Position numbers and translations under genes: made by a program. Below, in pieces: positions 1 through 64,000 of a stretch of 64,000 bases of DNA (position 1 is the stretch's first letter; each line of letters opens with the position of its first letter). The notes under the pieces were generated by a model that saw only the letters and a list, made by a program, of their open reading frames with translations, did no database searches and was not told the origin of the DNA. Location: assembly GCA_021776475.1 (NCBI GenBank), contig JAJFFV010000005.1, positions 310,001-374,000 on the forward strand, written 5' to 3'. Source of the stretch: Parvularculaceae bacterium. GTDB lineage: Bacteria > Pseudomonadota > Alphaproteobacteria > Caulobacterales > Parvularculaceae.

Positions 1-1427
1 GACCTCAGTGGAGACGACGGGTGGACTGTCAGAAAATGATCATACACGCGGCGCGCGGCAGCCCTTTCACCCAAAACGGTCAAGGCTTCAAACAGTTGCA
101 AATATTGAGCGGGTGTTGCAATTGACTTCATTATCACTGGTTCCAGTATGGCCCTGACATCTGCCATCCTGTTTTCCGCAATCGCCAGAGCGGCACTCAC
201 TGTTGGTGTTGATTGCACGACGAGCTGACTTTGCACCGATGCTTCGTTCGCGTACTCACGCGCAGCAGCAATATCCTGATGCTGGAGACAAAGGTGGCTG
301 AGCGCGAGTAGTGCGTATGCTTTACGGTGCACATTGCGTTCTCGTTTAATGGCCAGCAGCAAAATGCTTGCAATCTCTTCTTCATCGTAGCAACTTAAAA
401 ACAACGCGTTCATCGTATGAAAATTTAGTTCATATGCTTCGTAATTTTCAATCAAATCTAAACAGATTAGAGCGGCAGTCTCCAAGTCAACTCTCTGCCC
501 ATTATGTAATTTAAATGCGGCGGTCAGAGAACGAACCTGGCCATCATCCAACGAAACACATAACTTGTCGGCACACTCTTCTATGGACGTGCTCGATATC
601 GTTATGCCTGTCTGGGAAAGAGCAGCTTCGAGATCTTCACTTCTTTCAATGTGACCTGATTGAAGCAATCGGACAAAACAGGTTACAAAGTTTGCCGTGC
701 GTGGAAGATCTGCAAAAGTATCTAGCTGGCTCACACGCTGGCCCAATTTGGCCATTTCACTTGCACGCTGTGCGATGGAGAATAGAACCCGTGGCGGGCT
801 ATTGAGAGAGATCGCAGTTGGTTCGTCCGTCGACGACCACCTGACAGATGATCCCGCGATGACAAAGCAATCCAGGAGATGCCGCGCAAGTCCCTTCCCG
901 GAGAGATTCTCCCATCGGATATTGAGTCTTTCATAAGTTGAGCGTCTGAATGCATAGTGCGCCTCGTATATCAATTTAGGCGACCCATTTTTGTATCCCT
1001 GGCGATAGCGATGACTGTTGAACGCACAGGGCCAGGCAACAAGCTGACCGGACAGTGTCGCTGCGAGTGTTAACGAGGAGGCAAAATCGCTCTCCTCAAG
1101 CATCCCACCAAGAGTCTCAACGTGTTTTGGTCCCCAAATATCGTCGTCCTGAAGGATGAAAATCCGGTCAGACCGTGCCCTCGAAAGCGCAGTTGCCCGG
1201 GCTGTGGTGGTTCTGACCGGCGATGCCGGCAAATCGAGAACATGGACCCGGTTGTCGGCTTCCGCGAATTTGTGAGCGACACTCAACACGTCCGTCGTCG
1301 CGCCTGAACAGGCAATCAACAACTCAATATCAGCACAGCTCTGATTCAGGCCATGGGGGACAGCCTGCTTCATAGTTTCTGCCCGGTCAATAATAGGCAG
1401 GATTATTGAAGCGTACGGTTTTATCAT
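1..1427 (-). CDS. Family 2-like glycosyltransferase, C-terminus truncated by window edge
   Basis: Reading the minus strand by hand from ATG at 1427 gives an uninterrupted frame to base 1 (MIKPYASIILPIIDRAETMKQAVPHGLNQSCADIELLIACSGATTD...RIFILQDDDIWGPKH...). It has a GT2-like N-terminus and QDDD motif. Absent from the ORF track because it has no stop inside the window. Confidence 0.75.
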   Translation of the reverse strand, partial: MIKPYASIILPIIDRAETMKQAVPHGLNQSCADIELLIACSGATTDVLSVAHKFAEADNRVHVLDLPASPVRTTTARATALSRARSDRIFILQDDDIWGPKHVETLGGMLEESDFASSLTLAATLSGQLVAWPCAFNSHRYRQGYKNGSPKLIYEAHYAFRRSTYERLNIRWENLSGKGLARHLLDCFVIAGSSVRWSSTDEPTAISLNSPPRVLFSIAQRASEMAKLGQRVSQLDTFADLPRTANFVTCFVRLLQSGHIERSEDLEAALSQTGITISSTSIEECADKLCVSLDDGQVRSLTAAFKLHNGQRVDLETAALICLDLIENYEAYELNFHTMNALFLSCYDEEEIASILLLAIKRERNVHRKAYALLALSHLCLQHQDIAAAREYANEASVQSQLVVQSTPTVSAALAIAENRMADVRAILEPVIMKSIATPAQYLQLFEALTVLGERAAARRVYDHFLTVHPSSPLR

Positions 1428-1493
1428 CGGTCCTGTATGTTGAAAACTATTCTATATCCGGTTTTTAGGCTGTCGGCTATGGCAGGTTGCGCT

Positions 1494-2549
1494 TCAGTGA
1501 ACTTCAGCACCAACGGCTTTGACGATATCGTCAAAGCCGTCAGCATCAAGAAATTCGGTCAATTCACGCAAGATTTTTGTTGGCAGACCCGGACCTTCGT
1601 AAATCAACGCGGTATAAAGCTGCACCAAAGAAGCGCCCGCGAGGATTTTCTTATAGGCATCTCTGCCCGAGAAAATGCCGCCGACACCGATCAATGGGAT
1701 TTTATGGCTCAGTTCTCTGGCAAAATCACGCAGAACTTCGGTTGACAGACGGAACAGTGGCCCACCGGAAAGGCCGCCTATCTCCCCGCCATGTGCGGCA
1801 CTCTCGACACCTGGTCTCGTGATCGTTGTATTGGAAACAATGAGACCGCTGACCTTGTGAGCAACGGCGCTGGCGACAATATCGGCTCTGTCTTCATCGG
1901 TGAGGTCCGGTGCAACTTTCAAAAACAGCGGCTTTTTCGTCACGCGCGTCGCCATCACGCGCGACAACAGATCGTCGAGCGCAGCACGGCCCTGCAAGGC
2001 GCGTAAGCCAGGTGTATTTGGCGAAGAAATATTGACCGTACAGAAATCAACATGCGGCTCCAGCGCTTTCAGACCAACCACATAATCTTCTGTTCGATCT
2101 TCGCTGTCTTTGTTGGCACCAAGGTTGATACCGACCACCCCTGGCCGGCCAGAACGAACTGCAAGGCGGTCCCTGATCGTCTCCAGCCCGTCATTGTTGA
2201 AACCATAGCGATTAATCACTGCTCGCTGATGACGCAGCCGAAAGACGCGGGGGCGATCATTGCCCCGTTGTGGCTTCGGTGTGACCGCGCCCACTTCGAC
2301 AAACCCGAAACCAAGGCTGAGCATCGCATCCGGCACTTCGGCGTTCTTGTCGAATCCAGCCGCAAGCCCCAGCGGATTGCGGAGCGACAGGCCAGCGACT
2401 TCGGTGGCCAGACGTTTGTCTGGTACTTGCCTCACCGACGGGAAAAAGCCCTGCCGCAACAAACTGATGGTTGTCTTGTGGGCGACCTCGGCGTCCAGCA
2501 ACGTCAGCAGCTTGGCCCCGGCGCTCGACAAGGGTAACGGCACTTTCAC
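1494..2549 (-). CDS. pyrD: Dihydroorotate dehydrogenase (quinone), class 2
   Basis: 351 aa ORF with GLAAGFDKNAEVPDAMLSLGFGFVEVGAVTPKPQ..GN..PR.FRL and VNISSPNTPGLR motifs. Confidence 0.95.
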   Translation of the reverse strand: MKVPLPLSSAGAKLLTLLDAEVAHKTTISLLRQGFFPSVRQVPDKRLATEVAGLSLRNPLGLAAGFDKNAEVPDAMLSLGFGFVEVGAVTPKPQRGNDRPRVFRLRHQRAVINRYGFNNDGLETIRDRLAVRSGRPGVVGINLGANKDSEDRTEDYVVGLKALEPHVDFCTVNISSPNTPGLRALQGRAALDDLLSRVMATRVTKKPLFLKVAPDLTDEDRADIVASAVAHKVSGLIVSNTTITRPGVESAAHGGEIGGLSGGPLFRLSTEVLRDFARELSHKIPLIGVGGIFSGRDAYKKILAGASLVQLYTALIYEGPGLPTKILRELTEFLDADGFDDIVKAVGAEVH

Positions 2550-2905
2550 AGGGCACCCTTTGTGACAATGCCGAAACTGCCGCCGGGGCGACGTTTCATT
2601 TCCAGAACCTTTCGGACACTGCCAACGCCCAGATCACCGTAATAATGTGGTAGTTTGTCCCAGCGGTTCGGCGCCTTCTCCCATTTCAGTTTATCTTCAA
2701 GATCGCCACGGTCAAACAGCAAAGCCCAGAGCCGGAGATGTCCGGTAAAATGCAAATTGGCGGTCAGGATAATCTGACCCGCAGTCGACAGATGAATAAA
2801 GCCATCGCGATTGTCGAGGTCGGTTAGTTGAATTGTGCCAGTTTTTTGCGCGCGCAGCCATTGCTCTTCGGTTGCCAGGCGATAGACGAATTGATCTTCC
2901 ATCAA
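2546..2905 (-). CDS. DUF952 family protein
   Basis: VYRLATEEQWLRAQKTG..IQLTDLDNRDGFIHLSTAGQI...; 4-nt overlap with pyrD start suggests co-transcription. Confidence 0.8.
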   Translation of the reverse strand: MMEDQFVYRLATEEQWLRAQKTGTIQLTDLDNRDGFIHLSTAGQIILTANLHFTGHLRLWALLFDRGDLEDKLKWEKAPNRWDKLPHYYGDLGVGSVRKVLEMKRRPGGSFGIVTKGAL

Positions 2906-2917
2906 GGTCGCATGACC

Positions 2918-3349
2918 TCAAACAGGATCAATGGTCATGTGACGGGCCCGCGCGGCGTGTTCAATTGCCTGCGCACCATCATCGGAAACATTGAGGCAGT
3001 TGCGGATCAGCTCAAGGACCCGGATTTCGGTCGGATCCAGCTCCTCGTCAGCAGTGACAACATCAACCGCCGCCGCATAGGCCGTTTCACCAAGATGTGA
3101 CGGCAGCGCAGCTTCCGCCGCCGCGAGCACTTTGTGCAAGCCGCCATCAGACGACATCAGCGCGCCGCAGGCCTCGGCATATTCCACAAGGCTTCGCTCA
3201 TCTTCGTCCGAAAATAGTGGGAACGAGCGCACGACCCGGCCGATGGTTCGAAGTTCAGTCTCCCTGATCGTACCATCGGAGGCCGAGATCATCACCATCA
3301 GATAGATTATCGCCTCCTGGGGGGTCAGCTTGACCACTGAATCTGCCAT
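2918..3349 (-). CDS. TerB-like (tellurite resistance TerB family) protein
   Basis: MADSVVKLTPQEAIIYLMVMISASDGTIRETELRTIGRVVRSFPLF..; start placed at 3349, behind a GGAG. Confidence 0.65.
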   Translation of the reverse strand: MADSVVKLTPQEAIIYLMVMISASDGTIRETELRTIGRVVRSFPLFSDEDERSLVEYAEACGALMSSDGGLHKVLAAAEAALPSHLGETAYAAAVDVVTADEELDPTEIRVLELIRNCLNVSDDGAQAIEHAARARHMTIDPV

Positions 3350-3483
3350 TGGATACTCCATGTTTGTTCGCCGGAAGCTAAGCGGCTTTCTCGCCTGCCG
3401 CAACTATTACTGATACGCAGCTGTTGACGATACACATTAGTTACTCATAGGTACCGCAATCCTCGACCGAACCGGATAATAAG

Positions 3484-5058
3484 ATGACCAAGACAGAGTT
3501 GACGCGAGAGAACATTGAGAACGCAAAAGCCTGGCCGTTTCAAGAAGCAAGGGCGTTGGCAAAACGCGTCAGCAATGTACCTGAAGAAAAACCGATCGTC
3601 TTTGAAACTGGTTATGGTCCTTCCGGCCTGCCGCATATCGGTACCTTCGGCGAAGTTGCGCGCACAACAATGGTGCGCCGCGCTTTTGAAATCCTGACCG
3701 GGCGCCCGACCCGATTGATCAGTTTTTCAGATGACATGGACGGCATGAGAAAAATCCCAGCTAATGTGCCGAACCAGGAAAAACTGGAAGAGTATTTGCA
3801 AAAACCGTTGTCGCGTGTGCCCGACCCGTTTGGCAGCAACTACAGTTTTGCGGAAGTAAATAATTTGAAGCTGCGGGCGTTTCTCGATCAATTCGGGTTT
3901 GACTATGAGTTCATCTCAGCGACCGATGCCTATACCTCAGGTATGTTTGACGACATGCTTGTCAGGATGCTCGAAAAATTTGACGATGTGATGGAGATCA
4001 TCTTGCCGACCATCGGGCAGGAACGGCGCAAGACATATTCACCATTTTTGCCAATTTCGCCAACCTCTGGGCGCGTTCTTTATGTGCCAATGCTCGAGCG
4101 AAATGTCAGTGCCGGGACAATTGTGTTTGAGGACGAAAATGGCGAGAAGATTGAAAGCAAGATCACTGGTGGCAATGTCAAGCTGCAATGGAAAGCCGAC
4201 TGGGCTGGGCGCTGGTTTGCACTCGGCGTCGACTATGAAATGTCAGGCGAGGATCTAACGGAATCCACAAAACTTTCCAACAGGATTGTCAAAGCGCTGG
4301 GTGGCAAACCTCCAGCTGGGTTTAATTATCAGCTTTTTCTTGATGACAAGGGCGAGAAAATCTCCAAGTCCAAAGGCAATGGCCTGACAATTGAGGAATG
4401 GTTGCGCTATGCCTCGCCCGAAAGCCTATCGCTTTATATGTATCAGGCACCACGGAAAGCAAAAAAGCTGCACTTCGATATTATTCCGAAGACGGCGGAT
4501 GAATACTGGTCATTTGTCAGCCGTTATGAACCCGGCGAGCCCGCAAAAGCAATCGAAAATCCCGCCTGGCATATCCACGAAGGCACACCGCCGAGCGTGA
4601 CACCGCCGGTTAGTTTTTCCCTGTTGCTAAACATCGTGAACGCATCAGGTACATCTGATCCAGATGTTTTGCGTGGCTTCGTTGAAAAATACCGGCCCGA
4701 TGCAACCGATGAAGAAATGGCAGCGATGGCGCCGATGATAGAATACGCACTCCATTATTTTGATGACTTCGTCAAGCCGAAGAAACAATACCGTGCACCG
4801 ACAGATCAAGAACGCGCGGCGCTGGAAATGCTTATTGGCATTTTGGCAAGCGCCGACCCGGAGGCGGGGGAAGATGTCTTTCAAACGGCAGTATTCGATG
4901 CCGGCAAGGCACAAGCCTATGAAAACATCCGTGACTGGTTTACGGGTCTTTATGAAGTCACTTTTGGTCAATCGGAAGGGCCGCGTATGGGACCGTTCAT
5001 CAAGATTTTCGGTCCGAAGGAAACGGCTGAGATGCTTCGCGCTGGCCTGAATCGATAA
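3484..5058 (+). CDS. lysK: Lysyl-tRNA synthetase, class I
   Basis: 524 aa; PSGLPHIGTFGEVARTTMVRRAF (HIGH-like) and KISKSKGNG (KMSKS) motifs of class I LysRS. Confidence 0.93.
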   Translation: MTKTELTRENIENAKAWPFQEARALAKRVSNVPEEKPIVFETGYGPSGLPHIGTFGEVARTTMVRRAFEILTGRPTRLISFSDDMDGMRKIPANVPNQEKLEEYLQKPLSRVPDPFGSNYSFAEVNNLKLRAFLDQFGFDYEFISATDAYTSGMFDDMLVRMLEKFDDVMEIILPTIGQERRKTYSPFLPISPTSGRVLYVPMLERNVSAGTIVFEDENGEKIESKITGGNVKLQWKADWAGRWFALGVDYEMSGEDLTESTKLSNRIVKALGGKPPAGFNYQLFLDDKGEKISKSKGNGLTIEEWLRYASPESLSLYMYQAPRKAKKLHFDIIPKTADEYWSFVSRYEPGEPAKAIENPAWHIHEGTPPSVTPPVSFSLLLNIVNASGTSDPDVLRGFVEKYRPDATDEEMAAMAPMIEYALHYFDDFVKPKKQYRAPTDQERAALEMLIGILASADPEAGEDVFQTAVFDAGKAQAYENIRDWFTGLYEVTFGQSEGPRMGPFIKIFGPKETAEMLRAGLNR

Positions 5059-5067
5059 CGGCCTGGT

Positions 5068-5682
5068 ATGCTTGTTCCGATCCAGCATCCGTTTCCTGTT
5101 TATTATTGCCGGCATGGTCAGACGGATTGGAACCGTGAGAATCGCTTGCAGGGGCATTCGGATATTCCATTGAATGATAAAGGGTGCGAGCAGGCACGGG
5201 CTTATGGCTTGACCCTGCGCAACCTGAAAATTGACTGGCCTCGTGTCTCGCTATTTGTCAGCCCGCTCTCGCGTGCGCAAGAAACGCTTGATCTGATTCT
5301 TGACGAGATCGGTGGGACAGAAATTAGCCCGCTTACGGATGACCGGTTGATCGAACTGGATCTTGGTTCCTGGAATGGCATGACGATTGATGATGTCAGG
5401 CGGGAATATCCAGAAGAATGGGATAGCCGCAGGGTCAATCCATGGACAAGTCCCGTGCCGGACGGCGAGAGTTATGCCGATGCCGAGCCCAGGCTCCGTG
5501 CCTTCGCCATGGGGTTAACCGGACCTTCTTTGGTTGTTGGGCATGGCGGTACCGGCCGCGTTTTGCGCGGTCTTCTGAGCCATGGCGATCCTGCCGAGTT
5601 CCTGAAACATGGTACACGCCAGGACAGAATATATGTATTGGAAAACGGGCAGGAGCGTTGCCTACCCGTCCTTAAAGGATAG
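5068..5682 (+). CDS. Histidine phosphatase (phosphoglycerate mutase-like) family protein
   Basis: YYCRHGQTDWNRENRLQGHSDIPLNDKG (RHG motif) and SLVVGHGGTGR. Confidence 0.9.
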   Translation: MLVPIQHPFPVYYCRHGQTDWNRENRLQGHSDIPLNDKGCEQARAYGLTLRNLKIDWPRVSLFVSPLSRAQETLDLILDEIGGTEISPLTDDRLIELDLGSWNGMTIDDVRREYPEEWDSRRVNPWTSPVPDGESYADAEPRLRAFAMGLTGPSLVVGHGGTGRVLRGLLSHGDPAEFLKHGTRQDRIYVLENGQERCLPVLKG

Positions 5683-5683
5683 C

Positions 5684-6262
5684 CTAACCCGCAGGTTTCC
5701 AAGCGAATTTTTGGAACGGCGCGTCGAGAGGTGTAGCGGCGATATGGTTGATGTAGTTGCTTAAAGTCTTGTGGGTTGCCCCAAGAACGACTTCCAGAAC
5801 ATTCTGCTTTGTATACCCCGCGTCAAGAAAACTCTCGACATCCGTTTCAGAAATACGCCCACGCTCACTGACTACTTTTCGCGTGAATTGGCGCAAGGAT
5901 TCGAGTTTTTGATCGGCAATTGGTGTTTTATTGCGCAATGCTTCGACAACATCTTCAGGAACTTTGGCGCCATAAGCGATCGCTGTGTGGGCGGGCACAC
6001 AATAGTGACACTCATTCAACACGTTGATCTCTAGCCAGATGACGTTTTGCTCTTCTCTGGTGAGCGATGTTTGTGAAAAAGCATCCCCCAAATATTTGTA
6101 GGCCTCAAGCACCTTTGGTGCCTCAGCCATGACTGCGTGCAGATTGGGAATCATGCCGAATCCGTTCTGTGAGTCTTTAAGCATTTCGGCCGCTTCGGGC
6201 ACCGCACTGTCAGGTGTGTGGATGGTAAATTGGGTCATCTTTGGTTTTCTTTCTGTCGTCAC
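5684..6262 (-). CDS. Carboxymuconolactone decarboxylase / AhpD-like protein
   Basis: NVLNECHYCVPAHTAIAYGAKVPEDVVEALRN: CxxC...H AhpD core motif. Confidence 0.85.
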   Translation of the reverse strand: MTTERKPKMTQFTIHTPDSAVPEAAEMLKDSQNGFGMIPNLHAVMAEAPKVLEAYKYLGDAFSQTSLTREEQNVIWLEINVLNECHYCVPAHTAIAYGAKVPEDVVEALRNKTPIADQKLESLRQFTRKVVSERGRISETDVESFLDAGYTKQNVLEVVLGATHKTLSNYINHIAATPLDAPFQKFAWKPAG

Positions 6263-6365
6263 AATGTGAATTTGTGTGATCCTATCAGCATCGGTGCAGC
6301 TGGCAAAATTTCAAGGATCGCTTACAGTTGACGTCACACCTTGCGTGACGGCGCTACTTGCTCAT

Positions 6366-6926
6366 TCAATCAAGAATGCCAAGCTGCCGGCCAAAATCTG
6401 AATAGCTACGGGTTTTGCGGTCCTCAAGCTCGGCCTCGGTCGGTGGTGAGGCAGCGTAGTCGAAAGTCACACCGGTTCCCTCAATAATCCTGTTCATGAA
6501 ATTGAACAACGCGCAGATCTGGATGGCATCGTAAAGCGCCCGCTCGGTCCAGCCTGCATCATAGACGGATTTAGCATCAGCTTCGGTTAGTTGCGCGGGA
6601 AGGCGTGTAAGTTTTTGCACATAAGAAAGAATTGGTTTCATTTTCTCTTCGACCGGCGCTGTTTCGAGATCTTTCATCAACCCGTCGATCACTTCCTCGT
6701 CAATCCCGAACACTTCTGCATAGATCTTGTGGGCACCAAAACAGAATGTGCACGCATTAATTCCGGAGACATATGTCGCAATCAGTTCGCGCTGGGCAAC
6801 GCTTAAGGGTCCATCAGCCCGCAATAAAAGGTCGTGATATTCAAGGAGCGGCCGAACATGTTCTGGAAAGGCCCTAAAAACATCGCCCAGATGCGGCTGA
6901 TCCGGCAGAGTTGGGAAAAACGACAT
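6366..6926 (-). CDS. Peroxidase-related / AhpD-like carboxymuconolactone decarboxylase family protein
   Basis: YVSGINACTFCFGAHKIYAEVFGIDEEVIDGLM: CxxC...H motif. Confidence 0.85.
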   Translation of the reverse strand: MSFFPTLPDQPHLGDVFRAFPEHVRPLLEYHDLLLRADGPLSVAQRELIATYVSGINACTFCFGAHKIYAEVFGIDEEVIDGLMKDLETAPVEEKMKPILSYVQKLTRLPAQLTEADAKSVYDAGWTERALYDAIQICALFNFMNRIIEGTGVTFDYAASPPTEAELEDRKTRSYSDFGRQLGILD

Positions 6927-7115
6927 GCTCTGAATTCCACTTCGCTTGTACTTTTTGGCACTCCCTTAGCGACAGTGCTAGCAAGGCTTTGATTAATGAT
7001 TCTCTGTAACGCTCTGTAATAGATTATGAACAAAATATAAAACTTGGAGATTTGACTGCATTATCAGAGTGTTATGTTGTAACATCCATTTTGTCTGGGC
7101 CAGTTGCGCTATATC

Positions 7116-7131
7116 TGTGATTGATATCACT
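7116..7131. promoter_or_regulatory. Candidate CRP-type box (TGTGA-TTGATA-TCACT)
   Basis: One mismatch to TGTGA-N6-TCACA; lies in the roughly 530 bp region between divergent genes, about 325 bp upstream of prkA. Confidence 0.35.
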
Positions 7132-7454
7132 CGCCAAACCCCCCAAATCAAGTCATACAAAATTAAGCAAAGAAACGTACACTGAGCCTCTGTGTATACA
7201 GGCCGGATAACACCGGAAAGGACGCTTAACGAGACGCGATAAAAATGCACGATACTGAAACTTTCTGCTACGTCCTCCGGACCCAAGCGAGACCCGTATT
7301 CGCGGGAGCAAGAAATTTCGTTATCACCAAGCACGCGATCGTCACATCCAATAACAGTTGTGTGACCAGAGGAACTACGACGGCAGCGGCCTTCGTGCTG
7401 CCTGATTCGACTCCTATTTTTTCAGCAAGCGGGTAGTAAAACAGAGGTGACACC

Positions 7455-9413
7455 ATGAGTGAAAGTTTTAGCGGCAATTTCGATGTCTTCGATCTTTTTG
7501 AGGACAGTTACCAACGGACCAAGCACGAGGCGATGTCGTTACGCGACTATCTCCTGGCGGCGCGCGATGACAGCATGTTGTATGCGTCACCGGCGGAGCG
7601 AATGATTGCTGCTATTGGTGAGCCGGAACTTCTTGACACCTCCAGAGACCCGCGCCTCTCCCGAATTTTCTTTAACCGGACAATCAAGCAGTACAAGTGC
7701 TTTGAGGGCTTTTACGGCATGGAAGACACGATTGAGCGGATCGTGGGATACTTCCGCCACGCGGCTCAAGGTCTCGAAGAAAAGCGCCAGGTCCTCTACC
7801 TCTTGGGCCCTGTTGGCGGCGGTAAGTCATCGCTCGCCGAGCGCTTGAAAGACCTCATGGAAGTGCACCCGATTTATGTTCTGAAAGCTGGTGAAGAAAT
7901 TTCGCCTGTTTTCGAGAGCCCGCTTGGCTTGTTTCAAACAGATGGGCTGAAAGATCTGCTGGAAGAAAAATATGGTATCGAGAAACACCGGCTGTCCGGG
8001 TTGATGAGCCCGTGGGCGGTGAAACGCCTCGACGAGTTCGGCGGCGACATCTCCAAGTTTGAAGTTGTGCGCATGTACCCTTCCAAGCTGCGCCAGATCG
8101 GCATCACCAAAACTGAACCTGGTGACGAAAACAACCAGGACATTTCTGCGCTGGTTGGTAAAGTTGACATTCGCAAGCTGGAGCATTTCAGCCAGGACGA
8201 CACCGATGCCTATGCCTATTCCGGTGGTCTTTCGATGTCGAACCAGGGTCTTCTTGAGTTCGTCGAAATGTTCAAGGCACCGATTAAGGTCCTGCACCCG
8301 CTCCTGACCGCAACGCAGGAAGGCAACTATATTGGCACCGAATCTTTGGGTCCCATACCGTTCCAAGGGGTCATCCTTGCTCACTCCAACGAAAGCGAGT
8401 GGCAGGTGTTCCGGAACAACAAGAACAATGAAGCGTTCCTTGACCGGATTTGCGTGATCAAGGTTCCCTATTGTCTGCGCCCAAAAGAAGAAAAACAAAT
8501 CTACCAAAAACTGCTGACACATTCGGAATTGGTGGACGCATCCTGCGCCCCCGAAACTCTCGACATGCTGGCCCGCTTCTCGGTTCTAACGCGCCTCAAA
8601 GAGCACGAGAATTCAAATATCTATTCGAAGATGCGGGTCTACAACGGCGAAAAGCTAAAGGATTCTGATCCGAAAGCAAAATCGCATCAGGAATACCGCG
8701 ACGCTGCCGGCATGAACGAAGGTATGGACGGTATTTCTACCCGGTTCGCTTTCAAAGTTCTCTCCGAGACGTTCAATTTTGACACGGAGGAAATCACCGC
8801 CGATCCTGTACACCTAATGTATGTTCTGGAAAACGCGATCAAGCGCGAGCAGATGCCGGAAGAAACCGAAAAGACATATCTCGATTTCATAAAATCGGAG
8901 TTGTCTCCACGCTACGCCGAGTTTATCGGTAAGGAAATTCAGAAAGCCTATCTTGAGAGTTATGGTGAATACGGACAAAATCTCTTCGATCGGTACATTT
9001 CCTATGCGGATGCGTGGATTGAAGATCAGGATTTCAAAGACCGGGATACCGGTCAGATGCTCGATCGCGCAATGCTTGATGGCGAATTGTCCAAAATTGA
9101 AAAGCCCGCCGGCATTGCTAATCCGAAAGACTTCCGGAACGAAGTCGTCAAGTTCGCGCTGCGTGCCCGTGCTGCAAATGAAGGTCGCAACCCGGATTGG
9201 ACATCATATGAGAAACTGCGCAACGTCATCGAAAAACGCATGTTCACACATGTGGAAGATCTGCTGCCCGTCATTTCCTTTGACTCCAAGAAGGATAAAG
9301 ACTCAGAGAAGAAACATGATGATTTTGTCGACCGGATGACCTCTCGCGGCTATTCGCCGCGGCAGGTTCGCCGGCTTGTTGAGTGGTACATGCGGGTCAA
9401 TAAGGCCGGGTAA
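7455..9413 (+). CDS. prkA: PrkA family serine protein kinase
   Basis: 652 aa; LGPVGGGKSSLAERLK P-loop, GMEDTIERIVGYF; followed by YeaH and SpoVR homologues. Confidence 0.95.
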   Translation: MSESFSGNFDVFDLFEDSYQRTKHEAMSLRDYLLAARDDSMLYASPAERMIAAIGEPELLDTSRDPRLSRIFFNRTIKQYKCFEGFYGMEDTIERIVGYFRHAAQGLEEKRQVLYLLGPVGGGKSSLAERLKDLMEVHPIYVLKAGEEISPVFESPLGLFQTDGLKDLLEEKYGIEKHRLSGLMSPWAVKRLDEFGGDISKFEVVRMYPSKLRQIGITKTEPGDENNQDISALVGKVDIRKLEHFSQDDTDAYAYSGGLSMSNQGLLEFVEMFKAPIKVLHPLLTATQEGNYIGTESLGPIPFQGVILAHSNESEWQVFRNNKNNEAFLDRICVIKVPYCLRPKEEKQIYQKLLTHSELVDASCAPETLDMLARFSVLTRLKEHENSNIYSKMRVYNGEKLKDSDPKAKSHQEYRDAAGMNEGMDGISTRFAFKVLSETFNFDTEEITADPVHLMYVLENAIKREQMPEETEKTYLDFIKSELSPRYAEFIGKEIQKAYLESYGEYGQNLFDRYISYADAWIEDQDFKDRDTGQMLDRAMLDGELSKIEKPAGIANPKDFRNEVVKFALRARAANEGRNPDWTSYEKLRNVIEKRMFTHVEDLLPVISFDSKKDKDSEKKHDDFVDRMTSRGYSPRQVRRLVEWYMRVNKAG

Positions 9414-9552
9414 GTTCCCTGACCAACCTGCTTAAAAAAACAGGTGACAGGCGCACAAACAAATTGACCCTCCGGTTAACGCGTTGCCTGTTAGCTTGAT
9501 TTGCAATCCTGAATTCGGGAAGGCATAACCGCCGGCGAGAGAGATAGAACAG

Positions 9553-10863
9553 ATGTCCCACTTCATCGACAGACGGCTCAATCCCAAAGGCAAATCGCTG
9601 GGTAACCGTCAACGGTTTCTGAAGCGGGCACGTCATCAGATCAAGGACGCAGTCAACAAATCTCTTCGGGAGCGCTCGGTCAAAGATCTCGAAAAATCGG
9701 GCAACATTACGATCCCCTCAAAATCAACTTCAGAACCTCGCTTCCGAATTGACCCCGCTTCAGGCAAGCGCGGCCATGTCCATCCGGGCAACAAGGACTT
9801 TGCCCAGGGAGATCGCATCAAAAAACCGCCAAGCGGCAAAGGCAAGGGTGGCAAAGACGCAGCCGACAGCGGCGAGGGCGAAGACAGTTTCGCATTTACC
9901 CTCACCCGTGATGAATTTCTGGACATTTTCTTTGAAGACCTGGAACTGCCAAACCTGGTTAAGACCTCGTTGAAGGAAATCAAGAATTACCGCATGCGCC
10001 GGGCCGGCATGACGACTGTCGGTTCTCCCACGAGCCTGAACATTATTCGCACAATGCGGAATGCCCACGGACGACGCCTTGCGCTTGGCCGTCCGTCCAC
10101 GAAGGAAATGAATGAACTGAAAGAGCGACTTTTTGCGCTTGAGCGCATTTTCCAACCGAACGATCAGCAGATCGCGCAAAAGAAGTCGATTATTGCAGAG
10201 CTTGATGAAATGGAGCGGCGCCGCCGCTGGGCGCCGTATATTGATCCGCTGGATGTTCGTTATAACGCCTTTCAACCAGAGCCAGTTGAAACGACCGCGG
10301 CGGTGATGTTCTGCCTGATGGATGTTTCAGGCTCGATGGGCGAGCGCGAGAAAGACCTCGCCAAGCGCTTCTACATGCTGCTTTATTTGTTCCTGCAGCG
10401 GCGCTATGAAAAGATTGATGTGGTGTTCATCCGCCATACGCATCATGCAGAGGAAGTTGATGAAGAGACATTCTTCTATTCCCGGCAATCCGGCGGTACG
10501 ATTGTTTCGACCGCGATCGAAGAGATGCAGCGCATCCAGGCCGAGCGGTATGCTGCCGATCAGTGGAACATCTATGTGGCGCAGGCGTCAGACGGGTATA
10601 CCCAAAGCGGTGATGCCCAGCGTTGCGTCCAGCTTTTAACCGACGAATTGCTGCCATTTATTCAATATTATGCCTATATTGAAATACTTGATGAGCGGGA
10701 AATGGACGTCTTCTCCGACCCCGATGCCGGCGCCGAATTATGGCGCGCTTATCGCTCGATCAATCATAGCCATTTCGCGCAAACCCGGATCGCCCGACCG
10801 CAGGATATTTATCCTGTCTTCCGCGAGCTGTTCGCCAAGAACCGCAAGGAGGCCGCCGCGTGA
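9553..10863 (+). CDS. YeaH/YhbH family (DUF444) protein
   Basis: MSHFIDRRLNPKGKSLGNRQRFLKR N-terminus and VWA-like FCLMDVSGSMGEREKDLAKRF. Confidence 0.93.
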   Translation: MSHFIDRRLNPKGKSLGNRQRFLKRARHQIKDAVNKSLRERSVKDLEKSGNITIPSKSTSEPRFRIDPASGKRGHVHPGNKDFAQGDRIKKPPSGKGKGGKDAADSGEGEDSFAFTLTRDEFLDIFFEDLELPNLVKTSLKEIKNYRMRRAGMTTVGSPTSLNIIRTMRNAHGRRLALGRPSTKEMNELKERLFALERIFQPNDQQIAQKKSIIAELDEMERRRRWAPYIDPLDVRYNAFQPEPVETTAAVMFCLMDVSGSMGEREKDLAKRFYMLLYLFLQRRYEKIDVVFIRHTHHAEEVDEETFFYSRQSGGTIVSTAIEEMQRIQAERYAADQWNIYVAQASDGYTQSGDAQRCVQLLTDELLPFIQYYAYIEILDEREMDVFSDPDAGAELWRAYRSINHSHFAQTRIARPQDIYPVFRELFAKNRKEAAA

Positions 10864-12353
10864 GTGCTACCGCCAAATTCGACACCCTCCTGTACACCGA
10901 CTCCGACTGGAACTTTGAAAAGCTGCAGCGCTCGCTCGATGCTTGTGAAGACATCGCCCTCAATGATCTCGGTCTGAATATTTACCGCAACCAAATCGAA
11001 ATCATTACGTCCGAACAAATGCTTGACGCCTATTCCAGCCACGGCATGCCGTTGATGTACAAGCACTGGTCGTTCGGCAAACATTTCGCCCGCGACAAGA
11101 TGATGTACGACAAGGGATATTCCGGCTTGGCCTACGAGATCGTGATTAATTCCGACCCGTGCATTGCCTATCTCATGGAAGAGAACTCAATGACCATGCA
11201 GACCCTGGTCATTGCCCATGCCTGTTTCGGGCACAACCACTTTTTCAAAAACAATTATCTGTTCCGTCAGTGGACGGACGCTGAGTCAATCCTCACCTAT
11301 CTTGACTTCGCTAAAAAATATATCGCCAAATGCGAAGACGAATTCGGACATGCGGAAGTCGAGGAAATCCTCGACGCAGCGCACGCGCTGATGGATCAGG
11401 GCGTCTATCGTTACAACCGCCCACCGAAACTCTCTGACTCGGAGCAACTTGAAAAAATTCACGCCCGCGCTGAACACGAACGCGTCACCTTCAATGATAT
11501 CTGGCGTACCCTGCCGCTGCAGGAAGAAACCAAGAGCGAAGAAGAACAGCGCCAGACGGAAGTGCGGAACATCAAACTGCCGGAAGAAAACCTGCTCTAC
11601 TTTATTGAGAAGGCGAGCCCGTACCTGATGCCATGGCAGCGCGAGTTGGTGCGCATCGTGCGGAATATGTCGCAATATTTCTACCCGCAGAAGCAAACAA
11701 AGGTGATGAACGAAGGCTGTGCCACGTTCACGCATCATTACATCCTGAATGAGCTACACCGGCGCGGACAGATTTCCGACGGATCTATCATGGAGTTTAT
11801 GCACTCACATTCGTCGGTCGTGTTTCAACCGGAATTCGATGATCCGCGTTATTCCGGCATCAATCCCTACGCTCTAGGTTTTGCGATGATGGAAGACGTT
11901 GTCCGCATCTGCACAGATCCCAAAGACGAGGACCGCGATTGGTTCCCTGGCGTCGCCGGGTGTGGCGACTGGCGCAATGTCCTGAAAGATGCCTGGGCAA
12001 ACTTCCGCGATGAAAGCTTTATCACTCAGTTTCTCTCGCCAACCGTGATGCGTCATTTCCACATGTTCGCCCTCGCCGATGATGCAACGAAATCCTACTA
12101 TAATGTTGACGCCATTCACGACGAACGCGGTTTTCGCCAAATTCGCGATTCGCTTTCAAAGATGTATGACCTTGGCGCGATCGAGCCCAATATCCAGGTT
12201 GTGGGTGCTGACCTTGCTGGAGATCGCACACTAAGCGTTCAGCATACGGTCTATAATGGCCGCAAGCTCGACAAAAAAACCAAGGAAGACGTGGTGAAAC
12301 ACCTCGACCGTCTTTGGGGGTACAAGGTCAAGCTCGAAGAAGTTGACGCTTAG
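10860..12353 (+). CDS. spoVR: SpoVR family protein
   Basis: DWNFEKLQRSLDACEDIALNDLGLNIYRNQIEIITSEQMLDAYSSHGMPLMYKHWSFGK; 4-nt overlap with the preceding CDS. Confidence 0.95.
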   Translation: MSATAKFDTLLYTDSDWNFEKLQRSLDACEDIALNDLGLNIYRNQIEIITSEQMLDAYSSHGMPLMYKHWSFGKHFARDKMMYDKGYSGLAYEIVINSDPCIAYLMEENSMTMQTLVIAHACFGHNHFFKNNYLFRQWTDAESILTYLDFAKKYIAKCEDEFGHAEVEEILDAAHALMDQGVYRYNRPPKLSDSEQLEKIHARAEHERVTFNDIWRTLPLQEETKSEEEQRQTEVRNIKLPEENLLYFIEKASPYLMPWQRELVRIVRNMSQYFYPQKQTKVMNEGCATFTHHYILNELHRRGQISDGSIMEFMHSHSSVVFQPEFDDPRYSGINPYALGFAMMEDVVRICTDPKDEDRDWFPGVAGCGDWRNVLKDAWANFRDESFITQFLSPTVMRHFHMFALADDATKSYYNVDAIHDERGFRQIRDSLSKMYDLGAIEPNIQVVGADLAGDRTLSVQHTVYNGRKLDKKTKEDVVKHLDRLWGYKVKLEEVDA

Positions 12354-12706
12354 GTTTTTGCGCGAACCCATTCTTTTAGAAGATTGCGAACACTGGCGCA
12401 GATGCGACTAATCGACGCCGCTGGTGACCCTTCCAATATCTCGCTCCCGGCCGGATCGGCGGCACTGCTCACCAAGGGCGGTACCGAGGCTATATTGGTC
12501 TATCGCTTTCAAAAAAAAAGGAACCAATTTTTGCCTTGGAACGGACGGGCTGATAGCGAGGAATGTCAAATTTACAGGCGACTAGGAGGCGGTGATTTCC
12601 GCGCCGCAAACAAACCCGCGTCTCAGGATATCTTGCCGCCTTGAAGGTGATAGAGGAGTTTTTGAAGATCACTTGCCGGTAAACTGCCCCGGCCACCATG
12701 AGATCC

Positions 12707-12780
12707 TGGAGCGGGTGAAGGGAATCGAACCCTCGTCACTTGCTTGGGAAGCAAAAGCTCTACCATTGAGCTACACCCGC
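12707..12780 (-). tRNA. tRNA-Gly(CCC)
   Basis: Reverse complement GCGGGTGTAGCTCAATGGTAGAGCTTTTGCTTCCCAAGCAAGTGACGAGGGTTCGATTCCCTTCACCCGCTCCA folds as a cloverleaf. Anticodon loop TTCCCAA, discriminator U, CCA encoded. Confidence 0.96.
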
Positions 12781-12980
12781 TTTTGCTGATGGATCATTGA
12801 TCAGCAGCCCGTTCCCTGTCAAGACACTCGGATAATTGCGCTCACGGTGAGTTTATCCGGTGGCCGCAATCGCTAATTCCATTGCCGTCGCATTTGGTAT
12901 AGGGTGCCAGCGCAATAGAGGGGTCGCACGGGATCGTCCCGGCGCATGAGCAAGAGTTAAACAAGGGCAAAGTGGCATAA

Positions 12981-13913
12981 ATGGCTGATGGAACACAAAT
13001 ACTGAAATGGGCTGACCCCGACGTCACAGCCGACGGCACAAGGCGGGCGGCCGTTGGCCTGAAGCAGCTGGAGACCTTGTGGTTTAATACCGGAACCTTG
13101 TGCAACATTGAATGTGTCAATTGCTATATCGAAAGCTCCCCGACCAATGACCGGCTGGTCTATCTAACGCCAGAAGACGTGGCGCCATTTCTCGCTGAAG
13201 CGAAGGAAATGGGCACCCGCGAAATCGGCTTCACCGGCGGTGAGCCGATGATGAATAAGGACATCATCCGCATCTTGGAGATGACCCTGGAATATGGTTT
13301 CGAAACATTGGTGTTGACCAATGCCATGAAACCTCTGATGCGTCCGCGGGTTCAAAAAGGACTGCTTGATCTGAAAGAGCGCTTTGGCGATCTGATGACA
13401 CTGCGCATCAGTCTCGATCACTATTCAAAGAAATTCCACGAGGAAGAGCGCGGCAAGGATACCTATCAGCCAACCCTCGACGGTATGGAATGGCTGGCCG
13501 GCCACGGATTCAAAATGGCCGCGGCAGGCCGCACCTGTTGGGGGGAAGAAGATCACGAAGCACGCGCTGGTTACAAGGCTGTGTTTGACAAAATAGGTGT
13601 TAAAATTGACGTCAGCGATCCTGAGCAACTGGTTCTGTTCCCGGAAATGAATGATGGCGGTGATCCGCCAGAGATTACAGTTGAATGCTGGCGTATACTG
13701 AACAAGAAACCAACGGACATCATGTGCTCCAATTCACGCATGGTCGTCCGCCACAAGGGCGCTGGCCGAGCCGAAGTCCAGGCCTGCACCCTTCTTGCCT
13801 ACGACCAGCAGTTCAACCTCGGTCCGACGTTGAAGGACGCTTCAAAACCGGTGAAACTGAACCATCCGCATTGCGCAACTTTTTGTGTGCTCGGCGGCGG
13901 CTCCTGCTCCTAG
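12981..13913 (+). CDS. Radical SAM protein of unknown function
   Basis: CNIECVNC (CxxxCxxC), GFTGGEPMMNKD; C-terminal Cys-rich tail CATFCVLGGGSCS. Confidence 0.88.
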   Translation: MADGTQILKWADPDVTADGTRRAAVGLKQLETLWFNTGTLCNIECVNCYIESSPTNDRLVYLTPEDVAPFLAEAKEMGTREIGFTGGEPMMNKDIIRILEMTLEYGFETLVLTNAMKPLMRPRVQKGLLDLKERFGDLMTLRISLDHYSKKFHEEERGKDTYQPTLDGMEWLAGHGFKMAAAGRTCWGEEDHEARAGYKAVFDKIGVKIDVSDPEQLVLFPEMNDGGDPPEITVECWRILNKKPTDIMCSNSRMVVRHKGAGRAEVQACTLLAYDQQFNLGPTLKDASKPVKLNHPHCATFCVLGGGSCS

Positions 13914-13922
13914 GCGGCGCGG

Positions 13923-14414
13923 ATGGACGCCGACTTTGTCGAAGACCTCGTTGGCTACCTGCCGATCATCCTGCCGGCTGTTTTCATTGTCTTTTGGACC
14001 GTCATCCTGTTTGTCCTGTCAAATCTCGGTGGCTGGCACAGCTTGGCGCAGGCCTACCCCGCCTACGACCCGTTCAGCGGGGAGACAAGAACCTTCCAGT
14101 CGTTTCAACTGAACCGCGGTCTACCCATCAATTATTCCGGTGTCGGCATATTTGGCGCCGATTTCCTCGGTGTCCACATGTCCGTGTTTATTTTGTTTAG
14201 GTTCGGCCACCCACCGTTGCGGATACCCTACAGCGATCTGTCAGGCACGGAGGTCAAAAGCATTCTCTTCAACCAGGTCGTCCTGCAAACGGCCCTGCAT
14301 CCTGGCATAAAAATCAATGTGAGCAAGAAACTCGCGACATGGCTGGAGGAACGCTCGGGCGGAAGCTGGCAATTTACCCACCTCGTTGCAGCCGAATTAG
14401 AACAGCCATCATGA
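13923..14414 (+). CDS. Hypothetical membrane-anchored protein
   Basis: One strong N-terminal hydrophobic segment (LPIILPAVFIVFWTVILFVLS); packed between the radical SAM and DUF938 genes. Confidence 0.65.
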   Translation: MDADFVEDLVGYLPIILPAVFIVFWTVILFVLSNLGGWHSLAQAYPAYDPFSGETRTFQSFQLNRGLPINYSGVGIFGADFLGVHMSVFILFRFGHPPLRIPYSDLSGTEVKSILFNQVVLQTALHPGIKINVSKKLATWLEERSGGSWQFTHLVAAELEQPS

Positions 14415-15118
14415 GTTCCGAAACCTATCAGAAAGATGCTGCCGGCAAGGAACTGGCGCTCGAAGCGCGCGCAAATGATGAAGACAGACTTTACTCGCCC
14501 TCGGCTGCGCGAAACCGGGATGTTCTAAAAAACGTTTTTCTGGCACAAATGCCAACCGCTGGCCTGCTCTTGGAAGTCGGCTCCGGCAGCGGCGAACATG
14601 CTGCTCATATTGCAGACGCGCTGCCGGATATTAGCTGGCAACCATCTGACCCGGATGAGGCGTCACGCAAGAGTATCGCAGCTTGGGCCGGCTATCGTAA
14701 TCTGGTGAATATTCGTGCACCACTAGATCTGAACGTCATCGATGACAGATGGTTTGAGCGTGACGACCTTCCCTCTCCACTTGCGGCGATTATGTCTGTC
14801 AATATGATCCATATTGCTCCGTTTGAAGCAGCGTCCGGACTGATTGCTGGTGCCGGATGCTTGCTGGCACCAGGCGGCAAACTGTTCCTTTACGGACCGT
14901 TCAAGCGGTATGGTGAGACCGCGCCTTCCAACCTTGACTTTGATACCAGTCTCAAGTCTCGCGACCCTCGCTGGGGCGTCCGCGATCTTGACGACGAGAT
15001 CATCCCACTCGCGGCAGAGGCCGGGCTGACCCTCACGCAGGTCGTCAGCATGCCCGCCAATAACCTATCAGTGATTTTCGAGAAAACAAAATCAATGGCG
15101 TATCAAGGGGTCTGCTAA
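14411..15118 (+). CDS. DUF938 family SAM-dependent methyltransferase-like protein
   Basis: YSPSAARNRDVLKNVFLAQMPTAGLLLEVGSGSGEHAAHIADALPDISWQPSDPD; ATG at 14411 overlaps the upstream stop. Confidence 0.88.
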   Translation: MSSETYQKDAAGKELALEARANDEDRLYSPSAARNRDVLKNVFLAQMPTAGLLLEVGSGSGEHAAHIADALPDISWQPSDPDEASRKSIAAWAGYRNLVNIRAPLDLNVIDDRWFERDDLPSPLAAIMSVNMIHIAPFEAASGLIAGAGCLLAPGGKLFLYGPFKRYGETAPSNLDFDTSLKSRDPRWGVRDLDDEIIPLAAEAGLTLTQVVSMPANNLSVIFEKTKSMAYQGVC

Positions 15119-15146
15119 GCTTTCAAAAAAGCACCTTCCCGCTCCC

Positions 15147-15824
15147 TTACTCCCCAGCCACACTCCCCAAAAACTGCCCTGCGACTGGCGGTAGTGGAAA
15201 GCGAGGGGCTCTGGGCTCGCGGCCGTTTTCACGGGTCAGTTGTCCCTCGAAAGTCAGGTCAATCTCGCGGCGGACGATGCGGCGGAGCTTCGTCATCCCA
15301 AACTTTGTCCGATCGACCGTCATTTCGGCCTGAAACTTAAAAACATCCGGGTACGGCTCAACAAGCGGTGCGCCGCTCAAAAATTCGATATTGACGAGTG
15401 CCGGATGGGTGATCCCTCTCATCGTCACTTCGCCATGAACAACCGCGGTATCCGGTCCCGTCATGACCATGCGCGCGCCGTAAAAGTGGCTGGTTGGATA
15501 GTCTTCGAGGGCAAACCAGTCCGGGCCGGTAACATCGATCGGTGGCGGGTATTCCGGCTCGAAGCTGGTAATGTCGATGATGCCGAGAAACTCGATTTTC
15601 TCCGGCGCGCGGTCATCAAAAACGAAAAAGGCCTCGAAGCGGTCAAACTGTCCCGTAAACGTCGAGAGCGGAAAATGGCGGACATGGAAGGCAACGCTGG
15701 TACTTTCGGGCTGCGACCGGTAAATTTGTGGCGTTGAGAATGGCGACAGGGGTGCCGTCTCAGCGCTGGCCGAACCAGACAAGAGCCAGCCAAAGGCAGC
15801 TAAGATTGCTACGGCGCATCGCAT
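15147..15824 (-). CDS. YceI family protein (secreted)
   Basis: Signal peptide, then ESTSVAFHVRHFPLSTFTGQFDRFEAFFVFD and VHGEVTMRGITHPALVNIEF. Confidence 0.85.
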   Translation of the reverse strand: MRCAVAILAAFGWLLSGSASAETAPLSPFSTPQIYRSQPESTSVAFHVRHFPLSTFTGQFDRFEAFFVFDDRAPEKIEFLGIIDITSFEPEYPPPIDVTGPDWFALEDYPTSHFYGARMVMTGPDTAVVHGEVTMRGITHPALVNIEFLSGAPLVEPYPDVFKFQAEMTVDRTKFGMTKLRRIVRREIDLTFEGQLTRENGREPRAPRFPLPPVAGQFLGSVAGE

Positions 15825-15848
15825 GAAGCCCCTCCTCTGGTCAGGCTG

Positions 15849-16514
15849 CTACAGCTTTTCGATGATCGACTTTAATATGTTTACGCGATTTTCAAAGCCC
15901 GCTGACACTTTTATCACGGAAGCTGGGGAGGCAATTTTTGGGCTGCCGTTTTCGAACGGTGGCTTTGGGTCATACTCCAGTCCGAGCTGGATGTTGCGGG
16001 CAACCGCTTCCCCGGCAATTTCGGCAACGACGGTAAAACCGAAATCGATCCCGGCCGTGACACCGCCGGCAGTGATGAGGGCACCGTCCCGCACGACCCG
16101 CGCGTCTTCGTGCCGGGCACCGAAAAGGGGAAGCAAGCTGGTGTATGCCCAATGCGTTGTCGCTTTTTTTCCGTTCAGCAACCCCGCCGCACCGAGCAGC
16201 AGAGCACCTGTACAAACAGAGCTGGCATATTTTGCAGCGGTTGCCTGTTGCGCAACAAAGGCGATAGTGTCTTCATCCTCAAGGGCTTGCTCCACTCCAT
16301 GCCCGCCGGGGACACAGATAAGATCTGCCTGCGGACAGGTCAAAAAATCTGTTGTCGGGACAATTGAAAAACCGCAATCGGTTGGCACTGGGGCAAGCGT
16401 TTTGGCAGCCACATGAGTTTCCGCGCCGGGAATACGGCTTAACACCTGCACAGCACCGGTGAAGTCAAGTTGTGTCAAGTTAGGAAAAAGCACAAAAGCA
16501 AGTTTAATGGCCAA
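15849..16514 (-). CDS. DJ-1/PfpI family protein
   Basis: LICVPGGHGVEQAL...YASSVCTGALLLGAAGLLNGKKATTHWAY (nucleophile-elbow Cys). Confidence 0.9.
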   Translation of the reverse strand: MAIKLAFVLFPNLTQLDFTGAVQVLSRIPGAETHVAAKTLAPVPTDCGFSIVPTTDFLTCPQADLICVPGGHGVEQALEDEDTIAFVAQQATAAKYASSVCTGALLLGAAGLLNGKKATTHWAYTSLLPLFGARHEDARVVRDGALITAGGVTAGIDFGFTVVAEIAGEAVARNIQLGLEYDPKPPFENGSPKIASPASVIKVSAGFENRVNILKSIIEKL

Positions 16515-16529
16515 AATGTATTCCTCCCG

Positions 16530-17633
16530 TCATGCCCAGGGTTCAAAATGCTTAGACAGTTTCAATCCCTGCCCTTGATAATTGGAGGCCATGTCGGTGC
16601 CGTAAAGTTTTTCCGGCGTCCCGTTTAAGCGCTCATAAACAAGCCGTGCCACCAATTGCCCGTCTTCGAGTACAAAAGGCGCATCGTGACCACGCACTTC
16701 AAGAACAGCGCGTGCGCCTTGGTCACTGCCCTCGATCCAGCCGAATCCCGGATCAAAGAATCCGGCATAATGCGCCCGAAACTCTCCCACCAGAGGATCA
16801 ATCGCGACCATTTCCGCCGCCAGGTCCGGCGGAATCCGTAGCCATTCTTTTGACGCGAGAATGTAAAACTCGTCTGGATCGAGAATAATGTATGATTCAC
16901 CGCCGGCCCTTATCGGCTCCCAATATCCGGCAGGGTCAAGCGCGCCCAACTTGTCGACATCAATCAATCCGGCATGGCGGCGCGCTCTGAACCCGATAAT
17001 TTCACCGGGCGTGCCCGACAGCTGAACCGTCAGCCGCAATCCTTGCGCAATTCGTCCGGTGTCGGAGACCAGCGGCATTGCCGCGTGGACCTTTTGCAGT
17101 TCTTCATCCGTCAGCAGAATATCACCGCTGCGCAGTCGTAACTGGTTGAGCGACGAGCCTTCCCGAACGACGATCGAAAAGGTTTTTGGGCTGATTTCAG
17201 CGTAAAGCGGGCCATGATAGCCCGTTGGCACCTGCTCAAAAGCAACGCCGCGATCAGTCACGAGCCGCACAAAAACATCAATACGGCCGGTGGAGCTTTT
17301 CGGGTTGGCACCCGCCGATACGTCGGCTGGCAAGTTCAGGCTTTCGCGCAACTCAACCAGATAAACGCAACCTCGCTCCAGAACCGCACCACCTGAGAGA
17401 TCAAGTTCGTGCATGAACAGCTTGCCCTCGAGGCATTCAGCGACATTGCGCCTTGCCCCCGGCAGAAAAGATGCCCGCACGCGCCAGGCAGTGGCACCCA
17501 GGGTCAGGTCGAGGCTCGACGGTTGAATCTGACCTGCCGCCGAGGCCCCTGGCAGCTGAATGACGCCAGTCTCTGCTGCGCGCCGGATCGCCCCTGCGGT
17601 AAAAACACCGTTGTTGTCGTTATTTATCGTCAT
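16530..17633 (-). CDS. dcd: 2'-deoxycytidine 5'-triphosphate deaminase (long alphaproteobacterial form)
   Basis: IQPSSLDLTLGATAWRVRASFLPG, GANPKSSTGRIDVFVRLVTD; dUTPase/Dcd-like fold motifs in a 367 aa protein. Confidence 0.8.
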   Translation of the reverse strand: MTINNDNNGVFTAGAIRRAAETGVIQLPGASAAGQIQPSSLDLTLGATAWRVRASFLPGARRNVAECLEGKLFMHELDLSGGAVLERGCVYLVELRESLNLPADVSAGANPKSSTGRIDVFVRLVTDRGVAFEQVPTGYHGPLYAEISPKTFSIVVREGSSLNQLRLRSGDILLTDEELQKVHAAMPLVSDTGRIAQGLRLTVQLSGTPGEIIGFRARRHAGLIDVDKLGALDPAGYWEPIRAGGESYIILDPDEFYILASKEWLRIPPDLAAEMVAIDPLVGEFRAHYAGFFDPGFGWIEGSDQGARAVLEVRGHDAPFVLEDGQLVARLVYERLNGTPEKLYGTDMASNYQGQGLKLSKHFEPWA

Positions 17634-17825
17634 AGGCGAAACTTAACCCCGATTCCTTCCTCGAAGGAGAGATTGACGTTGCTATTTGGCAACCCTATCT
17701 GCCGCAAAACGCCGTTTAGCTGAAAAGGCCAGGCGCCGATATTTGCTTTACCGCGATTTACAGTATAATCGGCCCGGTCTGTCGCGGAAAAAGGCCAACT
17801 GATAGTGAGTACCAGAGGTTCAGTT

Positions 17826-18218
17826 ATGTATGAGCACGAAACACGCGGGATCATGGTGTCGGTCGAGCCTGACTATTTGGAAGATCAGTCGGAACCTTAT
17901 GACGACCATTATGTCTGGTCTTACACGGTGCGAATTGACAACAATTCCAATGACATAGTGCAGTTGAAAACGCGCCACTGGCGGATCACAGACTCGCGGG
18001 GGAAAACAGAGGTTGTCCATGGCGATGGTGTGGTTGGCGAACAACCAACATTGTTCCCGGGCGATGCTTTTGAATATACCTCGGGCGCACCGCTCACCAC
18101 ACCATCTGGTCTGATGGTAGGCAGCTATGGCATGGAGACCATGACCGGAGAGCGATTTGAAGTTGACGTCCCGGCTTTTTCACTCGACAGCCCACATGAG
18201 ATCAGCCGCCTCAACTAG
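17826..18218 (+). CDS. apaG: ApaG protein
   Basis: [74 protein letters not shown]. Confidence 0.95.
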
Positions 18219-18283
18219 GCTCGGGCGCCACAGGTTCTGCGGGCAATATTGACCTCTTCGGCGGTTACAGCCATTCCTCTCAG

Positions 18284-19759
18284 ATGATCAATTTTCGGCC
18301 AGTCTTCCTGTCGATAGGTGTCCTGACAGCCGCCCTCGGCGTCACCATGCTGGTGCCGCTTGTCGCCGATCTGGCGCAAGATGATCCGCTGCGACGAGAA
18401 GACTGGCGCGCCTTTGCCGCTGCCGCAATCGTTTCCATTCTGGTCGGTGTTTCGGCAGCCTCCGCATCTTGGGGCCGTATCGAGCGGATGACAGTGCGAC
18501 AGGGGTTTTTGATCACCTCGCTCAGCTGGATCGTCATGGTTTTCTTTGCCTCGTTGCCGTTTTATTTTGGCAATTACGACCTGAGTTTCACCGACGCGTT
18601 TTTTGAGGCGATGTCTGGTCTGACCACTACCGGGTCGACCGTCATCAGCGGGCTTGATAATGCCCCGGCGGGGCTTCTCCTGTGGCGTTCAATCCTGCAA
18701 TGGATCGGCGGTATCGGGATCGTCCTCATGGCAATCGCAATCCTGCCGATGTTGTCGGTTGGCGGGATGCAGCTATTTCGTATCGAAAGCGCCGGCACGT
18801 CGGACAAAATCCTTCCAGGCGCGTTGCAAATAGCCACGGCCATCACCGGATTGTACGCCTTCTTCACCGCGCTTTGTTTTTTGATATACTGGATCATGGG
18901 CATGAATGCTTTTGACGCCGCCAATCATGCGATGACGACGATCGCCACCGGCGGTTTTTCAACCAAAGACCTGTCTTTTGGCCATTTCCTGACTGACCCC
19001 GATGTCCAAGGACCGATCGATCTTGTCGCCGTTACCTTCATGATCATCGGCTCGCTGCCTTTCGCACTTTATCTGTTAGCACTGCGAGGCAGCTGGCAAT
19101 CGCTTTTCTCCGACAGCCAGGTCCGGTTTTTCTTTTTTATGGCTGGCCTTTTTATGACAATTGTTATGTTGAAAATATTCTCTGATTATCAATATAGTCT
19201 GTTTACGGCCTTTCGCTTGTCTTCGTTCAATGTGGTGTCGATCATGACCGGCACCGGTTACGCCAGTACCGATTACTGGCTTTGGGGACCGTTCGCCCAC
19301 GGCTTCTTCTTTTGTATTATGTTTATTGGAGGCTGCGCCGGTTCGACCTCTTGTGGCATGAAGGTCTTTCGTTTGCAGGTCGCGTTTGCCGCGTTGTCTG
19401 TCTACGGGCGCCGATTAGTCTTTCCGCATGGGGTGTTTGTCGCACACTACAACGGCCGCCCCCTCACAGATGAAGTATTTATCTCGGTATTGAGCTTCTT
19501 TTTTGTTTATTTTGCTGTTTTTGCGACCGTCGCTGTCATCCTGTCCATGTTCCAGCTCGATCCGGTTACTGCCCTGTCCGCCGCCGGCACCGCTATCGCC
19601 AATGTCGGGCCTGGACTTGGCGATGTCATTGGCCCTTCGGGTAATTTTCAGAGCCTGCCTGACGGCGCCAAATGGACACTTTCCGTTGCCATGCTTCTCG
19701 GCCGGCTAGAATTTTTTACAGTCTTAGTATTATTTGCTCCAAGCTTCTGGAGACAATAG
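18284..19759 (+). CDS. trkH: TrkH family potassium uptake protein
   Basis: Multi-TM; SGLTTTGSTVI, GMNAFDAANHAMTTIATGGFSTKD, GGCAGSTSCGMKVFR (selectivity-filter motifs). Confidence 0.93.
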   Translation: MINFRPVFLSIGVLTAALGVTMLVPLVADLAQDDPLRREDWRAFAAAAIVSILVGVSAASASWGRIERMTVRQGFLITSLSWIVMVFFASLPFYFGNYDLSFTDAFFEAMSGLTTTGSTVISGLDNAPAGLLLWRSILQWIGGIGIVLMAIAILPMLSVGGMQLFRIESAGTSDKILPGALQIATAITGLYAFFTALCFLIYWIMGMNAFDAANHAMTTIATGGFSTKDLSFGHFLTDPDVQGPIDLVAVTFMIIGSLPFALYLLALRGSWQSLFSDSQVRFFFFMAGLFMTIVMLKIFSDYQYSLFTAFRLSSFNVVSIMTGTGYASTDYWLWGPFAHGFFFCIMFIGGCAGSTSCGMKVFRLQVAFAALSVYGRRLVFPHGVFVAHYNGRPLTDEVFISVLSFFFVYFAVFATVAVILSMFQLDPVTALSAAGTAIANVGPGLGDVIGPSGNFQSLPDGAKWTLSVAMLLGRLEFFTVLVLFAPSFWRQ

Positions 19760-19950
19760 CAGCTGCGCGAAGCGCGCTATTTACCAGCCTTTTGCGCCCT
19801 TATTAAGGGTTATTAACGAAGTGATCCGGCGCAATAGTCACGTTGCTGAATGTCTTGCCATTTCCTTAACAGCGAGCACTCTTTTATACAAAACAAGACT
19901 CTATTTACCATATTTTTATTTCAATATAGCAGCATCACCCGCAAGGGGAC

Positions 19951-22383
19951 TTGACTTTTATGGGTGAACGTAAAATGTCTTCAATAACAAAAAAAATGAC
20001 CCGGTTCTGCAACAGCATGCTTGGTCGCCTGTTTATGATCGTTTTTTTATTACTCAGTATATTGACTTTTTCCTTAGCGCTGTACAGTTCCTATGTCACC
20101 TCCAAGGAAGAAGCTCAGGCGCTTTATGATACGGCTGTCGACAACGCCGATTTCGTAGCCCGCAATATCGAATCACAGCTTGAACGCAGAGACTACGAAG
20201 CGGTCAACTCAGCCGTACGAACGGTGCTAAACCGGCCACATATCAGCGCCGTAGAAGTGATTGATGCTGGTCAGGAATTCCGAATTACCGGTCAAATTCG
20301 CGACGATTATGGATTCTCCGGTACACTTTCAACCGAGGCCGTGGGGATACTCAAAGGCGCCAACCGTACCGTGGTAGCTGGTGAGCGCGCTATTATGGTA
20401 TTCGAGCCGCTGTTATCCGCCGGCAACACCATTGGCGTTTTGAAAATGTCTGTTGATCGCAAGGCCTTTGCGGCGATGGCGATCGAGAATCTTAAAAATT
20501 ACATGATCGCCGGCACGCCCGTGATTCTGATCGGCTGCGCTTTGGTCTTTCTGCTGGCGCGACAGATCTCGCGCCCGGTGGAAATCTTGTCAACCAGAGC
20601 CTCTGAATTCGCTGAAGGCAGCTTCGACAGTGACGTGCCGGTCATCGGTACAACCGAAACCCGGCGCCTCGGCACCGCTTTTAATCGCATGTTGGAACGT
20701 CTGAAAGCCAGCATGGAGGAGGCGCAAGCGTATGCTGCAGCGGCTGAAACAGCGGCAAAAGGAGCGCGCCAGGCATCAAAAGCGAAATCAGAATTCCTTG
20801 CCAATATGAGTCATGAAATCAGAACCCCGATGAACGGCGTTGTTGGCATTTCCGAAATCTTGCTCAAAACCGATCTTGATCCCAAGCAAAAAGAACTTGC
20901 TGAGATCATTATGTCTTCTGGCACAAGCCTGATTACCATCATCAACGATATTCTCGATTTCTCGAAAATTGAAGCCGGTAAGATGCGCCTTGTTCCGGAG
21001 CCCTTTAATCTGCGCACGTCCATTCAGGATGTCATGTCGTTGGTTTCCACAAGGGCCCGCGAAAAAGAACTTGAGCTGTTAGTCGAGTACGATCCGCAGA
21101 TGCCGGAAGGGTTTATGGGTGACGGCGGCCGGGTGCGCCAGATAATCACCAATCTTGTTGGTAACGCGGTCAAATTTACCGAGCGCGGTCATGTGGTCGT
21201 GAAGGTTGGCGGAAAGATCAGGGATGATCTTGCCCAACTGCGGATTGAGATTTCCGATACCGGCATCGGTATCGCCGAGAACAAGATTAAAAAAATATTC
21301 GAGCAGTTCGAACAGGCAGATACGACCAGCACACGGAAATACCAGGGCACGGGAATCGGACTTGCCATTACCAAAAGCCTCATTGAGTTGATGCACGGAC
21401 AGATCGGTGCCTTCAGCACATTCGGCAAGGGGTCGACATTCTGGTTCGAGATTTCCCTACCGGTTGAACACAGCATCACAGAGGGTCGCTACGCTGACGC
21501 CACGAAACTGGATGGCCTGCATCTCCTGATTGTGGATGACAACGATTATAACCGCCGCATTCTGATTGATCAGACAAAAACCTGGGGCATCAGTTCTGTT
21601 GCGGTTGAATCTGCGGATGCTGGGCTTGAAGCAATCCGGCAACAGGATCTCTCCGGCAAAGCCTTCGATCTCATCATCACTGACTTCAACATGCCGGAAA
21701 AGGACGGCGTCATGTTTACCAACGAGTTGAAAGCCGCACCTTTTGATTACAATGGCCCGGTCTTGATGCTCTCATCGCTGAGCGAGCGCTCGGAGGCGGC
21801 CGATGCAACGCGCGATTTGTTTGACATGTGGCTGACAAAGCCGGTTCGCGCTTCGCAGCTCATGGATGCTGTGGCCACTTCTCTTTATAATCACAAACTA
21901 ACCGGTTTGAGAAAAGCCCATGAAGCAATGAAACCGGTTGAGAGCGAAGAAAAGGCTCTTTCCCTCGACACCCGCACGCTCGACATCCTGGTCGCTGAGG
22001 ACAATGTCGTGAACCAAATGGTCATCAAAACCATGCTGCAAGGCATGAATGCCAAAGTGCGGCTTGCAGACAATGGCCTCATCGCTGTCAAAGCTTTCGC
22101 CGAAAAGGTTCCGGATATCATCATCATGGATGTTTCCATGCCTGAAATGGATGGCCTCGAGGCGACCCGCGAGATCCGCAGGTTTGAGCGGGACAACGGC
22201 CTGAAACGCACACCTATTCTCGCCGCAACAGCCCATGTGATGGAAGAAGATAAGCGGCGCTGTATTGCCAGCGGCATGGATTCAGTAATCACCAAGCCGA
22301 TTAAACAGGCTGTTATCACGGCCACGATTGAACAATGGATCAGCTTGATGCCGGAAGCTGACGAAGAGCAGCTTGCCGGATGA
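19951..22383 (+). CDS. Hybrid sensor histidine kinase with two receiver domains
   Basis: [26 protein letters not shown] (H-box), [16 protein letters not shown] (G-box), receivers with [14 protein letters not shown] and [14 protein letters not shown]. Confidence 0.94.
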
Positions 22384-22543
22384 GTGAGCGATCAATCGGG
22401 CTCATTTGCGGCTCTAAACCTCATATTTTGGCCTCAAACGGTCCCCTCCTTGCAACAGAAGGGCTTTCGTAACCATCTCCCTTTACCTATAGTGCGCCCC
22501 GTCTGAACGGGATTTTATCGCCGTTTCCGTAAGAGAGTAATCA

Positions 22544-24352
22544 GTGGATCAGCAGCAAAACAGTACGAAAACAACGGCCTCTGGCGGCGTACGGCCGGAG
22601 ATCAGACAGACCTTGCGGACCATGTACCGTTACCTCCGTGCAGCGCTTGTTTTCACTGTGGCGGTTAATCTTTTGTTGCTCGTTGCGCCCATGTATATGC
22701 TGCAGATCTATGATCGGGTTTTGACATCGAGTTCTGTTGACACACTGGTCGTTCTCACAGTCATCGCGATCTTCATGCTGGTCATGTATATTGCCGCCGA
22801 AGGTGGTCGCAAAAGGGTATTGGCAAACGCCGGAAAAGTTTTCGGCGAAGCGCTGGACGGGATTACCTTACGGGCCGGTTTTAATAATGCCCGCGTGCCG
22901 CCGGCGGCAATTATCCAGAACGTCGGCAATCTCTCGCGCGTGCAAAGTTTTTTGATCAACGCGACAGTTGCTCCGCTTTTAGACGCACCATTCGCCCCGT
23001 TCTTCCTGCTTATTTTGTTCTGGATTCACCCCGCGCTCGGCATCCTGGGTGTCCTCGGCGCTTTCATCCTGCTCGGTCTTGCATTTTTGACAGATTGGAC
23101 CTCACGCAAATCCATCGAGGAAGCGGCGAAACAGGAAAATGCCGCCCAAAGCATGCTTACCCACACGGTGCGCCAGCGTGCTGCGATTGTCAGCATGGGA
23201 ATAGGCGAGCGTACCATCACTCGCTGGCAGGAACAGCGGCAGGGCGCAATCAACGAAAGCTTGCGCGCCGTCAACGTCAGCAATTTTCTGAGCGCTACCT
23301 CGCGTTCTTTCAGACAAATCCTGCAGATCGGTGTCCTCGGCGGTGCCGCCTTCCTGGCACTGAAACAGGAAATTTCAGCAGGGGCGATAATCGCGGCTTC
23401 CATAATTATGGGTCGCGGTCTTGCGCCTATTGACCAGGCGGTGGCGATCTGGCGACAACTCATCCGCACCCGTCAATCCTGGAACGAATTGCAGAACTAC
23501 CTCGTCCAGACCGACATGGCGGACAGCACAGCGGATCAACAAAATATGACACGGATGCCGAGGCCCGACCCAGTCCTGAAACTGGAAGAGTTTTCGGTCG
23601 CCGCACCGGGCGCTCAAAAGGCGCTACTGCCCAAACTGACATTCGAGCTTGAACGCGGCTCCATCGTCGCGCTGCTCGGCCCTAGCGGGTCCGGCAAAAC
23701 ATCGCTGATGCAGACGCTCGCCGGCGCCTGGGTGCCAGCTCATGGCACGGCCCGCCTCGGCAATCGCGATATCCATACCTGGCACACCGATGATCGCGGC
23801 CGTTTTGTTGGCTATTTACCGCAGCATGTGGAGCTTTTGACCGGCACCGTGTTTGAGAACATCGCCCGGTTTACCGATACTGAGCCGGAGCAAGTATATG
23901 AAGCGGCCCGCATGGCGGGATGTCACGAAACAATTCTGGGTTTACAACAAGGATATGACACCGTGCTCGGCGATCAAGGCACGCATCTTTCAGCTGGCCA
24001 GCGTCAGAGTGTTGGGCTTGCCCGTGCCTTTTTTGGCGACCCGGCAATGATGTTGCTCGATGAGCCAACAGCACACCTTGATTCAACGATGGTCGGATCA
24101 CTTCTTCAACATATCATTGCGATGTCAAAGATCCCGATTGCAGATCGCACCAGCTTATTCATGATAGCAACGCATGATCCACGCATTATCAATGTTGCCG
24201 ACCGGATACTAGTGATACAAAATGGTAAAGTCGGCTTGATGCCGCGTGAGGAATATATTCGCAAGATCAGCGACTTAAATCAAAAAAGAGCCCAGATCGT
24301 GCCGAAGCAACAAACATCCGGTACCATCAGTTCGCCAAAAGAGTCAGAGTAA
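22544..24352 (+). CDS. Type I secretion system permease/ATPase (PrtD-like ABC transporter)
   Basis: TM domain plus LLGPSGSGKTSLMQTLAG (Walker A), LSAGQRQSVGLARAFFGDPAMMLLDEPTAHLD. Confidence 0.92.
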   Translation: MDQQQNSTKTTASGGVRPEIRQTLRTMYRYLRAALVFTVAVNLLLLVAPMYMLQIYDRVLTSSSVDTLVVLTVIAIFMLVMYIAAEGGRKRVLANAGKVFGEALDGITLRAGFNNARVPPAAIIQNVGNLSRVQSFLINATVAPLLDAPFAPFFLLILFWIHPALGILGVLGAFILLGLAFLTDWTSRKSIEEAAKQENAAQSMLTHTVRQRAAIVSMGIGERTITRWQEQRQGAINESLRAVNVSNFLSATSRSFRQILQIGVLGGAAFLALKQEISAGAIIAASIIMGRGLAPIDQAVAIWRQLIRTRQSWNELQNYLVQTDMADSTADQQNMTRMPRPDPVLKLEEFSVAAPGAQKALLPKLTFELERGSIVALLGPSGSGKTSLMQTLAGAWVPAHGTARLGNRDIHTWHTDDRGRFVGYLPQHVELLTGTVFENIARFTDTEPEQVYEAARMAGCHETILGLQQGYDTVLGDQGTHLSAGQRQSVGLARAFFGDPAMMLLDEPTAHLDSTMVGSLLQHIIAMSKIPIADRTSLFMIATHDPRIINVADRILVIQNGKVGLMPREEYIRKISDLNQKRAQIVPKQQTSGTISSPKESE

Positions 24353-24359
24353 AAAAAAC

Positions 24360-25676
24360 ATGGGCAGATCGAGGACAACGAGCACTTCCATTTGGCGCGA
24401 CAAGCCGACCTTTATTTCCGGGGGTCTCTGTCTGGTGTTTCTCGGCGGTTTTGTGGTTTGGGGCTTTACGGCGCAGCTTGCCGAAGGCGTGACCGCTTCA
24501 GGCCAAATTGTCGTTGAAGACAACCGTAAAGTCGTACAGCATCTTGAGGGTGGCATAATTCGTGTTATGCACATCAAGGAAGGCGATATTGTTCAAGAGG
24601 GCGATGTACTGGTTGAGTTGGAACAGGTTGCGTCACTGGCAAGGCGGGATGAACTTGCAAAAGAACTAGCGACACAGCTGGCATCAATTGAACGGTTAAC
24701 CAGCTTGATGGAAGGCGAAGACGCACCTGATTTTGCCATTCTGGACACGTTGCCAATCGATAGCGCAATGCGTGAAGAGACTATTATTCGCCAAAATTCC
24801 CTGTTCACGCAGCAAAAAGCGAGCCTCGATTCTGAAATCAGTGTACTGAACGCACGTCGCAACACGCAAGAGGGCCGTGAACGTGACCTGATTAGCCAAC
24901 TTGCCGCCGTCCGCCGGTCTTTGGCGGTCGCCCGTGATGACCTGAACCGGAAGCTCACTTACCTTAATCAGAAATGGGAGACGATCGACCGCGTGCAGGC
25001 CGTCGAGCGGGAAGTCGCAAACCTTGAAGCAGAGCTCTCAAGACTTCAGGCCAGTCAGAACGAAGCCCGCGTCACCGCGCAAGAAATTGACGAAGAAATA
25101 AAAAGTCTCAAGGCGACAGCGCAGGCAAAGTCGTCTGGTGAGCTGCTTGAAGCGCGACGGGCAGCAGATTCTGCGGAAGAGAAACTTGGCGCCTCACAGG
25201 ATGTCCTTTCTCGAACAGTTATTTATGCCCCGCGTTCAGGCAAAGTTCTAAACCTCTCCTTCACAACACTTGGCGGTGTTGTCGGTTCCGGCGAACCGAT
25301 AATGGAAATTGTGCCGGATACGACGGATCTCGTGACACAAGTTCAAGTCAAGCCGACCGATCGAGACGCCGTGCAACCTGGCCAGAAGGTGAAAGCTCAA
25401 CTCTCCGCCTACAAAATGTGGAAGGCATCGCGTATTGAAGGCGAAGTTCTTTCTATTAGTGCCGATTTGAAGGAGCAGCCGGAAACCGGGGCGACCTATT
25501 ACGAAGCACGGATATTGCTGGACCGCTCAACGATGAAAAAAGACAGCGATGATGTTAATATTATACCCGGCATGCCTGTTGAAGCGTTCATTGCTTCTGG
25601 AAACTCCAGCACGTTTTTTGAAATCCTTTCAGAACCGATTGTGCAGACCGTGAGGCGCGGCGCGACCGCAGGTTGA
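24360..25676 (+). CDS. HlyD family type I secretion periplasmic adaptor
   Basis: QIVVEDNRKVVQHLEGGIIRVMHIKEGDIVQEGDVLVELEQ; long coiled-coil. Confidence 0.93.
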   Translation: MGRSRTTSTSIWRDKPTFISGGLCLVFLGGFVVWGFTAQLAEGVTASGQIVVEDNRKVVQHLEGGIIRVMHIKEGDIVQEGDVLVELEQVASLARRDELAKELATQLASIERLTSLMEGEDAPDFAILDTLPIDSAMREETIIRQNSLFTQQKASLDSEISVLNARRNTQEGRERDLISQLAAVRRSLAVARDDLNRKLTYLNQKWETIDRVQAVEREVANLEAELSRLQASQNEARVTAQEIDEEIKSLKATAQAKSSGELLEARRAADSAEEKLGASQDVLSRTVIYAPRSGKVLNLSFTTLGGVVGSGEPIMEIVPDTTDLVTQVQVKPTDRDAVQPGQKVKAQLSAYKMWKASRIEGEVLSISADLKEQPETGATYYEARILLDRSTMKKDSDDVNIIPGMPVEAFIASGNSSTFFEILSEPIVQTVRRGATAG

Positions 25677-25681
25677 CCTTT

Positions 25682-26983
25682 ATGAATAGAGTATGTGTAT
25701 TTTTATCAGCATGTTGCTTTTTAGCAGTTAGCGGCGCTAACGCCGAGGAACAACTTGACTGCGTACCATTTGAAGAAGCGCTGGATATTGCAACTAAAGT
25801 CAATCCGCGTGTCGAAGGTGCGAATGCCGAACGCGATCTCGCAACTGCGAATCTGTTAGCGGCAAAATCTCAGTCACGCCCACAGGTGTTGTTTTTTGCG
25901 CAAGCAGGACAGGGGGACGGGCGGCTGCAAAACAACCAGCGTGATAACCAAGTTGGCCTGCAACTGCAGCAAACACTCTACAATTTTGGCGCCAACAGAC
26001 TGACCCAAGCAGGTGCCAGGGAACAGATCACGGCCGCAGGATACAACATCGAGCAGACCAAGGGCGAGGCAGCTCAGGAAATGGGTACGGCCTATCTCGA
26101 AGTCCTCCGATCTGCAGAAATCCAGAAACTTACTGTCGAGCAGGAACAATATTATTTGCAGGACGCTGAAACTGCAGACCAGCGTCTGACAGCCCAAGCG
26201 ATCACGATTACGGATGCAAGTCAGATCAAGGCGAGTGCTGCGGTATCAGCCTCGCAACGCATTGATGCAACGCTGTTCAAGGATCAAGCTCAGTCGCGAT
26301 TTGCCATCCTGCTTGATCTTGACCTTGAATATGCCTGCCCGGCGCCCATGTCGGTCGTTGTTTTTGCAACAGAAACGGAAGAAATTCTCGGCGCAGAAAC
26401 ACTCGATAGCCTGCTGTCTCTGGCGACCAGAAATGCAGCCGCTGTCAAGGCAAGCCAATCGCGGATACGCGCCGCACGCGCAACCGTTGAACAGAACCGC
26501 CGCGCCGGACTACCGACCGTTTCGTTCCAGGCGTTTGTCGCCAACGAAGAAGATATAAATACTTTTACAGGCAGCCCCACTGGGTCAAGAATTACCCGGG
26601 ACCGTGTCGGTATCAATGTCAGCAGCCAGATTTATAGCGGCGGGCTGGGCAAGGCACGAATTGACGACGCGCAGGCCCGCGTACGCGGCGCCAATAGTGA
26701 CCTCGCGGCAATCCGTGCCTCTCTTGAAGACTCTATCACCAGGTCATGGGTTCGGATCCAGGCTCAGCAAAATACGCTTGAGGCTCTTGCTGAGGCACGT
26801 CGAAACTACAAGATACAGCTTGACAATGTCCAGGCGGAATACAGGATTGGGACACGCACGTTAGCGGAGGTTGTTCAGGTTGCGGAGCGTTATTACAGCA
26901 CCGCAAGCGACGAAATAAATACGCGCTATCAATATTACAACAATCTATTTGTTTTGCGGGCTACGGTGTTTGGTCTGATGTAG
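25682..26983 (+). CDS. TolC family outer membrane protein
   Basis: Signal peptide, repeated helical TolC half motifs (LQQTLYNFGANRL..., VSSQIYSGGLGKARIDDAQARVR). Confidence 0.92.
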   Translation: MNRVCVFLSACCFLAVSGANAEEQLDCVPFEEALDIATKVNPRVEGANAERDLATANLLAAKSQSRPQVLFFAQAGQGDGRLQNNQRDNQVGLQLQQTLYNFGANRLTQAGAREQITAAGYNIEQTKGEAAQEMGTAYLEVLRSAEIQKLTVEQEQYYLQDAETADQRLTAQAITITDASQIKASAAVSASQRIDATLFKDQAQSRFAILLDLDLEYACPAPMSVVVFATETEEILGAETLDSLLSLATRNAAAVKASQSRIRAARATVEQNRRAGLPTVSFQAFVANEEDINTFTGSPTGSRITRDRVGINVSSQIYSGGLGKARIDDAQARVRGANSDLAAIRASLEDSITRSWVRIQAQQNTLEALAEARRNYKIQLDNVQAEYRIGTRTLAEVVQVAERYYSTASDEINTRYQYYNNLFVLRATVFGLM

Positions 26984-28283
26984 CGGTGAATTGTTGCCGA
27001 CCGAAATGTGCTTCCAGAAATTCGAAAAAAGCCGGCCAATCATCTTCTGTGACCCCGTGTGTCCCCGGCCGAATGTGAAACACCAATTCCGCTGACGGCA
27101 GAAAGTCTTTGAGAGTTAATTGCGCAAGCCCGCCGGCACCAAGGAGTTCGTAGGCTGGATCGGCGCCGAGCGCGGCCATGAATGACCCTTCCGGATCGGA
27201 CCAGACATCCCGCCGCGCGTTGCCCAGCAAAACTGGACGTGGCGCTATCATCGCAAGTAACTGGTGCTGATCAACCGGCAAGTCGCTCTCGCGCTCGCTA
27301 TATTCAGCATACTGCGTGGAAAACCAATGTGGGTAACTACTAGTAATAGCGCCCACTGTTTCTCCCGCTTTGTTCCGGCTGAGCGACCCGCCACCGGCGC
27401 CAGATTGATGTGAAATGACACCGTCCACGCGCCCATCAAAGGCCGCCGAAAGTAGCGCCGACTTGCCATATCGAGAGTGGCCATAAAGCACCATGCCGTT
27501 CGGATCGAAGCGATTATCCATTTCCAAAACATCAATGACCCGTGAAAACCCCCATCCCCAAGCTGCAATGGCGCCCCATCGTGTTGCGTCATCCTGATGG
27601 CCTGCCGACAGCTGCTTCAGCGCAGCAATTCCCGCCCCTGAATTGTCGGGCACATAGTCTCCCGGATAGAACGTTGCCAGTGCAAAACCGCGATCAACCA
27701 TCTCCTCCAATGGAGGCGTCGCGATATAGCGCCCGAAAATATACGTCATCGCCATATTTATGACGCCGTCACCATCACACCCGCCACCTGTTGCAGGGCG
27801 TGACACGTCCGGGTGGGGAATGGTAGTATGGTTGCGACAAAACGTCTCCATAAGGATGACTGGTAATGGGCCTGGCTGTTTCGACGGTGTGGCGAGCAGC
27901 AATCTGAAAGTCGCTTTGGCTGGAGGCGCATCCCCAAACTGGGCCAGCGCTTCAATCGTTAACTCCTCCAGGACCGCGCGGCCGTCAAGGAATCTGTCGG
28001 CAACCACCCGTCGGTCAATCACCGAGGCAGAGGAAAAGTCCGGCAGGTATCCATAGACGTGCGCCTGAAACGCGTCGCGCAATTGCGGCACGCGCTCTTC
28101 ACGCCAAGATGTGATGGACGTCACTTCTCCTGCTCCCTCGAACGACCCGAGAACCGCAGGCGTCGCAACCGGTCGGTCAGGTGTCAGGTCGGTCCAGGCA
28201 AGCGTCAATTGAATACAGCCCGTGACCAGCAAAAGCATCGCGGGTACAAAAACAAACTGATTTTTTGCCGACATAAACGCCAT
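26961..28283 (-). CDS. Alpha/beta hydrolase, CE15 glucuronoyl esterase-like
   Basis: MVLYGHSRYGKSALLSAAFDGRVDGVISHQSGAGGGSLSRNKAGETV...HWFS...LPVDQHQLLAMIAPRPVLL...RPGTHGVTEDDWPAFFEFL matches CE15 architecture. Start moved to an internal ATG before the hydrophobic leader. Confidence 0.75.
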   Translation of the reverse strand: MAFMSAKNQFVFVPAMLLLVTGCIQLTLAWTDLTPDRPVATPAVLGSFEGAGEVTSITSWREERVPQLRDAFQAHVYGYLPDFSSASVIDRRVVADRFLDGRAVLEELTIEALAQFGDAPPAKATFRLLLATPSKQPGPLPVILMETFCRNHTTIPHPDVSRPATGGGCDGDGVINMAMTYIFGRYIATPPLEEMVDRGFALATFYPGDYVPDNSGAGIAALKQLSAGHQDDATRWGAIAAWGWGFSRVIDVLEMDNRFDPNGMVLYGHSRYGKSALLSAAFDGRVDGVISHQSGAGGGSLSRNKAGETVGAITSSYPHWFSTQYAEYSERESDLPVDQHQLLAMIAPRPVLLGNARRDVWSDPEGSFMAALGADPAYELLGAGGLAQLTLKDFLPSAELVFHIRPGTHGVTEDDWPAFFEFLEAHFGRQQFTATSDQTP

Positions 28284-28437
28284 CGCTAATTTCCCCGGAT
28301 TAAGCGCCAAATGTACGGTAACTGTACCTAAAGTCGCTTCAAATCCACGTGTTGTCGGCAAAAAACGGCAGCTTGCGGTTTTTGCAAAAAGCATCATAAG
28401 TGCCGGTTAAAATCACATACAAACAGGAAATGCTTTT

Positions 28438-29310
28438 ATGAGCCAAATCCGTAAAATCGTTATTCCCGTTGCCGGACACGGTACCCGCGTCTTGCCAGCG
28501 ACAAAATCGATCCCGAAAGAAATGCTCCCGGTCGTCGACAAACCTCTCATCGACTACGTCGTTGCGGAAGCACTGGAAGCAGGGATCGAGCATGTGATTT
28601 TTGTGACTGGTCGCGGCAAGAGCGCTCTGGAAGATTATTTCGATCATGCTTTTGAACTGGAAGCAGGTCTTCAGGCCAAAAACAAAACCGATATTTTGAC
28701 AGAGGTGCGCCAGCCGATCCGCCCCCCAGGATCGCTCTGTTATACCCGGCAGCAATCGCCCGCGGGGCTCGGCCATGCCATCTGGTGCGCCCGCGAGATT
28801 GTCGGCAATGAACCCTTTGCCATTTCACTGCCTGACGTGATCATCCGTGGCACGCCCGGATGCCTCAAGGAAATGGTTGATCAGTACAAGGTGTGTAATG
28901 GCAACATTGTAGCGGTTGAGGAAGTGCCCCGCGAGGAAGTTAACAAATATGGTATCATCGCGCCGAAAAGCACAGACAGCGATCTCATGGAAATGACCGG
29001 CATGGTTGAAAAACCGACAGTCGAAGATGCACCGTCAAACTTCTCGATTACCGGGCGATATATCCTGCAGCCAGAGATATTCAGCTTACTAGAGAAAACA
29101 GAAAAGGGTGCGGGAAATGAGATTCAACTAACGGATGCCATGGCCGAACTGATGAAGGCGCAGAGCTTCTTCGCGTACAGATTTTCTGGCGAAAGTCATG
29201 ATTGCGGCAGCAAACTCGGCTGGCTCAAAGCCAATATGGCATTCGCCAAAGACCGTTCAGAATTTACTGAAGATGTCGCAGCGTATGCTAAGGAGCTTTT
29301 TTCGATCTAA
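28438..29310 (+). CDS. galU: UTP--glucose-1-phosphate uridylyltransferase
   Basis: KIVIPVAGHGTRVLPATKSIPKEMLPVVDKPLIDYVVAEAL; GNEIQLTDAMAEL. Confidence 0.95.
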   Translation: MSQIRKIVIPVAGHGTRVLPATKSIPKEMLPVVDKPLIDYVVAEALEAGIEHVIFVTGRGKSALEDYFDHAFELEAGLQAKNKTDILTEVRQPIRPPGSLCYTRQQSPAGLGHAIWCAREIVGNEPFAISLPDVIIRGTPGCLKEMVDQYKVCNGNIVAVEEVPREEVNKYGIIAPKSTDSDLMEMTGMVEKPTVEDAPSNFSITGRYILQPEIFSLLEKTEKGAGNEIQLTDAMAELMKAQSFFAYRFSGESHDCGSKLGWLKANMAFAKDRSEFTEDVAAYAKELFSI

Positions 29311-29579
29311 AAGATCGCCTGGCCAATATAAAGCACCAATGCCCAAAACAGCGCACAGCTGATAAACACAAACGCAATCATACGTCTCGTTGACCAGCGA
29401 TCCTCAATGAATTCTTCGGACGCGCGTTCGTCCCAGGTATTTTCGAGATAGGATTGCAACCGTCGCGCCGGGGATGTCAATCCATCGGCGATCTCCAATG
29501 GGGCCTCTTGCTCTGTATTATCTGCGTCCGGCTGATCCGGATCGAGATCGTTGAGCTTCTGTTCTGCCTTACCTGCCAT
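29307..29579 (-). CDS. Small single-TM hypothetical protein
   Basis: 90 aa with C-terminal hydrophobic helix MIAFVFISCALFWALVLYIGQAIF; convergent with galU. Confidence 0.6.
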   Translation of the reverse strand: MAGKAEQKLNDLDPDQPDADNTEQEAPLEIADGLTSPARRLQSYLENTWDERASEEFIEDRWSTRRMIAFVFISCALFWALVLYIGQAIF

Positions 29580-29621
29580 CGCCCCGTCCCTGTCATTATT
29601 TCCAGTATAGAACCCGCCTAT

Positions 29622-29664
29622 TTAACAAAGCGTTAATCTCGGTTAGGATTTGGTTAACGCTTTG
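29622..29664. promoter_or_regulatory. Tandem candidate CtrA boxes within an 11-bp-arm inverted repeat
   Basis: TTAA-CAAAGCG-TTAA (29622-29636, perfect TTAA-N7-TTAA) and TTAG-GATTTGG-TTAAC (29643-29658). caaagcgttaa/ttaacgctttg inverted repeat spans 29626-29664, in the divergent intergenic region. Confidence 0.55.
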
Positions 29665-29743
29665 CCGCCAGATATTTTTAACGCCTTGAATGGTAAGTTG
29701 ATTCCATGAATGCGCATATGCACTGAAAAACGGTCAAAACGGC

Positions 29744-30373
29744 ATGAACCAGGCATCACACCTTGATTCCAGATTTTTGAGCAGCATGATTAGTGGCATG
29801 TTTCTGGCCGCGGGCGCCTTGTCATTTGCGGCATTCAGCGGCGAGGCCCGCGCCTACAGGATCGCCGGGCTTGATACCGCAACGTTGCAGAGTGGCTCTC
29901 TTTTACCACTCGGCCGATTAAGCTCGCCCAGTTATTACACCGCCGTCGCCGATACAGCGCTGGCGCTGCAACCGCCCGATCTGAAACTTGCTGAACAAGC
30001 AACAACACAAGCAATTCTCAGAAATGACCGCGACGTCAACGCTTGGAACCGCCTTGCCTATATCGACATACGTCAAAACGGCCAGCTCACACGCGATGGC
30101 ATGGCGGCGCTTTATCAATCCTACGCGGCAAGCCCATACGGCGATCTTGCATTGATGACTTGGCGGGTTGATTTCGCGACCGGCACATGGGCAGCGTTGC
30201 CGGACGACCTGCGCGCCAGGACACTCGCGCAAATACCGGTCATCGGTCGCTTCGGTATCAGCTGGGATTGGCGCGTTAAAGCCTGTCGGGAAAACCCACA
30301 CAAGGAAATTTACCAAGCAGTTTGTGCGATCGCCCCTGGCGTCGTGCGACCGGGCACCCCGCCGCAAGGGTAG
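29744..30373 (+). CDS. Hypothetical secreted protein, possibly exopolysaccharide-associated
   Basis: 209 aa with N-terminal hydrophobic leader; adjacent to and convergent with an O-antigen ligase-like gene. Confidence 0.65.
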   Translation: MNQASHLDSRFLSSMISGMFLAAGALSFAAFSGEARAYRIAGLDTATLQSGSLLPLGRLSSPSYYTAVADTALALQPPDLKLAEQATTQAILRNDRDVNAWNRLAYIDIRQNGQLTRDGMAALYQSYAASPYGDLALMTWRVDFATGTWAALPDDLRARTLAQIPVIGRFGISWDWRVKACRENPHKEIYQAVCAIAPGVVRPGTPPQG

Positions 30374-30374
30374 G

Positions 30375-31685
30375 TTACGACCCGGACGGCGCTTGCGATA
30401 CGGTGCGGGCGCTACCCTGCGCAATTCCAGCGCCAAGGCCCAGTATGCATACAAACCACCACATAAAGCCGGGTATCTCCAGCGCATAGTCGACCAGACC
30501 GTGAAAGAGAACGAACAGTGAGATGATCAACGTTGCCCGCAGATAGGTTTTGTACCGACGTCGCTGCGCCAGTCCCTGCGCTATCGTCCTGATAATGAGG
30601 GCCAATACGGACAACATGGCAATCGTGCCAACCCAGCCGGTCTGCACCAGCCATTGTAGGGCAATATTATGTGCGGCGCCCTGTGTTGCCAGAATATGCG
30701 CGTTGTCCGCAGTCATGATCATGTTGTTGACGGTGCTAAAGGAGCCGAGACCATGTCCCATAAGAGGCTTTTCAGATGCGGCCTCCCAGTAGGCACTATA
30801 CATGACGAACCGGTTGTTCGCATCTTCATCGAGATCCGCATATCGCGCGCCGGCAACGTCGCCGGAAATCACCCAGAACAGCGCGCCAAGAACGACAACA
30901 ACACCAACAACAAGAGCAATCGTCCATTTCGTACTCATGCCGGACACCTCACTTGCGCGACCTCTACGCGCAAAAAAATCCCAGGCACACAAGATCATCA
31001 AACAGATGAACGAGAAAGCAAGGCCAGCTCGTGAAGCGGTCAAGAGCAGACATACTGCCGCAAACATAAACGTCATCACGCCAATGGTAGCGTGCCGAAA
31101 TAGACTTTCAATCAATGTGATCGGATGAAGGCTGACGATTTTCGTCAGTGCCCGAAGAATGGTTGCGGCTGCAGCAAGCATCGCAACACCAAAGAACGTC
31201 GCCGCGGTGTTCGCTGAAAGAAATGCCGCTGACAGACGATCTTGGTGATAAGGTCGTGGCCGACCGTGAATGAATTCGGGATTAACCGCAAAATCAATGA
31301 AGGCCCACAATCCGATCAATAGAAAGACCGCCAGCATCAACTGCCACATCCGACTGGTATCTGAAAATTTTCGCGCGCTCATCTCCGAGAGCACAAAAAC
31401 GGCGCAGGCTGCAATAAGGACCGCATAGTCTGGCCCCGCAAGTGCGAGCCGACCTGCGACAATATCGTAGATGATAAACAGCGCCAAAAGAGCCAGCCCG
31501 GCGACAATTGCCATCGGTAGTTTGGCAGCGCGGCCAATGATAAGGGCGACGCCGGCAAGCGCCAGCAATAGACCTGAGAACATAAATCCGGTCATCGGCG
31601 TGTCGGCGCCAAAAAACATACTCGCGCCGGCCAGCAAGAAAAGCAGCAGCCCATAGGGAAAGATCAGACGCGCGAATTCCTTCAT
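30375..31685 (-). CDS. O-antigen ligase (Wzy/WaaL-like) family membrane protein
   Basis: Many TM segments; WEAASEKPLMGHGLGSFSTVNN...AAHNIALQWLVQTGWVG typical of the Wzy_C/O-antigen ligase domain. Confidence 0.85.
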   Translation of the reverse strand: MKEFARLIFPYGLLLFLLAGASMFFGADTPMTGFMFSGLLLALAGVALIIGRAAKLPMAIVAGLALLALFIIYDIVAGRLALAGPDYAVLIAACAVFVLSEMSARKFSDTSRMWQLMLAVFLLIGLWAFIDFAVNPEFIHGRPRPYHQDRLSAAFLSANTAATFFGVAMLAAAATILRALTKIVSLHPITLIESLFRHATIGVMTFMFAAVCLLLTASRAGLAFSFICLMILCAWDFFARRGRASEVSGMSTKWTIALVVGVVVVLGALFWVISGDVAGARYADLDEDANNRFVMYSAYWEAASEKPLMGHGLGSFSTVNNMIMTADNAHILATQGAAHNIALQWLVQTGWVGTIAMLSVLALIIRTIAQGLAQRRRYKTYLRATLIISLFVLFHGLVDYALEIPGFMWWFVCILGLGAGIAQGSARTVSQAPSGS

Positions 31686-31752
31686 ACACGCGAACTTAAC
31701 GATCATCTATTGTCAATTGGTTACGGCGCAGCGCGGGCGGACAGTCCATTTT

Positions 31753-32157
31753 TCACTGTTTGCTGGCCATTTTTGCCCCCATCAGCGCAGCGACAAGTTT
31801 CGTTACCCAGGAAAGCGCGGCGATAAAGGCTAAAGACTGCAACGCGCCCTCGCTTGCTAGCATGATGAGATCCAACATCGTATAGATTGCCACAACTGCG
31901 ATCGCGAATTTGATGGCATCTCGTTGCGGGCGCCACTTTGTAAACAGATATAAGCCGGCGAAGAATATCGGCGCTCCAGCGAATACACTCGACCACGGAG
32001 AAATATCCAGAGCCGCAGCCTCATAGAATGCGTTGTCGTGCCCCGGTTCAATGACATACGCGTAGATAGCGACAACTCCAATCGCAACAGCGACATTGAT
32101 CGCCATCAGCAAAATGGTCACGCCTGCAGCCTTTATCACATCGATTGCTTTAAACAC
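31753..32157 (-). CDS. Hypothetical multi-TM membrane protein
   Basis: 134 aa, several hydrophobic segments; directly downstream of the SRPBCC gene. Confidence 0.65.
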   Translation of the reverse strand: MFKAIDVIKAAGVTILLMAINVAVAIGVVAIYAYVIEPGHDNAFYEAAALDISPWSSVFAGAPIFFAGLYLFTKWRPQRDAIKFAIAVVAIYTMLDLIMLASEGALQSLAFIAALSWVTKLVAALMGAKMASKQ

Positions 32158-32182
32158 ATGTGCCTCCCTTTATTGGTAGTGC

Positions 32183-33052
32183 CTATTTCTTCTCAACGGT
32201 GTTTTTGAGCTTGCTAATAAAACCGTCCCAGCCAAATGGGTAGTCGGAAATATCTGATGGCCGCGTGAACCCTGAATGGATAACCGTAACACGTGTATAA
32301 TCGCCCTCGTCCGCCAGCAGCCACGTGATTGTCTGCACAGGTACAGACGAATCGCCGCGCCAGTCCGGCCAGTCAGTGACAAGCTTTTCATTCTCAATAT
32401 ATTCAAGGATCTTTGTCGGCCCGCCCGCAACGTTGTGACCGCCGACTTCATAGCGCCAACCGTAGGAATATTTGCCACCGAGATGTGGCTCGACAACAGC
32501 GTTTTCAGCCCAGATCCACTCGGCCATCATTTCAGGCGTGATCAGCGCGGCAAACACGGCCTCCCTTGGAGCCTCGATCAAAATGGACTGCCGGATTTCC
32601 GGATCAGGGTCGTTGTAGTCAGGCAGTAGGAAGCCGTCGCCACCCTTGAGATAGGTGACGAAGTTGCCGCCGTGCAGCCGCCAGAGGTCATCGATCAGTT
32701 CTTTGACGCGCACGCCGGTCGGCGCCTCTGCGAAAGAATGACGACCGCTGATTGTCGTTCCATCAGCACCAGCATCAAGGGCAAATGTAACAGTGCTTTC
32801 AATACCAAGCAGGGGCCATGTGAACCCGAAACAGTTGGGTGGATCATAGGAAGTGATTTTTTGTGATGCCTGCGCCTTTGTCGGTGTTTCGATTGTATGT
32901 TTACCCCAGAACCTGAAGGTGCCACCTTCTTTCCCCTCGACCTCCACGTGTTCAGCGAACCATTTTTGCAGAACAGAAGGATCAGTCAGTGCCTGAAAGG
33001 TGTTCTCGGTCGATGCCGGTGCAGTCCAGGTGAATTCGTGAATGTAGATCAT
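32183..33052 (-). CDS. SRPBCC (AHSA1-like) protein with two tandem domains
   Basis: Domain 1: FTWTAPASTENTFQALTDPSVLQKWFAEHVEVEGKEGGTFRFWG. Domain 2: SILIEAPREAVFAALITPEMMAEWIWAENAVVEPHLGGKYSYGW. Confidence 0.88.
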   Translation of the reverse strand: MIYIHEFTWTAPASTENTFQALTDPSVLQKWFAEHVEVEGKEGGTFRFWGKHTIETPTKAQASQKITSYDPPNCFGFTWPLLGIESTVTFALDAGADGTTISGRHSFAEAPTGVRVKELIDDLWRLHGGNFVTYLKGGDGFLLPDYNDPDPEIRQSILIEAPREAVFAALITPEMMAEWIWAENAVVEPHLGGKYSYGWRYEVGGHNVAGGPTKILEYIENEKLVTDWPDWRGDSSVPVQTITWLLADEGDYTRVTVIHSGFTRPSDISDYPFGWDGFISKLKNTVEKK

Positions 33053-33066
33053 ATTTATTCCGTATA

Positions 33067-33420
33067 CTATTTATTTTTTTCTTCTGACACGCGGACACGT
33101 TCCTCAACCACGGTTTTGAGATTGGTCAACCGCGCCGCCCAGTAGAGCCTGTAGTTTTCGAGCCAGCGGTCAATTTCCCTCAAGCCGCTGGGCTCAAGCG
33201 AGTAAAAACGCTTCTGCGCTTCTCGTCTCTCTTGCAAAAGACCCGCGTTTTTCAAGACCCGCACATGTCGCGCAATCGCTGGCCGGCTGACCGCAAAGCG
33301 CTCGGCGATTTCCCCCGCCCCCAGCTCCCCTGCACGGAGATGATCGAGAATTGCCCGCCGGGTCGGGTCGGCGATCGCATTGAACGGGGACCGGGACAGG
33401 ACAAATTCGTTTGTAACCAT
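33067..33420 (-). CDS. ArsR-family transcriptional regulator
   Basis: FNAIADPTRRAILDHLRAGELGAGEIAERFAVSRPAIARHVRVLKNAGLLQERREAQKRFYSLEP; 14 nt upstream of the SRPBCC gene. Confidence 0.93.
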   Translation of the reverse strand: MVTNEFVLSRSPFNAIADPTRRAILDHLRAGELGAGEIAERFAVSRPAIARHVRVLKNAGLLQERREAQKRFYSLEPSGLREIDRWLENYRLYWAARLTNLKTVVEERVRVSEEKNK

Positions 33421-33546
33421 TCGGTTAAATAACAGCAAAATGAATAGCTTGGCAACCCTGCATCGCGTTCAGTCATGCAGAGAACCGGTTTCCATTTCGC
33501 CATCAATGGTGTAGCCGAACACGACCACTGCGAGACGAGAAGATCT

Positions 33547-34158
33547 ATGTTGGACGCCCTGATCTCACTGGTTATTGCCACCACGGCCCTGCTCGGGTCG
33601 CCAGGCCCCGCAACCCTGGCACTGGCAGCGACCGGGGCCTCATTCGGGTTTCGACAAGGAGCGAGATTTCTCGGCGGTATCTTGACGGGTCTTGTTGCCG
33701 TGATCATCCTGGCTGCATGCGGCGTCTCAGCGTTGCTGATGAATGGCAGTGTCTTTGCGCCAGGGCTGCTCGTCTTTTCGACCCTCTACATCATTTATGT
33801 CGCCTTCAAGATCGCGAGCGCTCCTATTGGCCCGAATGACACGACCACAATACCGCAAGCTGCGCCTGGCTTCGGTGACGGGATCATCCTCAACCTGACC
33901 AATCCCAAGGCCTATGCGGCGTTTGCCGCACTCTTCACGGCCTTCAGCTTACCGATTGAAAGCATGGTTTTGCGCCTAGCGATAATGGCTGGCATTTGCT
34001 TTGCAGCGGCTGCCATCATTGACGTACTCTGGCTGGGACTTGGCACCCTGCTCGCAGGCGCGTTTTCCGACCCACGACTTGCCCGCCCGTTAAGGATTCT
34101 CTTTGCAACACTGATGATCGCCGCGGTTCTTTGGAGCCTTGTTAAGATCTCCGGCTAA
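33547..34158 (+). CDS. LysE family translocator
   Basis: SPGPATLALAATGASFGFRQGARFLGGILTG; multi-TM. Confidence 0.85.
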   Translation: MLDALISLVIATTALLGSPGPATLALAATGASFGFRQGARFLGGILTGLVAVIILAACGVSALLMNGSVFAPGLLVFSTLYIIYVAFKIASAPIGPNDTTTIPQAAPGFGDGIILNLTNPKAYAAFAALFTAFSLPIESMVLRLAIMAGICFAAAAIIDVLWLGLGTLLAGAFSDPRLARPLRILFATLMIAAVLWSLVKISG

Positions 34159-34332
34159 ACTGCAAGAGATCCTGATTTGACCTCGGCATGCCGTTTTACT
34201 AGGGTCTCATCAGTGTGGTTAGGGGTGTTAACCAATGAAGTGCGTTATTGGTTCTGTCTTCGCGTGGGGCGCGCAACTGGCCCAATCCTTGCAATTTTGT
34301 CGTCAACACTTTGTTAACCTTGGAAACCAGGC

Positions 34333-35028
34333 ATGACGGTAGCGACAGAATTCAAAGATCTCGAAATCCGGGATATTGACGAGGGTCTTGCAGTGCCGAC
34401 AGATGTGCCGGTGGGCCTTAACGGGCCGGTCAAAAGGGTAATTGACGTCGTCGTTGCGACCACTCTTTTTATCTTTATCCTGCCGATGCTGGCGGCAATC
34501 GCCATCTTGATCAGAGCCCAGGGCGCCGGGCCGGTCGTTTTTAAACAAACACGCTGTGGCAAAGCTGGTAAAGCGTTCACCTGTTATAAATTCCGTACAA
34601 TGCAGATTGATGCGCCCGCAACGCTGCAGGAACTACTCGAGCGCGATCCGGCGGCGGCGGCTGAATGGGAGAAAAACCAGAAACTGCAAAACGATCCACG
34701 CGTGACCAAACTCGGCATTTTTCTGCGCCGCTCCAGCCTCGATGAACTGCCGCAACTGGTCAACATCATCGCCGGTGATATGTCTATCATCGGTCCGCGG
34801 CCGGTTACCTTCAAGGAACTGCCGCGTTATGGCAGCAAGCTTCCTTATTACGCCGCCGCCCGGCCCGGCGTCACCGGTCTGTGGCAAGTCAACGGCCGCA
34901 ATAAGCTCGCCTACGAGCAACGCGTTGCCTATGATGCTGCCTATGCCAAAGACTGGAGCCTGATCGGCGATCTCAAGATCATTCTGAAAACCGTGCCAGT
35001 CGTTCTGTTTACGGATGGTGCATTTTAG
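34333..35028 (+). CDS. Exopolysaccharide-type undecaprenyl-phosphate sugar transferase
   Basis: KRVIDVVVATTLFI...GPVVFKQTRCGKAGKAFTCYKFRTM...LRRSSLDELPQLVNIIAGDMSIIGPRPV...RPGVTGLWQVNGRN. Confidence 0.93.
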   Translation: MTVATEFKDLEIRDIDEGLAVPTDVPVGLNGPVKRVIDVVVATTLFIFILPMLAAIAILIRAQGAGPVVFKQTRCGKAGKAFTCYKFRTMQIDAPATLQELLERDPAAAAEWEKNQKLQNDPRVTKLGIFLRRSSLDELPQLVNIIAGDMSIIGPRPVTFKELPRYGSKLPYYAAARPGVTGLWQVNGRNKLAYEQRVAYDAAYAKDWSLIGDLKIILKTVPVVLFTDGAF

Positions 35029-35043
35029 ACGTCGACCCTTGTT

Positions 35044-35388
35044 TTGAGGCGCAAATTGAAAATATTGCAAAAAGTCGTTTTGGTTGTTCTGGTTCTAATG
35101 AGCCTTTCCGCAGGCCTGGTAAAAGTTCTTCAGATGCCGCAGGAGGTGCAGTTCTTTGAGAGGGCTGGCCTCGGTATCACCATGCTTATCTTGCTCGGGG
35201 CCGGACAGATAGTTGGTAGTGTCTTGACGGTGTTGCCAAAATTCAGAAAGCCGGGCGCGACAATCATCGCAACAGGGTTCCTCGCCTCCAGCATCGTTAT
35301 TTTCATGACCGGAGACCTCGCCTTCGCAGCAATTTCGCTTTTGCCTGTAGTTCTGACCGGCGTTCTTTTTTACGACACCAAAAAGTAG
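35044..35388 (+). CDS. DoxX-like small membrane protein
   Basis: ORF starts at a TTG/GTG-type codon region; four hydrophobic segments. Family assignment tentative. Confidence 0.5.
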   Translation: MRRKLKILQKVVLVVLVLMSLSAGLVKVLQMPQEVQFFERAGLGITMLILLGAGQIVGSVLTVLPKFRKPGATIIATGFLASSIVIFMTGDLAFAAISLLPVVLTGVLFYDTKK

Positions 35389-35402
35389 GCAGGCTTTATT
35401 TG

Positions 35403-36539
35403 TCAAATCAGATCAATCACCCGCAGCATGGCATCGAGATTTGCGGCACCTAAATGCATCGAGCGTTCCGGTGACCAGCCAAGCTCGGCCTCCGGATTAT
35501 TCTTCGCATCCTTGAACGGCATTTCCAGGGTCATTGTCAGACAGCCAAATTTCCACGCCAAATAGTTTGTGCAGATCGAGAGATCCGCTTCACCCGGCGG
35601 ATCCACAGGGTAGCCGTACTCTGTCTGAAAATCCGGGCTGATCGACTCCAGCGCTGCTTTGTAGGCATCAAGTAACATCTGTTGCTTTTCGCTAAAGTTG
35701 GGTGCACCCTCCCCGCCGGCAATAAAATTATACGGTAGATTTTCATCGCCATGCACATCGAACGCGAAATCGACACCGGTCTCGTTCATTTTATTTAGCA
35801 CATGGAAAACTTCCGGGCTGTTTTCAATGCTCGCCTTGTTCCATTCGCGGTTGAGATTGACCCCTTTGGCGTTGGTGCGCAGGTGACCCCGGCGACTACC
35901 GTCCGGGTTCATATTCGGCACGATATAGAAAACTGCTTTTTCAAGTAACACGCGCGCGACAGGATCAGTTTCATCAAGCAACCGCCCGAGCAACCCTTCT
36001 ATCCACCATTCGGCCATGACCTCCCCTGGATGCTGACGCGCCGTCACCCAGAACGACAAGCGCCCGTCGCCGGGTGTCCCGATGGTCAGCAAATCGATAT
36101 CCTGCCCATCAAGCGTCGTCCCCGGTATCGACACCTGCACCCGCTCGCTTTGCATCGCTGAGGCCACAAGATCGGCGTGTCGCTCCATCGAGTACGGTGC
36201 GAAATACGCGTAATAAACCGAATTCATATACGGCGTGTGCTGAATGGTCAGGACACCGTTTTCGAACCGCGTCGGTACCCGAAACCAGGTCTCACGGTCA
36301 TAGGACGCGACCGCGTTGTAGTCCTCCCAACCGGGAGGATAAGCCGAGGACCCGGCATTGATAATATTGAGCACACAATCTTGATCAGCCGCGCCGGTCA
36401 GCCGGAAATAGAACCACTGATAGAACTCTGAGTCGTTATCGTGCCTAATGTGCAGCCGGATGTCTGAGGCGCGCTCGCAAGCGTCACAGATGATGTTGCC
36501 GCCGTCAAAATTGCTAGAAATCCGCAAACTATCGCTCAT
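35403..36539 (-). CDS. M14-type cytosolic carboxypeptidase
   Basis: WVTARQHPGEVMAEWWIEGLLGRLLDE (HPGE zinc motif), NPDGSRRGHLRTNAKGVNLNREW, DVHGDE. Confidence 0.92.
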   Translation of the reverse strand: MSDSLRISSNFDGGNIICDACERASDIRLHIRHDNDSEFYQWFYFRLTGAADQDCVLNIINAGSSAYPPGWEDYNAVASYDRETWFRVPTRFENGVLTIQHTPYMNSVYYAYFAPYSMERHADLVASAMQSERVQVSIPGTTLDGQDIDLLTIGTPGDGRLSFWVTARQHPGEVMAEWWIEGLLGRLLDETDPVARVLLEKAVFYIVPNMNPDGSRRGHLRTNAKGVNLNREWNKASIENSPEVFHVLNKMNETGVDFAFDVHGDENLPYNFIAGGEGAPNFSEKQQMLLDAYKAALESISPDFQTEYGYPVDPPGEADLSICTNYLAWKFGCLTMTLEMPFKDAKNNPEAELGWSPERSMHLGAANLDAMLRVIDLI

Positions 36540-36700
36540 TTCAGTCCCTGTTCATGTCAATTTGTCACCTTGGCGCGGGTGTACGCGCCGCGAAAGGTTT
36601 CTCCAACCCCGATTTACCCTTTCTGGGGACCGCAACGCTTTGACTCAGCGCCAATATTGGCATTTAATCGGGGCTGGTTGGGTAAATTGGGGGACCAGAG

Positions 36701-38419
36701 ATGGCCACGAAGTTCATCACGGTGCATGGCACGGGCGACGGCGTACGCGATGCCAAGGAGCCAAAGTGGTGGCAGCCGGAAAGCCAGTTTTCCCGCGATC
36801 TCATTAATCAGGCCGGCGGCGGCACGGTTGAGCCGTTCATGTGGGACGGCAAAAACGATGAACTGTCGCGCCGTGAGGGCGCTGAAAATCTGCTCTGGAG
36901 ACTGCGGGACTATGAAGACCGCGGCGATGAAGTTGTCCTGATCGGCCACAGCCACGGCGGCTCGGTTATCGCCACGGCCCTGACCTTCGCCATGTCAACG
37001 CAGCGCGAATTCAGTAACATTAAATCCGTCATCACGGTCGGCACCCCTTATATCGGGATGAAGCGCCAGCGCTGGTTTTGGGACCGGCTGAATTTCGCTG
37101 GGCAGCTTGGGTTTCTCTACTCACTTTTCCTGTTAGTCCTCACGCTTATCGCGATCTGGACAGTTGTCATTTTTGAGTTCTCAGCCCCTGACATGGCTGA
37201 GATGGCCGACCAGATGTCCAAAACGTCTCCGACGGATATGACGTACGATATGCAGGACGTGACTGTCGCGGAAGATGAAGTGGATTCAGCCTATGTCACA
37301 ATCGCTTCATCGCTCTTCATCATTGCCCTGACAGGATTCTTTTTGTCGCGATCGCAGAGGCGCTTACGGGAATTGCACGACAAAAACATCGTCGCAAGAT
37401 TTCACGATGCATTCAGCTCGAGGTGGCTCGCACTTTACGACCAGCGCGATGAAGCCATAAACGGACTGAAACGCGTCTATGACATGAAGTTAAAGCTGCT
37501 GGAACCAGCTCAAACCCAAGAAGCGCTCCGGTTACTCCTTGTTTTCTTCGCAATCTTTCTGGTCGGCAGCTCCGTGGCGGCAGAACAGTTGTTCAAAATC
37601 ATGGACCTCGCCGGCGGATTCTTTCCCGACTGGAAATTGATGCAAAATGAGGGGTTGAAGACCTTCTTCGATGAACATGCGCAATACAGTACACCGAGCG
37701 ATATCCATTGGACATTGTACGAGTTTGGGAAAAATCGCGCTTTCGAGGTCCTTATCTGGTATAATCAGTTTGTCATATCAACCCTCGAGCTTCCAAATCT
37801 AGTGCTGGATACTGCTTCTGATGAGTTTGGCAAGAGTTCCTTCGCGGTCGGATTTCTTGCTGATATAATCAGTGTACTGGCGAAACTTGCCATCGTGATG
37901 GTGTTTTTCCCGATCTCGGATCTGCTGAACCGGTTCCTTCTGGGTCGGTTGTTTTCTGCTCAAATGAACGGCATATTCGGCAACCAGATCCGCCAGCAAG
38001 CACTCGGCAATACAACCAAGGGTGAGGACCTCACAGGCGTTGGTCGTATGCCAAAGGGTTGGACTGAAGATGCGGAACCTCTGTCGGAAGAGGCAAGTTT
38101 GGCGCTGTGTAACTATGCTGCTGATCATGCCCGTGATACACTCATCAAACTGCAAGATGTCCTGGCCGACAGCATGATCGCGGCAGACCAGACACTGGTT
38201 GACGCGCTGACCGAGCAACTAAGTTGGAATGAAATGATCCATACGGCTTATTTCAGGGTACCTGAAAGTCGCGCACATATCATTGATCGCACGTTGCAAA
38301 AATCGGGACTGGCGAATAAAGGTGGCTCTACTCGCCTTCACCAAAACGATCTTCCACCAGCTTTACCAGCGTATCAAGTGCTACGTCGGTCTGCAGTCCC
38401 TCGGCCTTTATCAGAATAG
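36701..38419 (+). CDS. Membrane-associated alpha/beta-hydrolase-like (lipase motif) protein
   Basis: VVLIGHSHGGSVIATALTFA (GxSxG), followed by several hydrophobic segments; 572 aa. Confidence 0.75.
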   Translation: MATKFITVHGTGDGVRDAKEPKWWQPESQFSRDLINQAGGGTVEPFMWDGKNDELSRREGAENLLWRLRDYEDRGDEVVLIGHSHGGSVIATALTFAMSTQREFSNIKSVITVGTPYIGMKRQRWFWDRLNFAGQLGFLYSLFLLVLTLIAIWTVVIFEFSAPDMAEMADQMSKTSPTDMTYDMQDVTVAEDEVDSAYVTIASSLFIIALTGFFLSRSQRRLRELHDKNIVARFHDAFSSRWLALYDQRDEAINGLKRVYDMKLKLLEPAQTQEALRLLLVFFAIFLVGSSVAAEQLFKIMDLAGGFFPDWKLMQNEGLKTFFDEHAQYSTPSDIHWTLYEFGKNRAFEVLIWYNQFVISTLELPNLVLDTASDEFGKSSFAVGFLADIISVLAKLAIVMVFFPISDLLNRFLLGRLFSAQMNGIFGNQIRQQALGNTTKGEDLTGVGRMPKGWTEDAEPLSEEASLALCNYAADHARDTLIKLQDVLADSMIAADQTLVDALTEQLSWNEMIHTAYFRVPESRAHIIDRTLQKSGLANKGGSTRLHQNDLPPALPAYQVLRRSAVPRPLSE

Positions 38420-38606
38420 TCGAACCTATTCCCGCGCCGAGCATCATCAGCCCCATGATCGAACAGCCACCGACTTCAACGCCGTCGCAGATGACTTTTA
38501 TGTCAACATCAAACGATCCGGCTACGGCGCAAAATTTTGCCGAAGCGCGTGCATGAAGGCCGCGCTTGTTGCGTATTACAGCTTTTCTGATAACGGGCCC
38601 CGACAT
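38328..38606 (-). CDS. HPr family phosphocarrier protein
   Basis: MSGPVIRKAVIRNKRGLHARASAKFCAVA (active-site His), GCSIMGLMMLGAGIG (regulatory Ser); start corrected to internal ATG at 38606. Confidence 0.92.
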   Translation of the reverse strand: MSGPVIRKAVIRNKRGLHARASAKFCAVAGSFDVDIKVICDGVEVGGCSIMGLMMLGAGIGSTILIKAEGLQTDVALDTLVKLVEDRFGEGE

Positions 38607-38634
38607 AAGATCGGCCTCACCTAACGCGCCGACG

Positions 38635-39051
38635 TTAGTCGGCTTTCTCCCCCGAGAGGACCCAGGAAGCCACATTGATATATTTGCGCCCAGCCTCATG
38701 AGCCGCCGCAATAGCGCTCGGCATGTCGGTTTCGGCGCGATAAGGACCCGGCGCAAGTTTGATCAACATCGGCAGATTGACCCCCGCGATCACTTCCGCT
38801 TTCGCTTTGTCCATGACCGAGATCGCAAGGTTAGAGGGCGTGCCGCCGAACATGTCGGTCAGGATGATCGTCCCCTCTTTACCGCCAACAGAAATCGCCG
38901 CCGCGAGAATGTCCTCGCGACGCTTCTCCATGTCATCATCATCGCCAATGCAAATCGCCGTGATGTTTGGTTGCGCGCCGACAACATGCTCGACGGCCTT
39001 CAGGAATTCTTCCGCCAATTGTCCGTGAGTAACGACAACGAGACCAATCAT
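38635..39051 (-). CDS. PTS EIIA (mannose family)
   Basis: MIGLVVVTHGQLAEEFLKAVEHVVG...EGTIILTDMFGGTPSNLAISVM. Confidence 0.92.
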   Translation of the reverse strand: MIGLVVVTHGQLAEEFLKAVEHVVGAQPNITAICIGDDDDMEKRREDILAAAISVGGKEGTIILTDMFGGTPSNLAISVMDKAKAEVIAGVNLPMLIKLAPGPYRAETDMPSAIAAAHEAGRKYINVASWVLSGEKAD

Positions 39052-39581
39052 GTGTTCCTTCGCCCCTTCTTGGCTACGCGGCCATCCTGCCGTGATGCAT
39101 CGAAATGTCTAGCCAAAACTGCACGTGCTGCATGTCGGATTTTGTGCGGTGCTGATGCTTCAAACGGCTCGAACGCCAGAACCGGCAGCGTGCAACCGGA
39201 CCCAGCGATAAGTTTCTCGGTGCGCCTCCCAGGCAGGCGCGATGTTCGGCGATCAAGATCACATATCAGGCGCAAGCGGACCGCTTCGTCAGACCCGACC
39301 GCGACGATCCCGACAGCGCGAATTTCGATCAAATCGCGGATCTGTTTGGGGCAACGCACAATGAGCCTGCCGTCTTCTTCCCGGATAATGACAACATCGT
39401 CGGCGACCAGCCGGGTGCGCCGAAACGGGCAGGCCTCCATCAGACGCAGGGCCAGATCAGACTTGCCGGTGCCCGATGCGCCGCGCAGGAAAACACCGGC
39501 GAGCGGTCCGTCGGCATCCACCGCAACCGCAACAGCTGTGCCTTGTACAATTTCACCAAGGACACCAACACTGCCGCTCAT
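39048..39581 (-). CDS. hprK: HPr kinase/phosphorylase
   Basis: GVFLRGASGTGKSDLALRLMEAC P-loop; LVADDVVIIREEDGRLIVRCPKQIRDLIEIRAVGIV; between EIIA and ChvG. Confidence 0.92.
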   Translation of the reverse strand: MSGSVGVLGEIVQGTAVAVAVDADGPLAGVFLRGASGTGKSDLALRLMEACPFRRTRLVADDVVIIREEDGRLIVRCPKQIRDLIEIRAVGIVAVGSDEAVRLRLICDLDRRTSRLPGRRTEKLIAGSGCTLPVLAFEPFEASAPHKIRHAARAVLARHFDASRQDGRVAKKGRRNT

Positions 39582-41350
39582 GATGCTTTTGCCTGACTGA
39601 GGCGCAGTGGCAAGGTCACGTGAAAGACCGCGCCAGCCCTGTCCCCACGATCATCCATTCTGTTTTCCGCCCAAATGAAACCGCTGTGAGATTCGGTAAT
39701 CTGGCGGGAAATGGCAAGACCCAGTCCAGAATTATTTCCAAAGTCTGCGCCTGCCGGGCGTTCTGTATAAAACCGTGTGAAAATGCTTTCGAGATTGTCC
39801 GCCGGGATGCCCGGGCCTGAATCAGTAATAGTGATGTGAACCTGCTGATTGCGTTCTTTTTCGCTGCCTTTCGTCGTGATTGCCACAACGACTTGCGCAT
39901 TTGAAGGGCTGAAAGAAATGGCATTGTCAATCAGGTTGCGGAAAACCTGACCAAGTGCGGTCGGTGATCCCAATACATAAAGCGGTCGCGCGCGATGCGG
40001 AATATTCAAGATAACACCCGCCCGCTCTTGTTTGCCCGTGGTCGCATAAACATCCACAATATCGCGCAACAATTTTTCAATGTCGACGACTTCGCGTGTC
40101 TCGCGCGCAAGCTCGGCGTCGAGTCGTGACGCGTTAGAAATATCCGTAATCAGACGATCCATCCTAATCACATCTTTCTGGATCACCGCCATCAGTTTGG
40201 CTTGTGCTTCGGGTGTTTTGGCGATACCGAGCGTTTCAGCCGCGCTGCGGATCGAGGTCAATGGGTTTTTAAGCTCATGCGAGACATCCGCTGCAAAACT
40301 TTCAATCGCTTCAATCCGCGCATATATTGCCCGTGTCATGGCTCGCAGAGAAGCGGACAACTCGCCAATTTCGTCGCGGCGCATGGAGAAATCCGGGATC
40401 CGCACACGGCCGGCAACCGCGATCCCTTCGCGCACCCGGTCGGCGGCGATCGCCAGTTGCCGGATTGGTTGTGCAATCGCCGCTGTTAGCAACAATGAGG
40501 ATAAGAACGCTGCGACAAGCGCGAGCCCGAAAAATGGAATGATAGCGCCGCGCGCTTCATCAACCAGATCCTGAATGCCACCGATCTCGGCCGTTACCAC
40601 CCCATAAACCGCCTGAACCTTACGGATCGGTACGGAAACGGAGGCAACCAGTTCCTCTTCTTCATTATACCGCACAGACGTCACACTGCCCTTGCCCTCG
40701 TTGGGAGCTGACTGGAACGCCTCAGTGAGTTCCATTTCAAGGGTCCGGCTCAGTGCGTCCTGCCGGAAACCTGCCATTGGCAACAGACTGATCACCTGAT
40801 CGTTGATCGTCTCCATCATGCCATCAAAGGTGAAACCTTCCTCTTCGATTTCAGGCAGTGATGTAAGATCAAATTCATCTTTACGCAGAACAACATCCTC
40901 GAGCAGCAAAGTGCGCGCATTGGCAACTGGTAGCTCATCGTAATTCTGCGGCGCATTAAACACACGCACCCGACCCTCAAAACCGTCCCACAGCCGGTTG
41001 AACACTTCATTTACATAGTCTTCGCGCAACGAGACCTGGCACCCGGCGGCTTCTCCATCAGCTTCGGCTGGCCGGTCACAGGCGATATCGTCGGCCGCAA
41101 CCTGTGCAATGATGTCGGCGATCACCTGCGCTTGCCCGCGTACACCCTCGAGCTTTGCTGCAATCAGGCCGTCGCGATATTGCGTCATGCCGAGAGAGCC
41201 GAGCAGCAGGATTGTCAGGCCGATGAGGTTGGCGACGACAATCGTCAAGGTCAAACGCGAAAAGGTCAGCCCGCCGACGAGCTGACCTGACTGTCTGCGC
41301 TCCCCGTCCAAAGCAGCGGAACGCGCCGGGTCTTTTTCAGGCTTTTCCAT
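39578..41350 (-). CDS. chvG: Sensor histidine kinase ChvG-like
   Basis: Two TM, HAMP, FAADVSHELKNPLTSIRSAAETL; GLAISRQITESHSG; upstream of hprK. Confidence 0.9.
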   Translation of the reverse strand: MEKPEKDPARSAALDGERRQSGQLVGGLTFSRLTLTIVVANLIGLTILLLGSLGMTQYRDGLIAAKLEGVRGQAQVIADIIAQVAADDIACDRPAEADGEAAGCQVSLREDYVNEVFNRLWDGFEGRVRVFNAPQNYDELPVANARTLLLEDVVLRKDEFDLTSLPEIEEEGFTFDGMMETINDQVISLLPMAGFRQDALSRTLEMELTEAFQSAPNEGKGSVTSVRYNEEEELVASVSVPIRKVQAVYGVVTAEIGGIQDLVDEARGAIIPFFGLALVAAFLSSLLLTAAIAQPIRQLAIAADRVREGIAVAGRVRIPDFSMRRDEIGELSASLRAMTRAIYARIEAIESFAADVSHELKNPLTSIRSAAETLGIAKTPEAQAKLMAVIQKDVIRMDRLITDISNASRLDAELARETREVVDIEKLLRDIVDVYATTGKQERAGVILNIPHRARPLYVLGSPTALGQVFRNLIDNAISFSPSNAQVVVAITTKGSEKERNQQVHITITDSGPGIPADNLESIFTRFYTERPAGADFGNNSGLGLAISRQITESHSGFIWAENRMDDRGDRAGAVFHVTLPLRLSQAKAS

Positions 41351-41368
41351 TCAAAGCCAAACTTACCC

Positions 41369-42073
41369 TTATTCTTCCTTGTATTTGTACCCCACGCCGT
41401 AGAGCGTCTCTATTTGATCGAACTCTTTGTCGTAGACACGGAACTTTTTGCGAATCCGCTTGATGTGGCTGTCTATGGTCCGGTCATCCACATAGATCTG
41501 GTCATCATAGGCAGCATCCATCAACGCGTCGCGGCTTTTGACAAAACCGGGCCGGGTTGCGAGGGCCTGCAAGATCAGGAATTCCGTCACCGTCAAGGTC
41601 ACATTATCGCCCTTCCAGCCACAGGCATGGCGCAGCGGATCAAGCGTCAGATTGCCGCGCTTAATCACCTGCTTTTCTTCTTCGGCGGAGGCCTGAGGAC
41701 CGGCATTGGCGCGACGCAGCACCGCCTTGACCCGCTCCAGCAGCAGCCGCTGCGAGAACGGCTTTTTCACATAATCATCGGCGCCGAGCGTCAGGCCCAG
41801 CACTTCGTCAATCTCTTCATCCTTGGAGGTCAGGAAAATAAGCGGCAGGCTTGAACCCTGGCGCACATTGCGCAGCAGTTCCATGCCGTCCATCCGCGGC
41901 ATTTTGATGTCCGAAATCACCAGATCTGGCGCCTTCAGCTTGATCGCATCAAGCGCTTGAGCGCCATCTTCATAGGTGGTCACATCGTGACCGTCCGCTT
42001 CCAGCGCCATCGACACCGAGGTCAGGATATTCTGGTCATCGTCAACGAGGGCTATTGTTGCCATCATGTTCAT
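41369..42073 (-). CDS. chvI: OmpR-family response regulator ChvI-like
   Basis: [65 protein letters not shown] plus winged-helix C-terminus. Confidence 0.92.
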
Positions 42074-42239
42074 CCCCTTAAGGTTTCGTCCTACTCTACG
42101 CCTGTTTTGAACACCGTGAAAAGACCAACGCGAGGCGCTGATAAGGCCGTTTTGGGGCAGGTCGCCTTAAAATCCAATTGGCTGAGGGCAAGGTTAAAGT
42201 TTTGGCTGATTGCCGCGTCAGGTTGCAATATTTTGCCAA

Positions 42240-42527
42240 CTACACAATCCCTTCCATAAACTCGGCCATCTCGACATCCAGCTCCGACAATCCGTTGACG
42301 TCATGAGTGGCCAGCGTTACCTCGACCCGGTTATAGACATTGAACCATTCCGGGTGATGATCCATTTGTTCTGCCTTCAGCGCCACCTGCGTCATGAACC
42401 CAAACGCCTCGTTAAAATCCTTGAACTGAAACTTGCGAAATATAGCATCACGCCCTTCAACCAGCGACCACGCCGGATGGCGGCCTAGAAACTCGTGTTT
42501 TTTGTCGTCTGTCAGTTTAGTTGCCAT
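42240..42527 (-). CDS. 4a-hydroxytetrahydrobiopterin dehydratase
   Basis: [57 protein letters not shown]. Confidence 0.94.
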
Positions 42528-42579
42528 GATTGTTCCTCCATCCGGTTTTGGTCGTTTTACTATCACTCAAACCAGGCTC

Positions 42580-43113
42580 TTAAGAAAATGCGCCGGCGTT
42601 CCTCAAGTCGCGCATTCTTCCGACCAGCAGTATCAGGCTGAGCGGCAGAAAGAAAAGCAACACGAACGATCCCAACCACCCATATGGCTCATCCAAGTAA
42701 GCGCGGCTGATCTTGTCGACCGCGCTGGCGTAAAAAAGATTCACAGCGAAGATACTGCCAAAATACAAAAGCACCAGAACCACAAGCGCATCGGTCTCCA
42801 CCTTGAACACAGCAAAACCGTATAGCGATAGTAAGGCAATAAGGCCGACAACGACTAATACATCCGCTGCACCGGAATGCGTTGTTCCGGTACCACTCAA
42901 GACAGTAACTCTGTATGCCGAACAAGGCCACAACAACATAAGAAAGTGAGTAAAGGAAGCTATTGCTGAAAACAGCGCGGAGCTCAACCCTCTCGCATCG
43001 AGAATCACAAGGAACACCAGTCCGACGATGCCAATCGCGATCCAACCAACGATGAACCTGATCGGGTCCATGAAAGTGATCTTTGCTGCAGCTCTATCCG
43101 AGAGGTTTTTCAT
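42580..43113 (-). CDS. Hypothetical multi-TM membrane protein
   Basis: 177 aa with several hydrophobic helices; 4-nt overlap with cobB. Confidence 0.65.
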   Translation of the reverse strand: MKNLSDRAAAKITFMDPIRFIVGWIAIGIVGLVFLVILDARGLSSALFSAIASFTHFLMLLWPCSAYRVTVLSGTGTTHSGAADVLVVVGLIALLSLYGFAVFKVETDALVVLVLLYFGSIFAVNLFYASAVDKISRAYLDEPYGWLGSFVLLFFLPLSLILLVGRMRDLRNAGAFS

Positions 43114-43823
43114 GTCATCATTGCTTCCTTAACCCAGGCCGGCACAATCTCCGCCGCCGGTCCGTAGTGCGTCTCGTCAAACAGGCCGGCAGTGTCAGAG
43201 GGCTCCAGATTAATCTCTATACATCGGATGCCCAGCGCTTTTGCCTCGGCGACAAACCCAGCCGCCGGATAAACCGAACCGGACGTGCCAATCGAGACGA
43301 ACAGATCCGCCGCTGCGATCTTCTGGGTGATTTCGTCCATCAACATTGGCATCTCACCAAACCAGACAATGTGCGGCCGCAACGCCCGCGTGGCAGAACA
43401 CGCCGGGCAGACTGTATCCACAAACAGATCCTCCAGCCAGCCCGACACCATCCCGCACTTGGTACAGCGAATTTTTGCCAGCTCACCGTGCATATGCAGC
43501 AAGTTGCGACCGCCACCGCGCTCATGCAGATCGTCGACATTTTGCGTCACAACGGTCAATTCGCCGCCACTGTCTGCCAACGCTGCTTCCATCCAGGCCA
43601 GCGCCACATGTGCGGCATTCGGCTCAACGCTGACCATCCCTGCCCGCCGCAGATTGTAGAATTCGTGTACCAGCGCCGGATTGGCCGCGAAGCCTTCCGG
43701 CGTTGCCACATCGCGGTAATCATACTTTGCCCAGATGCCGCCCGCATGGCGAAATGTCGGCACGCCGGAATCAGCGCTGATCCCGGCGCCGGTCAGAACC
43801 ACGATTTTTTTGAAACCACTCAC
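43110..43823 (-). CDS. cobB: NAD-dependent protein deacylase (Sir2 family)
   Basis: IVVLTGAGISADSGVPTFRHAGGIW, VVTQNVDDLHERGG, zinc-binding C..C..C..C, ISIGTSGSVYPAAGF. Confidence 0.95.
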   Translation of the reverse strand: MSGFKKIVVLTGAGISADSGVPTFRHAGGIWAKYDYRDVATPEGFAANPALVHEFYNLRRAGMVSVEPNAAHVALAWMEAALADSGGELTVVTQNVDDLHERGGGRNLLHMHGELAKIRCTKCGMVSGWLEDLFVDTVCPACSATRALRPHIVWFGEMPMLMDEITQKIAAADLFVSIGTSGSVYPAAGFVAEAKALGIRCIEINLEPSDTAGLFDETHYGPAAEIVPAWVKEAMMT

Positions 43824-43876
43824 CTGTTCCTTTTAACGAGATGACAGCGCATCGCAATCGTCGCATAATAAGCAAC

Positions 43877-44341
43877 ATGAAGCGCGTGCTCTTTGTCTGT
43901 CTTGGGAATATCTGCCGGTCACCGGCAGCAGAGGGCATGCTCCGGTACATGGCAGACGATATTCGGCTGCAGGTCTATTGCGATTCCGCCGGCACTGGCG
44001 CCTGGCATGTCGGCAAGGCACCCGACCGGCGCATGCAGATGGCCGCGATCCGGCGCGGTATCGACATTTCCCATATCGCCGCGCGCCAGGTCGAACTTTC
44101 AGACTTTTACGAGTTCGACTACCTCCTCTCGATGGATTTTGACAACCACAACACCCTCCTTGCCATGGCCCCGGCGAACCGCGCCTGCGACATCAGGTTG
44201 TTCCTCGATTTCGCGGACAGCGATACGCGAGAAGTGCCTGATCCCTATTATGGCGGCACGGATGGTTTTGAACATGTCCTTGATTTGATCGAACGTGCCG
44301 CAAAAGGTTTTCTCGACCATCTGGAAAACGAAGATGACTGA
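43877..44341 (+). CDS. Low-molecular-weight protein-tyrosine phosphatase
   Basis: VLFVCLGNICRSPAAEGMLR (C-x5-R-S) and DPYYGG. Confidence 0.94.
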   Translation: MKRVLFVCLGNICRSPAAEGMLRYMADDIRLQVYCDSAGTGAWHVGKAPDRRMQMAAIRRGIDISHIAARQVELSDFYEFDYLLSMDFDNHNTLLAMAPANRACDIRLFLDFADSDTREVPDPYYGGTDGFEHVLDLIERAAKGFLDHLENEDD

Positions 44342-45242
44342 CGAAGGCGCGCCCGGACACCTCCTATGCCTTGGCGCGGGGTACACAGCTAGCTTCGTCG
44401 CCGACCACCTGCGGCCCAAAGGCTGGGCGGTTAGCAAGACAACCAGGTCTCCTGACAGGGCAACCGATCATTCCCAGATCTATTGGGATGATGAAACTTC
44501 TCTGAGCAAAGCCAATCTCACGCAGATCACGGACATCTTGGTTTCAACTCCTCCGCAGACGGACAAATGCCCCGCCCTGACGGCGCTGATATCAGCAAGA
44601 CCCGCCATACCGGCACTGCGCTCAGTTATCTACTACTCATCGACAGGCGTCTGCGGTGATCACGACGGTGCCTGGATAGACGAGACAACACAGCCCTGCT
44701 CCCGCCTCGCGCGCGGCAAAAACAGGATCATTGCCGAGAACGCCTGGCAGGCTTTCGGGGCGCAGGAACACCTCCCTGTGACCATTGTTCGCCTCTCCGG
44801 CATTTACGGCCCCGGCCGGAACGCCCTGGAGACACTTCTTCGTCAGGGCAAGAACGCCAGGCGCATCTACAAAAAAGACCACGTGTTCAACCGCATTCAC
44901 GTTGAGGATATCGCCCACATCACTGGCGCGATCTTTCTGCGGACAGCGCGCAATAACCCACTTCCCCACGCACTCTACAATCTCGCCGATGATGAACCTG
45001 CAGCGGCGCAGGAGGTTATTGACCACGCCGCGTTCTTGCTGGGCGTTCCCTCACCGCCTCTCATCCCGATCGCCAAGGCTAATCTCACCCCAATGGCACG
45101 CAGCTTTTACGCCGAGAACAAGAAAATCCGAAATACCCGGGTCAAAAATGACCTGAACCTGACCCTCGGCTACCCGACTTACCGCGCTGGCCTGAAGGCC
45201 CTTTTACCTACCATTAACAATTTCGAAGAGCCATCAAAGTAA
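44334..45242 (+). CDS. NAD-dependent epimerase/dehydratase-like protein
   Basis: LLCLGAGYTASFVADHL (GxGxxxS Rossmann variant), VIYYSSTGVCGDHDGAWIDETT, RLSGIYGPGRN. Confidence 0.85.
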   Translation: MTDEGAPGHLLCLGAGYTASFVADHLRPKGWAVSKTTRSPDRATDHSQIYWDDETSLSKANLTQITDILVSTPPQTDKCPALTALISARPAIPALRSVIYYSSTGVCGDHDGAWIDETTQPCSRLARGKNRIIAENAWQAFGAQEHLPVTIVRLSGIYGPGRNALETLLRQGKNARRIYKKDHVFNRIHVEDIAHITGAIFLRTARNNPLPHALYNLADDEPAAAQEVIDHAAFLLGVPSPPLIPIAKANLTPMARSFYAENKKIRNTRVKNDLNLTLGYPTYRAGLKALLPTINNFEEPSK

Positions 45243-45294
45243 ACCAAATTTTAAACCGCAATGCCATAAAACCATCAGGAATATCGGGGGTTTT

Positions 45295-47322
45295 GTGAAC
45301 ACTGATCCAGAATTTGACGACAGTTTCGTCTCGGAAGAACTCCTGAACTCGGCAGCTGTCGGCAGCGCCATGGCGGCACCTCTCAGCGTTGTCTCAATTT
45401 TGTTCGTTCTCGCGGCCCTTTACGGTCAATCGCCTCTTATCCCGACCCTTCTCTGGGGCGGCACGATTTGCGCCATCGCCTCGGCGATGTTTATCTGTTC
45501 AACTTACCGACAAGGCGGTCGCCGGAGCTTGTTCTCAAAGGGTCTGCACAATGGTTTGACCCTGTTGCTCGGATTTTTGTGGGGCTCCTCACTTTTCGTC
45601 ATGGCGCCGGAACCCAACATCTATACCGCCTCGATCCTGACGGTGATCGTTGTCGGCGTCTGCATTTCGTCGCTGCTGGTTCAGCTGTCAAATCCACCAG
45701 CCTGGATCTTGATGTTCATCCCGGCAATCGGTATTCACAGCATTTATCTTTACACACATGATCAGACTGGGTACTTCCAGCTTGCCAGCGTTAGCTTGAT
45801 CTTTTCTACGCTGATCGCGATTGTTGCCATCCGGATCAAAAACTACCTACTCGACAATATCGAAGCGCGCCATGCGCTGCAGGAGAAGAACGAAGAAATC
45901 CTCGACAAAAATGCGCGCCTCTACAAGCTCGCCCATTATGACGGGTTGACCGGCACTGCCAACCGCAAGCTACTGATCACCGCTGCCAATGACTACATTG
46001 AGAAATTGTCCAAATCCGGTAAAACTTGTGGATTTCTGCTGATTGACCTCGACCACTTCAAGCATTTGAACGATACGATGGGGCACGCCGCGGGCGACGA
46101 ACTCCTCTCCATTGTCGGCGCGCGCTTGCGCAACTGCGTGCGTGCAAACGATATCGTCGCACGCATCGGCGGCGATGAATTTGGTGTCCTGATCACTGAT
46201 CTCGACGAAGGAGAACTCGCCGAAGATATCGCCGACAAGATCATCAGAAGCCTCGACCTCCCGCAGCGGGTGCTGGGGGCGCTGTTGAACAGTCGCGCTT
46301 CGATCGGCATTTCCTATTATCCACGCCACGGTATTTCGATCACCGAGCTGATGAACAATGCCGATCTGGCGCTACAGTCTGCCAAAAAAGAGGGCCGCGG
46401 TAAATATCAGGTGTGCACGAATGATTTGCAGCTCGCCGCGGTCAAGAAACTGACGGTAGAGAGCGAATTGCGCCGGGCCCTGCGCAAGCAAAGCATCGGC
46501 TATCACTTTCAGCCGATCATCTCGACCACAGACGGCAAAATCCGCGCTGCCGAAGCGCTGGTGCGGCTCATGGGCAGCGAGGAGACATCCTCGAATGCCG
46601 AAGAGATTATGCAGGTCTCTTCGGCTGTTGGCCTGTCCGAGGAATTAAGCAGGGTTTTGTTTCAGTCTCTTGAAGAACAGGGGCAGGAAATGTTCCAAAC
46701 TTTGCCGGACCTTGAGAAAATATCAATCAACCTCAGTCCGCTGGAGCTGCGCTCGGCAACGCCGGTCAAACACCTTGAAGATATCTTCAGACGCGGTACC
46801 TTCACACCCGACCAGTTACAGATCGAGATCACCGAACAGTCGGTGCTTGAACGCGGCGCCGATCAGGCCCGCGATGCCATAGACCGATTGTCGGCGATGG
46901 GCCTCTCGATCATTATGGACGATTTCGGCACCGGTTACTCGTCGCTTACCCATCTCAAACTATTGCCGATTGACGGGATCAAGATCGACAAGTCGTTCGT
47001 GCGTGAGCTGAACAATGATTTACGCGATGCTGCCATCGTTCGCTCACTCGTCGGGATGTGCAAAGGCCTCGGTCTGAAAGTCACCGCCGAAGGTGTCGAA
47101 GACTTTGCCCAGTTCGAGACCCTGCGGCGCCTTGGCTGCGACTACGTGCAAGGCTATCTCTTCTTCAAGGCGCTCGCGGTCGAGGAGCTTGCCCGCCTCG
47201 TAAAAGAAGGCCCGCACGAGACCTTCGACTGGGCTCAGCAGCTTCTCGTCCACGAGCCGGATCCGGCCGAAACCCCCGAAATTGCTGAGATTTCAGCGCA
47301 AAGCATGCCCCACACAGGTTGA
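45295..47322 (+). CDS. GGDEF/EAL bifunctional diguanylate cyclase/phosphodiesterase with N-terminal TM region
   Basis: [11 protein letters not shown] (GGDEF intact), [43 protein letters not shown] start. Confidence 0.94.
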
Positions 47323-47333
47323 CCAACGCAATC

Positions 47334-47353
47334 ATATAAAGAAATCTTTATAT
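47334..47353. promoter_or_regulatory. Palindromic operator-like site upstream of ahcY
   Basis: ATATAAAGA-AA-TCTTTATAT, 9-bp perfect arms, nested in a longer acgcaatc...gattgcgt inverted repeat (47326-47364). Confidence 0.6.
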
Positions 47354-47411
47354 AACGATTGCGTTTCGTCCCGCGACTGGTATAAGCCCAGGCAACTTCT
47401 CAACCAAGCGC

Positions 47412-47442
47412 GTTCGCAAAAGTGGCCACCGGTTTTGCGAAC
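47412..47442. repeat. Inverted repeat GTTCGCAAAA-N11-TTTTGCGAAC between GGDEF/EAL gene and ahcY
   Basis: 10-bp perfect arms flanking GTGGCCACCGG, itself containing the 8-bp palindrome GTGGCCAC. Confidence 0.65.
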
Positions 47443-47482
47443 AACCGCGCGACAACAAATATGTTTGGAAAGGCAGCGCTTC

Positions 47483-48880
47483 ATGAGCACGCAGGATTAC
47501 GTTGTTAAAGACATTTCACTGGCAGATTTTGGCAATAAGGAAATTGAAATTGCTGAAACAGAAATGCCCGGCCTGATGGCCACGCGCGAAGAATTTGGTG
47601 CAGCGCAGCCGTTGAAAGGCGCCCGCATTGCCGGCTCGCTGCACATGACAATCCAGACCGCCGTCCTGATCCAGACGCTCGAAGCCCTCGGCGCTGAAGT
47701 CCGCTGGGCCAGCTGCAACATCTATTCGACACAGGACCACGCAGCATCCGCCATCGCCGCATCGGGTACGCCTGTCTTCGCGGTAAAGGGCGAGACCCTC
47801 GAAGAATACTGGAACTATGCTGACCGCTTGTGGGAATGGCCAAATGGCGACCTTGCGAACATGATCCTCGATGACGGTGGTGATGCAACGATGCTGATCC
47901 TGCTCGGCTCGGAAGCAGAAGAAGATCCCTCGGTTCTGGATAATCCGTCTAATGAAGAAGAAGAAGCACTCTTCAACACAATTAAGAGCCGCCTTGAACG
48001 CGACCCGGGCTTCTATTCCCGCGTCAAAGCTTCCATCCAGGGCGTCACCGAGGAAACCACAACGGGCGTTCTGCGTCTTTATCAACGCGAAAAAGCTAAC
48101 GATCTCCCGTTCCCGGCGATTAACGTCAATGACAGTGTCACCAAGTCGAAATTCGACAACAAATATGGCTGCCGCGAGAGCCTCACAGATGGTATCCGCC
48201 GTGCGACTGACGTCATGATGGCCGGCAAGGTCGCTCTCGTCGCCGGGTACGGCGATGTTGGTAAGGGCTCAGCTGAGAGCCTGAAGGGCGCTGGCGCCCG
48301 CGTCATGGTCACCGAGATTGATCCGATCTGCGCCCTGCAGGCAGCGATGGACGGTTTCGAAGTCGTCACGATGGAGCAAGGTGCACCGCGTGCGGATATT
48401 GTGGTGACCGCCACGGGGAACAAGGACATCCTCACCGTCGATCACATGCGCTCACTGAAGGATATGGCGATCGTCGGTAACATTGGCCATTTCGACAATG
48501 AAATTCAGATCGATGGCTTGCGCAACTTCAAATGGACCAACATCAAGGACCAGGTCGATATGGTCCAGTTCCCCAACGGCAAGCGCATGCTCCTGCTCTC
48601 ACAGGGCCGCCTGCTCAATCTTGGCAACGGCACGGGCCACCCATCCTTCGTGATGTCCGCCTCATTTACCAACCAGACCCTCGCCCAGATCGAGCTCTGG
48701 ACTAAAGGGGAGCAGTACGACAATAAAGTCTACGTCCTGCCGAAACATCTCGACGAAAAAGTTGCCGCGCTGCATCTTGAAAAAGTCGGTGCCAACCTCT
48801 CAAGGCTGACCGACGAACAAGCCGCCTACATCGGCGTCTCCCCGGACGGTCCGTACAAATCAGATCAATACCGGTATTAA
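47483..48880 (+). CDS. ahcY: Adenosylhomocysteinase
   Basis: [102 protein letters not shown]-terminal KSDQYRY. Start corrected to 47483. Confidence 0.97.
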
Positions 48881-48892
48881 AAACTCTTCCGA

Positions 48893-48919
48893 TGTACTCC
48901 TCGAACTGGGCGGAGTACA
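48893..48919. terminator. Stem-loop between convergent ahcY and the 48948-49439 ORF
   Basis: tgtactcc-N11-ggagtaca, 8-bp perfect arms, 13 nt after the ahcY stop; no clear T-tract. Confidence 0.4.
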
Positions 48920-48947
48920 CGAAATATCCTGCTGGCGGAACGCAATA

Positions 48948-49439
48948 TCAGGCTCTGTACTGCAAAACAATATTGTGTACAGCTTGCTTCAGGCGGTGCA
49001 CTCTTTGATCAGACTCAGGCATCTCAAAATATTTTTGGCTTAATCGTAGTGAGAAGCTGGCGAAATCTGCTTCGCTGCCAGAAGAGGGATGCAACGTTCT
49101 AAATTTGAACACCCGCTCACCACCAGTTGCTTGTATCTGTAAGCAGCATGCTGCAACCGAAGTACAGGAGGGATCAATCTTGCCCAGTGGTATGATACAT
49201 TCTGCCTTGTTCAATACTACAGGATTACCAGGCTCGTACCGGTCGACTGTTTCCTCTATGTAAGTCAGAATTCCCTTTTCCTGATCAACTGAAATACTGA
49301 ACCGAGATATTTCGTCTGGTTCCTGGTGGTTAACCCAGTCATCAGCCAGCTCACTGAGCAACTTAGCTAGATCGTCATCACCCTTATCCACCAAGATTAA
49401 TTCCTCGATTGTTCCCACGCACATAACGGGCACATACAT
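48948..49439 (-). CDS. Hypothetical protein, putative partner of the TIR-WD40 protein
   Basis: 163 aa; overlaps the 3' end of the TIR-WD40 ORF by 56 nt in another frame; no recognised family. Confidence 0.6.
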   Translation of the reverse strand: MYVPVMCVGTIEELILVDKGDDDLAKLLSELADDWVNHQEPDEISRFSISVDQEKGILTYIEETVDRYEPGNPVVLNKAECIIPLGKIDPSCTSVAACCLQIQATGGERVFKFRTLHPSSGSEADFASFSLRLSQKYFEMPESDQRVHRLKQAVHNIVLQYRA

Positions 49440-51306
49440 CTAACCCCTCTCTGGACTTCAAGATAGGTGCCGCAACAATATCACCTGATGTAATGAATCG
49501 GGATGCGCCGCGCAACTGTCCTGTTTGCGGATTGCAAATTTTAGTCAGTTTGGTAACAATATCTGTATCCATTTCTTGCCATTCCTCGCCTTCTCTTGAT
49601 CTCATGTCCCACAGACGCGCTGTGCCGTCGGCGCTTGTTGTCACAACCGTATCAAGAGTTTTGTTGACAGTTACCGAAAGAACACCACCTTCGTGTCCTT
49701 GCAAGCGCATGATTTCATTTGCGAACATTTGCATCCATATCCTAGCTGTCCCGTCCATACTACTACTCGTCACAACACCATTAGCTATCGTGACAGATGT
49801 GATCGGTGCCTGGTGGCCGCGCAGAAGACTGCTCGGTGGCATTCCGAACCCGCCGGCGCCCAATGAGGAGACAGAGATGTTATTTGTGTTGTCTGTCAGC
49901 GCCGTCGTCACGCCTTGTGAATTCACGGAGGCGCTGGCAAGACGCCCGCCGTAAAAAGGCAGCTCAGCCTTCTCCGTGATCGGATCGGTCAAGCTCCAGA
50001 CTGTAATGCGTCCCTGATCAGCAGTGATCAATTCCGGCGCGTCTTGACCAAAAAAAGCCGCATAGAATTTTCTGTTTTCGCGCTTCAAAGTGAAGAGATT
50101 CTCGCCTGTTTCCACATTCCAAATGAACAAGGTGCCAGTCTCGTCGCATGTAACAAGGCGGCTCCCAGCCTCGTTAAATCGCGACCACACGACCTTACCC
50201 TGATGTCCCTCCAGAGAAACGGCAGTATTTTCTTGATTTGTCTGTCGCAGCCAGACCTCTCCTGTATCAGACATGATATTCATCGACATGCCATCAGAAC
50301 TGAAACTCAAGACAATACCAAAAACATCTTCGCTGCTGACTATATCCAGTGACTGAAGGTCCCAGACCTTGATGGTTTGATCAACGCCCGCTGTGATAAT
50401 ATGCGTGTCGTTTTCCATGAATGCCGCAGCTCGAACCGGCCCTTCATGCCCCACCAATCGGCCAATTCCTCTAGAAAAACTCGAGGCATCATAAAGTACA
50501 TTCGTCACTTCCGGATAGAAAGGGTGCAGCCAATCCTGGCGCGCAGCCAAAACCGCTAAGCGTAATGCCCGCTCGGCATTGGAACCTCTATCATCCGGTA
50601 ACGTCGGAGAAACGCTGTCCTCCAAGGCTGTGAATGAAAATATCGTCAGTTGACGGACTTCTTCGAGATTATTCGCTCTTGTAGATTTTACAGCATATCC
50701 GGATACAATCACGCCGACTGAGAGTGCCGCCACCGCCAATATTCGGTTCCGGGTTTTCCGGCGTCTGGTTTCGCGTTGCCACAAATTGTCAAACGGGACA
50801 TTCAGGATGCCTGCCGTCAATCGGGTTGTGAGGCGGTGCAAGCCTTCCTTTCGCCAGTCTGGTGCAAGTGGTTCCTCCGGTGTGTCTGTAAGTTCCCCTT
50901 CAACGGTGACCTTGAAACGCAATGAGGGGCAAAAACACTCCGTTATCGGATCGCCGGAATTAGGCACACCTTCGACTATCACAGCGAAGACTCTGGCATC
51001 AGAATTCCGTTTGAATCGGCGTACTTCCAGATCAACCCACTTCGACCGGGCCGAATTGGGACTGCACAATACGATCAGACACTCAGAGGCGGCCAACGCT
51101 TGTTCCAAAGCCGTCCCCAGATCTTCATTCGCCCCCATCTCGTCATCATCTCGGAAGACACGACCAATTTTTCTACTTGATGGATCAATATCTGCAACAA
51201 CACCTAAGGGCACCTTGTAGGACTCGAGCTCCCGGTGAAGTTTTTTCGCCCAGCGTTTGTCGTGCTGACTGTAACTCACAAAAGCTCTATACTTTGACTC
51301 TAACAT
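49384..51306 (-). CDS. TIR domain-TM-WD40 repeat protein
   Basis: MLESKYRAFVSYSQHDKRWAKKLHRELESYKVP...ALAASECLIVLCSPNSARSKWVDLEV (TIR), TM RILAVAALSVGVIVSGYAV, then at least four WD40-like repeats (e.g. GHEGPVRAAAFMENDTHIITAGVDQTIKVWDLQ; GHEGGVLSVTVNKTLDTVVTTSADGTARLWDM). Start placed at internal ATG 51306; ORF extends to 51414. Confidence 0.9.
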   Translation of the reverse strand: MLESKYRAFVSYSQHDKRWAKKLHRELESYKVPLGVVADIDPSSRKIGRVFRDDDEMGANEDLGTALEQALAASECLIVLCSPNSARSKWVDLEVRRFKRNSDARVFAVIVEGVPNSGDPITECFCPSLRFKVTVEGELTDTPEEPLAPDWRKEGLHRLTTRLTAGILNVPFDNLWQRETRRRKTRNRILAVAALSVGVIVSGYAVKSTRANNLEEVRQLTIFSFTALEDSVSPTLPDDRGSNAERALRLAVLAARQDWLHPFYPEVTNVLYDASSFSRGIGRLVGHEGPVRAAAFMENDTHIITAGVDQTIKVWDLQSLDIVSSEDVFGIVLSFSSDGMSMNIMSDTGEVWLRQTNQENTAVSLEGHQGKVVWSRFNEAGSRLVTCDETGTLFIWNVETGENLFTLKRENRKFYAAFFGQDAPELITADQGRITVWSLTDPITEKAELPFYGGRLASASVNSQGVTTALTDNTNNISVSSLGAGGFGMPPSSLLRGHQAPITSVTIANGVVTSSSMDGTARIWMQMFANEIMRLQGHEGGVLSVTVNKTLDTVVTTSADGTARLWDMRSREGEEWQEMDTDIVTKLTKICNPQTGQLRGASRFITSGDIVAAPILKSREGLDVCARYVRGNNRGINLGG

Positions 51307-51544
51307 TTTCGTTGCCTGCACGAGCTCTTGTTTCTCACGTAATGACGGTTGCAGAAGAAATTCGGGGAACAAACCGTAACTTCTTATATCGTGTTTCCTC
51401 TGCCTTACGACCATTTAATACGTGCCTAAACAGTCCCCATTTGAGCCAATTAGTCCACCGATAAGCAAAAAATTGTCGGCCAGTTTTCCAGGTCTGATTG
51501 ACCAGGGCATGCTTGCGTTGCCCCCTTTTTTACCACAAGATCAG

Positions 51545-52510
51545 CTAGTTTAAACCACGTTCGAATGCGACAGTGTGCGCAATCCCATCGTCGAGATCGA
51601 ACGGAGCCTTAAAAGCAACCGCGGTGCAGAGCTTTTCTCCTGAAAGGGCTAAAGGAACGGACAAATCAAGAGCGGAGATAGCAAGAGCCAACCCTCTTTC
51701 TTCACCCGCTGGGGCCTTTATATTGTAGGTCCAGCCAAGCGCTTCCGCGAACCGCTGAACCCAAACACTGTGTGGCGCGGGTGGCGTGTCCGTCACATTG
51801 AAGATGGAATTAAAAGCGCGCGTATCAGCCAACACATCGCAAATCGCCGCCGCGACGTTGCCGACATATCCGTAAGTCGTGGTCCAGTCCAACCAAGGCT
51901 GGGGCACTTCAAGCTCGCCAATGCCTGCAAGCATGGGTTGGATAACCCATCTAAATCGGCGATGGCGATCTTCGGGACCAAAAACCATTGGAAGGCGGAG
52001 AATGGTCCAATCGGTTTTCATACGCCGGACTGCGGCCTCGATTGGGATCTTGTCATAGGCATCAAGCCATAGGTCGGGATCGCCAATGCGACGCGCAACT
52101 TTGTTGCGGTAAGGATACCAGATGCTTCTCAGCGGCGCATTTTCATCCAGAAGCCCAAGAGTTGGGGATCCTGTTTCCATGCGATGAAGAAGGCCGTAGT
52201 TTCGATAGACGTCCGACGAACTCAGCAAAACATAGTGACCGATTTGTCCATCCAGGATCGTGATGAGTCGATCAGTTTCTCCTGGCCGGTAGGCCACGAC
52301 ATCCACAATCACGTCGACTTTGTATCGTTTGACGAGCGCAAGAACCATCTCCGGCTTGGCCCGATCCGCTTGAACCGTAACCAGTCGGTTGTTCACGGCA
52401 GGAGAAGTATTCCTGGAAGCAGAAACGATCATGTTTTGCTCGGACAAAATAAGCTGATCGACGACTGCGTTCCCAATCATTCCACCAGCACCGAGAACCA
52501 AGACCTTCAT
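51545..52510 (-). CDS. NAD-dependent epimerase/dehydratase family protein
   Basis: MKVLVLGAGGMIGNAVVDQLI, HYVLLSSSDVYRNYG, WTILRLPMVFGPEDR. Confidence 0.85.
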   Translation of the reverse strand: MKVLVLGAGGMIGNAVVDQLILSEQNMIVSASRNTSPAVNNRLVTVQADRAKPEMVLALVKRYKVDVIVDVVAYRPGETDRLITILDGQIGHYVLLSSSDVYRNYGLLHRMETGSPTLGLLDENAPLRSIWYPYRNKVARRIGDPDLWLDAYDKIPIEAAVRRMKTDWTILRLPMVFGPEDRHRRFRWVIQPMLAGIGELEVPQPWLDWTTTYGYVGNVAAAICDVLADTRAFNSIFNVTDTPPAPHSVWVQRFAEALGWTYNIKAPAGEERGLALAISALDLSVPLALSGEKLCTAVAFKAPFDLDDGIAHTVAFERGLN

Positions 52511-52598
52511 TTGAAATTCCTACTCAGGCAACTCCATGAGAGCGTGATTTAGCTTCTCTGGAAGGCGAGGACTGACGTGCGCGCATTACAATATTCAC

Positions 52599-52770
52599 TA
52601 CCTCGGAATTGGCAAAACCAGACCGGGTAAGCTATCGCCATTCATCTCCGCGATAGCAACGCCATATGTATCTCCTTTCTCACCGTCGGGTAATTGACCA
52701 ATAAACGCGCCGGTACCGTCATTAATATGGTAGCAAGTTCGCACCTCTTCAATCTGATCGAGGTTTTTGA
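52599..52770 (-). pseudogene. Relic of a VCBS/FG-GAP repeat protein C-terminus
   Basis: Hand translation in a frame not in the ORF track: VFKNLDQIEEVRTCYHINDGTGAFIGQLPDGEKGDTYGVAIAEMNGDSLPGLVLPIPR*, resembling xNDGxGxF...YGVAxADxNGDGLPDLV repeats; no start codon or upstream body. Confidence 0.5.
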
Positions 52771-53396
52771 ACACGCTGTGCTGCCGGCGTTACTTGGGCA
52801 GCGCGCGACGCGGCTTGTTCACACATCGACGGATTGTCCAAAAACTCAATGAACATTGGCGTTGCGTCATCGCCCCAGAACAAATGATCAGTAGTCGCAA
52901 CGGTTGGAACGCCGTAAACGCCGCGCGCAATTGCTTCGTCTGTGTTGGCCTTAAGTTCGGCTTTTATCTTCGCGTCGGAAATCGCAGACCGGAAATCGGC
53001 GACGCCCAGCTTTTCGGCAAGTGCCTGAAGGCTTTTGGTTGATTGTCCGTCATTACCCGCTCCCCAGACATGCGCGTACACCGTTCGGACAACATCGAGG
53101 GTTGCGCCGACTGATAGGGTCAATCTCAATAGTGAAAGTGGATTGAAAGGATGCCGCGGCGGACCGGCGAAAGGAAGATTGCGTTTTTCCGCAAGCCAAT
53201 GGGTGTAACAATAAGTCTGAAGTGCCTTTGCGGGAATTTCTGCAGGTCCTTTATGTCCCCAATGATTTAATAAACCTGCGAACAGGACCGGTCGCGGCTT
53301 AACTACGAGATCCCGCGGCAAGTCGTCGAAACGCGCAAGCTGTAAGTACGGATAAGGAGAAATATAATCGAAATACCAATCCACCGTTTGAATCAT
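52749..53396 (-). CDS. DsbA-family 2-hydroxychromene-2-carboxylate isomerase-like protein
   Basis: VDWYFDYISPYPYLQLARFDDL, GVYGVPTVATTDHLFWGDD. Confidence 0.88.
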   Translation of the reverse strand: MIQTVDWYFDYISPYPYLQLARFDDLPRDLVVKPRPVLFAGLLNHWGHKGPAEIPAKALQTYCYTHWLAEKRNLPFAGPPRHPFNPLSLLRLTLSVGATLDVVRTVYAHVWGAGNDGQSTKSLQALAEKLGVADFRSAISDAKIKAELKANTDEAIARGVYGVPTVATTDHLFWGDDATPMFIEFLDNPSMCEQAASRAAQVTPAAQRVQKPRSD

Positions 53397-53465
53397 TGTG
53401 GGTCATCCGGGTTGGGGGCGCGTCTCATCGGTGAGCAACGCTAGTTTTTGATCTTGGCGATTCAC

Positions 53466-54203
53466 TTATTCATTCCCGGCCAGCCTCGATCGTTCGGTTT
53501 CAAACAACTCACAAACCTGCACGAATACCGCAGGTGATGAACAATCCACCGGAAACGCTTTGAGGGGGTTATACCCCAAGGCATCAGCGTCATCTTTGAA
53601 TTCCCGGCTGGCAGAATTCGCCGCCGGTTCGATAACCCGGACATTTGCACTAACCAGAACAGGCTGCGTAGAAAATATGGCAAGCCAGCCACTTTCCGGC
53701 CTCGCTTCGCCGAGTATAAATTTATTAAAGTCTGTATAAATATGATCTCTTATTTCTTGCCCTGCGGGTGACTCAAATTCCGTCTCCAGAACGAGCGCAT
53801 TTGTATGAAGACGGTTGGATTTGTAAATTGAAACCTTTCCGGCAGCTCCAGTGGTGTTCAATACTCGAACTTGTGTACTGGCATGGCGGCATAGACCATC
53901 CGGGAAACAATTTCGGCCGAGCGGATCGCGCCTGTCCTCTGAACCTTGTCTTGTGTGATTGACAATGCGATTTTCATAGCCCAGCACGATCCAGACACAG
54001 GATGCCGGTCTTGCAGCGCACCGTCGATAGAACAACTGATCACCAAATTCCTCCGCCGCGCCGGGAATAATATCAGGAAAATCCATTCCAGTCGGCGGCT
54101 TCACTGTACCCGTAGGCCTCTCAGGTATCTGTGCAACCGCTACAAAACCAGCGAATAGAAAAACAGACAGACCTGCCGCGATAGTTCTAAGAATGATCAT
54201 CAT
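53466..54203 (-). CDS. Hypothetical secreted protein
   Basis: Signal peptide-like MMIILRTIAAGLSVFLFAGFVAVAQ; several Cys; no recognised domain. Confidence 0.6.
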   Translation of the reverse strand: MMIILRTIAAGLSVFLFAGFVAVAQIPERPTGTVKPPTGMDFPDIIPGAAEEFGDQLFYRRCAARPASCVWIVLGYENRIVNHTRQGSEDRRDPLGRNCFPDGLCRHASTQVRVLNTTGAAGKVSIYKSNRLHTNALVLETEFESPAGQEIRDHIYTDFNKFILGEARPESGWLAIFSTQPVLVSANVRVIEPAANSASREFKDDADALGYNPLKAFPVDCSSPAVFVQVCELFETERSRLAGNE

Positions 54204-54475
54204 GGCCCCCAAATTTTGCCTGCGCCTAACCGCAAGCAAGCGAATGCTACACGACAAATTGTTCCCGGAAAACCCACAACATTAAGGTCGCATTTGCTGC
54301 GTGCGAATAGTGAACGCCGCCCATAAACTCAGCAGCGTGAGTGTGCGCCGAAGGGCCATAATGTTCAGTCGGAAATTTTACTGTATTGCCATCGCCGAAT
54401 AAAGCAGGCCCCACAAACAGCAATGGCTAAAAGTGGACACTCACCGGCGATGGATGATAAGAGAGACCATAAAAA

Positions 54476-55276
54476 ATGGGGATGAACATGGCATTCATGA
54501 AAGCAGCTTTGACAACGGCTACGACTATCGTAAGTCTAGTGATCGCAACGCCGACCTTTGCTTGGGGCAAAACTGGCCACCGCGTTACAGGGGAGATTGC
54601 AGATTACTACCTGTCCGATGATGCGCGTTTGGCAATAGAGGAAATTCTCGGAACGGAATCATTGGCCGAAGCGTCAACCTGGGCTGACGAAATGCGGTCT
54701 AATCCCAGCGAATTTTGGCAGCGTACCGCAAACCCCTATCACTATGTGACAGTGCCTGCTGGAAAAATCTACAACGACGTTGGCGCACCCGACGAAGGTG
54801 ATGCCGTGACCGCGCTTGCACAATTTGCAGAGATACTAACCGATCCGAACAGCACTTTGGCAGAAAAGCAACTTGCCTTGCGCTTTACCGTGCACCTCAT
54901 TGGCGATTTGCATCAACCACTCCATGCGGGAAACGGAACTGACCGGGGTGGTAACAATTTCAAAGTGACTTGGTTTGGCGAAGAGTCGAATCTTCACCGC
55001 GTCTGGGACAGCGGTATCATTGATCACGAGCAGCTTTCATATACCGAGTGGAGCGAATGGCTTCTGGCACGGGTATCCGACGCAGAATCAGTGATGGAAC
55101 CCGACCCATTGACCTGGATTTCAGAAAGCGCTGCGCTGCGCGACACAATTTATCCTGAAGAGCAATATCTTGCATGGGATTATGTCTATACTCATCGTGA
55201 AAGTGTCCGATCACGCCTGACTTTAGGCGGTATTAGGATGGCGGCTTATTTCAATGATTTGTTTGGTGAAAACTAA
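54476..55276 (+). CDS. S1/P1 nuclease family protein (secreted)
   Basis: Signal peptide then WGKTGHRVTGEIADYYL...ASTWADEMR...NPYHYV...HLIGDLHQPLHAG...DRGGNNFKVTWFGEESNLHRVWDSGII: S1/P1 zinc-ligand pattern. Confidence 0.95.
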   Translation: MGMNMAFMKAALTTATTIVSLVIATPTFAWGKTGHRVTGEIADYYLSDDARLAIEEILGTESLAEASTWADEMRSNPSEFWQRTANPYHYVTVPAGKIYNDVGAPDEGDAVTALAQFAEILTDPNSTLAEKQLALRFTVHLIGDLHQPLHAGNGTDRGGNNFKVTWFGEESNLHRVWDSGIIDHEQLSYTEWSEWLLARVSDAESVMEPDPLTWISESAALRDTIYPEEQYLAWDYVYTHRESVRSRLTLGGIRMAAYFNDLFGEN

Positions 55277-55409
55277 AATCGCAGCAGACGATTTTACGCA
55301 GCATGCGAGACGCCATAAACCCAGAGCTTGTCAGAAATCAGAGCATGGCGGATGCCGGGACTACCAATGATATACCTGCCTTGGAGGCATGCAGGTTAAA
55401 AGAATAGAC

Positions 55410-56306
55410 CTAACCCAACTCGCCATTGATCAGTTTCATCACGCCAGAAAAATCGAGGTCTTCGGCAGCCGCAGCTTCCATCATCGCGTATAGCTGCTCG
55501 GCATGGGAGCCAAGAGGAATGGAGGCGTCGGCGCGTTCCGCGATACCGTGGGCAAGCCGCAAATCTTTCAGCATCATGGCGGCCGAAAAACCCGGCTGGT
55601 AGTCGCGGTTGGCGGGCGATGCCGGCACCGGTCCTGGCGCCGGACAATAGGACGTCATCGACCAGCACTGGCCGGACGCAGTGGAGGAAATATCAAAAAA
55701 AGTCTGCGCATCAAGACCCAGCCTCTCAGCGAGATTGAACGCTTCACAGGTGCCGATCATCGAGATTCCGAGTAACAGATTGTTGCACACTTTGGCGACC
55801 TGACCGTTGCCGAGGGCGCCTGCGTGAATGACGTTCTTGCCCATGACCTCAAGATAAGGCCGGGCTTTGTCGAAGTCCTCCTTCTCGCCGCCAGCCATAA
55901 AAGTCAGTGTACCCGCTTCTGCCGCTACTGTGCCGCCGGAGACCGGTGCATCAACAAACGGAAAGCCGCGCTCCCTGGCGCCCGCGCCAATCGCTCGTGC
56001 GGTATCAACGTCAATCGTCGAGCAGTCGATGAATATCGTGCCCGGTTTGATCGACGATGGTAATCCGTCCGGGCCCGTATAAACATCAGCCACATGTTTA
56101 CCAGCAGGCAGCATTGTGATCACGACATCAATATCGCCGGCAAGAAACTCGGACAGTTTGTCAACGCCCTCACCGCCGCCGCTGACATGAGCCGCCACAA
56201 GGTCGCTCACCAGATCACACCCGTAAACCGTGTGACCAGCTTTCACTAGATTGGCCGCCATGCCCGATCCCATATTGCCAAGGCCAATAAAAAGAATGCC
56301 GCTCAT
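55410..56306 (-). CDS. mmsB: 3-hydroxyisobutyrate dehydrogenase
   Basis: ILFIGLGNMGSGMAANLVKAGHTVYGCDL, FVDAPVSGGTVAAEAGTLTFMAGG, GNGQVAKVCNNLLLG. Confidence 0.93.
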   Translation of the reverse strand: MSGILFIGLGNMGSGMAANLVKAGHTVYGCDLVSDLVAAHVSGGGEGVDKLSEFLAGDIDVVITMLPAGKHVADVYTGPDGLPSSIKPGTIFIDCSTIDVDTARAIGAGARERGFPFVDAPVSGGTVAAEAGTLTFMAGGEKEDFDKARPYLEVMGKNVIHAGALGNGQVAKVCNNLLLGISMIGTCEAFNLAERLGLDAQTFFDISSTASGQCWSMTSYCPAPGPVPASPANRDYQPGFSAAMMLKDLRLAHGIAERADASIPLGSHAEQLYAMMEAAAAEDLDFSGVMKLINGELG

Positions 56307-56343
56307 GAAAAACTCCCCGAACGTCTTACTGTCGTCGGTAGGA

Positions 56344-57033
56344 TTACCACGGTATCTCGCTGCCCGTGTAGTTCAGAAACGTTGCCCGTTCAGTCGGCGC
56401 TAAGGTATCGATCACCTGTCGCATGCCTTTGACGCTGTTTTCAGGCGACAGCGGCGCCATGCTGCCCCCCATTTCGGTCTTCACCCAGCCGGGATGCAAC
56501 ACTACCGTGGCAATACCATCCGCATTCAGCATGGCGGCGGATGCCTGCATGGCCATGTTGAGTGCCGCTTTTGATGTTCGATACGCAACAGCCCCGCCGC
56601 TTGTGTCATCAATCGAGCCCATCTGCGACGAAATACAGACCAGCTTTTTCTGTTCACTTCGTTTCAGATGTGGTGCGAAGGCTTCAGCTGTCGCGGTTGC
56701 CCCGAGCGTGTTGACTTCCAGCGTCTCAAGCCAGCTCTCATAGTGAAGTTCACCGAACGTCTGCATGGAGCCATCCGGTTTTCTGCCACCAATACCAGCA
56801 TTGGCAATGACGATGTCAAACGGCATATCAAGACTGTCCGCCAGCTGACGGATAGCTCTACGATCCTTCACGTCCAGCATGTGAACTGTAACCTCACCTG
56901 CGACAGAATTCAGATCTTCAGCACCTTCCGGCGACCGGCAGGTTGCGTGAACCGTCCAGCCGTCGGCAGCATACTGCCGGACAAACTCCAGCCCAATCCC
57001 ACGATTGGCTCCAGTGATTAGAATGTTTGGCAT
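56344..57033 (-). CDS. Short-chain dehydrogenase/reductase
   Basis: NILITGANRGIGLEFVRQYAADGWTVHATCR; YRTSKAALNMAMQ. Confidence 0.92.
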   Translation of the reverse strand: MPNILITGANRGIGLEFVRQYAADGWTVHATCRSPEGAEDLNSVAGEVTVHMLDVKDRRAIRQLADSLDMPFDIVIANAGIGGRKPDGSMQTFGELHYESWLETLEVNTLGATATAEAFAPHLKRSEQKKLVCISSQMGSIDDTSGGAVAYRTSKAALNMAMQASAAMLNADGIATVVLHPGWVKTEMGGSMAPLSPENSVKGMRQVIDTLAPTERATFLNYTGSEIPW

Positions 57034-57042
57034 TGTTACCGC

Positions 57043-57246
57043 CTATTTCATTGTTGGAATAACGAATTCGGACCCTTGTAGATCGTCTGCCGAAAACGCT
57101 TTTGCTGAAGCGTCAATCGCCCGTTTTACATCTTCCGTCGACGCCAAGATCGATTGCGCCTGCACTTTCCCTGTTGTCGGGCCATGCCGGCGCGACGAAC
57201 TGCCTGCGCCATGCTCACCATTGATAAAATGTCCAAGCGTGTTCAT
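57043..57246 (-). pseudogene. N-terminal remnant of a methylmalonate-semialdehyde dehydrogenase (MmsA)-like gene
   Basis: MNTLGHFINGEHGAGSSSRRHGPTTGKVQAQSILASTEDVKRAIDASAKAF resembles the MmsA/ALDH N-terminus (xxGHFIxGxxV.G.SxR...NPxTGxVQAxVxLAS..EV..AV.AA..AF). The rest of the roughly 500 aa enzyme is missing. Confidence 0.6.
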
Positions 57247-57265
57247 GTCCGTTTCTACCGGAACC

Positions 57266-58459
57266 CTATGTCGCCAGTTCAAACGCCATCGCTGTCGCTT
57301 CGCCGCCGCCAATACATAATGATGCAACACCGGTTTTAAGGCCACGCTTCTCAAGTGCATTCAGCAAAGTCACAATAATGCGCGCACCTGACGCACCAAT
57401 TGGATGACCAAGCGCACAGGCGCCGCCGTGAACATTGATCTTCTCATGCGGGATCGACAACTCCTTCATCGCCGCCATTGGCACAACCGCAAATGCTTCG
57501 TTCACTTCAAACAAGTCAACATCGCCAACCTTCCAGCCAAGATCATCCATCAGATCTTCAATCGCGGTCACCGGCGCCGTCGTGAACCAGGCCGGCTCCT
57601 GCGCGTGCGTCCCCTGTGCCAGCACCCGTGCTATGGCCTTCAGGCCACGCCGATCAGCTTCTGACTGACGCATCAGGACTATTGCCGCCGCGCCATCAGA
57701 AATCGACGAAGCATTGGCCGCTGTCACCGTGCCATCTTTCTTGAAGGCGGGTTTCAATGTCGGGATCTTGTCAGGTCGTGCCCGTGTCGGCTGCTCATCC
57801 TGCTCGATGGTAAAGTTGCCCTTGCGGGTCTCGACAGTTACAGCCGCGATTTCACCCACGAACTGGCCATTCTCTTGTGCCGCCAACGAGCGGTTCAAAC
57901 TCTCAATTGAATATTCGTCCTGCGCCTCGCGGGTAAACTGATATTTCTCCGCACACAGTTCAGCAAAGTTGCCCATCAAGCCGCCTTCATAAGCATCTTC
58001 CAGCCCGTCGAGAAACATGTGATCTTTTGCTTCCACATGACCAAGCCGGGCACCGGCGCGCATTTTCGGCAAAATGTATGGTGCATTGGTCATGCTCTCC
58101 ATACCGCCCGAGATACCGACGGTCAGCGAACCAGCGAGCAGACCATCGACCAGCTGCATGGTTGTCTTCATGCCCGAACCACACATCTTGTTGACTGTGG
58201 TGCACGGAACGGATTCTGGCAGGCCAGCTTTGAGCGCTGCCTGACGGGCAGGCGCCTGCCCCTGCCCTGCCGGCAGGACGCAGCCCATAATCACTTCATC
58301 AATATCGCCTTCGGGGAGGCCGGCATTTTTTAACACCGCACGGATTGCCTTGGCGCCAAGATCGGAACAGGTGAGTGACGAAAATTCACCCTGAAAGCTC
58401 GCAATCGGCGTCCGCGCCATGGAGACAACAACAATCGGATCTTCTGTTGGCAGTTTCAT
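57266..58459 (-). CDS. Acetyl-CoA C-acetyltransferase (thiolase)
   Basis: PCTTVNKMCGSGMKTTMQLVDGLLAG; NVHGGACALGHPIGASGARI; ASLCIGGGEATAMAFE. Confidence 0.95.
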   Translation of the reverse strand: MKLPTEDPIVVVSMARTPIASFQGEFSSLTCSDLGAKAIRAVLKNAGLPEGDIDEVIMGCVLPAGQGQAPARQAALKAGLPESVPCTTVNKMCGSGMKTTMQLVDGLLAGSLTVGISGGMESMTNAPYILPKMRAGARLGHVEAKDHMFLDGLEDAYEGGLMGNFAELCAEKYQFTREAQDEYSIESLNRSLAAQENGQFVGEIAAVTVETRKGNFTIEQDEQPTRARPDKIPTLKPAFKKDGTVTAANASSISDGAAAIVLMRQSEADRRGLKAIARVLAQGTHAQEPAWFTTAPVTAIEDLMDDLGWKVGDVDLFEVNEAFAVVPMAAMKELSIPHEKINVHGGACALGHPIGASGARIIVTLLNALEKRGLKTGVASLCIGGGEATAMAFELAT

Positions 58460-58796
58460 CTATGCATCCTTTTTTTCTGGTTTGGCATCCAGCCGACTCG
58501 TTGCATGGATCACGCGCAATTCACCGATCGCGACGCTGGCTGTGCCATTTCCTGAAAGCGGTCTGTTCTTCAAAGAATAAACCTTCATCATTCATATATC
58601 TGTCTAAAAGCGTCTTGGCGGGCAAAATCAAGCGGTTCGCTTGGCACAAGATTTAAAACTTACGCATGGCCTAAAAAGGCGTGCTATAAGCCAAAGTCAA
58701 GCCCCGGGGAACTCCGGTCACCTTCGACCAAAAACCTGACATTTTTTAGGGGAAATTGCGAAAACCATTGATTTATTTGCTTTATTTGAGGGCTGA

Positions 58797-60098
<1,302 letters not shown>

Positions 60099-60101
60099 GC
60101 G

Positions 60102-61139
60102 ATGTTTGATGACAAGACAGAAACCAAAACCATGAACATGATCGAAGCGATCCGCGACGCCCACGATGTGATGATGGAACGCGACAGCAATGTCGTCGTG
60201 TTCGGTGAAGATGTCGGATATTTCGGCGGCGTCTTCCGCTGTACGGCTGGCCTGCAGGAAAAGTACGGAAAATCCCGTGCCTTCGATACGCCAATCTCTG
60301 AAAATGGCATTGTTGGTGCTGCTGTTGGCATGGCAGCTTACGGTCTGCGCCCCTGCGTCGAAGTGCAGTTCGCTGACTATATGTTCCCGGCCTATGACCA
60401 GATCACACAGGAAGCTGCACGTCTGCGCTTTCGCTCCAAGGGTCAGTTCACGGCGCCGATGACGATCCGCATGCCAACCGGCGGCGGTATTTTTGGCGGC
60501 ATGACCCACAGCCAGAGCCCGGAAGCTCTGTTTACCCACGTTGCGGGCCTCAAGACCGTGATTCCGTGTACCCCTTATGATGCCAAGGGCCTCTTGATCT
60601 CTGCGATTGAGGATGATGACCCGGTGATCTTCCTCGAACCTAAGCGGCTGTATAATGGTCCGTTCGATGGTCATCATGATCGTCCGGTCGTCCCCTGGTC
60701 AAAACACCCTGCAGGCGAAGTCCCAGTTGGCTACTACAACATTCCGCTCGGCAAGGCCGCGACGATCCGAGAAGGTAGTGACGTCACCGTCCTCGCCTAC
60801 GGCACGATGCGGTTTGTCGCGGAGGTTGCAGCTGAAGAAACTGGCGTCGATGCCGAGATCCTTGATCTCAGAACTCTGCTGCCGCTCGATTTGGAAGCGA
60901 TTGAACAATCCGTCAGGAAAACCGGTCGCTGTGTTATTATTCATGAAGCAACCCGCACGTCAGGCTTTGGTGCCGAGCTTCTGTCAATCGTGCAGGAAAG
61001 CTGCTTCTATCATCTGGAAGCCCCTGTGATGCGGGTGACAGGCTGGGACACGCCATATCCACACGCTCAGGAATGGGAATATTTTCCCGGACCAAAGCGC
61101 GTTGGCGAAGCACTGAAGAAAGTTATGGAGGCCGCATAG
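60102..61139 (+). CDS. bkdA2: 2-oxoisovalerate dehydrogenase E1 beta subunit
   Basis: MNMIEAIRDAHDVMMERDSNVVVFGEDVGYFGGVFRCTAGLQEKYGKSRAFDTPISENGIVGAAVG. Confidence 0.95.
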   Translation: MFDDKTETKTMNMIEAIRDAHDVMMERDSNVVVFGEDVGYFGGVFRCTAGLQEKYGKSRAFDTPISENGIVGAAVGMAAYGLRPCVEVQFADYMFPAYDQITQEAARLRFRSKGQFTAPMTIRMPTGGGIFGGMTHSQSPEALFTHVAGLKTVIPCTPYDAKGLLISAIEDDDPVIFLEPKRLYNGPFDGHHDRPVVPWSKHPAGEVPVGYYNIPLGKAATIREGSDVTVLAYGTMRFVAEVAAEETGVDAEILDLRTLLPLDLEAIEQSVRKTGRCVIIHEATRTSGFGAELLSIVQESCFYHLEAPVMRVTGWDTPYPHAQEWEYFPGPKRVGEALKKVMEAA

Positions 61140-62471
61140 ATGGGTGTACATGTTATAAAGCTCCCCGATGTCGGCGAAGGCGTTGCTGAAGCGGAATTTG
61201 TCGAACTTCATGTGAAGCCCGGCGATGTCGTCAACCCCGACGATACGCTGGCCGATGTGATGACCGACAAGGCGACAGTGGAGATCCCTTCACCGGTCGC
61301 TGGCACGGTCATCTGGATCGGCCCGGCAGTGGGCGAGACAATCGCCGTCGGCTCGGAAGTCATCAAACTAGAAGTCGCTGGCGCCGGTAATACCAGGGAA
61401 GGCGCAAGTGCAGAAGCGCCGGCTCAAGCGGCAAACGGTTCTGCCAATGCCACGGCGGCCACTGTAAAAGCTGAAGCCGGGGCAAAAAAACCAACAAAAA
61501 AATCTATCCCTGTGCCGGCGGCAATAACGGAAAAAAAACCTGCGGCAGCGGCAACGGCTGCAGCACGACAAACTGGTGCTGCCCGTCAGGTTGGGGAAAA
61601 ACCGCTCGCCTCCCCCGCCGTGCGTAAACGTGCCTATGATCAGGGCGTCGATCTGCAATATGTTCACGGCTCAGGTCCGGCTGGCCGTATATCTCATGAA
61701 GATCTCGATGCGTTTATCGGCGGCGCCGCCCCGGTTCTGGCCCGAGGTCCTGGATACGCCCCGAACACAGAGATTGAAGAAATCAAAGTCATTGGCCTCA
61801 GACGCAAAATCGCCGAAAAAATGCAAGACGCCAAACGGCGCATCCCGCATTTTGCCTATGTCGAAGAAACTGACGTGACCGGCCTTGAAGATTTGCGCCA
61901 GCATATGAATGCAAACCGCCGGGACGGCCAGCCGAAACTGACTGTCCTGCCTTTTATCATGCGTGCACTGATTTTGGCCCTTAAGCAATATCCGCAAATG
62001 AATGCCCGGTTTGATGACGATAACGGTGTCGTTTATCGTTACGGCGGGTCGCATCTCGGGATCGCGACGCAAACACCGAACGGTCTGATCGTACCAGTAA
62101 TCCGGCATGCCGAAGCCAATGATCTGTGGACCAATGCACTGGAAATGAAACGTCTCGCCGATGCCGCGCGTGACGGGACGGCCAAGCGAGACGAGCTTGC
62201 CGGTTCAACGATCACCATCACCAGCCTTGGGGCCATGGGTGGCATTGTCACCACGCCGGTGATCAACCATCCGGAAGTCGCCATCATCGGCGTCAACAAA
62301 ATCATGACCCGCCCGGTTTACAATAGTGAAGGCCAATTAGTGCCGCGCAAGATGATGAACCTATCTTCGTCGTTTGATCACCGCGTCGTCGATGGCTGGG
62401 ACGCGGCTGAGTTCATTCAGACAATCAAAGCCTATCTGGAATTCCCGGCAACGATGTTTATGGACAACTGA
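61140..62471 (+). CDS. bkdB: Branched-chain keto acid dehydrogenase E2 (dihydrolipoamide acyltransferase)
   Basis: Lipoyl domain (DTLADVMTDKATVEIPSPVAG), PSBD, catalytic domain ending SFDHRVVDGWDAAEF. Confidence 0.95.
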   Translation: MGVHVIKLPDVGEGVAEAEFVELHVKPGDVVNPDDTLADVMTDKATVEIPSPVAGTVIWIGPAVGETIAVGSEVIKLEVAGAGNTREGASAEAPAQAANGSANATAATVKAEAGAKKPTKKSIPVPAAITEKKPAAAATAAARQTGAARQVGEKPLASPAVRKRAYDQGVDLQYVHGSGPAGRISHEDLDAFIGGAAPVLARGPGYAPNTEIEEIKVIGLRRKIAEKMQDAKRRIPHFAYVEETDVTGLEDLRQHMNANRRDGQPKLTVLPFIMRALILALKQYPQMNARFDDDNGVVYRYGGSHLGIATQTPNGLIVPVIRHAEANDLWTNALEMKRLADAARDGTAKRDELAGSTITITSLGAMGGIVTTPVINHPEVAIIGVNKIMTRPVYNSEGQLVPRKMMNLSSSFDHRVVDGWDAAEFIQTIKAYLEFPATMFMDN

Positions 62472-62484
62472 TAAGGATTAATCA

Positions 62485-63876
62485 GTGAACGACATTACTT
62501 GTAAAGTTCTTGTGCTGGGCGGTGGACCTGGCGGCTACGTCGCGGGTATCCGCGCCGGACAACTTGGCTTGGACACGGTGCTTATAGAAGGCCAAAAGCT
62601 TGGCGGCTGCTGCCTCAATGTCGGCTGCATCCCGTCCAAGGCGTTCATCCACGCCGCTAACGAAGTCGATAAAGTGAACCATTTCGCCAACGGCTCGGCC
62701 CTAGGCATCAAGGTCTCAAATCCTGAATTCACCCTTTCCAAAACCGTCGAATGGAAAGATGGGATCGTCAGCCGCCTCAACACCGGCGTCGCAGGCTTGC
62801 TCAAAAAAAATAAAGTCAAAATCATCGAGGGCTGGGGCGAGATGCAGGACGGCAAGACCTGCCTTGTCAAAACCGATGACGGCGAAGTTTTGATCCGCGC
62901 AGAGCACGTCATCCTAGCCACCGGCTCGATCTCGACGGCGCTGCCCAACCTACCCTTCGGTGATAAAATTGTATCATCGTCGGACATTCTTTCGCTCAAT
63001 GAAGTGCCCGCCAAACTGGCCGTCATTGGCGGCGGCTATATCGGTCTCGAACTTGGCATCGCCATGCGCAAGATGGGCAGTGATGTCACCATCGTTGAGG
63101 CAACTCCGTCGATCCTGCCGCAATATGACAAGTCGCTCACCAAACCGGTGATGAAACGAATGGACGAGCTTGGCATGACGGTAATGCTCAATGCCGTGGC
63201 CGACGGCCTTAACAACAAGGGCGACCTCACCATCCTCGACAAGGAAGGCAAAAAGCAGGTCATCAAGGCTGACAAAATCCTTGTCACCGTCGGTCGCTCA
63301 CCGCGCACTGAAGGCTGGGGTATCGAAAACCTGGCTCTCGATTTGGATGGACGCTTCCTCAAGATTGATGACCAGTGCTCGACTTCGATGAAAAGTGTCT
63401 GGGCAATTGGCGATGTCACCGGCGAGCCGATGCTGGCCCATCGCGCTATGGCACAAGGCGAAATGGTTGCGGAAATTATCGCAGGCCACAACCGCCGTTG
63501 GGACAAGCGCGCGATCCCGGCAATCTGCTTTACCGATCCTGAAGTCGTCAGTGTGGGTCTTTCTGAAACACAGGCAAAAGAACAAGGCCACGAGATTATG
63601 AAAGCCGAGTTCCCGTTCATGGCCAATGGTCGGGCCATGACGCAGGAAGATGAAACCGGCTTCGTCCGCATCATCGCCCGTAAAGACAATCACCTAATCC
63701 TCGGCGTTGAAGCCGTTGGTGGCGAAGTTTCCGAACTGTCAGCCGAGTTCGCACTGGCGATTGAAATGGGTGCGACCTTGGAAGACATCGCGGGCACCAT
63801 CCACGCACACCCGACCAAGAGTGAAGCCGTTCTGGAATCTGGGTTGCGGGCTTTGGGTCAGGCGTTGCATATTTAG
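62485..63876 (+). CDS. lpdA: Dihydrolipoyl dehydrogenase (E3)
   Basis: VLGGGPGGYVAGIRAGQLG, GGCCLNVGCIPSKAFIHA, AIGDVTGEPMLAHRAMAQG, HAHPTKSEAV. Confidence 0.95.
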   Translation: MNDITCKVLVLGGGPGGYVAGIRAGQLGLDTVLIEGQKLGGCCLNVGCIPSKAFIHAANEVDKVNHFANGSALGIKVSNPEFTLSKTVEWKDGIVSRLNTGVAGLLKKNKVKIIEGWGEMQDGKTCLVKTDDGEVLIRAEHVILATGSISTALPNLPFGDKIVSSSDILSLNEVPAKLAVIGGGYIGLELGIAMRKMGSDVTIVEATPSILPQYDKSLTKPVMKRMDELGMTVMLNAVADGLNNKGDLTILDKEGKKQVIKADKILVTVGRSPRTEGWGIENLALDLDGRFLKIDDQCSTSMKSVWAIGDVTGEPMLAHRAMAQGEMVAEIIAGHNRRWDKRAIPAICFTDPEVVSVGLSETQAKEQGHEIMKAEFPFMANGRAMTQEDETGFVRIIARKDNHLILGVEAVGGEVSELSAEFALAIEMGATLEDIAGTIHAHPTKSEAVLESGLRALGQALHI

Positions 63877-63885
63877 CGGTGGTGA

Positions 63886-64000
63886 CTATTTTCCAGATCG
63901 CTGCGTCAGGGCAATAATCACCCCACTGACATAAAGAATTCCACCGACCAACACCACATTGAGCGCCCAGCTTTCGGGCAACAAATAAATGTCACGCGCC
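63886..64000 (-). CDS. C-terminus of a membrane protein, 5' part outside window
   Basis: Hand translation: ...ARDIYLLPESWALNVVLVGGILYVSGVIIALTQRSGK*; hydrophobic helix then a basic tail. Confidence 0.5.
   Translation of the reverse strand, partial: ARDIYLLPESWALNVVLVGGILYVSGVIIALTQRSGK

What the first reader, a model, noticed from the sequence alone, without database searches (positions are those of the whole stretch)
48948..51414. TIR-TM-WD40 protein with a small overlapping downstream ORF: candidate two-gene NAD-depleting or conflict system
Sequence shows: a TIR domain (FVSYSQHDKRWAKKLHREL...SARSKWVDLEV), a single TM segment, and a WD40 propeller region, with no NACHT/STAND NTPase visible between them. 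The SxxW-x3-E spacing fits the position of the catalytic Glu in NADase TIRs. A 163 aa orphan ORF starts inside its 3' end with a 56-nt overlap. Established: prokaryotic TIR domains are often NADases in anti-phage systems such as Thoeris and CBASS-TIR, and WD40 or STAND architectures act as sensors. Inference: a membrane-tethered TIR effector-sensor fusion with a dedicated partner, sitting in an accessory pocket next to ahcY, whose product is linked to nucleoside metabolism.
Basis: partly seen in the sequence, partly recalled or inferred. Interest (0 to 1): 0.75.

Follow-up and report, generated by a model that had tools for sequence, protein, structure and literature searches.

The report
Membrane-anchored bacterial TIR enzyme with swappable sensor
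This gene encodes a predicted NAD-cleaving TIR enzyme tied to the membrane and fused to a WD40 sensor; its front half is widespread, but at this same chromosomal spot another genus keeps the front half while the sensor half and the neighbouring gene are completely different, which suggests an immune-type receptor whose sensing part is exchanged.

Summary
In detail: a 676-aa TIR–TM–WD40 gene (49384–51414, minus) and a 163-aa ORF overlapping its 3' end by 56 nt. The catalytic Glu (E130) is invariant in 49 of 49 aligned sequences. TIR, a linker motif ending FDNLWQRE and one TM helix form a constant module, found in about a third of order-level relatives and also in Bacteroidales and Lachnospiraceae. 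What follows the TM varies: WD40, TPR or unknown. Basic residues lie before the TM (K/R 156 vs 69 over 28 proteins), so the TIR is probably cytosolic and the WD40 outside. The 163-aa ORF is an orphan: no relative in any collection searched, none beside other TIR–WD40 genes, so a dedicated conserved partner is not supported. New: in another genus the same locus (GGDEF/EAL–ahcY–X–mmsB) holds the closest TIR–TM module (about 70% identical) with an unrelated C-terminus and, in the orphan's place, a TPR-S/nucleotide-cyclase gene. Sensor and companion differ at one shared locus. Two congeners carry other defence-like genes there. Best reading: a membrane TIR-NADase receptor of immune type. NADase activity, defence and topology are inferred, not shown. 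Linkage to ahcY reflects a variable site, not metabolism.

The parts
49384..51414 (-). TIR-TM-WD40 protein, 676 aa (possible true start at M37, 51306)
50965..51294 (-). TIR domain, residues 41-150 (TIR_2 / ThsB_TIR)
   Evidence: alignments
51025..51027 (-). codon of the putative catalytic Glu130 (SKWVDLE)
   Evidence: invariant 30/30 and 49/49
50770..50874 (-). conserved linker/juxtamembrane motif, residues 181-215 (EPLAPD...FDNLWQRE)
   Evidence: P182 and L211 49/49, R214 47/49; FDNLWQRE identical in Bacteroidales and Lachnospiraceae relatives
50686..50742 (-). transmembrane helix, residues 225-243; basic stretch RETRRRKTRNR on its N side
49591..50463 (-). WD40 propeller region, residues 318-608
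48948..49439 (-). orphan 163-aa ORF, 56-nt overlap with the TIR gene
49444..49452 (-). Shine-Dalgarno-like AGAGAGGGG upstream of the orphan ORF
47480..48880 (+). ahcY, left border of the variable slot
55410..56306 (-). mmsB-like 3-hydroxyisobutyrate dehydrogenase, right border of the variable slot

Best explanation
The 676-aa protein is a single-pass membrane receptor-effector. An N-terminal, cytosol-facing TIR domain with an intact NADase-type active site is joined by a conserved linker to one TM helix, and then to a WD40 propeller that most likely lies outside the inner membrane. The propeller (or something that binds it) senses an infection- or attack-related signal; clustering across the membrane brings TIR domains together, which cleave NAD+ and either deplete it or make an ADP-ribose-type messenger. 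The TIR-TM half is the constant part of a large family; the sensor half and the gene next door are exchanged, here at one orthologous chromosomal slot. The 163-aa ORF is probably a real, fast-evolving or recently acquired cargo gene translated together with the receptor; a regulatory role is possible but not shown. Shown by sequence: architecture, conserved catalytic Glu, constant module, different sensor and companion at one shared locus, orphan status. Inferred: topology, NADase activity, defence role, clustering.
For: TIR_2 and WD40 over cut-off, no STAND NTPase. E130 49/49, S118 49/49, P182 49/49. Constant TIR-linker-TM with WD40, TPR or unknown C-termini. K/R before versus after the TM 156:69 over 28 proteins, 25 with more before, 3 ties, none reversed. 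The closest modules (L035, L036; about 70% identity over about 180 residues) lose identity at the TM, and their C-terminal domain carries a CGTGGC cysteine motif of the kind seen in exported domains (sequence; inference). Same locus: L146 is collinear with the window (GGDEF/EAL, ahcY, TIR, mmsB, thiolase), but only window 50776-51294 of the cargo matches. Congeners hold another TIR (L098) or a GmrSD_N protein with PADLOC hits NsnA/PD-T4-2_A (L099) in the same ahcY-mmsB slot. The same slot without any TIR gene exists in G015. Orphan ORF: SD-like site and unlikely open frame.
Against: No full-length match to a known defence family: the best PADLOC matches are TIR-only (SAVED_TIR E 3e-7, ThsB E 5e-4). 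Structure models were poor (pLDDT 43 and 44), so neither fold detail nor topology is confirmed. Cysteine content after the TM is low in WD40 and TPR members, so an exported location is not independently supported for them. Mobile-element signatures at the slot were not tested. The slot evidence rests on a handful of genomes.
Confidence: 0.5

Rival explanations
1. The TIR-TM-WD40 protein acts alone; the 163-aa ORF is an unrelated or non-coding passenger, and the WD40 is cytosolic with the TM only a membrane anchor.
For: Orphan ORF absent beside every other TIR-WD40 gene looked at and in all collections. WD40 proteins are usually cytosolic (general knowledge). Low-confidence fold of the ORF.
Against: Positive-inside bias favours the WD40 on the far side. 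The ORF's open frame is unlikely by chance and has an SD-like site in the overlap. Genes of different kinds sit immediately downstream in other TIR-TM loci.
Confidence: 0.3
2. A two-gene system as first proposed: the 163-aa protein is the dedicated inhibitor or activator of the TIR effector.
For: 56-nt overlap and SD-like site suggest coupled translation. Its place is taken by a TPR-S/cyclase gene at the same locus in another genus, and small variable genes lie between TIR-TM and cyclase genes elsewhere.
Against: No conservation with any TIR-WD40 relative; no detectable family.
Confidence: 0.15
3. Not defence: a membrane TIR that makes an ADP-ribose-type signal in ordinary envelope-stress or developmental regulation.
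For: The module is frequent in this order, chromosomal here, and not found in the phage and viral collections; several relatives sit with nucleotide-cyclase-like genes.
Against: Patchy presence within a genus, exchange of sensor halves, and location in a slot with other defence-like cargo.
Confidence: 0.25

Closest known systems
SARM1-like/prokaryotic TIR NADases, e.g. SpbK (PMC12847820, abstract)
   Same: TIR domain with an SxW-x3-E-type active-site Glu; SpbK is a demonstrated antiphage NADase
   Different: Here TIR is N-terminal, followed by a TM helix and WD40; no NADase assay
Thoeris ThsB (PF08937)
   Same: TIR scores to the ThsB_TIR model over its cut-off
   Different: No ThsA-type effector gene nearby; PADLOC ThsB only E 5e-4 over part of the domain; TM and WD40 fused
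STAND/AP-ATPase-WD40 receptors (APAF-1, TIR-STAND proteins, DUF4062-NACHT-WD40 TEP1; PMC13174449)
   Same: Effector domain plus WD40 propeller thought to sense; APAF-1 WD40 among PDB matches
   Different: No NTPase; the TM helix stands in its place
Animal Toll-like receptors
   Same: Single-pass membrane protein predicted to have a cytosolic TIR and a repeat sensor outside (analogy of layout)
   Different: Reversed order (TIR first), WD40/TPR not LRR, TIR with enzymatic Glu; analogy only, no homology claim for the sensor
TIR-TPR proteins of TIR survey group 6 (PMC7075850)
   Same: N-terminal TIR with C-terminal repeats
   Different: That group is mainly actinobacterial; the passages read do not describe this linker-TM module

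Membership tests
TIR domain NADase (enzymatic TIR) | TIR domain detectable by sequence | tested here: met
   TIR_2 E 2e-13, ThsB_TIR E 3e-9, both over cut-off
TIR domain NADase (enzymatic TIR) | Conserved catalytic Glu in the SxW-x3-E position | tested here: met
   E130 invariant 49/49
TIR domain NADase (enzymatic TIR) | NAD+ cleavage | not testable with these tools
   needs biochemistry
Thoeris | ThsA-type effector gene beside the TIR gene | tested here: not met
   neighbouring ORFs are ahcY, the orphan ORF, an epimerase, DsbA-like, S1/P1 nuclease
STAND/NLR-like receptor | NB-ARC/NACHT NTPase between effector and repeats | tested here: not met
   no NTPase family among the Pfam matches shown; TM helix in that place
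CBASS TIR effector | SAVED/STING sensor or CD-NTase nearby | tested here: not met
   TIR-only match to the SAVED_TIR model, residues 34-147; no such genes among the window ORFs by inspection
Two-gene TIR-WD40 plus partner system | partner conserved with TIR-WD40 genes | tested here: not met
   orphan in all searches
TIR-linker-TM-variable sensor family (described here) | constant TIR + EPLAxD...FDxLxQR linker + TM, variable C-terminus | tested here: met

The most novel reading that the evidence does not exclude
Bacteria carry a widespread class of membrane TIR receptors, laid out like Toll-like receptors (sensor outside, NADase TIR inside), whose sensor halves and companion genes (orphan small proteins, TPR-S/nucleotide cyclases) are exchanged by recombination at fixed chromosomal slots, giving a diversifying envelope-surveillance immune repertoire.
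Probability: 0.25. Interest if true: 0.85.

Novelty: new variant of a known kind. Interest (0 to 1): 0.5.

Why it matters
Prokaryotic TIR immune proteins studied so far mostly sense inside the cell. A membrane TIR with a sensor probably outside, and with the sensor swapped while the enzyme half stays constant at the same locus, would give a natural series for asking what these receptors detect and how a signal crosses the membrane to switch on a TIR enzyme. Companion nucleotide-cyclase genes in sister loci make a second-messenger link testable.

Tried and rejected
Homologues of the 163-aa ORF: 98 order genomes, genome contigs, viral contigs, 386 class genomes, plasmids, phages, Pfam, PADLOC, NCBIfam, PDB: nothing beyond chance; the marginal class-level hits looked, on reading the alignments, like unrelated proteins or frames with stops. 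AlphaFold of the ORF without an alignment: pLDDT 43, no structural match with E <= 0.001; a PH-like fold was considered from the predicted order of strands and a C-terminal helix, but is only a guess. AlphaFold of the TIR-TM-WD40 protein with two distant relatives: pLDDT 44, matches only reflect WD40. Homology between the orphan ORF and the small genes of L049/L053/L054: not supported (best E 0.05 in a four-sequence comparison). Functional link to ahcY: rejected as a site effect.

Full report
Observation. Pfam finds TIR_2 at residues 45-150 and WD40 repeats from about 318 to 608, and no STAND-type NTPase among the listed matches. One hydrophobic segment, 225-243, stands out. The putative catalytic Glu is E130 in SKWVDLE.

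Is the small ORF real? A frame of this length stays open with probability about 3.5e-4 in a Markov model of the local DNA, and AGAGAGGGG precedes its ATG inside the TIR gene. Its codon score is about two standard deviations above shuffled sequence, weaker than its neighbours. It is lower in GC (0.459) than the TIR gene (0.503) and the window (0.534). I judge it probably coding, but it has no relatives anywhere I could look: 98 order-level genomes, one genome for each of 85k species, viral contigs, 386 class-level genomes, plasmids and phages, three family libraries and the PDB.

The constant module. The TIR, a linker (EPLAPD...FDNLWQRE) and the TM are conserved as a unit. TIR-module hits occur in about a third of the 99 genomes of the order set (my count of hits that cover the TIR), but in only 9 of 386 genomes spread over the class at a strict threshold. 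The C-terminus after the TM is WD40 (one or two propellers), TPR or unknown. E130, S118, P182 and L211 are invariant in 49 sequences. Relatives in a Bacteroidales and a Lachnospiraceae genome keep FDNLWQRE identically, so the layout is found across phyla.

Topology. In 28 proteins there are 156 K/R in the 15 residues before the TM and 69 in the 15 after; 25 have more before, 3 tie. By the positive-inside rule (established knowledge) the TIR is cytosolic and the sensor outside. The closest relatives have a CGTGGC motif in the C-terminal domain (sequence), reminiscent of disulfide-bearing exported domains; this is inference. The structure model (pLDDT 44) cannot test it.

Locus comparison. In G022, a different genus of the family, the order is GGDEF/EAL, ahcY, TPR-S/cyclase, TIR-TM, mmsB, with thiolase beyond, collinear with the window. 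The TIR-TM module there is the closest found (about 70% identity), but identity falls to background at the TM, and of the window's 48881-51414 only 50776-51294 matches. Where the window has the WD40 half and the orphan ORF, G022 has an unrelated C-terminal domain and a TPR-S (PF20308)/MAP3K_TRAF_bd/guanylate-cyclase gene. G017 has the same pair beside mmsB, with a 4-nt overlap; G009 of the same genus lacks the pair at that junction. G015 has recR and a peptidase between mmsB and ahcY. In the window's own genus, G002 has a different TIR gene next to ahcY (TIR_2 E 1e-18) and G004 has a GmrSD_N gene with PADLOC hits NsnA and PD-T4-2_A. The ahcY-mmsB interval is thus a variable slot that repeatedly holds defence-like genes. 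That explains the neighbourhood better than a metabolic link to ahcY.

Companion genes in the family. TPR-S/cyclase-like genes lie next to TIR-TM genes in L035, L036, L051, L053, L054, L137, L139 and L143, and 3.1 kb away in L141 (the cyclase domain itself was not detected in L137, L139 and L143). In L053, L054, L139 and L143 a small gene sits between the two, and these small proteins differ from each other. The window's orphan ORF therefore fits a pattern of variable companions, but is not a member of a detectable companion family.

Literature. Searches of the held library for TIR with WD40, TM, TPR, SLOG or cyclase found reviews and defence papers but no description of this TIR-linker-TM-variable-sensor family. 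That is weak evidence of novelty, since most subscription papers are missing. A recent preprint describes TIR-like DUF4062 NADases, in animals fused to NACHT and WD40 (PMC13174449), the nearest functional parallel.

Mechanism. I commit to a membrane TIR-NADase receptor whose extracytoplasmic propeller triggers clustering of cytosolic TIR domains, at confidence 0.5. Shown: architecture, conserved active site, constant module, different sensor and companion at a shared locus. Inferred: topology, enzymatic activity, defence role, ORF function.

Noticed in passing
L036:2426-5595, L035:4286-7633, L053:6063-10656, L054:3019-7309, L137, L139, L143: Recurrent operon-like pairing of TIR-TM genes with a TPR-S/class III cyclase-like gene, sometimes with a small variable gene between them; no description found in the papers searched.
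   Followed up: partly
L048:6212-6892 and L048:8350-10194 (window's own genome, contig C1): A 226-aa TIR protein with C-terminal hydrophobic segments near a cyclase-domain protein related to those beside TIR-TM genes, with one 472-aa ORF between.
   Followed up: no
L098:15249-16190 and L099:14940-16040: Congeners of the window's organism carry a different TIR gene and a GmrSD_N gene in the ahcY-mmsB slot: a candidate defence hotspot.
   Followed up: partly
L049:8479-9069, L053:8111-8770, L054:4758-5210, L143:7483-8028: Small proteins next to TIR-TM genes share a C-terminal pattern like DPxIxN by eye, although the pairwise comparisons made were not convincing.
   Followed up: no
window 53466-54257 (-): 263-aa ORF in the variable slot without any Pfam match, next to an S1/P1 nuclease gene.
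   Followed up: no
window 51545-52510 (-): NAD-dependent epimerase-like gene in the slot without a match in nine close relatives.
   Followed up: no
L148:5548-8304 (Sinorhizobium sp. K101 plasmid pK101b): A TIR-module relative on a large plasmid, with a hypothetical protein gene overlapping its start and an autotransporter gene convergent to it.
   Followed up: no
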